DNA of 36,999 bases from Candidatus Latescibacterota bacterium. GTDB taxonomy: Bacteria > Latescibacterota > UBA2968. The notes beneath the pieces are model-generated. The model made no database searches, was not told where the DNA came from, and was given only the letters and a program-made list of their open reading frames with translations. This document shows, piece by piece, positions 1-36,999 of this stretch (position 1 is its first letter; each line of letters opens with the position of its first letter). Location of the stretch: contig JAGWBW010000028.1 in assembly GCA_021295695.1 (NCBI GenBank), forward strand, positions 1 through 36,999. The letters are read 5' to 3'. The position numbers were made by a program, and so were the translations under genes.

Positions 1-1
1 T

Positions 2-1528
2 ACGGCAGCCAAATGGTTCTACGAAGGAATCCCTCGCGGCGCTTCGATCCCGTGGGGGGCCTGGCTCATACCGTTGACCTGGCGTCTGTCGCTTGTAGGC
101 GCAGTCGCCTGCTTCTGCTATTGCATCGTCGCGATCTTCCGGAAGCAGTGGGTCGAGAACGAGCGGCTCTCCTTCCCCCTGATGAAGCTGCCGATGAATA
201 TGGCAGACGAGGAGCCTCGTGGGTTTTTCACCGCCGGGTTCATGAACCAGCCTGTTTTCTGGATCGGTTTTGCTTTTGCGATCTTTCCGATTATGTGGAA
301 TATGGTCGGATACTTCGCACCCGTTTTTCCGACCATTCCAAGGGATTTCGGGCTTATCCAACTGGGGCGAGACTTTCCATCCATTGAGACCCGATTCTAC
401 CCACTGATCATCGGTGCCTCTTACTTCGTTGAACTCGAAGTATCCGGAAGCATCATCATCTACTTCCTATTCCTGACATTTCAGCTTGGTATGTTCAGAA
501 GATTTGGATTCGAAACCGGTCCACTGCGCGCAGACACTTCCGATTTTGAAAACTGGCAAGGACTTGGCGCACTTTTCGTCCTGATTCCCTGGGGCCTGTG
601 GATCGCCCGCGGTCATTTGAGAGATGTCGTCAGAAAGGCATTTACAAAGGACCCGACGATAGACGATACTCAGGAGATGCTCTCCTATCGTTCAGCGATA
701 TTCGGACTCATCCTCAGTGCGATATTCATCTGCGCGTGGTGCGTCGCATCGGGAATGACCGTATATGTGGCGTTTGTCTTCGTCGCCCTTGTCATTTTAG
801 TCTGGCTTGGGATCTCAAAGATCAGCATCGAAACGGGGCTGATCAGTTCTCGCATCATACACGCGCAGTTCGCGACCTACCATATTGTTGGGCTCACAAA
901 CATGAACGCGCAGAGCATTGTGGCACTGGCATTGACCTACACCTGGCACCGCGATCTGAAAACCGTCCTGATGGCCCCGATGGCCAACGCCACGAAACTA
1001 TTTGATGATGTTCGCGAAGACCGGGGAAGAATGATTCTCGCAGTCGCAATCGCCGTTGTCGTTGTTGTAGGAGGCAGCGCCTATTACGCGATCGCTTCCG
1101 GCTACCAGACGGGCGCATACAACTATGGCAGCATCTACGCGGGATCCGTGCAGGCCGTGTTTGACAGGGGCGTTGGTTACATCCGCGATCCCTTCGCAAT
1201 GAAGCGACATCTCGCCTTGTGGGGGCTGATCGGAGTTGCCATCACCGTCGCCAATATGGTCCTCCGCTATATCTATCCGGCTTTTCCGCTGCACCCCATC
1301 GGCCTGGTCTCGGCAACCTCATACCCTGCCAATCGCACTATATTCTCGATCTTCTTCGCCTGGTTCGCCAAAGCCGCCATCCTCCGTATTGGCGGCATCA
1401 GCATGTATCGCAAAGCCTCACCCTTCTTCTTTGGTATGATGCTGGGGTATTTCGTTGGTGTCGGGATTTCGTTTGGCGTTGACATGATCTGGTTTCCAGA
1501 TGACGGGCATTCACTCGCGCTATACTAA
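2..1528 (+). CDS. DUF6785-like polytopic membrane protein (5' end outside window)
   Basis: The reading frame is open from the left edge, so at least 508 C-terminal codons are present and the true start lies upstream. The product is very hydrophobic with many predicted membrane segments. It is recognisably homologous to the full-length 651-residue protein at 32404-34359. Both share an I-P-W motif about 55 residues before a R-K-Q-W-x-E-x-E-R pattern, a Y-G-A-Y-N-like motif (here G-A-Y-N-Y-G) in the last third, and a C-terminal Y-R-(K/R)-x-x-P-F-F-x-G-M block ending D-x-I-W-F-P-x-x-G-H. These features fit the DUF6785/DUF6784 family, whose function is not established; a resemblance to oligopeptide-transporter-like carriers is only inferred. 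The sulfatase gene follows after about 90 bp on the same strand, so co-expression is plausible. The TTG at 74 is not a credible start because coding continues upstream of it. Confidence 0.8.
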   Translation, partial: TAAKWFYEGIPRGASIPWGAWLIPLTWRLSLVGAVACFCYCIVAIFRKQWVENERLSFPLMKLPMNMADEEPRGFFTAGFMNQPVFWIGFAFAIFPIMWNMVGYFAPVFPTIPRDFGLIQLGRDFPSIETRFYPLIIGASYFVELEVSGSIIIYFLFLTFQLGMFRRFGFETGPLRADTSDFENWQGLGALFVLIPWGLWIARGHLRDVVRKAFTKDPTIDDTQEMLSYRSAIFGLILSAIFICAWCVASGMTVYVAFVFVALVILVWLGISKISIETGLISSRIIHAQFATYHIVGLTNMNAQSIVALALTYTWHRDLKTVLMAPMANATKLFDDVREDRGRMILAVAIAVVVVVGGSAYYAIASGYQTGAYNYGSIYAGSVQAVFDRGVGYIRDPFAMKRHLALWGLIGVAITVANMVLRYIYPAFPLHPIGLVSATSYPANRTIFSIFFAWFAKAAILRIGGISMYRKASPFFFGMMLGYFVGVGISFGVDMIWFPDDGHSLALY

Positions 1529-1620
1529 GAGTTGGGGTGCGTAGTAGAATTCGGTAGCGGGTTATTAAGAATAATCATAAATTTACGTGTCCACTGTTGA
1601 TTTGAGGAAGTGAGGGTCTT

Positions 1621-3012
1621 ATGGCAGACAAATTAAATATTCTGCTGTTTACAGCAGATGATTTGGGTTGCGATTCACTCGGTTGTTTTGGATCAAACGT
1701 ACCAGATATTTCCCCCAACCTGGATGCGTTTGCCGCAGAGGGTATGCGGTTCAGTCATGGGCATGTGAATGTTGCCATTTGTATGCCAAGTCGCAATGTG
1801 TTGAACACCGGGCGCTATAGTTATAACAATGGCGGAATGGGATTTTTTCATACATTTGAGGACACACCGACGATCATCGAAATATTGAGCGATGCGGGAT
1901 ATATAACTGGCCTTCTCGGAAAAGTGAATCATTCAACGCCAAAAGAGTCGATTACATGGGATTTTAGTCGGGATCAAGAAGACCTGGGTTTTGGCCGTAG
2001 CCCTCAGAAGTATGGGGCGTATTGTAAGAAATTTTTCGAGAACTGTAAAAGTGCCGACAGTCCTTTTTATTTTATGGTGAACTCTCATGATCCTCACCGA
2101 CCGTTTTATAATCCAGATGAAGGACCAGGCCGTGGCGCTGAGGCTCCATCGCGGTTGTATAGCCCCGATGAAATTGAAGTGCCCGGGTTTTTGCCTGATC
2201 TACCATTGATTCGCAGGGAACTTTCGTGGTATTACAATTCGGTGAGACGTTTGGATGATACATTTGGGGCGGTAATGAATGCTCTGGAAGAGGCGGGATT
2301 GAAAGACAATACACTGGTCGCTTTTTTGTCGGATAATGGGATGGCTGTGCCGTTTGCCAAGTGTAATACATATCTGGCGAGTACACGCACACCCTGGCTG
2401 GTGCGGTGGCCCGGTGTTGCAAAAGAAGGGGCAACATGTAGTGAACTGATGTCGGGCATTGACTTCTTGCCGACCGCGTTAGAGGCGATTGGGCTACCTG
2501 CTTTGGATGGTGTGGATGGGCAATCTTTTGTGCCGCTACTGAGAGGCGAAAAGCAGGAGGGTCGAGTGCATGTATTTACGCAGATCGATTCTAAGGCCGG
2601 TGGAGCAGCAACGCCGATGCGGTGTGTGCAAGATCATCAGTTTGGATACATCTTTAATATGTGGGTTCGAGATGACTATCGGTACCGCAATAACAATGAA
2701 GGGTTGACTATGCACGCAATGGAGGAAGCTGCACCGGGCAATCCAGATATTGCGGAACGGGTGCGGATGTTTCGGTATCGCGTGCCTGAAGAGTTATACA
2801 ATTTGGAGCAGGACCCCAATTGTCTGAAAAACCTGATTGACGACCCGGAATACAGTGCAAAAGCTGATGAAATGCGGGCGATTCTACAGGCTCAAATGCA
2901 GGAATCCAATGATCCAGTTTTAGAGGCTTTTGAGAATCGGACATCACCCGATGTGATAACGCGTGTGTTCAATGCTGTGTATCCAGGTCACGAGAATAGA
3001 AATAAAAATTAA
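1621..3012 (+). CDS. Sulfatase (formylglycine type, S1 family)
   Basis: This 463-residue protein should hydrolyse a sulfate ester or sulfamate. The Cys-type signature C54-M-P56-S-R58 is the site matured to formylglycine. Other family residues are visible: metal ligands D13-D14 near the N-terminus, K101 and H104, H156 in an N-S-H-D-P-H-R-P-F motif, D238-N239 in S-D-N-G, and K247. The S-H-D-P-H-R-P pattern recalls N-sulfoglucosamine sulfohydrolase-like enzymes, but the substrate cannot be assigned. No signal peptide is evident, which suggests a cytoplasmic enzyme. The ATG is preceded by a purine-rich GAGGAAGTGAGGG stretch. The coding sequence is visibly more T-rich at third positions than its neighbours, which may indicate a separate origin. 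It follows a transporter-like gene on the same strand, consistent with an uptake-plus-desulfation pair. No sulfatase-maturing enzyme is present in the window. Confidence 0.93.
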   Translation: MADKLNILLFTADDLGCDSLGCFGSNVPDISPNLDAFAAEGMRFSHGHVNVAICMPSRNVLNTGRYSYNNGGMGFFHTFEDTPTIIEILSDAGYITGLLGKVNHSTPKESITWDFSRDQEDLGFGRSPQKYGAYCKKFFENCKSADSPFYFMVNSHDPHRPFYNPDEGPGRGAEAPSRLYSPDEIEVPGFLPDLPLIRRELSWYYNSVRRLDDTFGAVMNALEEAGLKDNTLVAFLSDNGMAVPFAKCNTYLASTRTPWLVRWPGVAKEGATCSELMSGIDFLPTALEAIGLPALDGVDGQSFVPLLRGEKQEGRVHVFTQIDSKAGGAATPMRCVQDHQFGYIFNMWVRDDYRYRNNNEGLTMHAMEEAAPGNPDIAERVRMFRYRVPEELYNLEQDPNCLKNLIDDPEYSAKADEMRAILQAQMQESNDPVLEAFENRTSPDVITRVFNAVYPGHENRNKN

Positions 3013-3107
3013 AGATGAAGGTTAAAGTGGTGCATCTCCTGCGGGAACATTGAAGTCGGTGAAGACGTCCGATTTGCAGTAAGCTACTAAAAGCCCTGAG
3101 TTTACAA

Positions 3108-3123
3108 AGGTCTCACGAGACCT
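3108..3123. promoter_or_regulatory. Perfect inverted repeat just upstream of the first ABC exporter gene
   Basis: AGGTCTC-AC-GAGACCT is a perfect 7-bp dyad with a 2-nt centre. It ends at the base before the GAGG (3124-3127) that serves the ABC exporter gene. Position and symmetry would suit an operator or a small mRNA hairpin next to the ribosome binding site. No regulator gene is adjacent, so the role is inferred. Confidence 0.3.
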
Positions 3124-3127
3124 GAGG

Positions 3128-4987
3128 ATGGCAATGAGAATTCTCGACATTCCCCAGAGAAAGCCCGAAGTATGGCGAGGTCCCGCCTGGTCTCCAGATC
3201 AGGAACGGGCAAACCGCGAATGGGAAACCTTCTGGCGATTTTTTAAGTACCTGTATCCCCACAAGACAAAAGTCATCCTCGGGATGCTATTCATCATGGT
3301 AGGCGTTCCGCTCCGTGAGATAAGTGTCTTTGTGAATCGATATCTGGTCGATGACGTCATCTTGAACATCGACCTGCCAGTAGATCGCCGCTTGCAGCTT
3401 TTATTTATCGTCTTTGGCATCAAGTTCCTGATGTATGTCATCTCGAATGTCTCTCAGATAACACGGCGTATCCTCGGGTGGTATATCGACATGAAAGTCA
3501 CCATCCACCTGCGCACGATCTTCTACGACCACCTCCACAAACTTTCCCTGGGCTTTCTTCAGAGTCGGCCCATCGGCGAACACATGTATCGCAGCACGGC
3601 TGACGTCGGAGGTGGCCTGATTACCATGATCACCGACGATGTTCCCAATGCGATCACCATAGCCTACCGGATTATCTGGACGGGCATCATCCTCAGTCTG
3701 GTCGATCCCTGGCTCACATTGCTGATTTTTCTCTACTCCTTTCCCTACACAGCCCTATCCCACTACTTCTACACGCGCCTTCAGAGAGTCCGATGGGACA
3801 TGAGAATGCAGGCACAGTACCTGAGGACGATCTTGAGAGACGGTATAGCCGCGACCAAGACGGTCAAAGGTTTTGGCCGTACGCGCTGGTCTGCCCGCCG
3901 ATATGCATCAACTTTTATCGAGAACCGCAGATACTGGATCAAGTACCGCGTTCTACATATCTTTACGCACCAGGGCGTTCTGTGGTTTCTCTCTGAGGGC
4001 GTTGAAAAAGTGATGTGGCTCTACGTGGGTTACTACACCATGACCGGAGAGTTGAGCATCGGAGAATTCAGTGTTGTGTTTTTCCTCGCCCGGCAATTTG
4101 AAGGCCCGATGGAGAGAATGATCAGGCTGATCCAGAGCATTCGCCTTCAACTCGTCCAGGCCGAACGCGTCCTGCAAACCCTTGACGTTCATCCCGAGAT
4201 AAGCGATGCGCCCGATGCGAGCACCATGCCATCCCTCAGCGGCACAATCGAATTCAGAAATGTGGGATTCGAATACATATCGGGACAGCCCGTGCTGGAA
4301 AATATCAACATCACAATCCGTCCCGGAGAGCGCGTCGCATTCGTGGGACCGAGTGGCTCGGGCAAGACCTCGATGCTATACCTCATCTTGAGGCTTTACG
4401 ATCCCACCACCGGATCAATTCTCGTAGATGGACTCGACCTGAAAAACGTCCGGCTCTTGAGCTACCGCAATCAACTCGGCGTTGTGCTTCAAGACACCTT
4501 TTTATTTTCCGGAACTGTTCGCGAAAACATCCGCTATGGAAATCTAAAGGCTTCGGATGCAGACGTAGAGGAAGCAGCCCGCATGGCCGCGCTTTACGAC
4601 GCCGTCACCGCCCACCCGGAGGGATTTGAAAGAGATATTGGAGAAGGAACGAGATTATCCGGCGGACAAAAGCAAAGAATGGGTATTGCCCGCGCCCTGG
4701 TCAGAGACCCCGCTGTTTTCATCCTGGACGAGGCGACCTCGAACCTGGATTCTCGATCAGAAGAACACGTCATGGACACAATCTGGAACGTATCGGAAGG
4801 GCGAACCACCGTGATGGTTTCTCACAGGCTCATGACAGTTCAAAAAGCAGACCGAATCTACGTTTTAGATCAGGGCAGAATTGTCGAAAATGGTACACAC
4901 GATGACTTGCTGTCAGCAAACGGCCTCTACCGCAGAATATGGGATGAGCAGATGCAGTTGGGTACAGACGCCGATGCAGCGGATTGA
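3128..4987 (+). CDS. ABC exporter half-transporter (TMD-NBD fusion)
   Basis: This protein of about 619 residues has an exporter-type transmembrane domain (roughly residues 40-330, several helices) followed by an ATPase domain. The NBD is complete: Walker A at 407-415 (G-P-S-G-S-G-K-T-S), a Q-loop in the V-V-L-Q-D-T-F-L-F stretch, signature L-S-G-G-Q at 510-514, Walker B I-L-D-E with catalytic E535, and switch histidine H566. It should therefore hydrolyse ATP as a homodimer or as a heterodimer with the similar protein at 7643-9439. Both share an I-G-E-H-M-Y-R motif in the intracellular part of the TMD. The drawn start is the first ATG. A second ATG at 3134 is better spaced from GAGG (3124-3127) and may be the real start. 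The gene converges with the FtsX-like permease, leaving 4 bp between stop codons. Confidence 0.93.
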   Translation: MAMRILDIPQRKPEVWRGPAWSPDQERANREWETFWRFFKYLYPHKTKVILGMLFIMVGVPLREISVFVNRYLVDDVILNIDLPVDRRLQLLFIVFGIKFLMYVISNVSQITRRILGWYIDMKVTIHLRTIFYDHLHKLSLGFLQSRPIGEHMYRSTADVGGGLITMITDDVPNAITIAYRIIWTGIILSLVDPWLTLLIFLYSFPYTALSHYFYTRLQRVRWDMRMQAQYLRTILRDGIAATKTVKGFGRTRWSARRYASTFIENRRYWIKYRVLHIFTHQGVLWFLSEGVEKVMWLYVGYYTMTGELSIGEFSVVFFLARQFEGPMERMIRLIQSIRLQLVQAERVLQTLDVHPEISDAPDASTMPSLSGTIEFRNVGFEYISGQPVLENINITIRPGERVAFVGPSGSGKTSMLYLILRLYDPTTGSILVDGLDLKNVRLLSYRNQLGVVLQDTFLFSGTVRENIRYGNLKASDADVEEAARMAALYDAVTAHPEGFERDIGEGTRLSGGQKQRMGIARALVRDPAVFILDEATSNLDSRSEEHVMDTIWNVSEGRTTVMVSHRLMTVQKADRIYVLDQGRIVENGTHDDLLSANGLYRRIWDEQMQLGTDADAAD

Positions 4988-4991
4988 GACC

Positions 4992-7442
4992 TCATTCGTA
5001 TTTAAGCGCCTCAATCGGATTGGTTTGCGCCGCTTTCCATGCCTGGTAACTCACAGTGATCAGGGCAATGGCAATAGCCAGTACACTACTCAATGCAAAT
5101 ACCGAGATATCCAGACCAATGCGGTAGGCAAAATCGGCTAACCAGTCATTGAGCATATAATAAGCCAGAGGCCAGGCAATGAGGCTGGCGAACGCGACCA
5201 GCACGACAAATTCGGCTGAAAACATCGTCACAATTTGCCCGGCAGACGCACCGAGCACCTTGCGCACCCCAATCTCCTTTGTGCGCCGTTGGGCAGAGAT
5301 AGCAGCCAAACCGAACAGGCCCAAACAGCACACCACGATCGCCAGCAAAGAAGAAATGCCTGCAATTCTTCTCAGGCGAAGTTCATTCCGATACGCAGAT
5401 GCTAATCCATCGTCCATAAAAATGGGATTAAACGCTTCGTTGGGCACGAATTTATACCATTCCTTTTCCAAAAAATCCATCGTTTCTACAAACTGCCCAC
5501 CCTTTACTTTAAGCGTTAAATACGCATATAGCCTGGCCCACTGGATGAATGCGAGAGGCGCGATTTTTTCTTTTAAGGAATCAAAATGGTAATCCTTAAA
5601 CACACCCACAACAGTACCTGTACCCCCGCCCCCATCCAGCCTCTGAATTTGTTTGCCGATGGGATTATCCCAGCCAAATAATTTGGCTGCCGACTCATTG
5701 ATCAGAAATTCGCGCGTCCATCCCCTGAGGGGATTGCCCTTGCCCGGGGTGAAGTTTTTGCCAGCAATGAGTTCAATCCCCATGGTCTTTACAAAATCTG
5801 CATCGACCTCATTTATCAGAATCCACCAGTCATCTCCCGGCAAATCTTCTGGGCGAATGGGCTTGCTCCGCGAGCCACCTCCGCTGGGGAAAGCGCGATA
5901 CTGAGATGCTGTTGCCCCAATGACATTGGGATGCCTCAAAAATGACTGCTTCACAGTACTGTATCGCGACGACAGGCGGTTGGCGTGAACGAAATGCGCC
6001 TCCCGGCTCGAAGTAAAAATGGGCAACATGACCAGGTGTTCTGTATCAACCCCCAGATCCCGATCCAGCATATAAGAGATCTGGTTGCGCACGACCAGCG
6101 TCCCTACAATCAAAAAGATCGAAATTGAAAATTGGAATATCACCAGCCCCTTCCAGAACCAGGATCCCCCCGATCTGGATTGTATCTGGCTCTTTAACGT
6201 ATCAATCGGTTGCCAGGCGGATAAAACAAAGGCGGGATAACCTCCGGCGAGTATTCCAGATACCAGTACCACGCCGATCAACGCCGGGATCAAAGTCATA
6301 TATGCCCTGAGGTCTAACACCAAATTTTGCTGGATCAAATCATTAAACACGGGCAGTGCGGCGTGCGCGACAATAAGTGCCAGCAACAACGCGAGCCCCG
6401 CGACAATCAGGGACTCTCCCAGAAATTGCTGGATCAACTGACCGCGACTGGCACCAACCACCTTTCGCAAGCCCACTTCTCTTGCGCGCCGGACTGATTG
6501 GGCTGTCGCCAGGTTCATAAAGTTCACGCAGGCAATGATCAGAATAAATGCGGCAATCACACACATCGTATAGAGTTGATCGATATCGCCGAAGCTCTTG
6601 ATGTCGTAATCTGCACGCGAATGCAAATAGACCCGATGCAGGGGTTGGAGATGATAGGCATTGTATTTTTGGATTTCTGCGCCCATATAGCGCTTTATAA
6701 AATCTGGAAATTTTTGTTCCAGTGTTTCGGGAGAAACACCTTCTTGAAGCAAAATATATGTTTGTATCGGTCGAAAACCCGCAGCCTTATCCCAGACGTG
6801 CCATTTATTCCTCCATTGGGCATTGGGGTCTCGCGATACGAACATATTAAATGGGATTGTGGTGGGTTCAAGGCGATCTTTCAACACACCCCGCACAATA
6901 TAGTCTCCGCCAAAGATCGAATTGACAACAGTGAGAACCCTGCCCATCGGGTTTTCTTCGCCGTAGATGAGATTCGCCATTCTCTCGGTAATCACAATAC
7001 TCGTTGGATCTTCAAAAGCCGCCTCTGCGCTGCCCTGAACAAATTCGGCTTCAAATACGTCAAATACGTGTTTGTCAACGAGATTGAGTCGTGTGGGAAA
7101 CAAAATATTCTCGCGTTCGACCTTCACGTTCCAGGGCCATATTCGAACGGCTGATTCCACTTCGGGAAAATCGCGTTGCAACGCGGGGGCCAAAGATCCC
7201 GATGTGCCCCAGGAAAAAGTGCGCGATCCGCCCTGAATATTTATTTCTCGCACGACCTTGTAGATGCGATCTCCCTTTTCATATCTGTGATCGTATTGCA
7301 GTTCGCGTTGTAAAAACAACACAATCAAGAGACAGCAGGACATGGCGATCCCAAGACCGAGGATATTGAGCGCAGAATACACTTTGTTGCGCATTAAATT
7401 CCTGATAGCAATTTTGGCGTAATTTCCGATCAGATTAAACAT
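4992..7442 (-). CDS. MacB/FtsX-like ABC permease (two FtsX domains)
   Basis: This 816-residue permease has the duplicated architecture of long FtsX-family proteins. An N-terminal helix follows the typical R-N-L-x-R-N-K motif, then comes a large extracytoplasmic MacB_PCD-like domain, an FtsX membrane block with R-E-V-G-L-R-K-V-V-G-A near residue 325, a second periplasmic domain, and a second FtsX block with K-E-I-G-V-R-K-V-L-G-A near residue 715. Such proteins normally work with a separate MacB/LolD-like ATPase, moving substrates through or out of the membrane mechanically; no such ATPase is in the window. I chose the ATG at 7442 because GGGAG lies 8 nt upstream; an in-frame GTG at 7457 would overlap that site. 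The gene runs opposite to the two flanking ABC exporters, so it is a separate transcription unit. Confidence 0.88.
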   Translation of the reverse strand: MFNLIGNYAKIAIRNLMRNKVYSALNILGLGIAMSCCLLIVLFLQRELQYDHRYEKGDRIYKVVREINIQGGSRTFSWGTSGSLAPALQRDFPEVESAVRIWPWNVKVERENILFPTRLNLVDKHVFDVFEAEFVQGSAEAAFEDPTSIVITERMANLIYGEENPMGRVLTVVNSIFGGDYIVRGVLKDRLEPTTIPFNMFVSRDPNAQWRNKWHVWDKAAGFRPIQTYILLQEGVSPETLEQKFPDFIKRYMGAEIQKYNAYHLQPLHRVYLHSRADYDIKSFGDIDQLYTMCVIAAFILIIACVNFMNLATAQSVRRAREVGLRKVVGASRGQLIQQFLGESLIVAGLALLLALIVAHAALPVFNDLIQQNLVLDLRAYMTLIPALIGVVLVSGILAGGYPAFVLSAWQPIDTLKSQIQSRSGGSWFWKGLVIFQFSISIFLIVGTLVVRNQISYMLDRDLGVDTEHLVMLPIFTSSREAHFVHANRLSSRYSTVKQSFLRHPNVIGATASQYRAFPSGGGSRSKPIRPEDLPGDDWWILINEVDADFVKTMGIELIAGKNFTPGKGNPLRGWTREFLINESAAKLFGWDNPIGKQIQRLDGGGGTGTVVGVFKDYHFDSLKEKIAPLAFIQWARLYAYLTLKVKGGQFVETMDFLEKEWYKFVPNEAFNPIFMDDGLASAYRNELRLRRIAGISSLLAIVVCCLGLFGLAAISAQRRTKEIGVRKVLGASAGQIVTMFSAEFVVLVAFASLIAWPLAYYMLNDWLADFAYRIGLDISVFALSSVLAIAIALITVSYQAWKAAQTNPIEALKYE

Positions 7443-7559
7443 GAAACAGGCTCCCACAGACGCAATGAATGTGCCACAACATATAGACTACTGTATAAAA
7501 AAGTTAATTTTTTACCTGACGCAATTGTTTTCTGTTCTGCAACAAACCCGAGAATCCAA

Positions 7560-7589
7560 TTGACATTCGAACATATCTTCGCCTAATTG
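7560..7589 (+). promoter_or_regulatory. Candidate sigma70-type promoter for the second ABC exporter
   Basis: TTGACA at 7560-7565 is a perfect -35 hexamer. It is followed after 18 nt by TAATTG, a weak -10. The pair lies in the 200-bp divergent gap about 55 bp upstream of the exporter ATG. The rest of the gap (7443-7642) is AT-rich and shows no other gene or structure. The weak -10 keeps confidence low. Confidence 0.35.
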
Positions 7590-7642
7590 TGGTATCTTTG
7601 AGAGCAATCCACGCGCGTATATTGGACAGGTAAGACCAGACG

Positions 7643-9439
7643 ATGTTCAACTATTTTCCCCCTCCCCGCAAGGGAGCAAAACAGTCGCTTATAAGAGTCT
7701 TTCTGCGTTTTCTCAGGCTGATGATTCCGGTCTGGGATAAGGCGCTGCTCGTCGTAATGGGCACGATCGTCGTCAGCACGTTTCGGGTTGTGAATCCGTG
7801 GCTGAGCAAGTTCCTCGTCGATGATGCTTTTCCAAATCAGGATTGGAACCTGTTCTACAGCATCTTTGTCGCCTATGTCGTGCTTGTTCTGATTCAGAGA
7901 TTGGTCGGCACCATGTCAACCATACTCAATCACTACGTAGATCTGCGCGTGAGCTTAGCCCTCAAAACCCACTTCTTCACCCACCTCCAGCGTCTCTCCA
8001 TGACCTTCTATGAGAGTCGTGGTATTGGCGAACACATGTATCGCGCCAGCGCAGATACTGGGGCCGTAATGCGCATGATTACGGACATCTTGCCGGCGAC
8101 ATTGCGGGCGGTCTATGAGTTCATACTCATACTCATCTTCACCACCTGGTTGGACTGGCGGGTCTCGCTGGTCATTCTGATTTACTCGATCCCTTATGGT
8201 ATGATCGCCCAGAAGATCGCGACCATACAGCGCAGATTCGATCGCCGCGTAAGAGAGAGATGGCAGGCGCGCGACGCCGGGCTTCAAGAAGGCGTTGCCG
8301 GAGCAGCTATCGTACAGACATTTGGTCGGCGCCGGCACGAAGTAAAGCGATATGTCAATCTCACCATCGAAGGATATCGCGCCGCGATGCGCCTGTTTTA
8401 TATGCGTACCATTGAACGAGAAATCGCGGGCAATAGCGGCTTGCTCCCTTGGGCTAAAAATCAACTGATAAGACTATACTTCCTCAGAGAAGTTATTTTA
8501 GGCAACCTCTCCTATGGGTCCGTCTTCCCCATTTTCTCCTATTCGAACCGCCTGTCCAATCCCATTCAAGTCCTGATTCGGTATTTTCAGCAAGTTCGCA
8601 TTGCAATGGTTCCCGCCGAGCGCATTCTCGAAACACTGGATCAGGTTCCCGCTGTTACAGACCGTCGCAATGCACCGGCAATGCCACCTGTCAGGGGCGA
8701 TGTCGTCTTTGACAATGTCTCCTTTTCTTACGAGGATGGCACACCGATCCTGCGCAACCTGAGCTTCACCGTTCAGGCAGGTCAAAAAATCGCCCTGGTG
8801 GGACACAGTGGATCGGGCAAGACCACGGTCGCAAACCTGCTTCTCAGGTTATACGACCCGGATTCGGGAAGGGTAATTGTAGATGGCCAGGACCTCAGAG
8901 AAGTAAAATCGAGCACCTATCAAGATCAAATTGGTCTGGTCTTACAGGAAACGCATTTGTTCAACGGAACAATCAAAGAAAATATCCTGTTCGGTCAGCC
9001 CCATGCATCTGACGATGAAGTGGTCAGAGCCGCCCAACTGGCGGACATAGACGCATTTGCCTCATCCCAACGCAACGGATATGACACCGATCTTAGAGAA
9101 GGCACGCGAATCTCAGGGGGGCAGAAACAGCGGATCGGGATTGCCCGGGCCATGGTCCGAGATCCCAAAATTCTCATTCTGGACGAACCCACGTCATCCC
9201 TGGACAGCGCCACAGAACAGCGTTTTTTGCAAAGCCTGGACCGCGTGGCAGAAGGGCGCACCACCTTCGTGATCTCTCACAGACTCACAACAGTGGCAAA
9301 TGCCGATCAAATCATCGTTCTCGGCGAAGGTCAGATCCTCGAACAAGGTACACACGCAGAACTGATTAGCAATGGGGGCGAGTATGCAGAGATGTACCGG
9401 CGTTACCTCGGCCTGGATGATACCAGACAAGTTGGGTAA
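7643..9439 (+). CDS. ABC exporter half-transporter (TMD-NBD fusion)
   Basis: This 598-residue type I exporter is similar in design to the product of 3128-4987. The membrane domain spans roughly residues 25-310 and contains the same I-G-E-H-M-Y-R motif. The NBD carries Walker A at 387-394 (G-H-S-G-S-G-K-T), an I-S-G-G-Q signature at 490-494, Walker B I-L-D-E with E515, and H546. Every catalytic element is present, so it should be active alone or paired. The start ATG has only a weak upstream AGG. The HlyD-like gene begins 29 nt after its stop, so the two are probably co-transcribed as an exporter plus membrane-fusion-protein unit. The cargo is unknown: there is no C39 peptidase domain and no obvious peptide precursor gene nearby. 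Confidence 0.93.
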   Translation: MFNYFPPPRKGAKQSLIRVFLRFLRLMIPVWDKALLVVMGTIVVSTFRVVNPWLSKFLVDDAFPNQDWNLFYSIFVAYVVLVLIQRLVGTMSTILNHYVDLRVSLALKTHFFTHLQRLSMTFYESRGIGEHMYRASADTGAVMRMITDILPATLRAVYEFILILIFTTWLDWRVSLVILIYSIPYGMIAQKIATIQRRFDRRVRERWQARDAGLQEGVAGAAIVQTFGRRRHEVKRYVNLTIEGYRAAMRLFYMRTIEREIAGNSGLLPWAKNQLIRLYFLREVILGNLSYGSVFPIFSYSNRLSNPIQVLIRYFQQVRIAMVPAERILETLDQVPAVTDRRNAPAMPPVRGDVVFDNVSFSYEDGTPILRNLSFTVQAGQKIALVGHSGSGKTTVANLLLRLYDPDSGRVIVDGQDLREVKSSTYQDQIGLVLQETHLFNGTIKENILFGQPHASDDEVVRAAQLADIDAFASSQRNGYDTDLREGTRISGGQKQRIGIARAMVRDPKILILDEPTSSLDSATEQRFLQSLDRVAEGRTTFVISHRLTTVANADQIIVLGEGQILEQGTHAELISNGGEYAEMYRRYLGLDDTRQVG

Positions 9440-9468
9440 CGCAATCTCCTCATATTCGCGGAAAAAAA

Positions 9469-10620
9469 ATGCAAACAACAGAGAAACCGAAAACACAGAG
9501 CTTGAGAACCCGCAGATTTATCGCCAGGTACGTCAAATACCTGGAGATATTCGGGTATGGCTTCGTTTTTGCAGTCGCCGCAGCCATCGCCTTTCTGTGG
9601 TTTACAAAAACAGAAGACCTCGTGTTATCTAATGCAGAACCGATCAAGCCGCACGAATATGTCCTATCCCTTGAGGAGGACATCGTAGTCATAGAGGCAC
9701 TGGTAAAAAATAAAACCGACGTAACAATTGGTCAGCCGCTATTTGAAATTTCCAGAGATAAATCCCAGGTCAACCGCTATCGCGCAAAACAAGTTGCAGA
9801 AGAACTAAGAGGTGAACTCGACAGTCTTGCAACATCATCTTCTCTAACTCTATCAGAACGGGAACTTCAGGGCGTAATGAGAAGTGCGGTGTCTGGATGG
9901 GAACAAGAACTTTCTGGACGCGAGACATTGACCGCTACGCACGCTGGCGTCATCCTGTTTGAGGAGGAAATCGTCGGAACGGTCGTGTCGAAAGGAGATG
10001 AAATCGCGCGTATCCTGGATTTTGACGATCTGAGAATTTCAGCAGGTCTAAAGGGTGCTGTACAAAGGCTCGCACGCGTTGGTCAACCAGCTCATATTGA
10101 AGTGATTACAACTTATGGAGACGGCGAAATATTGAGAACAGACCTCGATTCACCGGATTGGTGGAGCACGGGATTTGCACAATTCAACGATATCTCGGAT
10201 GGTCAGATCACCAGGCAACTGGAAGACTACTTTTCGGGCAAACTCGTCGCCATAGAAGACGATACAGTATTCGCACTCGGCAAGGTGAAAAAAATCGATC
10301 TCCACAGCGTGCTGAACGTGCAGAATGCCGGGGCACTCGATCCCGGAGAGAAGATCGAAGCCGAGCCATTAAACCGGATAGTCCTAACCGGCACAGTCAT
10401 CGAAGGTACCCATACTGCGGAATTCAGAATTCACACTTTTCCCAACGAGATTCAACAAGAAATCCAGAATACACTTCAGGACCGCATTTTGGAAAGGCAA
10501 TTCGACACAGACGGTCAACCCCTATCCGTAAATGAAATCACTGATCTGAGTATGATTATCGAGATGGATGCCGATGAGCCTGCAGATGGTCGATGCAGAA
10601 AAGACAAAGCGTTCTTTTAA
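9469..10620 (+). CDS. HlyD-like membrane fusion protein, main part (C-terminus in another frame)
   Basis: This 383-residue protein has a short basic cytoplasmic tail, one membrane helix at about residues 27-45, and an extracytoplasmic region. That region has two biotinyl-lipoyl-like stretches (around residues 65-95 and 150-180, the latter H-A-G-V-I-L) separated by a helical segment. This is the layout of HlyD-family adaptors that link an inner-membrane exporter to an outer-membrane channel. It directly follows an ABC exporter gene, which supports that role. The last residues of this frame (after D-E-P-A-D) become basic and Cys-containing and stop, whereas an HlyD-like C-terminus continues in the +1 frame at 10568-10771. 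I read the pair as one gene interrupted by a frame change, or less likely as two overlapping proteins. No outer-membrane TolC-type gene is in the window. Confidence 0.75.
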   Translation: MQTTEKPKTQSLRTRRFIARYVKYLEIFGYGFVFAVAAAIAFLWFTKTEDLVLSNAEPIKPHEYVLSLEEDIVVIEALVKNKTDVTIGQPLFEISRDKSQVNRYRAKQVAEELRGELDSLATSSSLTLSERELQGVMRSAVSGWEQELSGRETLTATHAGVILFEEEIVGTVVSKGDEIARILDFDDLRISAGLKGAVQRLARVGQPAHIEVITTYGDGEILRTDLDSPDWWSTGFAQFNDISDGQITRQLEDYFSGKLVAIEDDTVFALGKVKKIDLHSVLNVQNAGALDPGEKIEAEPLNRIVLTGTVIEGTHTAEFRIHTFPNEIQQEIQNTLQDRILERQFDTDGQPLSVNEITDLSMIIEMDADEPADGRCRKDKAFF

Positions 10621-10771
10621 GGGCGTGATCAGAATCGACGATCCACATCCGGTGCTCAAGGCAAAAGTCCGGGAACTCGCATTGCTAAAAAAACCCATCT
10701 ATATCAAGGCAATTGTGAAGGTCGTAGTGGGCGAAAGACGAATCGCAATGCTCCTATTCAGGAAGAACTGA
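10568..10771 (+). CDS. C-terminal part of the HlyD-like adaptor in the +1 frame
   Basis: This 67-codon frame overlaps the end of the preceding gene by 53 nt. It encodes a basic beta-rich tail with V-V-V-G-E-R-R-I-A-M-L-L-F, which looks like the expected end of HlyD-type fusion proteins. Joining the upstream frame near D-E-P-A-D to V-D-A-E-K-T-K-R here restores a continuous adaptor. ATG codons at 10568, 10574 and 10586 could allow independent translation, but no convincing ribosome binding site precedes them. It is therefore better seen as the displaced 3' end of the adaptor gene than as a separate gene. Confidence 0.55.
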   Translation: MPMSLQMVDAEKTKRSFKGVIRIDDPHPVLKAKVRELALLKKPIYIKAIVKVVVGERRIAMLLFRKN

Positions 10772-10808
10772 CGGGACAAATTACAATGAATAAAATCGAA
10801 CAATAAAC

Positions 10809-11570
10809 ATGCTCACGGATGCAGAAGTGCAATCCCTGCGCAAAGCCGTTGACCAATTGGAAGAACACGCCCTATCCAATGTCGATCTACCACCTCGAAA
10901 ACTCAGTGCCTGGGGAGCTGATTACCATATCAACAAAGAAAAAGGCTACCACGTTCAGGGATCATGTGCCGAGGAAAAAACCCTGATCATCGAAGACTTT
11001 TGGAATGCAGATTCAACATTTGATCTCCTGGTAAACCACGAAAAAACATTGCCATACGTGCAAACCGTTATCCGCGGTCGCTATACCATCAACAATTCAG
11101 AGATCCGCATTCGGTATAAAAACAATACATCCCGCAGCCACGGCGGCACGAGACCGGAAAATCAAAAATACCGCTATACCAGCAGTGATCGCATCGATTG
11201 CATGATGGTGCGCATGATTTACTTTATACACGATGTCACCAATGAACAAGGCGCGTTTTGCGTCGTCCCGGGCACACACAAAAGCACCATGCCGTGCCCT
11301 TATGACAACGATCCAGATGTAGAACCAGGCATGATCGGATTGGAAGCCAAAGCGGGCGATGCGATCTTTTTTACAGAACACCTGCGACACGGTGGCTTGA
11401 CCAACCGCTCAGATCAAGTCCGCAAAACCATCCACGTAGGTTATGGTCCCTACTGGATGATGTCGCAAAATATCGCCACCATGGATGAACCCCAGCATAT
11501 CACATCGCACACACTGGCGCGATATACAAAAGAACAGCGCAATTTGTTTCGACCGTGGCCCGAAAAATAG
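10809..11570 (+). CDS. Phytanoyl-CoA dioxygenase (PhyH) family protein
   Basis: This 253-residue protein of the Fe(II)/2-oxoglutarate PhyH superfamily probably hydroxylates or otherwise oxidises a small organic substrate. The double-stranded beta-helix core is recognisable from the V-P-G-T-H-K-S motif (about 153-159), the distal metal-binding candidate H194 in R-H-G-G-L-T-N-R-S and the 2-oxoglutarate-binding candidate R205. At the position expected for the H-x-D/E metal motif it has H111-G-G, so the acidic ligand is not evident. There is no strong ribosome binding site. It is the first gene of a PhyH-PhyH-sulfatase-PhyH run with 12-nt, 1-nt and 15-nt gaps, which argues for one operon. Confidence 0.88.
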   Translation: MLTDAEVQSLRKAVDQLEEHALSNVDLPPRKLSAWGADYHINKEKGYHVQGSCAEEKTLIIEDFWNADSTFDLLVNHEKTLPYVQTVIRGRYTINNSEIRIRYKNNTSRSHGGTRPENQKYRYTSSDRIDCMMVRMIYFIHDVTNEQGAFCVVPGTHKSTMPCPYDNDPDVEPGMIGLEAKAGDAIFFTEHLRHGGLTNRSDQVRKTIHVGYGPYWMMSQNIATMDEPQHITSHTLARYTKEQRNLFRPWPEK

Positions 11571-11582
11571 AGGAGCAAACCA

Positions 11583-12374
11583 ATGTCTGAGAAAACAGCG
11601 TGTGAGCATCTGCCCATGTCGGATTACGAAAAATTCCTCTTCGACTTAAAAGGTTTTCTCGTCATCCCCAGCGTTCTCACCAACGAAGAAATCGCGATCG
11701 CACGCGACCATATCGAAACCTATATGAAAACGCCCGACAGCCTTCCCGAACATCATCGTTCACCAATTTCTGGTCCCACCGAGTTTCTGATTGATCACCC
11801 GCGCGTCATGGGCATTCTCCAGGAGGTCATTGACCCGGATCGGGAGCGCATCCGATTGGAAAGCGTATTCATATCCGGCCGATCTGCTGAGAAAACCGGC
11901 AACGAGTGGCGGCCACACGTGGGAGGGACCAACCTCCACCCTTCATTTTCCTTTCGCTTCCACAACAATCGCATCTACAGCGCAATGACGCGCATTGTCT
12001 GGGAATTGAACGAAGTAAAAAAAGGCCAGGGTGGAACATGCCTCGTGCCCGGTTCGCACAAAGCCAATCTCGCTTCTGCCCAGGACGGAACCTGGCCCAA
12101 AGAAGCCGATGATCCGAACTCAGGCGTTTGGGAAACCTATGGCTGTCCGCCGGGAAGCCTCGTCGTATTTTCAGAAGGCGTGCGGCACACGGGATCTACC
12201 TGGACCAATCCGGACAATCCGCGACGCGCCATCCTCATGGCATACAATCACGTCACCGTGCGATTCCACGAACCCAAGCCCTGCATGAACCCGGTCGTGA
12301 TCAATGGCCTGGGTGAAAACCGCCAGTCTTTCTTCCGCGATGTCTGGATTTTAGCCAACAAGCGAAGGGGATAA
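11583..12374 (+). CDS. Phytanoyl-CoA dioxygenase (PhyH) family protein
   Basis: This 263-residue second PhyH-family protein is only distantly similar to its upstream neighbour. The N-terminus has the family's F-L-x-x-G-(F/Y)-x-V-I-P entry. The core carries L-V-P-G-S-H-K (about 154-160), the distal histidine candidate H202 in V-R-H-T-G-S, and a basic R-R pair at 214-215 for 2-oxoglutarate. The proximal motif reads P-H112-V-G-G rather than H-x-D, as in the neighbour. The ATG has a good AGGAG about 7 nt upstream, and the sulfatase starts 1 nt after its stop, implying translational coupling. Substrate is unknown; context suggests a sulfated or alkylated compound. Confidence 0.88.
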   Translation: MSEKTACEHLPMSDYEKFLFDLKGFLVIPSVLTNEEIAIARDHIETYMKTPDSLPEHHRSPISGPTEFLIDHPRVMGILQEVIDPDRERIRLESVFISGRSAEKTGNEWRPHVGGTNLHPSFSFRFHNNRIYSAMTRIVWELNEVKKGQGGTCLVPGSHKANLASAQDGTWPKEADDPNSGVWETYGCPPGSLVVFSEGVRHTGSTWTNPDNPRRAILMAYNHVTVRFHEPKPCMNPVVINGLGENRQSFFRDVWILANKRRG

Positions 12375-12375
12375 A

Positions 12376-13818
12376 ATGCCAACAGCCGAAAACGCTCCCA
12401 ATATTCTCTTTATCCTGACCGATCAATGGCGGGGGGATTGCCTGGGCTATACCGGTCATCCCGCGGTTGAAACCCCTCATCTGGATTATCTGGCAGGCGA
12501 TGGTATCACATTTACCCAGGCGTATGCCTCGTGCCCGGTATGTGTTGCTGCCCGCGCCACAATCCTCACGGGTCTCGCCCCCAAGCGCCACGGATATCTC
12601 ACCAATGGCGGCGTGCAGTGGGACTATCCTGTCACCCTTCCCGGAACCCTATCAGACGCGGGTTATCATACCCAGTGCGTCGGCAAAATGCACGTCTATC
12701 CCTGGCGCAATCTCGTGGGTTTTCACAACGTTGTACTGCACGACGGCTATATGCATCGCGCCCGGCGGGAAAACCGCGAATTCGGATTAAACGACGATTA
12801 CACCCCGTGGCTTCGGGAAAAACTCGGCGAAGTCTATGCCGACCACAACGACTCGGGTGTGGGATGCAATGGATACGCGGCGCAGGCCTGGCCCTACCAC
12901 GAAATGCTTCATCCCACGAGTTGGGTCACCACGCAGGGCATAGACTTTTTGCGCAGGCGCGATACATCCAAACCCTTCTTCCTCACGCTATCCTACCATC
13001 GGCCCCATCCGCCGCTGGACCCTCCCGCGTCTTTCTTGAACCGATATCTGCAAAAGGACATCCCCCCACCTGCCATGGGAAACTGGGTTGACCACGAACT
13101 CCGCAAGGGCGGCCACGATAGCCCGATCCCCCGGGATCCAGCGCTGGTGGATTTTGCCCGAAGAGCGTATTACGCACAGATCTCACACATTGATTTCCAG
13201 ATCAACCGCATGATCATGGCACTCAACGAATACGGCGTTCAGGACAACACGGCCATACTCTTCACCGCGGATCACGGTGAAATGCTATACGATCACAACC
13301 ATGTGGGAAAAGGCGTGCCCTATGACGGATCGGCTCGCGTGCCCTTCATCCTGCGAATGCCCAAAACATCTGGCACTGTGGAACGTGGATCACTCGTAGA
13401 ATCGCCGGTAGAACTGAGGGACATATTCCCCACCTTTTGCGACATCGCAGGAATCGATACCCCAGATGATCTCGACGGCGAAAGTGTGCTGAATTGTGGC
13501 GGGGATAATTGGCGTCCGTTTATTCACGGGGAACACGCGACATCTGCCAATCAGTGGCTTACGGATGGCAAGGAAAAATATGCATGGTTTACCCAGACGG
13601 GAAGAGAGTTGCTCTTTGATCTGACCGAAGACCCCCGCGAAATCAACGACCTGTCCCGCGATCGTCCCGACCGATTGGCCTGGTGGCGCGATCAACTGAT
13701 AGAGGAACTCACAGGGCGCCCAGAAGGATTTGTCCAGAATGGAAAACTCGTGCCCGGGCGACCGATCCAGGGCTTGCTACCCCACGTCGGCAAAGGCGTG
13801 CCCAAAGGCGCGATTTGA
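12376..13818 (+). CDS. Sulfatase with a CxAxR formylglycine signature
   Basis: This 480-residue sulfatase has a visible active site: D16 and Q17 of T-D-Q-W-R-G-D, the signature C56-V-A58-A-R60-A-T-I-L-T-G, K104 and H106, H208 in S-Y-H-R-P-H-P-P, D299-H300 in T-A-D-H-G-E, and K312. The signature has Ala where most Cys-type sulfatases have Pro. This CxAxR form occurs in the family and is accepted by some radical-SAM maturases. No signal peptide is seen. The C-terminal region has the common L-F-D-L-T-x-D-P-x-E-x-x-D-L motif. AAGGGG precedes the ATG, overlapping the end of the PhyH gene. It is probably co-expressed with the dioxygenases on both sides. Confidence 0.93.
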   Translation: MPTAENAPNILFILTDQWRGDCLGYTGHPAVETPHLDYLAGDGITFTQAYASCPVCVAARATILTGLAPKRHGYLTNGGVQWDYPVTLPGTLSDAGYHTQCVGKMHVYPWRNLVGFHNVVLHDGYMHRARRENREFGLNDDYTPWLREKLGEVYADHNDSGVGCNGYAAQAWPYHEMLHPTSWVTTQGIDFLRRRDTSKPFFLTLSYHRPHPPLDPPASFLNRYLQKDIPPPAMGNWVDHELRKGGHDSPIPRDPALVDFARRAYYAQISHIDFQINRMIMALNEYGVQDNTAILFTADHGEMLYDHNHVGKGVPYDGSARVPFILRMPKTSGTVERGSLVESPVELRDIFPTFCDIAGIDTPDDLDGESVLNCGGDNWRPFIHGEHATSANQWLTDGKEKYAWFTQTGRELLFDLTEDPREINDLSRDRPDRLAWWRDQLIEELTGRPEGFVQNGKLVPGRPIQGLLPHVGKGVPKGAI

Positions 13819-13833
13819 GCAGAGGAATATCCC

Positions 13834-14771
13834 ATGTCACTTCACGAACCCTTTACAGAAGAAGAACTATCGCCGATTCTCGAAGATTTTTACAAAAATG
13901 GCGCAACCATCAGCAAATATGCAGACGCGTCGATCAGATCTTTGCAGAACCCTATTTCGCCGAAATGCGAAATGTAAAAATAAAACCGCAGCACGATGGC
14001 AAAGAACCTATCGTTGTGCATCGGCTATTTGAATGCGACCGGATGTTCCGCGACCTGCTCGTGCGCGAGCCTATCATATCTATCGCCGAAACAGTCCTCG
14101 GTCCCCAGTGCCATTGCATGGCGCAGGGATGCATCTTAAACCGTAAAGATCTCGGCATCAACCGCTTTCACGTAGATGACAGCTTGGAATTTCCAATTAC
14201 GGACGATAATATCAGCGGTCATGACAGGCGTCTTCGGATGCCCGTTTTCCGGATGTCTTTCCAGATCGCCCTGACAGACCAGGACGAAGACCAGTATGGG
14301 CCCAGTCAATTCGTGCCCGGCAGCCACTATGCGGGCAGACAGCCCAACGATCCAGAAAATCCGACCTTCGACGGTCAAGGTCCCATGTCCCTGCACATGA
14401 AAGCGGGAGACCTCTACCTCCTCAGCAGTCAAACCTGGCATCGCGGCGCCCTCAACACATCCGATCGCCTCCGCTACCTCTTTCACCAGGTCTATAGTCA
14501 GCGTTTCGTCGCCCAGCGATTCTGGCCCTATCTCAACTATCACATGCCCGATTACGTCCTCGAAGACGCCGACGAACGCCTCCTCCGCGTTCTCGGAAAA
14601 CATCCATCATTACATCTGCAGGTCATCCAGGAACTCCGAAGCAGGTGTAACCCCCGTGATCAACAAGTGATCCCGAGCGCGTGTGCATGCGACATAGAGC
14701 AAGTGCCTCTCTGTATCGTAAACCTCTTCGAGATCCGCAATATCCGCAACTGTCTCAATCCGATCCTGTAG
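13834..14771 (+). pseudogene. Third PhyH-family dioxygenase, frameshifted and 3'-truncated
   Basis: An ATG with AGAGGA upstream (13834) opens a normal PhyH N-terminus (about 26 residues up to N-G-A-T-I), but that frame stops at 13978. The rest of the protein continues in another frame from about 13930 (R-R-V-D-Q-I-F). About a dozen residues that usually link these two parts seem to be missing, so a small out-of-frame deletion is likely. The downstream part keeps the canonical metal motif F-H-V-D, V-P-G-S-H and W-H-R-G-A-L-N, so it was once a standard enzyme. After G-K-H-P-S (about 14607) the frame runs antisense into the tail of a helicase gene, so the natural 3' end was also lost. An internal ATG at 13965 could express a truncated product. 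Confidence 0.75.
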
Positions 14772-14954
14772 CGGAATAACCTCATCGTCACACGCCATCA
14801 CTGCGACAGCGCGAAACTCCAATCCCTGCGCCAGATGCATCGTGCTTATCGATACGCAGTCCTTGCCCTTCCCATCGCTTTCATCCAAAACCTGAAAAGA
14901 GAACCCGGCATCGCGCACTGCCTCCCGCGCTCGGTTTAATTCCCCTTTGAGCAC
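14610..14954 (-). pseudogene. 3' remnant of a UvrD/Rep-type helicase
   Basis: About 114 codons encode only the C-terminal motor end of a superfamily 1 helicase. Motif V is clear (S-T-M-H-L-A-Q-G-L-E-F), followed by D-D-E-V-I-P-L and motif VI (E-E-V-Y-D-T-E-R-H-L-L-Y-V-A-C-T-R-A-R), ending near E-F-L-D-D-L. Walker A and the N-terminal motor are absent and the frame is closed by a stop a few codons upstream. The GTG at 14954 is therefore probably not a real start and the fragment cannot unwind DNA. Its stop codon sits at the breakpoint with the truncated PhyH gene, which points to a deletion or insertion event. A methyltransferase remnant lies next to it on the same strand. Confidence 0.75.
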
Positions 14955-15030
14955 TAGCGTCGCAAATTCCTAAGATAAGAATGAATACAAATATAGTCTT
15001 AAAGTTCATAGGTATTTCCCTCATTGTCGG

Positions 15031-15309
15031 TTACACCCGAAACACCTTCATCACCTCATCTCCGAGATGGTTGATCACTTTCACGGCGATGCGGCCGGAT
15101 TTTGGTTTGTCGAAAGGCCGGGATGTGTCGCTTTTTAGCGTGGCCCAGGCTTCCTGATTGATTTCGGATTTAAGGGTAGTCTTGAGGGATTTGTACGGAT
15201 CATTTGCACCGAGAAAATAGGCGTGACGGGCGAAAAAATTCTCCTCATTGTAATCGATATCAACGAACCAGCAGGCAATATCGCCAGTATCGTCGCTGCG
15301 ACGTTTTGT
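15031..15309 (-). pseudogene. 3' remnant of a DNA methyltransferase
   Basis: A minus-strand frame without a usable start encodes about 92 residues typical of the C-terminus of site-specific DNA-methyltransferases of the adenine/type III-like group. Landmarks are W-F-V-D-I-D-Y-N, F-F-A-R-H-A-Y-F-L-G-A, E-A-W-A-T-L and the ending S-G-R-I-A-V-K-V-I-N-H-L-G-D-E-V, followed closely by the stop. Catalytic and AdoMet-binding motifs are missing and an in-frame stop lies just upstream at 15310-15312. This is a stump, probably of a lost restriction-modification system. The 75 bp between it and the helicase stump hold nothing recognisable. Confidence 0.65.
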
Positions 15310-15321
15310 TCAATCATCTCG

Positions 15322-15717
15322 TCAAATATCGCCTTCACTGGCATACCCATCAGCTTCCTTGATAACTGACTCAACATCTGGTTTATTTGAGGAGATTACA
15401 GCATCGGGAAGATGCTTGTGATGTGGGAAACTCGGCAAGTTAGGAAAGTGAGGCGTACTGTCATAACGAAAAATCAAACAATTGTTCTCGTCTTGACAAT
15501 GATAACGGTAATCAAGCGAAATAAGAGAATTATTTGCGACAACCACGGCCTCGTTGATCTCTAACAGATAGCCCTGCTCAAATCGAAGCCTGACTCGCAA
15601 ATTTATTCGCTCTGATGTGAGAATTTCTTCAACGTAGCGTTCAACATAGACATTGCTGCACTGATGAATGGCCTGCTCCACTCTCTCCAAGTAGGCACTC
15701 AAGACCTCATGCAACAT
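15322..15717 (-). CDS. TumE/DUF6516-like toxin of a toxin-antitoxin pair
   Basis: This 131-residue protein resembles the TumE (DUF6516) toxin family. It has a helical N-terminal segment, a beta-rich core with R-L-R-F-E-x-G-Y-L-L-E-I-x-E, a Y-R-Y-H-C-Q-D-x-x-N-x-L-I-F-R-Y-D motif and the conserved F-P-H-H-K-H stretch. Family members are small growth inhibitors, thought to act on RNA, encoded next to an antitoxin. Its start overlaps the end of the upstream small gene by 11 nt, the usual antitoxin-first arrangement. The last ~20 residues (acidic, ending E-G-D-I) abut the methyltransferase stump and could be a fusion of the original end with foreign sequence. Confidence 0.72.
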   Translation of the reverse strand: MLHEVLSAYLERVEQAIHQCSNVYVERYVEEILTSERINLRVRLRFEQGYLLEINEAVVVANNSLISLDYRYHCQDENNCLIFRYDSTPHFPNLPSFPHHKHLPDAVISSNKPDVESVIKEADGYASEGDI

Positions 15718-15937
15718 CGAGTAGGCTCTCCTCTATCCTTTGACGGAGTTGCAAATAGTGGCGATAGTCATTGGCCCAATCAACGAATACTGCGTCATCA
15801 GATAATTGGCCCCGACTATACTGGTCAAAGAACTCTTCCGAATCCATTTGTTGCTGATTTTCGTAGGTACTCAACCGTTTGGTCACTGCAATCAGCGCGT
15901 CAATGGGCGAAGTGTATTGGATGATTTGTTTTTTCAT
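15707..15937 (-). CDS. TumA-like antitoxin partner
   Basis: This 76-residue, mostly helical acidic protein is encoded immediately upstream of and overlapping the TumE-like toxin. The central S-E-E-F-F-D-Q-Y-S-R-G and W-A-N-D-Y-R-H-Y-L segments are features I associate with the small partners of DUF6516 proteins. No helix-turn-helix DNA-binding domain is obvious, so autoregulation is uncertain. AGAGG precedes the ATG by 5 nt. Assignment as antitoxin rests on gene order, overlap and family resemblance. Confidence 0.65.
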   Translation of the reverse strand: MKKQIIQYTSPIDALIAVTKRLSTYENQQQMDSEEFFDQYSRGQLSDDAVFVDWANDYRHYLQLRQRIEESLLDVA

Positions 15938-15996
15938 GGAAACCTCTTTTCATTAGAATTGGCTTGTGCGCTCGGAGCACATTCAGAACTTCATCT

Positions 15997-17754
15997 CTAT
16001 TCATCGGTCCCCCGTCTGTTGCCCGGAGGCTCGTATTCCAACAGTGCCGATTTTCCGATCATCTCAACAAACCGCACGATCCATTCAAAACCGTTGACAT
16101 CCGTGAGCCGCAAGGGCTGATTCAATTTGAAGTGAACGGGTTGCTGCTTGCCTTCTTCAATAGCAATATTCGTCGCGTAAAGGTACATGCGATCACGGTT
16201 GTCAAGGATCGGATTTAGTCGTCCGGCCAAATCGGGCAAATGCCCTGTTCTTTCCGTGAAAATCTCTGATCCTCCCATCGGCAACGTATCGAGCTGTACA
16301 GAGAGCGGTTCTGGTGGCTGCCAATCTCGCTCTACATGAGCTCTGTACCCTGGTGCCGCGCAGAAAACAGTGATGGGGAGTTCCGAGTGAAACCCGAAAC
16401 CGACCCGCCCAAAAGCATCGGTCTCCCCTTCCATCCAGGTCTTGTTGGGATACAGCGCAACGACCTTTGCACCCGCGAGTCGCCGACCTGCGGCAGATAC
16501 GGACACTTCACCCTCGATACCAGTTACCGGCGGACGGGCAGACGGTATTGTCAGACGCAGTTCTGCGCCACCGAGCAGTTCGTAGTTTGGGTCGTGCCCT
16601 GTCAGATCCCGCGTCTGCTCATAGATGATCGGAACGCCTTCGCCGCGCTGCTCCAGAAAGTACTGCCGGTCGCCAGCACCAGCGATATCCCCTACCGCGA
16701 GCATACGGAGGATAGACGCGAGCGTTTCGTTGCGGGTGACTTGTCGATTGCGCATGGCTTCGATGGGCAATGTGTTGGGCAGGGCACCCGGCGAGTACAA
16801 CTCAAGTCGATCATCAAAGATAAAGAGCCGTATCTTCGCATTCTCCATTGAGTAGTCGCGGTGAACCACGGCGTTGACGACTGCCTCGAACACCGCCCGC
16901 GGACTAAATTGCGGGACCTCCACCCGCCCAGGGTCTTTGCGCGCCGCCACCCGCGTGTTGAGCCTGACAAAATTGACGGCGTCGCGGATCTGCTGGTCTA
17001 ATGGACCAGTAATTGACGCCGCATCGTGCTGGCTTGCACGACCGAGCACTGTGCCGCGATAGCGAACGGCTTCGATCATCGCACCCCGTATGTGCTCATC
17101 CGGACGCGCCGTGCAAAGCACCACCCCGGCAACCGTTGCGCGGATCACACCGCTGTCATCCTCCCCTACCAGCCCCAGCTTTGTGAGTTGAGCGTCGGCA
17201 GGGTCAGTGGCGCGCGAACTCAAGAAACGATCTACAAGCGTCGATTCGAGCGTGTTGGGGCCGGTTCCAGCGACAATCACTTCGTCAGGACCAAGGAGGC
17301 CAGAACGTCCCCGCTGTTGAAACAGGCGACGCAATGCTTCTGAAGACAACTCCCGCCTGGCACTACCTTGCCGGGAAAGGTATCCCCCGGGACTTTTGTG
17401 TACCAAAGCACTCTGTTCGACTTCGACGACCAATACGGACGAACCATCCGGCAAAGCCAGCCGTTGGGTGACAAATGCCAGCGAGGGACTGATGCTATCC
17501 GCACAAATCTCGCCGACGAAGGCTTCCAACGCATCCATCTGTTTCCTGTCCAGTGATCGCACCTCACCGGCGTCCGACACACTGAAGATCAATGTGCCAC
17601 CAATGGTATTGCCAAAAGCAGCCAACTCGTTGGCGACCGTCTCCCGACGAGGCGCGTCAATACGGTTACCAGCAAACACAACTTCTTTGAACTCGACGCG
17701 GCTGTCCTCGCCAAGTTCGATTTGCCGCAACAAGCTATCGCTATCCCAGGGCAT
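15997..17754 (-). CDS. AlbA_2/HATPase (Schlafen-like COG2865) protein with extra C-terminal domains
   Basis: This 585-residue protein begins with an AlbA_2 domain (about residues 10-135: E-F-K-E, then N-E-L-A-A-F-x-N-T-x-G-G, ending Y-x-R-x-G-S). A GHKL-type ATPase region follows, with E290-x-x-x-N294-A-V-V-H-R-D-Y and G-E-G-V-P near 371, as in COG2865 putative regulators. Beyond residue 410 there is an additional beta-sandwich resembling carboxypeptidase-regulatory-like domains (about 412-495). A last segment (about 505-575, N-P-I-L-D-x-R-D-R-M-Y-L-Y-A-T-N) is one I cannot assign to a family. I set the start at ATG 17754 because AAAGGGGAG lies just upstream; the longer frame from 17793 is unlikely. 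Related proteins occur in defence islands, and the neighbours here are a TA pair and restriction/helicase stumps. Function is not known; a regulatory or defence role is inferred. Confidence 0.8.
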   Translation of the reverse strand: MPWDSDSLLRQIELGEDSRVEFKEVVFAGNRIDAPRRETVANELAAFGNTIGGTLIFSVSDAGEVRSLDRKQMDALEAFVGEICADSISPSLAFVTQRLALPDGSSVLVVEVEQSALVHKSPGGYLSRQGSARRELSSEALRRLFQQRGRSGLLGPDEVIVAGTGPNTLESTLVDRFLSSRATDPADAQLTKLGLVGEDDSGVIRATVAGVVLCTARPDEHIRGAMIEAVRYRGTVLGRASQHDAASITGPLDQQIRDAVNFVRLNTRVAARKDPGRVEVPQFSPRAVFEAVVNAVVHRDYSMENAKIRLFIFDDRLELYSPGALPNTLPIEAMRNRQVTRNETLASILRMLAVGDIAGAGDRQYFLEQRGEGVPIIYEQTRDLTGHDPNYELLGGAELRLTIPSARPPVTGIEGEVSVSAAGRRLAGAKVVALYPNKTWMEGETDAFGRVGFGFHSELPITVFCAAPGYRAHVERDWQPPEPLSVQLDTLPMGGSEIFTERTGHLPDLAGRLNPILDNRDRMYLYATNIAIEEGKQQPVHFKLNQPLRLTDVNGFEWIVRFVEMIGKSALLEYEPPGNRRGTDE

Positions 17755-17853
17755 GATCACTCCCCTTTTGCAAACTTCGGCACGCCAGACCATCAGCGCG
17801 TTGCCGCTTCTTCTTTTGCCTCAAAGTTCGACTGCACCTAATACACAACACCC

Positions 17854-18684
17854 TCACCCGCCCGGCACAAACTGTCGCAAATAGTTCACAGCTTTTGGAA
17901 CCGCTGTCTCTTCTGCCTCTTCATCCTGTCCCTCATACACAATCGACACCCAGCCGTTATAATTCACGCCATTCAAAATCTCGAAAATACGCGGATAATT
18001 CAGCCACACCTCTTCACCCGTAGAGACGCGATAGACCTTTGCGCGAACATGCACGGCAAGAGGAGCTGTCTCCGCAATACTCCCATAGAAATCCAACGCC
18101 GGATCTTCAGTACCGCGCTGGCCACTCGAACCCGGCGACCCGACGTATTGCCCCGTATCGAGAATATGCGACAAATAGGGATTATCGACCGTATCGAGAA
18201 TCCGACGCACATCTTTACCCGTGCGCGTAACACACCCGTGATTGTGATTGTGTAAGCCCAGGACAATGCCCTTTTGTTGTCCGTACTCTGCGACCTCCTG
18301 CATACAGGGCATCATGCGATCCCACACCTGTTCTTCAGGCTCATCATTGCGATTCCACGCCGCAAAAATCCGCACGAGTGGCACACCCATAAATTCTGCA
18401 ACATCGACCCAATGCTTGACACTATCTACCACCTCCGGCAATTCTTCCTGGGGCCTGCCAAAATCATTGCTCACGCCAAGATAAGAAATCGCCAGCCCCC
18501 GCCTGAGACAACGCAGGCGAATATCCCGCAAATAAGCTGGGTCTTCAGACTCAAACGCGCGGGTATGAATATCAATCCCATCCAGACGCAAATCATAAGC
18601 TTTGTCGATAAAACCTTCCATATCGATTTCGCCAGCAGTGAACTGATCTTTGTAACTCAGAGACATACATCCCAATTTCATCAT
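17854..18684 (-). CDS. Sugar phosphate isomerase/epimerase (TIM barrel)
   Basis: This 276-residue protein of the xylose-isomerase-like TIM-barrel family has alternating strands including G-I-D-I-H-T near residue 35, V-R-I-F-A-A-W, G-L-H-N-H-N-H-G, H-I-L-D-T-G-Q and a late I-V-Y-E-G. The His, Asp and Glu residues are placed as expected for a divalent-metal site. Such enzymes isomerise or epimerise keto-sugars or inositols, but the substrate here is unknown. The ATG at 18684 is preceded 9 nt upstream by AAAGG; the ATG at 18693 overlaps that site and is less likely. A hairpin terminator separates it from the upstream aminotransferase gene. 17755-17853 holds the ribosome binding site of the AlbA_2 gene and no further gene. 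Confidence 0.88.
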   Translation of the reverse strand: MMKLGCMSLSYKDQFTAGEIDMEGFIDKAYDLRLDGIDIHTRAFESEDPAYLRDIRLRCLRRGLAISYLGVSNDFGRPQEELPEVVDSVKHWVDVAEFMGVPLVRIFAAWNRNDEPEEQVWDRMMPCMQEVAEYGQQKGIVLGLHNHNHGCVTRTGKDVRRILDTVDNPYLSHILDTGQYVGSPGSSGQRGTEDPALDFYGSIAETAPLAVHVRAKVYRVSTGEEVWLNYPRIFEILNGVNYNGWVSIVYEGQDEEAEETAVPKAVNYLRQFVPGG

Positions 18685-18701
18685 GGCTAACATCCTTTCT
18701 T

Positions 18702-18730
18702 AAAAACGGGCGGGTTCAAGACCCGCCCCT
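18702..18730 (-). terminator. Rho-independent terminator after the aminotransferase gene
   Basis: GGGCGGGT (18708-18715) and ACCCGCCC (18721-18728) form an 8-bp GC-rich stem with a 5-nt loop. On the minus strand the stem is followed by TTTTT (18706-18702). It lies about 30 bp after the aminotransferase stop. Dispersed GGGCGGGT-type hairpins are also common intergenic repeats, so it may be a repeat serving as a terminator. Confidence 0.7.
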
Positions 18731-18738
18731 ACATTTTT

Positions 18739-18764
18739 ATCTGCGACCATCTGCGTTATCTGCG
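18739..18764. repeat. Three direct ATCTGCG repeats at the aminotransferase 3' end
   Basis: ATCTGCG occurs at 18739, 18749 and 18758, spaced 10 and 9 nt apart. The repeat runs across the aminotransferase stop, so the final I-R-R-stop codons are encoded inside it. It directly joins the GC-rich hairpin at 18702-18730, forming one composite intergenic element. Confidence 0.55.
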
Positions 18765-19892
18765 GATTACTTCATTCAGCGCATCGAGCAATCGCGCCAC
18801 ATCATCGCTACCATTGTACAAATACGTGGAAACGCGCACCCGCCCAAACTCGCCCCAGCAAAAAACATTGCGCTCCTCCAGGCGATAAACCATCTCGCGA
18901 CCATCTTCACATGCAAAGCAGGTATTGCCCGACCGTGCTTCCCGCTTATTTGGCGAAATAACCTCATAGCCCAACTTCTCAAGCCCCCGGGACACCAGTT
19001 CAGACAAATCGCGTGCGTGATTCTCAATCTTCTCGGGACCAATATCTAAAATCACACCCAGCGCGTGATCCAGGTGCATAATCACCTGCATAGCCGGATT
19101 CCCTGGTTCGAGTTTTTCCGGCATAGGTTGCTCCGCGACCTCGGGATCCCGCTCGGCGGTTTGTTCGGGCCACACCTTGAGATTGTGCCAGCCAAAACAC
19201 GTCGATGCGACCTGCTCTTCCGCGCGTTCGCTCAAATAACAAGGCGCCGTGCCGTGCGTTGCCAAAAGCCATTTGTAACTGCTGCTCACCGTGAGATCAG
19301 TCAACTGCGCTGGCACGCGCAAAACACCCGAAGAATGCGTGGCATCAACGGCGAATAACGCGCCTTTCTTTTGCGCTCCTTCAGAGAGTTGCGCCAAATT
19401 CAAACACTGCCCCGTGTAAAACCCCACATGGCTGACAGCGAGAACGCGCGTACGGGAATCAACAGCGTCGAGGAGATCATCTTCTCGCACCGTCCATTTT
19501 TTGTGCGGTACCAATCGAACTTCAACACCCCTGGATCGCAAATGCTTCCACGCATACGCCACAGAGGGAAACTCGAGATTATTGGTCACAATATTATCGC
19601 CGTGCTGCCAGTCCAACCCCCGTGAAAACCAGCCCATACCCTCGGCAGCAGAAGGCATAAACGCGATGCGATTCGCTGGCACATTCCAGAGCTGCCCCAT
19701 GCGCTTGCGACAGCGTTCTCCGCGGTCGTAAATTTTATCGCGGCCCTTGTGCGACCCACCCTTGAATTTCGCAAATTCGGCATATACCTCAGCCTGACTT
19801 TTGAGCCACGGGGATTCGCCCCCCGTACACAGATGCGTCATGCCTTCAATACCTTCAAAAGCATCGGGTGAAAGAAGAGGTGCAATTGTCAA
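18756..19892 (-). CDS. Class V aminotransferase (cysteine desulfurase-like fold)
   Basis: This 378-residue PLP enzyme has the Schiff-base lysine K207 in S-S-S-Y-K-W, the pyridine-binding D183 with H186 in V-D-A-T-H-S-S-G, and N-N-L-E-F-P-S near 104-110 for phosphate and substrate. The fold is that of class V aminotransferases, which include cysteine desulfurases, kynureninases and isopenicillin-N epimerase-like proteins. There is no catalytic-Cys loop clear enough to call it a desulfurase. The start is a TTG at 19892 with AAGGAG 5 nt upstream. The stop codon lies inside a short direct-repeat element. The downstream sugar isomerase is behind a terminator, so the two are probably expressed separately. 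Confidence 0.87.
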   Translation of the reverse strand: MTIAPLLSPDAFEGIEGMTHLCTGGESPWLKSQAEVYAEFAKFKGGSHKGRDKIYDRGERCRKRMGQLWNVPANRIAFMPSAAEGMGWFSRGLDWQHGDNIVTNNLEFPSVAYAWKHLRSRGVEVRLVPHKKWTVREDDLLDAVDSRTRVLAVSHVGFYTGQCLNLAQLSEGAQKKGALFAVDATHSSGVLRVPAQLTDLTVSSSYKWLLATHGTAPCYLSERAEEQVASTCFGWHNLKVWPEQTAERDPEVAEQPMPEKLEPGNPAMQVIMHLDHALGVILDIGPEKIENHARDLSELVSRGLEKLGYEVISPNKREARSGNTCFACEDGREMVYRLEERNVFCWGEFGRVRVSTYLYNGSDDVARLLDALNEVIRR

Positions 19893-19969
19893 AAGAACTC
19901 CTTTCTCTGATATTGATCAACAAACCAATCGTCCCCAATATAGCCCGTATCTCCGATTCATCCACAAAT

Positions 19970-19998
19970 AAAATAAGGGTCGTGAAGTCACGACCCTT
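19970..19998 (-). terminator. Rho-independent terminator after tRNA-Glu
   Basis: A perfect 10-bp stem, AAGGGTCGTG (19975-19984) and CACGACCCTT (19989-19998), encloses a 4-nt loop. On the minus strand it is followed by an AT-rich TATTTTATTT tract. It lies 20 bp past the tRNA-Glu 3' end. Confidence 0.7.
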
Positions 19999-20018
19999 TG
20001 AATGATACACAATATTAA

Positions 20019-20093
20019 TGGCGACCCCGAGGGGAATCGAACCCCCGTTGCCGGGATGAAAACCCGGTGTCCTAACCACTGAACGACGGGGTC
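20019..20093 (-). tRNA. tRNA-Glu (anticodon UUC)
   Basis: The 75-nt cloverleaf has a 7-bp acceptor stem (GACCCCG with CGGGGTC), an anticodon stem CCGGG/CCCGG with loop TTTTCAT giving UUC, a T-loop TTCGATT, discriminator G and an encoded CCA. Outside the acceptor stem an extra GGC/GCC could extend pairing, but the CCA position fixes the ends. A promoter lies directly upstream and a terminator downstream, so it is an independent unit. Confidence 0.95.
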
Positions 20094-20109
20094 GCCTCAT
20101 AGAAAGGGA

Positions 20110-20138
20110 AATATATATAAAACCCAAAAACGAAGCAA
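20110..20138 (-). promoter_or_regulatory. Promoter of tRNA-Glu
   Basis: Read on the minus strand, TTGCTT and TATATT are separated by exactly 17 nt. The -10 ends 16 nt before the tRNA 5' end. The -10 is followed by TCCC. The layout closely parallels the candidate promoter of tRNA-Gln. Confidence 0.55.
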
Positions 20139-20169
20139 GGCGAAATATAAAAAATAAAATCCTCGCATC

Positions 20170-20198
20170 TTGACAAAATCGCACTCCCGCTTTACACT
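20170..20198 (+). promoter_or_regulatory. Strong sigma70-type promoter for the serA-like to glnS unit
   Basis: A perfect -35 TTGACA (20170-20175) is followed after 17 nt by TACACT (20193-20198). The start codon is at 20236, leaving a leader of about 30 nt. It divides the divergent tRNA-Glu and dehydrogenase transcripts. It is the best-formed promoter in the window. Confidence 0.7.
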
Positions 20199-20235
20199 AT
20201 ATTTTTTACCAAAACAACTATAGAAAGGACGCGCT

Positions 20236-21198
20236 GTGGCAAAATTCAACATCCTGCTCTTTGAACCCGTACATCCCTGTGGACAGGATCACCTTCTCAA
20301 AAACGACTGCGATATCCTCTGGGCAAAAGGATTTGAGCCCGATCAAATCATCGCCTCGGTCAAAGACGCCGACGGCATTCTCGCACGCGCACGCGGCTTC
20401 ATCGACGGTCCTGTAATGGATCGCGCACCGCGCCTCAAAGTCATAGGTCGCCACGGCATTGGCGTCGATAATATCGACGTTGACGCCGCCACCGAGCGCG
20501 GTATCTACGTCGTCAACACACCCGGTGCCCCCGTTGAAGCCGTCGCCGAATACCTCGCCATGTCCTTTATTGCCCTGCCGCGACAAATTGGTCAGGCCGA
20601 TACCGCGACCCGCTCCGGCGACTGGGCACTCCGAGACCGCGTACACGCCCCGGAATTACTCGGCAAAACCCTGGGCATTATCGGCTTTGGTCGCATTGGC
20701 CGTCGCCTTGCGGAAATTTGCTCCCTCGGCTTCAGAATGAACGTTATCTACGCCGATGAATTTCCCGCGTCCGCAGAAGAAGAAAACCTCCTGAATGTGC
20801 ACCGCGTGGAATTGGACGACATCCTCTCCACTTCGGACTATATCAGCCTCAACGTCCCCCTCCTCGACAGCACGCATCACCTCATCAATGCCGACACACT
20901 CGCCCGCATGCAACCCCACGCCATTATCGCCAATTGCAGCCGGGGACCAGTTATCGACGAACAGGCACTCGTAACCGCACTCAAAAACAAACAAATTGGA
21001 GGGGCGATCATCGACGTCTTTGAACAAGAACCCGCAACGCCAGACAATCCCCTGTGCGAACTCGACAATGTGCTCCTTTCGCCCCATTATTCCGGTCACT
21101 CGGCCGAATCAATACAAAAAATGGCAATGGTCGCTGCGGATATTGTGCGCGTTCTCAACGGACAAAAACCCGAATTTCCCGTCAACGGACCGTTATAG
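20236..21198 (+). CDS. D-2-hydroxyacid dehydrogenase (SerA-like)
   Basis: This 320-residue NAD-dependent oxidoreductase of the D-isomer 2-hydroxyacid family interconverts a 2-hydroxy acid and its keto acid. The Rossmann glycine motif G150-F-G-R-I-G155 and the catalytic triad R236 (C-S-R-G-P), E265 (V-F-E-Q-E-P) and H284 (S-P-H-Y-S-G-H-S) are all present. The length matches short family members. There is no C-terminal ACT domain, so it is not a regulated phosphoglycerate dehydrogenase of the long type. The start is GTG with GAAAGGA upstream. It is first in a + strand run whose next gene begins 11 nt after its stop. Confidence 0.92.
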   Translation: MAKFNILLFEPVHPCGQDHLLKNDCDILWAKGFEPDQIIASVKDADGILARARGFIDGPVMDRAPRLKVIGRHGIGVDNIDVDAATERGIYVVNTPGAPVEAVAEYLAMSFIALPRQIGQADTATRSGDWALRDRVHAPELLGKTLGIIGFGRIGRRLAEICSLGFRMNVIYADEFPASAEEENLLNVHRVELDDILSTSDYISLNVPLLDSTHHLINADTLARMQPHAIIANCSRGPVIDEQALVTALKNKQIGGAIIDVFEQEPATPDNPLCELDNVLLSPHYSGHSAESIQKMAMVAADIVRVLNGQKPEFPVNGPL

Positions 21199-21209
21199 AG
21201 GATTTAATC

Positions 21210-22025
21210 ATGCGATATATCATGCTCGGCAGTGGTGCGGTGCGGGACAACCCGAATCGCGGCGGACCATCGCAATTATTGCAAATCGGCAATGAAAACT
21301 GGATGTTTGACTGCGGTCGCTCAGCGTGTACAAATCTGGCGCGCGCAGGTGTGAATTGCGAAGATGTAGATCGGCTATTCTTGACACACCTGCACTTTGA
21401 TCACATCGTCGATGTCCCCTATCTCGTATTTGTCGGCTGGGTGAAGGTCCGCAAAAAACCCCTCCAAATTTACGGTCCTGTAGGGACAAAACACTTTGTA
21501 TCACATGTGATTCGCCCGCCCTTTGAACAGGATATTCAAAGTAGGATTGGGCATGGAAAAGACGACAGTGTACTCGATCCAGAAGTTATCGAGATCGGAG
21601 AAAAAGGCGAATTTCTATCCACAGACGATTTTCAGCTGTCCGCAACATTCACTGATCACGGCGGTATCCCCACACTCGCCTATCGCATCGACACAAAAGA
21701 TCACCGCGTCATAATCACAGGCGACGGAAATCCCGATGCGGAATTCCCAGCATTCTGCCAAAATGCCGACTTGCTATCCATAGAATGCTCGGGCACCGCT
21801 GAATTTTTGGCAACCCAACCCTGGGGATCGTGGCATATTATACCGCCAGAAATCGCGGAAATCGCAACTGTGGCCAATGTAAAACGCGTAATGATCAAAC
21901 ATCTGGTAATCGAAGACATCACGGGTGATCTACAAGCCGTGCATCGCATGGGCGATCAGATTCGGAAAGAATATAGCGGTGAAGTCATGGTGGGCGAAGA
22001 TGGGCTGGTGGTCGAGATTGGATAA
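21210..22025 (+). CDS. Metallo-beta-lactamase fold hydrolase (RNase Z-like)
   Basis: This 271-residue MBL-fold protein has H60-x-H62-x-D64-H65 (T-H-L-H-F-D-H) as the di-metal signature, a later F-T-D-H-G-G, the I-T-G-D-G bridging aspartate, and a C-terminal I-K-H. The order and the L-G-S-G N-terminus are like RNase Z/ElaC and related phosphodiesterases. The long exosite of true RNase Z is not evident, so general hydrolase is the safe call. I place the start at ATG 21210, which has AGAGGA upstream. The frame is open further back inside the dehydrogenase gene, but that part is antisense-like noise. Confidence 0.88.
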   Translation: MRYIMLGSGAVRDNPNRGGPSQLLQIGNENWMFDCGRSACTNLARAGVNCEDVDRLFLTHLHFDHIVDVPYLVFVGWVKVRKKPLQIYGPVGTKHFVSHVIRPPFEQDIQSRIGHGKDDSVLDPEVIEIGEKGEFLSTDDFQLSATFTDHGGIPTLAYRIDTKDHRVIITGDGNPDAEFPAFCQNADLLSIECSGTAEFLATQPWGSWHIIPPEIAEIATVANVKRVMIKHLVIEDITGDLQAVHRMGDQIRKEYSGEVMVGEDGLVVEIG

Positions 22026-22049
22026 ATTTATAGATTTCGGAGGACTCAA

Positions 22050-22733
22050 ATGATTCTTACAGGACACAGGGGAGCAGCAGCACTCGAACCTGAAAATACG
22101 CTACTATCCATGCAAAAAGCGATAGACCTCAGCGTCGATCAGATCGAGATTGACGTACATCTCACGCGCGATCAGCACCTCGTCGTCATTCACGATACCA
22201 CAGTAGATCGAACGACCGATGGACAGGGTGCAGTCGCCGACTTTACGTTAGAGAAAATTAAGCAGTTGGACGCCGGCAAAGGAGAGCGCATTCCCACGCT
22301 ACAGGAAGTGATAGATCTGGTGCGCGGGAAGGTGGTTCTTCAGATTGAATTGAAAGGGCCAAACACTGCCGAGCCGGTCGTCCGGACGGTTGAAAAAAAT
22401 AATATAGAAAGCGAGATACTTCTGACCTCCTTTGTCCATGAACGGCTACGCGAAGCACGCCAGCTCAATCCGAACCTGGCGCTGGGTGCATTGTGGTCGA
22501 ATCCACCAGATGATGCGTGTGAACAGGCTGTGGATATGGGAGCGGTAGGGATACACATCCTGCATCCCAATATTGACGCCCAGCTCGTACAGAAAGCCCA
22601 TGCGAATGGCCTCCTGATCCGCGCGTGGAACCCCGACACAGTTGAGGAGATACAGCGTGTTATCGATCTGGGCGTTGACGCCGTCGGCTCAAATCGTCCA
22701 GATCTGTTAATCGCGCTTGGGCGCCCATCGTGA
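22050..22733 (+). CDS. Glycerophosphodiester phosphodiesterase (GDPD)
   Basis: This 227-residue GDPD-type TIM barrel probably hydrolyses glycerophosphodiesters to glycerol-3-phosphate and an alcohol. Visible catalytic features are H6-R7-G, E15-N16-T17, E33-x-D35 and H49-D50 in V-V-I-H-D-T-T-V-D-R-T. The C-terminus has the expected A-W-N-P-D-T and D-A-V-G-S-N-R-P-D motifs. No signal peptide is present, so it is the cytoplasmic UgpQ-like type. GGAGG lies 6 nt before the ATG. It follows the MBL gene by 24 nt, in the same unit. Confidence 0.93.
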   Translation: MILTGHRGAAALEPENTLLSMQKAIDLSVDQIEIDVHLTRDQHLVVIHDTTVDRTTDGQGAVADFTLEKIKQLDAGKGERIPTLQEVIDLVRGKVVLQIELKGPNTAEPVVRTVEKNNIESEILLTSFVHERLREARQLNPNLALGALWSNPPDDACEQAVDMGAVGIHILHPNIDAQLVQKAHANGLLIRAWNPDTVEEIQRVIDLGVDAVGSNRPDLLIALGRPS

Positions 22734-22841
22734 AACTTTATGTAACGCCAAATCGTCCACAATATCAAACTGAACACAATATTTGGCTCTGATCCCCACA
22801 TTTTGTTTATATTTTTCCAGGGATTTTCTAAAGGAATAGAA

Positions 22842-24575
22842 ATGCGTTATTCTCAATTATTGACACAAACCCTGCGCGAGCTACCCGCAGATGCAGAAGC
22901 AATCAGTCACCAGTTGGCCCTGCGCGCGGGTTTAATACGTCCTCTCGCATCGGGAATTTTTAGTTTCTTGCCGCTGGGATTGCGTGTAAAGCGGAACATC
23001 GAACAGATCTTACGCGAAGAAATGGAACACGCAGACTGCTTTGAAATTTCGATGCCTGTGGTGCAACCCGCGGAAATCTGGCGCGAAAGCGGGCGATGGG
23101 ACGATGTGGGCCAGGAAATGATGCGAGTGAAAGACCGCGCAGACCGCGACATGTGTTTGGCAATGACGCACGAAGAAGCCGTAACCGATTTGGCGCGTCA
23201 CATGGTACAAAGTTATCGACAATTGCCATTGAGCGCGTTTCAGCTTCAGACCAAATTCCGCGACGAGCCGCGCAGCCGCGGTGGATTGATTCGCGTACGC
23301 GAATTTACGATGAAAGACGGGTACAGTTTTCACATCAACCAGGCGGGTTTAGATGCGTATTATCCGCGCATGTACGAAGCATATCAGCGGATATTTGAGC
23401 GCGCGGGATTGGGCGATGACGTCATCGCAGTAGAAAGCGATCCGGGAATGATGGGCGGGACAGAAGCGCATGAATTTATGTACTTAAATCCGGGCGGTGA
23501 AGACACCCTGCTCTTATGTGATACATGCGGTTATCAGGCCAATCGACAGGTGGCGATATATAAACGGGAAGCCATTGAAGCAGAAAGTGAAAAACCCCTG
23601 CAAAAAGTAGCGACCCCCAATTGCAAAACCATTGAAGAAGTCGCGTCGTTTTTGGATGTGCCGCAGAGCAAAACAGCCAAAGCCGTATTTTTAATTGGCA
23701 CAATAAATGGGGAAGACAAATTTATTTTTGCGGTATTGCGCGGCGATCACGAGTTAAACGAAACCAAGCTGGCCAATGTGGTAAAAGCGCAGGCATTGCG
23801 TCCGGCAACAGACGAGGAAATCACAGCAGTCGGCGCAGTGCCGGGATATGCGTCGCCAATGGCCGTAAAAAATGCTATCGTGGTCGCAGATAAAGCCATC
23901 GCAAAAGGGACAAATTTTGTATCGGGCGCGAATGAAGAAGGGTATCACTGCTTAAATGTCAATGTGGGACGCGATTTTGATCCCGACATCGTCACAGACC
24001 TCATCGCCGTAGAAAAAGGCATGCCCTGTCCGGAATGTGAAACCCCGCTCAACAGCACGCGCGGCATTGAAGTGGGCAATATCTTCAAGCTCGGCACAAA
24101 ATACAGCGACAGTATGGGCGCGAAGGTCCTGGATGAAAACGGCAAAATGCAGCCCCTCGTCATGGGGTGTTACGGCATTGGCGTGGGCCGATTATTGGCG
24201 TGTATTATCGAAGCCCATCACGATGACCACGGCATTATATGGCCGATATCAGTCGCACCCTTTGAGGTGCAAATCGTAGTCCTGACCGGACGCAAACCCG
24301 CAGGCGAACTGGAAGCTGCCGAAAAGTTGTACGGACAACTAAAGGCAGCGGGCCTGGATGTCTTGCTCGACGACCGCGATGAACGCGCAGGCGTAAAATT
24401 CAACGATGCGGATTTAATCGGCATCCCAATACGGTTGACCGTGGGATCCCGCGGCCTGGCAAATGGACAGGTAGAAATGAAATTGCGGCATGAAAATGAT
24501 CGCTCAGATGTGCCTCTGGATCAGGTGATAGAACGTGTAAAGTGTGAAGTAAAAAAGCTAAAGACCAACAACTAA
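22842..24575 (+). CDS. proS: Prolyl-tRNA synthetase, bacterial type with editing insertion
   Basis: The 577-residue length matches bacterial-type ProRS. This class II enzyme charges tRNA-Pro. Motif 2 is seen in [17 protein letters not shown], motif 3 in G-C-Y-G-I-G-V-G-R, and a YbaK-like Cys-editing insertion lies at about residues 250-390 ([12 protein letters not shown] and D-K-A-I). The anticodon-binding domain is C-terminal. ATG 22842 has AAGGA 5 nt upstream; the longer frame from TTG 22803 is unsupported. Its cognate tRNA-Pro is encoded 2 kb away at 26587-26663. Confidence 0.96.
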
Positions 24576-24594
24576 CAACCCACAAAGGTTTAAA

Positions 24595-26274
24595 ATGGCA
24601 ACAACCGAAGACACACCAACGGATTTTATCCGAGAAATTGTTCGCGAAGACGTAAAAAATGGCAAACACAAAAAAATCGTAACGCGCTTTCCCCCAGAGC
24701 CAAATGGCTATCTGCACATTGGTCATGCCAAGGCTTTTTGTCTGGACTTTGGCCTCGCCGAGGAATTTGACGGGCAGTGCAATCTCCGATTTGACGACAC
24801 CAACCCGGACCGGGAAGACACCGAATACGTCGAGTCTATCCAGGAAGATTTAAAATGGATGGGCTTTGATTGGGGCGACGGATTGTACTTTGCCTCCGAT
24901 TATTTCGACCAACTCTACGATTATGCAGTGGAACTCATCCAACAGGGGAAAGCCTATGTCTGCGACTTGAGCCCAGAGGAGATACGCGATTACCGCGGAA
25001 CAGTGACAGAACCTGGTAAAAACAGCCCCTATCGAGATCGCACCGTGTCGGAAAATCTCGATCTATTTGCGCGGATGAAAAATGGAGAACTTCCCGATGG
25101 TGCCTGCACATTGCGCGCAAAAGCCGATATGGCAGCACCAAATATGAACATGCGCGATCCCGTGATGTATCGGATCAAACACACATCACACCATCGCACG
25201 GGCGACAAATGGTGTATTTATCCAATGTACGATTGGGCACACGGGCAATCCGACGCCATTGAGCAAGTCACGCATTCGCTGTGCAGCATTGAATTTGCAG
25301 AACACCGTCCCCTTTACGACTGGTACATCCAGCAATTAGAGATTTTCCCCTCGCAGCAAATTGAATTTGCGCGGTTGAATATCACCTACACATTGACCAG
25401 CAAGCGCATGTTGACCCAACTGGTCGAACGCGATCTCGTAAACGGATGGAATGACCCGCGCATGCCCACGCTTTCGGGCATGCGACGGCGCGGGATACCG
25501 CCGCAAGCTATTAAGAATTTTATCTGGCGCGTGGGAATGAATCGGCGGGATACAACGGCGGAAATAGATTTGTTTGAATTCTATATTCGCGAGCACCTGA
25601 ACAAAGTCGCGCCCAGAGTAATGGGCGTGATTGACCCCTTAAAAGTGGTCATTGAAAACTATCCCGAAGGCGAAGAAGAGACATTTGAAGCGATGATCAA
25701 TCCCGAAGATCCCGATGCCGGCACGCGCTCCGTGCCTTTTTCGCGGGAATTGTACATCGAGCGGGAAGATTTTATGGAAGATCCCCCGCGAAAATTTTAC
25801 CGTCTTGCGCCCGGACGAGAGGTGCGATTGCGAGCGGCGTGTTATATCACCTGTCAGGAAGCAATAAAAGATGACGACGGCAACATAACCGAATTGCGCT
25901 GTACCTGGGATCCAGAAAGCCGCGGCGGCACAACACCCGATAAACGCAGGGTTCGCTCGACATTGCACTGGGTATCTGCCAAACACGCACTGAAAACCGA
26001 AGTCCGATTATTTGATCGGCTGTTCATGACGGAAAACCCAACCCGAACCAAAGATGGACAGGATTTCACAGACAACTTAAATTCCGACTCACTGGAAGTG
26101 CGTCCTGTATGTTATGTTGAGCCAAGCATGAAAGGGGCAGAAGTAGGCCATGTGGTCCAATTCGAGCGACTGGGTTATTTCTGTGTCGATTCAGACTCAT
26201 CAGATGAAAAGCTCGTATTGAACCGAACGATCACCCTGCGCGACACATGGGCGAGGATGAAAGGGAAGAAGTAG
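24595..26274 (+). CDS. glnS: Glutaminyl-tRNA synthetase
   Basis: This 559-residue class I synthetase charges tRNA-Gln directly. The HIGH motif appears as Y-L-H-I-G-H-A-K-A near residue 40 and the KMSKS loop as L-T-S-K-R-M-L near 265. The L-R-F-D-D-T-N-P and C-terminal C-V-D-S-D-S motifs are typical of GlnRS. The length matches the E. coli-type enzyme. It starts 19 nt after proS and is the last protein gene of the unit. A tRNA-Gln(UUG) gene lies 140 bp downstream on the same strand. Presence of GlnRS means the organism need not rely only on GatCAB for Gln-tRNA. Confidence 0.96.
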
Positions 26275-26295
26275 GAAGTGTGGAGAAGCAGCACC

Positions 26296-26328
26296 CGTCA
26301 TCGCGGCAGGGTTTTAGCCGCGATCCAG
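26296..26328 (-). repeat. Dispersed palindromic repeat, copy 1
   Basis: The minus strand reads CTGGATCGCGGCTAAAACCC followed by TGCCGCGATGACG. It nearly matches the + strand sequence at 36816-36849. Each copy contains a GCGGC...GCCGC inverted repeat. The 26275-26412 gap holds this repeat and then the tRNA-Gln promoter. Confidence 0.65.
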
Positions 26329-26365
26329 AAGGTTTTTTGCTGTCCGCTAATTTCTAAAAAGGAAG

Positions 26366-26394
26366 TTGCCTCTAATCGGCTAAAAATTTATATT
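26366..26394 (+). promoter_or_regulatory. Promoter of tRNA-Gln
   Basis: TTGCCT (26366-26371), 17 nt, then TATATT (26389-26394), ending 18 nt before the tRNA 5' end. The following GCCCTCG is a GC-rich discriminator of the kind seen at stable-RNA promoters. Confidence 0.55.
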
Positions 26395-26412
26395 TAGCCC
26401 TCGACATAGTAT

Positions 26413-26486
26413 TGCCCCTTCGTCTAATGGCAAGACACTGGATTTTGGTTCCAGGTATCGGGGTTCGAATCCCTGAGGGGCAACCA
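26413..26486 (+). tRNA. tRNA-Gln (anticodon UUG)
   Basis: The 74-nt cloverleaf has acceptor stem TGCCCCT/AGGGGCA, anticodon stem CTGGA/TCCAG with loop TTTTGGT giving UUG, T-loop TTCGAAT, discriminator A and an encoded CCA. The U1-A72 acceptor pair is typical of bacterial tRNA-Gln. It lies just downstream of glnS. Confidence 0.96.
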
Positions 26487-26492
26487 AAAAAG

Positions 26493-26527
26493 AAAGCGCT
26501 TGTGCGATTTTTGCACAGGCGCTTTTT
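26493..26527 (+). terminator. Rho-independent terminator of tRNA-Gln
   Basis: AAAGCGCTTGTGC (26493-26505) pairs with GCACAGGCGCTTT (26513-26525) with one G-U-type wobble and a 7-nt loop, followed by T residues. It begins 7 bp after the tRNA CCA. Confidence 0.85.
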
Positions 26528-26545
26528 CTTGCATCCTTCAAAACG

Positions 26546-26588
26546 ACAAGGGGTTATGAGTCTTGCTCACAACCCCTTGTTTTTTTTG
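26546..26588. terminator. Long hairpin with T-run between convergent tRNA genes
   Basis: A 15-bp stem with one mismatch (26546-26560 with 26566-26580) and a 5-nt loop is followed on the + strand by a run of T. On the minus strand it follows the tRNA-Pro 3' end and is flanked by A-rich sequence and then CGTTTTG. It probably acts in both directions, backing up tRNA-Gln termination and ending tRNA-Pro. Confidence 0.75.
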
Positions 26589-26663
26589 GTCGAGGTGGAG
26601 GGATTTGAACCCCCGGCCCCCTGCTCCCAAAGCAGGTGCTCTACCGGACTGAGCCACACCTCG
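26587..26663 (-). tRNA. tRNA-Pro (anticodon UGG)
   Basis: The 77-nt cloverleaf has acceptor stem CGAGGTG/CACCTCG, anticodon stem CCTGC/GCAGG with loop TTTGGGA giving UGG, T-loop TTCAAAT, discriminator A and an encoded CCA. It is convergent with tRNA-Gln and 2 kb from the ProRS gene. Confidence 0.96.
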
Positions 26664-26676
26664 TTTCTAATACCTA

Positions 26677-26705
26677 AAAGTACGGGATTCGGAAAATATT
26701 GTCAA
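26677..26705 (-). promoter_or_regulatory. Promoter of tRNA-Pro
   Basis: Read on the minus strand, TTGACA (26705-26700) and TACTTT (26682-26677) are separated by 17 nt. The -10 ends 13 nt before the tRNA 5' end. It lies in the short gap after the Gfo/Idh/MocA gene, so the tRNA need not depend on read-through from that operon. Confidence 0.55.
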
Positions 26706-26721
26706 TAGAAAGAATCCGACC

Positions 26722-27666
26722 TTATCGCGTCCCTGCCATAATCGCCTCGGCCAATTCCATCGTCTTAATCGCCTCATCCAAATTCGCTGCGGGAAGCGCG
26801 ACCGGGCGGTCTTCTTTAACACAATCGATGAAAAATCGGTTCTGTTCGTCTGTGCCCGATCCATCCCCGCTCAACGCCATCTTCTCCCCATCGCAAAAAA
26901 CCTCTCCGCGCGACACACCCTCCATATAAGCCGAAATCTCGTGCCCGTGAATCTCATAACGCTCCAGCCTGGCATTGGTCGTATAATTGTGAATAAGCTG
27001 CGCGACAACGCCATTTTCAAACGCGACGAGCGCCGCGTGTACATCCCGATAACCGGACATAGACCGCTGCACCACACTGTGAACCTCAGAAACATCAGCA
27101 CCTGCCAAAAAGCGGACGGTATCAATGGCGTGAATCGGCGTCTCAAAAAGCATACAATCCATCAGAACCTCGGCAAACTTACCCGAATTTCCCAAATCCG
27201 TGATACTCTTGTGGAACTCCCCCACCAATTGCGTCACAGGACCGCGATCCAGCACCAGATTGCGCGCCTCGACAATAATCGGATGAAATCGTCGATTCCA
27301 CCCCACCATAGCTTTCGCGCCCGTTTCGTCCGACGCAGCCTTTAACGCTTCGGTCTCTTTTAGGCTCAAACCGGGTGGCTTCTCCAAAAAAGTATTGACC
27401 CCCGCCTCCAGACACGGCAATGCAAGCGTGGCATTTAAATGTGCAGGCGGCGCAACAAAAACTGCATCCAGAGCCTCGCCCTCGAGCAATGCGGCAACAT
27501 CGCCGTATTGCCCCTCAATCTCGTACTCTTCACACACGGACTCGCGGATCTCCACAACCGGATCGCAAACCGCTGCGAGATGTACATCTTCAAATTCATT
27601 CAAAGTTCGAATATGTCCCCTGCCCCTGCCGCCACATCCAATCACGCCAACGCGCACGTTATCCAT
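26722..27666 (-). CDS. Gfo/Idh/MocA family oxidoreductase
   Basis: This 314-residue NAD(P)-dependent sugar or polyol dehydrogenase-like protein has an N-terminal Rossmann fold with V-I-G-C-G-G-R-G near residue 10, E-K-P-P near 95 (the usual E-K-P catalytic lysine motif) and an alpha/beta C-terminal domain. H-A-I-D around 180 fits the family's catalytic His/Asp region. Adjacent ATGs lie at 27669 and 27666; the latter has better spacing from GAGGAGG. It is last of six closely packed minus-strand genes and follows the aldo-keto reductase gene by 10 nt. The substrate is unknown. Confidence 0.9.
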   Translation of the reverse strand: MDNVRVGVIGCGGRGRGHIRTLNEFEDVHLAAVCDPVVEIRESVCEEYEIEGQYGDVAALLEGEALDAVFVAPPAHLNATLALPCLEAGVNTFLEKPPGLSLKETEALKAASDETGAKAMVGWNRRFHPIIVEARNLVLDRGPVTQLVGEFHKSITDLGNSGKFAEVLMDCMLFETPIHAIDTVRFLAGADVSEVHSVVQRSMSGYRDVHAALVAFENGVVAQLIHNYTTNARLERYEIHGHEISAYMEGVSRGEVFCDGEKMALSGDGSGTDEQNRFFIDCVKEDRPVALPAANLDEAIKTMELAEAIMAGTR

Positions 27667-27676
27667 CATATCCTCC

Positions 27677-28693
27677 TCATTCTGCCCATTCTACCGGGTC
27701 GATATCCACCCACTTCGAATCAATTTCACCCCACTTGTTGGGCGCAGTATCAATCTCGTATTTGGCAAAAACCCGATCAATTGCCCGCTTTGTATCCTCG
27801 TCCAATGTCCATCCCAGAGCGCCCATATTGTCTTCCACTTCTTCCGGCTTTCGCGCACCCACCAGTGCCGTACTCACAGCCTGGTGAGACAACACCCAAT
27901 TCAGCGCCATATGCGGCAGATTTTTGCCCAACCCCGCGGCGATCTCCTTCAACTCATTCACCGCCCGGACATTGCGCTGGAAAATACCCGGCTCAAACAG
28001 ACGCAAAGTCGTATTGCTACCGCCTCTTCTGCGCCAATCATTATCTTCAAAAACCGTGTCTTCTGTAAATGCGCCAGCGAGCAAGCCATAAGCCAAAGAG
28101 CCGTAAGTCATCACCCCCACATTATTTGCTTCGGCGTAGGGAAACGTCCATTTGACATGGCGACGATCGAACAAATTACACCCGTATTGCAACACATCCA
28201 CGCTACGCGCATCCATACACCGCGCAATTTCTGGCGGCGTAAAATTTGACAGCCCCACAAATCGTGTCTTCCCGGCCTGGACGATTTCCTCCAACGCGCC
28301 CATGGTCTCTTCAAAAGGCGTATCGCGGTCGGGCCAATGCACCAGATACACATCGACGTAATCTGTATTCAGCATCTCCAAACTCTGCTCAATCGCCCGA
28401 TGGACCATCTCTTTGCTGCTATCTCTGCCCTGCTCGTACCCAATGCCGAACTTCGTCACCAGAATCACATCTTTGCGCCTGGGTCCCAATGCCCGTGCAA
28501 GCAACCGCTCAGACGCGCCCTTGCCATATCCCTGCGCCGTATCAAAACAATTGATCCCCAGATCAATGGCGCGATTGACCGCAGCAACGACCTCAGCGTC
28601 ATCAATAGACCCATATCCCCCGCCCAATTCCCAGCATCCAAAACCAATTGCAGAAACCTTCAATCCCGTCTGTCCAAACTCGCGATATTCCAC
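27677..28693 (-). CDS. Aldo-keto reductase
   Basis: This 338-residue (alpha/beta)8 NADPH-dependent oxidoreductase has the catalytic tetrad D51, Y56 (F-D-T-A-Q-G-Y), K81 (V-T-K-F-G) and H119 (L-V-H-W-P-D). The N-terminal G-x-T-G-L-K-V-S and the G-A-R-K-P-E-E-V cofactor motif near the C-terminus place it in the AKR family close to sugar/L-glyceraldehyde-type reductases. The start is GTG with a strong GGAGG 5 nt upstream. It sits between Gfo/Idh/MocA genes, which suggests a shared carbohydrate pathway. Confidence 0.93.
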   Translation of the reverse strand: MEYREFGQTGLKVSAIGFGCWELGGGYGSIDDAEVVAAVNRAIDLGINCFDTAQGYGKGASERLLARALGPRRKDVILVTKFGIGYEQGRDSSKEMVHRAIEQSLEMLNTDYVDVYLVHWPDRDTPFEETMGALEEIVQAGKTRFVGLSNFTPPEIARCMDARSVDVLQYGCNLFDRRHVKWTFPYAEANNVGVMTYGSLAYGLLAGAFTEDTVFEDNDWRRRGGSNTTLRLFEPGIFQRNVRAVNELKEIAAGLGKNLPHMALNWVLSHQAVSTALVGARKPEEVEDNMGALGWTLDEDTKRAIDRVFAKYEIDTAPNKWGEIDSKWVDIDPVEWAE

Positions 28694-28704
28694 AATAACC
28701 TCCT

Positions 28705-29781
28705 TTATTCCCGTTCAAATTTCGGTTGCCTGGGTGCAAAACCGCGATCCATGCGATAGGGACAGTCTTTCAACGGCAGATTGACCCGCTCGCCCCCTCG
28801 CTGGTGCGACTCGACAAAGGCAAAAATCAATTCTTGATTGGCATGTGCCAACCGCACACCACACCGCGTCGGTTCACCCGTATCCAGCGCGTGTGCCAGG
28901 TCTTCAATCAAATGCACCGTAGAACTCGTCGGCTCCACCTCTGGAAAGTCTCCTAACCCCAACACATTTCGTCCCCTGTGATCGTGCCCAACCACCTCGC
29001 GTACCTGCCACCCCGCACCATTTTGCAAACTCGTCACAACCCCCGCATCGCCCACAGCTTCAACCTCCAGACCGCGTCCAGAATTGAGGGCATAAGCCGT
29101 CACACCGTTTTCAAACTGAATAATCCCATGCCCCACGGGATCCACCTTCAAAATATTCCCCTCAATCTCATCTGCACCCTGCGATAAATGTGCCTGCACC
29201 CACAATGCGGGATGGTCGCTATTGAGGCGCATCAACAGATCAAAACTGTGACTCGCACCATTGAAAAGAGAACTCGTCTGATGAATGATCAGCGACCGCA
29301 ACCGCCCAATGCGCCCGCTGTCAATCACCTCCTTCATACTGTCATACCCTCTATCCCAGCGCCGATTGGTACCCAGATTGAAAAACACCCCATTGCGCTC
29401 ACACGCATCGACCATCGCACTGGCATCCGCCATAGAAGCCGCCATCGCTTTTTCAGCATAAATCGCTTTTGCCCCGTGCTCGGCAGCATACACCACAATT
29501 TCTGCGCGCTGCTCTGGCTGCGTCGCCACGCTCACAATATCTGGCTCTTCCGTATTGATAAGCTCCCGATAATCCGTGTACTGCCGCGATTTTGGAACCC
29601 CATATCGCTCGCCAGCCTGCGCCATCACATCTTCGCGCAGGTCCGAACACGCGACCAAATCTGTTCGCTCACACGCCTCGTATCCCGCTGCATGGGAATA
29701 CGCCCGCGTATGATCCACCTCATTGTCGATAAATGCACCCATCCGACTGCATCCAATCAGTGCTGCGCGGTATGTTTTCAT
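28705..29781 (-). CDS. Gfo/Idh/MocA family oxidoreductase
   Basis: This 358-residue protein has Rossmann motif I-G-C-S-R-M-G at the N-terminus, an A-E-K-A-M-A stretch at the E-K-P position, and a C-terminal N-L-P-L motif. The N-terminal M-K-T-Y-R-x-x-x-I-G and the near-C-terminal S-H-x-R-G-x-x-x-V-N-L-P-L are shared with the gene immediately upstream (29802-30884), pointing to tandem duplication. The ATG at 29781 has GGGAG upstream; the frame extends to 29892 but that part overlaps the neighbour and is not coding. E-K-A instead of E-K-P keeps the lysine but changes the loop. Substrate unknown. Confidence 0.87.
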   Translation of the reverse strand: MKTYRAALIGCSRMGAFIDNEVDHTRAYSHAAGYEACERTDLVACSDLREDVMAQAGERYGVPKSRQYTDYRELINTEEPDIVSVATQPEQRAEIVVYAAEHGAKAIYAEKAMAASMADASAMVDACERNGVFFNLGTNRRWDRGYDSMKEVIDSGRIGRLRSLIIHQTSSLFNGASHSFDLLMRLNSDHPALWVQAHLSQGADEIEGNILKVDPVGHGIIQFENGVTAYALNSGRGLEVEAVGDAGVVTSLQNGAGWQVREVVGHDHRGRNVLGLGDFPEVEPTSSTVHLIEDLAHALDTGEPTRCGVRLAHANQELIFAFVESHQRGGERVNLPLKDCPYRMDRGFAPRQPKFERE

Positions 29782-29801
29782 GGTCTGCTCCCAATGAAGA
29801 C

Positions 29802-30884
29802 CTAAACGTGAAAGATGTACAAATCCCGTTCTTCCAGCGGCAGATTTACCCAGGAACTCCCCCGACGGTGGCTCTCTGCCACAGCAATACATGCCTCAGT
29901 GATATGATGGGCAACCTCTACATGCCCCAACGCCGGACGCCCCTGCTCATAAGCGTCTATCAAATCCTCCAGACACGATACCACATGGCTTTTGGGTTCA
30001 ACAGGCGCGATCTCCGCATCATCCCATCCCTGGCGTTTGCCCACCATAGTACCGGCTTTTCTCAGCTTTATGCCATCGCCGTTATTGATCGACCGAATGC
30101 ACCCCTTTGTCCCTATCACCTCAAACTCCCATCCGCCAGCGGGTACTGACCAGGCTTCTATGCCATTTTCAAATCGCAACTGAAAAGTCGCCCTCGGATC
30201 AAAAGCAATGTGATTGTCCTCAATCGCAAAATCTCGCGGCAACAATTCACCGCACACCGCTTCGATTTTCGGATCGCCCAACAAAAAAGAGAGCGTATCT
30301 ATAGAGTGGATATGCCCGTGCATCAAAGATGAGGCCGCATAGTGAATCGCTGCTTTGGGTTCACCAATCTCACCCTCGGCAATAGCGCGGCGCACAGCGT
30401 GATAGCTCTCGTTAAAACGTCTCAAAACACCTGTATTAAACACCGTGCCATTGGCTTTCACCGCTTCCAAAATCTCATCAGCCCGCACCAGTGAACTCGC
30501 CATGGCCTTCTCCACATACAACATCGGTACCCCAGCATTGGCCAGGCTCACGGTTAAATCCGCATGCGAATCGCCCCTGAAATTGGCATCTGGTGCTTCA
30601 TTGGCGGGCTTAAACAAACCCGAAGCCGTTGTACACACCGCCACCAGATCGAGCGACTCTTGTGCCACCATCTCCAGATAATCTTCGTAAACAGCCCCCA
30701 CACCCCATCGCCGGGTAAAAGCCGCCCGCTTATCTGCCTGCAAATCGGAGCCAGCGACCAGTTCAAGCTGATCTATCACCTCACAACAGGCCGCAATAGA
30801 ATACGGTTTGACAGCATGCCCTTCATCGTCAATAGTACTGCCCATTCGTCCCAATCCAATAATACCCACGCGGTAGGTTTTCAA
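29802..30884 (-). CDS. Gfo/Idh/MocA family oxidoreductase (tandem paralogue)
   Basis: This 360-residue protein is clearly related to its downstream neighbour. The Rossmann motif is I-I-G-L-G-R-M-G-S, the V-E-K-A-M-A motif again replaces E-K-P, and H-I-H-S-I-D-T supplies the expected His/Asp region. The start is TTG with AAAGGAGG about 6 nt upstream. The next gene begins 20 nt after its stop. Both paralogues retain a nucleotide-binding fold, so both are probably functional, perhaps on successive or related sugars. Confidence 0.88.
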   Translation of the reverse strand: MKTYRVGIIGLGRMGSTIDDEGHAVKPYSIAACCEVIDQLELVAGSDLQADKRAAFTRRWGVGAVYEDYLEMVAQESLDLVAVCTTASGLFKPANEAPDANFRGDSHADLTVSLANAGVPMLYVEKAMASSLVRADEILEAVKANGTVFNTGVLRRFNESYHAVRRAIAEGEIGEPKAAIHYAASSLMHGHIHSIDTLSFLLGDPKIEAVCGELLPRDFAIEDNHIAFDPRATFQLRFENGIEAWSVPAGGWEFEVIGTKGCIRSINNGDGIKLRKAGTMVGKRQGWDDAEIAPVEPKSHVVSCLEDLIDAYEQGRPALGHVEVAHHITEACIAVAESHRRGSSWVNLPLEERDLYIFHV

Positions 30885-30955
30885 AACAGCCTCCTTTTGT
30901 TTTCCAACCAGACGCTCGCATTATGCCATGAACAGGCGGACAACACAATCACAAT

Positions 30956-32398
30956 CTATTGCCCTCTGAAAGCACGCCAGAACCGCATCACAAACGCCCA
31001 GGCGAACAAACGCACCGCAATAGCATAAGCAATGCTCCCGACCACCACCCCCACCAACAGAGATTCAACATGCCCCAGATCGGTTAATGAACGAACCGCG
31101 ACCAGTGCAGCCGCGACCCATAGCGTCGTCAGCAATGGCCCCACAAATGATTTCAAGTAATCAATCATTCGCAAATCAATCAAACGGTTGACCAATATTT
31201 GCGTAACCACGAGGAATAACACGGCAGCCGCTGAAAGCACGGCGGCGATCCCATCAATGCCATAGCGCACGCCCCAATAAAGCGCGGGCACAAAAACAAT
31301 CAGATTTACAAGCGTCCATCGAAACGACCAGTTTGCCTTTCCCTTGGCGAGAAAAACCGATCCCACAACCGTACCCACAGCTTTAAGCATACCTGCTAAA
31401 ATCAACAGCCTGAGTGGATTAAGAGCAGACAACATCTCCTCACCTTTTACGAACAACAAAATCTCTCGCCCATAAATAAAACCACCTATTAGTGCGGGCC
31501 AGGACAAAAGGGCAATCGCAGTAATCGTGCGCGTATATCCCCGTCGCAAAGTCTGATTATTGCTCTGCACCACGGAAAAAGCCGGGAAAACCACCCGCGT
31601 CAGCACAACACTCGCCCGATTCAATGGAACCATTGTATATTGATAGGCAAAAGCGTACAGACCCGCAGCAACAGGCCCCAGCAAAACCGGAACAAAATAG
31701 ACCTTGTCCAGATTATTGTTGATATTGTTGAGCAGATTCGCGCCAGAAACATTGAATCCAAATGGCAAAAGTGCCTTCAATTTTGTCCAACTAAACGACA
31801 GCGATGGCATCCAGGCAGCGGCAATCCACAAGCCACCCAACAATGCGATCTCTCTCACTATTGCATTCCAAACCGCACTTTTTATTCCCCAACCACCAAC
31901 GAGAAGACCAATGCCGACAATTGCAGCAATCAACGCAGCGGCCATTTCACTTATTGCGATGGACTGAAAACGCAACTCCCGAGCCAGAATTGCTTTCACA
32001 ATACCCGAAACAGATGCAAGCGGAATAATCAAAGCCATGGGTTTTGCAATATCAAAAAACGCCGCGATATTCGGCGTTCTTCCCACCCAGATAACCAAAA
32101 GCCACTCACTTGCTATAAACCCGGCAAAAAGTGCAATCCCCACAAAAAGACAGGCCCAAAAAGCAGAAGAAAAATGGATGCGAGAAGCATCTTGATACTT
32201 TATCAAGGCATCATTAAGCCCCAATACACCAACCATCTGAAACATAACCAAAACGCGTTGTGCCCAGATGAAATACCCCATATCTTCCAGATTTAGAATC
32301 CGAAAAAAAATCAGCGTCACAATTAGATGCACGCCCAGCCCACCGCCTGTCCAGAACGCACCGCGCACCGCTCGTGTTGCCAAAGACTGATTGCTCAT
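30956..32398 (-). CDS. Polysaccharide flippase-like membrane protein (Wzx/MATE-type)
   Basis: This 480-residue polytopic protein begins M-S-N-Q-S-L-A-T-R-A-V-R-G-A-F-W, a common opening of lipopolysaccharide-biosynthesis flippases of the polysaccharide_synt family. It has about 12-14 membrane segments, N-N-x-D-K in the middle (N-N-N-L-D-K-V) and A-Y-Q-Y near 300. Such proteins flip lipid-linked oligosaccharides across the inner membrane. I chose ATG 32398, 5 nt after the stop of the upstream gene; the frame is open to 32647 but that part overlaps the upstream gene. No glycosyltransferase genes are adjacent, which is unusual for this family. Confidence 0.85.
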   Translation of the reverse strand: MSNQSLATRAVRGAFWTGGGLGVHLIVTLIFFRILNLEDMGYFIWAQRVLVMFQMVGVLGLNDALIKYQDASRIHFSSAFWACLFVGIALFAGFIASEWLLVIWVGRTPNIAAFFDIAKPMALIIPLASVSGIVKAILARELRFQSIAISEMAAALIAAIVGIGLLVGGWGIKSAVWNAIVREIALLGGLWIAAAWMPSLSFSWTKLKALLPFGFNVSGANLLNNINNNLDKVYFVPVLLGPVAAGLYAFAYQYTMVPLNRASVVLTRVVFPAFSVVQSNNQTLRRGYTRTITAIALLSWPALIGGFIYGREILLFVKGEEMLSALNPLRLLILAGMLKAVGTVVGSVFLAKGKANWSFRWTLVNLIVFVPALYWGVRYGIDGIAAVLSAAAVLFLVVTQILVNRLIDLRMIDYLKSFVGPLLTTLWVAAALVAVRSLTDLGHVESLLVGVVVGSIAYAIAVRLFAWAFVMRFWRAFRGQ

Positions 32399-32403
32399 AT
32401 CCC

Positions 32404-34359
32404 CTACCACGAATGCATGTGATGCCCCCGCCCGGGAAACCAGATCTGATCCACCACGTAGGACGTGAACACGGCAAGCCCATAGCCCACCAGCATCCCG
32501 ACAAAAAAGGGCCGACTGCGCCGATAAAGCGAAGCCCCGCCAATGCGAAGAATAATCGCTTTGGCACTCCACGCAATCAAAATAGACATCGTCGAATGCA
32601 TCGCGTGACCGACCGGCACAATCATCCCAATTTGATGCAGGGGCCACCAGGTAAAGCGATACCGCAAAAAACTAATAACACTAAAAATGAGCATCCCAGC
32701 ACCGAGAAACAAATAGCGTTCGGGTTTGTATTCGGGCACTTCTTTTAACGCTTTGACCAGGCCATCGTACACCCGCGGCGGATAGCGCGTAAATGGAAGA
32801 TCATTAAAATTATACGCGCCGTATGTATAACTCAAAAAAATCGTCAGAATCACCGTCCCACCGATCCCAATGATGAGTGTCAAAAGCACGGTCATCAACA
32901 AACGCCCCTTTTGCTGCTGGATCAACTCGCCCAACCTCGCCACGTGAACCAGAGGCACCATAAACATCGCCTTGCTCTGGCAACGCAAAGCAGAAAATAG
33001 CGTGATCGAAGTTCTCGCGCCTGCCGAATAATCAGCCGGATGAAAAAACAAACCTGCGAATCCGGCCTCGTTGATCGGCATGCTCATATACACCACGCCA
33101 GTCTCGGCAATCACCCGGGCAAGCCCAACATAAGCAATGAACAAACCCAGGGTTAACAGACACACAAATTTCCATTCCAATCCCATCGTGCGCAACCAAA
33201 ACAACATGAACAACACGCTGATCACGAGCGAAATAACCGCCATGCGATACGACATCAACTCACCCGAATCATCTACCTTATCATCGCCCTGCAAAGCCTT
33301 GCGAAACACATCCTTCAAATGCAGCCGCGCCGTCCAAAATGTCCAGAAGACCAGAGCGATAAATGCCCCGGCACTTTGCAAACCAGCCACCGCATCGCCG
33401 GGACCTGTTTTGGCAGACAATGTGAACCCAATCCTGCGAAAAAAAGCAATCTCATTGAGATATAGAACATGAAAGACCAGAATGGAAAACAATACATCCA
33501 CATTGGCAAAATACGCAAAGCCAATCGTAAAAAAATTCACCCCTGTATGCTGCGGGGGATAAAATCTGGCAAAATAAAACCACTGCTGTCCCAACCAGAT
33601 AATGGGAATACCGGGATTGAAATACGACATAATATTCCACGCCTTCACAAAAAAAATCAGGCCGCATCCGATCCAGAACAACCGATTGTACAAAATGCCT
33701 TCCCGCTTTGGCGCGTCAGCCGCTGAAGCCAGATCTACTGGCGGACCGAGCACGGGATAGGCCACGCGCTCGTGCTCAGACCACTGTTTTCGCAACATGC
33801 TCGAAAGCGCGATAGACGCCAGAACAATGGCTGCAATAACGCTCAACCACCAGAACAGCGGCACAACCCACACATCCCAGGGAATGGACTGCCCCGCAGG
33901 CAGGCCCTCGTAAAGCCATCGCATGGCGTGGCCTTCATTACTCGGCACCAACCAATCGGGCAGATGGGGATGGACAAATTCCGACCATTGATTTTCGGGC
34001 GTCGCCAGATAATGCGGCACCGAAATCATGCCCAGGAAAAAACTCGTCAAACCATAAGCGGGAATAGCCGCGCCCAAAAGCCCCATCGCCAATACCACCA
34101 GCAACTCGGTTTGACACAGCGCGTATCGCGGCTTTATCCAGCGCACCAACTGATTCAGCAACACTACCAGTATGTATGTACACAACAATACCATCGGAAA
34201 ATGGCTGATATTCATACGCGATGTATGGGCGAGATACTCGGCATGCGTATTCCAAAACGCAATCCACAGCACCACCACCAGCCCAAAAAGAACAGCTCTG
34301 AGCGTGATACCCTCGCGCGTTGCCGCATCTGTTGTTTTTGAGGCTCGTACTTCAGCCAT
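32404..34359 (-). CDS. DUF6785-like polytopic membrane protein, full length
   Basis: This 651-residue protein has around a dozen or more hydrophobic segments. It is the intact relative of the partial gene at the left edge of the window, with the same I-P-W-D, R-K-Q-W-S-E-H-E-R, Y-G-A-Y-N and C-terminal Y-R-R-S-R-P-F-F-V-G-M ... I-W-F-P-G-R-G-H landmarks. The family function is not established. The architecture recalls large secondary carriers, so a role in solute uptake is an inference. AAAGGTGG precedes the ATG. It heads a compact minus-strand unit with a flippase, three Gfo/Idh/MocA genes and an aldo-keto reductase, which fits a transporter for the compound those enzymes process. Confidence 0.85.
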   Translation of the reverse strand: MAEVRASKTTDAATREGITLRAVLFGLVVVLWIAFWNTHAEYLAHTSRMNISHFPMVLLCTYILVVLLNQLVRWIKPRYALCQTELLVVLAMGLLGAAIPAYGLTSFFLGMISVPHYLATPENQWSEFVHPHLPDWLVPSNEGHAMRWLYEGLPAGQSIPWDVWVVPLFWWLSVIAAIVLASIALSSMLRKQWSEHERVAYPVLGPPVDLASAADAPKREGILYNRLFWIGCGLIFFVKAWNIMSYFNPGIPIIWLGQQWFYFARFYPPQHTGVNFFTIGFAYFANVDVLFSILVFHVLYLNEIAFFRRIGFTLSAKTGPGDAVAGLQSAGAFIALVFWTFWTARLHLKDVFRKALQGDDKVDDSGELMSYRMAVISLVISVLFMLFWLRTMGLEWKFVCLLTLGLFIAYVGLARVIAETGVVYMSMPINEAGFAGLFFHPADYSAGARTSITLFSALRCQSKAMFMVPLVHVARLGELIQQQKGRLLMTVLLTLIIGIGGTVILTIFLSYTYGAYNFNDLPFTRYPPRVYDGLVKALKEVPEYKPERYLFLGAGMLIFSVISFLRYRFTWWPLHQIGMIVPVGHAMHSTMSILIAWSAKAIILRIGGASLYRRSRPFFVGMLVGYGLAVFTSYVVDQIWFPGRGHHMHSW

Positions 34360-34403
34360 AATCCACCTTTCTCAATCACCTGTCTGTCTGAGCCACCAAA
34401 CTA

Positions 34404-34451
34404 ATAACAGGAGGCAAAAGATGCAACCCTGCATCTCTCACCTCCTGTTAT
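34404..34451. terminator. Long two-part hairpin between the GNAT gene and the DUF6785 gene
   Basis: Outer stem ATAACAGGAGG (34404-34414) pairs perfectly with CCTCCTGTTAT (34441-34451). An asymmetric internal loop is followed by a second 6-bp stem GATGCA/TGCATC with a 4-nt loop. There is no T-run, so it may be an RNA structure or repeat rather than a classical terminator of the GNAT gene. The rest of 34360-34467 shows nothing else. Confidence 0.4.
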
Positions 34452-34467
34452 AGCTTACAACAACAGA

Positions 34468-34923
34468 TTACGCAAATCCATCTGCCCGATTTCTGCGCCC
34501 CCACAAGCGATACTCAAATGTAACGCTGTCCGCAGCACTGCGCCCCAGCCGTCTGAACCCCACCGAGTCAAACACGACCATCGCGCCCACCCTATCGCCG
34601 GGCACAACCACCTCCAACAACCGCACCCCTGCCTCCCGAAAATGCTCTGTCAGCGCGTTGACCAACTGCGTTGCCACGCCAAAGCGCCGATGCGTATCAC
34701 GCACCCCCAGCCCCACAATCACAGCCTGCATCTCATCCTGCAACCACGCCACAAACCCAATCACACAATCGCCCTGCACAGCCACAAGTGTCTGCTCCAC
34801 ATCTATGGACGTACCCTCACCGGACAACTCCGTAATGCATTGTGGTCCAATCAGTTTTACTAATTCATTAAGCGCATTTCTATCAGAAACTCGCCCTGGA
34901 CGCACAGTTAAATTGGGTAGCAT
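34468..34923 (-). CDS. GNAT family N-acetyltransferase
   Basis: This 151-residue protein has the GNAT fold. V-x-D-T-H-R-R-F-G-V-A-T-Q-L-V near residue 80 is the acetyl-CoA-binding R/Q-x-x-G-x-G/A motif, and V-V-F-D-S-V-G-F-R-R-L-G near 125 is the usual C-terminal beta-strand motif. The acceptor cannot be predicted. The start is ambiguous: GTG 34926 and ATG 34923 follow AGGAG very closely, and a GTG five codons after the ATG is also possible. The gene stands alone beside toxin-antitoxin genes; GNAT toxins exist, but no RHH antitoxin is next to it, so an ordinary acetyltransferase is more likely. Confidence 0.85.
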   Translation of the reverse strand: MLPNLTVRPGRVSDRNALNELVKLIGPQCITELSGEGTSIDVEQTLVAVQGDCVIGFVAWLQDEMQAVIVGLGVRDTHRRFGVATQLVNALTEHFREAGVRLLEVVVPGDRVGAMVVFDSVGFRRLGRSAADSVTFEYRLWGRRNRADGFA

Positions 34924-34971
34924 CACTCCTGAACCGAGTCATTCTGTTCGCAGATATAATCGAACAAGCAT

Positions 34972-35199
34972 TCAGGAAGTATCGCGGTGTTTTTTGACAT
35001 AGTTCATCCAAAAATGATGACGCTGAGCATATGGGTCAGCGATGCAATGGGCACAAACGTGCTCGATCTTGTCGAACAAGGTGCGGTCTTCAAGAGCTGC
35101 ACGACGCAACTCAGCCCAATCGTCCCAGCGACCACGACGAATCACATCGTCTATAGCGGCGAGAGTAAAACGTTGATGGTTTAAATGACGGTGCTGCAC
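34972..35199 (-). CDS. Small conserved-looking protein of unknown function
   Basis: This 75-residue basic protein has several His residues. A helical L-A-A-I-D-D-V-I-R-R-G-x-W-D-D-W segment is followed by D-P-Y-A-Q-R-H-H-F-W near the C-terminus. The GTG start has AGGAG 6 nt upstream, which supports real translation. I have an impression of similar short proteins in other bacterial genomes but cannot name a family. Position beside TA genes suggests an accessory or TA-related role; it could also be the orphan partner of a lost gene. Confidence 0.65.
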   Translation of the reverse strand: MQHRHLNHQRFTLAAIDDVIRRGRWDDWAELRRAALEDRTLFDKIEHVCAHCIADPYAQRHHFWMNYVKKHRDTS

Positions 35200-35231
35200 G
35201 GCTCACTCCTCTTACTTCCCTATGCTACTTA

Positions 35232-35723
35232 TTACCAATCTTCTCCAACGACCTGCTTTAGCACGGCTCGGACGAATTGATCGTCGAGATATAGACCTGC
35301 ATAACGCAACTCTCGGATAATTTTAGATGCTGATGTAACCAGTCCCTGTCTTTTCGCACGAAGTACAACCCCTAATGTCCCGATGACGGGGACACCTAAT
35401 GAGCGGGCACAGGTCCGAGCAGTGGCGTCATCTACAATAGCCGTCCAGCCAGCTTTTTCCAAAGCGACGGAAAGCACCTCGGTCTCCCCTGCCCCCAGAC
35501 TCCAGCCCAAGACTTCGGGATGGATACGAGATCTACCCAATCTTTTGCCCCATCCACTTTCCAAGGCAAGACGCCCAGGATCATCCTCTGGACCCGCCGT
35601 GATTTCTCCAAAAACTGCCTGTGGAATACCTATATCGGGTGCCACTCTTACAATCAGGTCCAGATGACCAGTTTTTGCAAGGGTAATGATCGGCGAGGCA
35701 TTGAGTACCCACCCCTCACTCAC
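35232..35723 (-). CDS. DUF3368/PIN-like toxin of a UPF0175-DUF3368 pair
   Basis: This 163-residue protein opens with V-L-N-A-S-P-I-I-T-L-A-K-x-G, the DUF3368 form of the PIN-domain start, with Asn where the first acidic residue D usually stands. The acidic positions G-E-T-E (about 81) and V-D-D-A (about 98-101) follow, as in PIN nucleases. DUF3368 proteins are predicted RNases acting as toxins with UPF0175 antitoxins, exactly the order seen here. It overlaps the antitoxin gene by 8 nt. The D-to-N change could lower activity, though N-A-S-P variants may be common in the family. Confidence 0.82.
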   Translation of the reverse strand: MSEGWVLNASPIITLAKTGHLDLIVRVAPDIGIPQAVFGEITAGPEDDPGRLALESGWGKRLGRSRIHPEVLGWSLGAGETEVLSVALEKAGWTAIVDDATARTCARSLGVPVIGTLGVVLRAKRQGLVTSASKIIRELRYAGLYLDDQFVRAVLKQVVGEDW

Positions 35724-35967
35724 GGTTTACTTCCTCTGCTATTTCGTCCACGCTGTATTGGAATACTGAAACCTCAAACCGGCCTAATGCCTCAATGAAC
35801 TCACTGCGGGATAGCCCCGCAATCTCAGCCGCCCGACTTTGGGAAACCTCTCCCATTTCGTACCATTTCACAGCGGCAGCCAAACGCAATTCCTGGGTAA
35901 AATGATCGGGGCCTTTCCGCACCGATGAAAGCACATCTTCTGGTAGTTCAAAAGTGACCGTTACCAT
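35716..35967 (-). CDS. UPF0175 family antitoxin
   Basis: This 83-residue protein has a short beta-strand start (V-T-V-T-F-E-L-P-E-D-V) and a helical core E-L-R-L-A-A-A-V-K-W-Y-E-M-G-E-V-S-Q. A predicted helix-turn-helix A-A-E-I-A-G-L-S-R-S-E-F-I-E-A-L-G follows, matching UPF0175 antitoxins. The family is thought to bind both its promoter and the PIN-like toxin. I set the start at ATG 35967 with GGGAGAA upstream rather than the longer frame from 35985. The 8-nt overlap with the toxin indicates translational coupling. Confidence 0.85.
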   Translation of the reverse strand: MVTVTFELPEDVLSSVRKGPDHFTQELRLAAAVKWYEMGEVSQSRAAEIAGLSRSEFIEALGRFEVSVFQYSVDEIAEEVNRE

Positions 35968-36034
35968 AGTATTCTCCCTGATCAATCAAGCTATCCAAAC
36001 ATTTCCGATTTGTTTTTTTCGGCTGAATAGAAGA

Positions 36035-36210
36035 TAGCGTAAGTGTATTTTGCCATCATTAGATTGGAAAAGTTTTAGAAGAACAGCCCAAAGCATAATA
36101 TCCAAATTCCTTGCAAAGATCAAGTATGTGATATTTTGATTCTGGAAGAAGATAGGTTATATTTTGAAGGAGAGAATGCTTGTAACGTGGACCTAATTGA
36201 TTACCACTAA
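36035..36210 (+). pseudogene. higB: Decayed higB toxin remnant
   Basis: The last 15 codons before the TAA at 36208-36210 read F-E-G-E-N-A-C-N-V-D-L-I-D-Y-H, the characteristic C-terminus of HigB/RelE-type toxins (ending D-Y-H). They lie in the position HigB should hold upstream of higA. Further upstream the same frame contains stops and only faint resemblance (L-E-K-F, N-I-Q), so most of the toxin has been deleted or mutated. The left boundary is approximate. The rest of 35968-36160 shows no other gene. Confidence 0.55.
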
Positions 36211-36370
36211 GAAGCTGTTTTAAAATTAATACCTGATGTTACGCATGTCAGGCGTTTTGTCATGCTGAGCGTAGCCGAAGCATCTTCGACTCCGCTGCGC
36301 TCCGCTCAGAATGACAGGACAATAACGCATAGCTGAGAAGGGGCAAAATGAGTTTTAAAACAGTTTCTAA
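36208..36370. mobile_element. MITE (157 bp) with TAA target duplication between higB and higA
   Basis: The element body 36211-36367 starts GAAGCTGTTTTAAAATTAAT and its other end, read inverted, is GAAACTGTTTTAAAACTCAT: 17 of 20 positions match. It is flanked by TAA on both sides (36208-36210 and 36368-36370), a 3-bp target duplication. The interior holds a strong imperfect hairpin: TGTCATGCTGAGCG pairs with CGCTCAGAATGACA. It encodes no protein, so it must be moved by a transposase elsewhere. A 3-bp TNA-type duplication would suit IS5-family relatives, which is inference. Confidence 0.8.
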
Positions 36371-36379
36371 GGAGAAAAA

Positions 36380-36679
36380 ATGCCGATGAAGAATCCACCC
36401 CATCCGGGGCTGTCAGTACGTTACGATTGCCTGGAGCCACTCGGGCTGAGTGTGACTGTAGCCGCGCAAAAACTCGGCGTTGATCACAAGGGACTATCGG
36501 ATATCGTAGATGGCCGGGCAGGCATCTCGCCTGAGATGGCGATTCGCCTGGACAAAGCCTTCGGCGGAGGCGCAATCACCTGGTACCGAATGCAGGCGGC
36601 CTACGACTTGGCACAGGCCATGCAGAAGGCCGATGAGATTCAGGTTGATCGCGTTGTAATCACTACACCATCCGACTGA
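36380..36679 (+). CDS. higA: HigA-type antitoxin
   Basis: This 99-residue protein matches the HigA addiction-module antitoxin family. It opens P-P-H-P-G, has a helix-turn-helix (V-A-A-Q-K-L-G-V-D, then [24 protein letters not shown]), and the conserved [11 protein letters not shown] follows. HigA binds its own promoter and neutralises HigB. GGAG (36371-36374) lies directly after the MITE's TAA duplication. The toxin gene is only a remnant, so this is an orphan antitoxin whose native promoter upstream of higB is separated from it by the element. Confidence 0.88.
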
Positions 36680-36748
36680 TTGATATCTATCCCACCGCAT
36701 CCTGTATCCCCTTCAAAAATAAAACCTGGCAACAACCAATAAAATAAA

Positions 36749-36928
36749 CGTGATGTGTGACTTCAAAACCGCCATATAGTAATACCGATAAATAGATATA
36801 AGAAAGTCAAAACCACTGGATTGCGGCTAACACCCTGCCGCAATGACAGATCTAAAATCCTTGTTTTTCTGACTGCTGACCACTGATTGCTTGTTTTCTT
36901 CACCATTATTTCAAAGTCACACATGACG
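36749..36928. repeat. Candidate 180-bp inverted-repeat element
   Basis: CGTGATGTGTGACTTCAA (36749-36766) and, read inverted, CGTCATGTGTGACTTTGA (36928-36911) match at 15 of 18 positions. Between them lie a copy of the dispersed palindromic repeat and no open frame. A target duplication is not clear, so whether it moves as a unit is uncertain. The segment 36680-36999 holds no gene. Confidence 0.5.
36816..36849 (+). repeat. Dispersed palindromic repeat, copy 2
   Basis: The + strand reads CTGGATTGCGGCTAACACCC followed by TGCCGCAATGACAG. It corresponds, with about four substitutions, to the minus strand of 26296-26328. The substitutions at the inner stem positions (C to T, G to A) are compensatory, preserving pairing. 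Confidence 0.65.
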
Positions 36929-36940
36929 TAAAATAACTTG

Positions 36941-36981
36941 AGGGACCGCCTTATTTCAGTCAGGCGATCCCTTAATTTTTA
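36941..36981 (+). terminator. Rho-independent terminator-like hairpin at right edge
   Basis: AGGGACCGCC (36941-36950) and GGCGATCCCT (36963-36972) form a stem with one mismatch and a 12-nt loop, followed by TAATTTTTA. It fits a + strand terminator. The nearest + strand gene upstream is higA, 260 bp away. Confidence 0.55.
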
Positions 36982-36999
36982 TCGTTCCAACAACTCAAT

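What the first reader, a model, noticed from the sequence alone, without database searches (positions are those of the whole stretch)
36035..36679. MITE inserted exactly at the higB stop codon, separating a dead toxin from an intact antitoxin
The HigB C-terminal signature ends in TAA at 36208-36210. A 157-bp inverted-repeat element follows and ends in a second TAA, immediately followed by the higA ribosome binding site and ATG. Removing the element leaves stop-GGAG-ATG, the normal compact higBA junction, so the ancestral state can be read directly. Insertion kept both reading frames but split the operon. The toxin is decayed while HigA is intact. The element may now supply the leader or promoter for a solitary antitoxin.
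Basis: partly seen in the sequence, partly recalled or inferred. Interest (0 to 1): 0.8.

Follow-up and report, generated by a model that had tools for sequence, protein, structure and literature searches.

The report
Mobile repeat landed before orphan antitoxin
A short mobile DNA repeat landed exactly on the stop codon of a mostly deleted bacterial toxin gene and duplicated that stop codon, next to an intact antitoxin gene; its kin sit on stop codons more often than a background count predicts.

Summary
A 157-bp repeat (36211-36367) lies between two TAA copies, the first being the stop of a higB remnant. It is multi-copy in the same genome; a congeneric genome (G004) has a 928-bp insertion sequence with the same ends and a TAA duplication. 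The syntenic site of a sister species (G007) is uninterrupted: intact higB, TAA, GGAG, higA. The predicted ancestral junction exists.

The interpretation changes in two ways. (1) HigB did not slowly decay: a 238-bp internal deletion removed its start and 77-78 of 92 codons, leaving promoter, last 14-15 codons and stop. A relative (G001) has the same join twice without the repeat, so toxin loss need not involve the insertion. (2) The old promoter remains; for a repeat-borne promoter there is only a weak consensus match, and predicted exposure of the higA ribosome site is unchanged.

Extra: 6 of 16 complete copies examined in this genome (7 with this one) and 10 of 46 in G008 sit on stop codons, against about 1% of all target-like sites and 7% of non-genic ones; a local test is weaker. 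Likely reason: target TNA includes TAA and TGA, and duplication restores the stop.

The parts
36136..36163 (+). promoter-like site of the old higBA operon (TTGATT, 16 nt, TATATT), still in place
   Evidence: 9 of 12 consensus, shuffles give 1.7 such sites per kb on average; the 40-45 nt around it are 95-100% identical upstream of higB in G005, G007 and G008
36164..36166 (+). join of the 238-bp higB deletion (short T-run shared by both sides)
   Evidence: G007 has 239 nt between TATATTT and GAAGGAGAG where the window has 1
36166..36210 (+). higB remnant: last 14 codons (15 if the ambiguous F is counted) and stop TAA
   Evidence: tblastn residues 78-92
36208..36210 (+). left target duplication TAA = higB stop codon
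36211..36367 (.). 157-bp MITE; ends GAAGCTGTTTTAAAA / GAAACTGTTTTAAAA (inverted, 14 of 15)
36368..36370 (+). right target duplication TAA
36369..36374 (+). higA ribosome-binding site AAGGAG
   Evidence: inference from sequence; exposure computed
36380..36679 (+). higA, 99 aa, solitary antitoxin
   Evidence: TIGR02607, E 1.4e-26
36748..36929 (.). second, different inverted-repeat element downstream of higA, 182 bp, 7-bp duplication AAAATAA (36741-36747 and 36930-36936); absent at the same place in G007 and G005

Best explanation
The locus is a former higBA toxin-antitoxin operon in a Latescibacterota-type genome that became a solitary-antitoxin locus. An internal deletion joined the operon's promoter to the last 14-15 codons of higB (shown by comparison with G007). 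Later or independently a non-autonomous IS5-type element, moved by a transposase acting on GARRCTGTTTTAAAA ends, inserted at the TAA stop of the remnant and duplicated TAA as its TNA target (the duplication is shown; the transposase is inferred from the related full element in G004). Because the target is itself a stop codon, both the upstream stop and the downstream ribosome site stayed intact, so higA most likely is still read from the old promoter through a leader that now holds the hairpin (inferred). The effect of the insertion is most likely close to neutral (inferred). The same logic, a TNA target that includes TAA and TGA plus restoration of the stop by duplication, probably explains why copies of this family are found on stop codons of ordinary genes more often than the background predicts.
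For: Syntenic sister locus G007:C127 with 93-96% identical flanks, intact higB and the uninterrupted junction; G005 likewise has intact higB and the junction. Same deletion join, to within one nucleotide, in two G001 copies without the element. TNA duplications in 15 of 16 (G000) and 44 of 46 (G008) complete copies; flank preference C before (45 of 62) and G after (38 of 62); the higB site CAC-TAA-GGAG fits. Full element G004:C44:29004-29931 with transposase PF01609 (3.6e-30) and PF13340 (1.2e-27), near-identical ends and a TAA duplication. Stop-codon excess over background. Ribosome-site exposure 0.54 here, 0.58 in G007.
Against: The HigA tree puts the window with intact G007 and G005 (support only 81/82), apart from the G001 remnants, so the shared deletion join needs either a recurrent deletion or recombination; the order deletion-then-insertion is therefore not proven here. 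No PF13340 transposase in G000, G008, G001 or G007, so the mover in this genome is unknown (the assembly is 93.8% complete). The element holds a weak terminator-like hairpin (36232-36252) and a weak promoter-like match straddles its left end, so neutrality is not certain. The local control for the stop-codon excess is weak, and with only in-frame TNA stops the G008 excess over non-genic sites is not significant (4 of 46; P 0.12 at the 100-aa cut).
Confidence: 0.8

Rival explanations
1. One reading: the element inserted first at the stop of an intact operon, uncoupled toxin and antitoxin, and the toxin was lost afterwards.
For: The element sits exactly between the two genes, and G007, the nearest relative in the HigA tree, has intact higB.
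Against: Same deletion join in two G001 loci without the element; HigB missing or broken without this element between the genes in G002, G008 and in the C100 locus of the same genome.
Confidence: 0.15
2. The transposase actively targets stop codons or 3' ends of genes (for example through translation- or transcription-linked DNA features), instead of copies merely being tolerated there.
For: 10 of 46 copies in G008 and 6 of 16 in G000 on stops versus about 1.3% of all and 6.7% of non-genic target-like sites (100-aa gene cut; P 4e-5 and 6e-5 against non-genic); 9 of 10 of the in-frame stop-codon genes scanned have Pfam matches.
Against: Conditioned on the neighbourhood and the target preference the excess is small (G008 10 seen, 6.3-7.5 expected, P 0.028-0.060; G000 6 seen, 3.5-4.7 expected, P 0.046-0.227). 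TNA includes two stop codons and the duplication restores them, so tolerance can explain it.
Confidence: 0.12
3. The insertion is functional: its hairpin or a hybrid promoter now controls higA, domesticating the solitary antitoxin as a regulator.
For: Strong hairpin in the leader; promoter-like match 36197-36226 formed by the higB remnant and the element end, and a terminator-like hairpin inside the element; HigA still open.
Against: Consensus matches are weak (5 promoter-like sites against 1.7 +/- 1.2 in shuffles; 3 terminator-like against 1.0 +/- 1.1). Ribosome-site exposure hardly changes. HigA's private changes are 2 replacement (E38G, E90D) and 2 silent, which does not show strong constraint.
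Confidence: 0.12

Closest known systems
IS5-type insertion sequences and their MITEs (3-bp TNA duplication; subgroup name IS1031 recalled, from no call)
   Same: Short ends, TNA duplication, a full element with PF13340+PF01609 transposase and near-identical ends in a congeneric genome
   Different: Only the ends are shared with that full element; the transposase family PF13340 was not found in the window's own genome
Bacterial MITEs such as RUP of pneumococcus and MITEAba12 of Acinetobacter (passages of PMC2229807, and of PMC6382973)
   Same: Short, non-coding, inverted ends, target duplications, mostly outside genes or at gene ends
   Different: The passages seen report premature stops or stop codons inside the element, not insertion on a stop codon with its restoration
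HigBA type II toxin-antitoxin module
   Same: HigA is a TIGR02607 member; promoter, higB tail and junction remain
   Different: HigB lacks start and 77-78 of 92 codons
Orphan (solitary) HigA antitoxins (passages of PMC12654330: HigA-1 the most abundant orphan antitoxin in one marine set, 163 of 526)
   Same: Antitoxin without a neighbouring toxin
   Different: Here the route is readable: a dated series of intact, deleted and inserted states in one genus

Membership tests
MITE | short, no transposase, terminal inverted repeats | tested here: met
   157 bp, ends 14 of 15 inverted; no ORF of 60 aa or more inside it, only mechanical ORFs of 34-89 aa overlapping
MITE | multiple dispersed copies with target duplication | tested here: met
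   16 complete copies examined in G000, 15 with equal TNA; 46 in G008, 44 equal
MITE | filled and empty sites | tested here: met
   empty site in G007 and G005
MITE | related autonomous element with the same ends | tested here: met
   G004:C44:29004-29931; none found in the own genome with PF13340
IS5 family | transposase domains of the IS4/5 type | tested here: met
   for the G004 element: PF01609 3.6e-30, PF13340 1.2e-27, PF13586 1.3e-11
IS5 family | placement in a named subgroup by ISfinder comparison | not testable with these tools
   no ISfinder copy; IS1031 is recalled
HigBA toxin-antitoxin module | intact HigB toxin (PF05015) | tested here: not met
   start and 77-78 of 92 codons deleted
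HigBA toxin-antitoxin module | HigA antitoxin | tested here: met
   TIGR02607, E 1.4e-26, cut-off 47.7, score 92.1
solitary antitoxin | no close cognate toxin in the genome | tested here: met
   8 HigB-like matches in G000, best 55% identity and it has its own HigA; assembly 93.8% complete

The most novel reading that the evidence does not exclude
A family of IS5-type MITEs uses stop codons as preferred safe sites: the TNA target includes TAA and TGA (and TTA-G/TTA-A read one base on gives TAG/TAA), the duplication or the first base of the element restores the stop, and the element becomes the 3' untranslated region of ordinary genes (glutamine synthetase, Rho factor, sulfatase and others), or the leader of the next gene in an operon.
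Probability: 0.35. Interest if true: 0.6.

Novelty: new member of a known kind. Interest (0 to 1): 0.45.

Why it matters
It gives a readable series of how one solitary antitoxin arose: intact operon, promoter-to-tail deletion, then a mobile repeat on the stop codon. It also suggests a simple, testable reason why some short mobile repeats can multiply with little damage: their target sequence contains stop codons and their target duplication rebuilds them.

Tried and rejected
Rejected: gradual point decay of HigB (one search shows one internal deletion). Rejected as unneeded: known structured RNA; Rfam gave one match below its gathering score, on the other strand inside higA. The in-genome paralogue C100 (HigA 88%) was hoped to show the empty site, but has an unrelated upstream gene and no higB. 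One-ended end-pattern hits in G000 (C143, C167) were searched for a full insertion sequence: no partner end and no transposase-like gene recognised by eye in the ORF lists. Recombination of the deletion from a G001-like locus was considered; one shared silent base and a weak tree do not decide it. A claim of proven stop-codon targeting was dropped after the local control. The target weights were derived from the same insertions that were tested, genes were mechanical ORFs, and the G008 census covers the first 100 of 177 listed places, up to 3.9 of 6.5 Mb; of 8 unpaired places there, one had a partner with one mismatch and was not counted. The six one-base-shifted stop cases of G008 were not scanned with Pfam. 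Literature: searches (20 of 36 papers listed; no paper; 2; 6; 10 of 63 listed) showed no title or abstract start on MITEs restoring stop codons or on a MITE in higBA; only passages of three papers were read; this is a limited search.

Full report
What is there. The window is contig C141 of a 5.33-Mb draft genome (415 contigs, 93.8% complete). At 36208 the sequence reads TAA, then a 157-bp element, then TAA, AAGGAG and the ATG of a 99-aa HigA. HigA is TIGR02607 at E 1.4e-26. The element has ends GAAGCTGTTTTAAAA and GAAACTGTTTTAAAA (inverted), and folds far better than shuffles.

It is a MITE. The own genome gives 44 matches (80 candidates, 40 scored), several of them partial. The end pattern with TNA is found 43 times, reversed control 0. 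Sixteen complete copies were found among the loci held: 148-209 bp long, 15 of 16 with identical TNA on both sides. In G008, 46 complete copies were examined, 44 with identical TNA. Over these 62, C precedes the target in 45 and G follows in 38. Ten of 11 genomes of the genus carry the exact end pattern. A full element was found in G004: C44:29004-29931, with a 292-aa transposase (PF01609, PF13340, PF13586), ends matching apart from one base, and TAA on both sides. PF13340 was found in 1 of the 5 genomes searched (G004), not in G000, G008, G001 or G007; it rang in 5 of 14 control genomes. So the mover in the window's own genome is not identified.

The empty site exists. G007:C127 is syntenic: window 35000-35328 and 35690-36023 match at 93%, 36368-36747 at 96%. 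G005 has the same junction with an open 92-aa HigB. G008 has the same junction, but its higB is split by an inserted element with a 633-aa ORF near the start and has one in-frame stop.

HigB was lost by deletion. Between the promoter word TATATTT and GAAGGAGAG, G007 has 239 nt and the window 1. The start and codons 1-77 or 78 of 92 are gone; the last 14-15 codons and the stop remain. Two G001 loci have the same join to within one nucleotide, without the element. G002 keeps only the start of higB, and the window genome's own C100 copy (HigA 88%) has none. Of eight genus loci with HigA at least 85% identical (window, C100, G007, G005, G002, G008, two in G001), higB is intact in two. A rough wider count over 117 HigA places (7 of them duplicates between collections): 61 intact higB, 10 long without a clean frame, 8 partial, 38 none detected; short tails such as one of the G001 copies are missed by that search, so the partial count is too low. 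In the HigA tree the window joins G007 and G005 with weak support (81/82) and not the G001 copies; so the deletion either recurred or moved by recombination. This leaves the order of deletion and insertion inferred, not shown.

What the insertion does. The old promoter-like site 36136-36163 is intact and its 40-45-nt surroundings match those upstream of higB in G005, G007 and G008 at 95-100%. The element therefore most likely lies in the higA leader. Computed exposure of the ribosome site is 0.54 with the element and 0.58 in G007. One promoter-like match straddles the higB tail and the element end (36197-36226), and one terminator-like hairpin lies in the element (36232-36252); both scans exceed their shuffle means only modestly (5 against 1.7, 3 against 1.0). 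HigA differs from G007 in 11 nt, 2 replacement and 9 silent codons; changes private to the window are 2 replacement (E38G, E90D) and 2 silent. An open frame is therefore not proof of a working antitoxin. The genome's best other HigB is 55% identical to G007's and has its own HigA.

Stop codons. Without counting the window, 6 of 16 complete copies in G000 have their TNA on the in-frame stop of an ORF of at least 150 aa; in G008 4 of 46 are in frame, and 6 more overlap a stop shifted by one base. Ten of these in-frame genes (6 in G000, 4 in G008) were scanned: 9 have Pfam matches, among them glutamine synthetase, Rho, a sulfatase and a TonB receptor. With a 100-aa gene cut, target-weighted background is 1.3% of all sites and 6.7% of non-genic ones; P against non-genic is 4e-5 (G008) and 6e-5 (G000). 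Against this: with in-frame stops only, G008 is not significant against non-genic sites (P 0.12), and a test confined to 100-200 bp around each insertion gives P 0.028-0.060 for G008 and 0.046-0.227 for G000. The cautious reading is that gene ends are tolerated places and stop codons are good TNA targets there; active targeting is not shown.

Verdict. The toxin was lost by deletion, probably independent of the insertion, and a regulatory role of the repeat is possible but unsupported. The kind is known (MITE; solitary antitoxin); the stop-codon pattern is the part worth following.

Noticed in passing
window 36748-36929: A second, different inverted-repeat element (182 bp, 7-bp duplication AAAATAA) lies 68 bp after higA; the site is empty in G007 and G005; G000 has 3 other near-full copies (83-88%) among 43 matches.
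   Followed up: partly
window 35232-35967 (minus strand) and L047 1900-2640: Neighbouring UPF0175 / DUF3368 PIN pair: in the window both frames are open, while G007, which kept HigB, lost 361 bp of the PIN gene and kept UPF0175. Sister species lost opposite toxins of two adjacent modules.
   Followed up: partly
L055, L058, L059, L060 (G041, G044, G042, G040): Upstream of HigA only the first 11 or so codons of a HigB-like frame remain, apparently running in frame into HigA.
   Followed up: no
L118, L124, L150, L164, L168, L172, L065 and others: HigB tails of varied length (the ...DYH end and stop) directly before HigA recur in unrelated phyla, as if tail and ribosome site tend to be kept when higB is deleted (read by eye).
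   Followed up: no
L045 480-800 (G000:C144): A third trace in the same genome: higBA-type promoter region and the last 26 or so codons of a HigA, the rest missing.
   Followed up: partly
window 36234-36322: Core palindromes of the element (GTCATGCTGAGC... / ...GCTCAGAATGACA) match short repeats in 29 of 100 genomes searched, including other classes and phyla, mostly without these ends.
   Followed up: no
L061 (G006:C44): A HigA of this family interrupted between residues about 31 and 21 by roughly 650 bp, with the C100-type upstream sequence.
   Followed up: no
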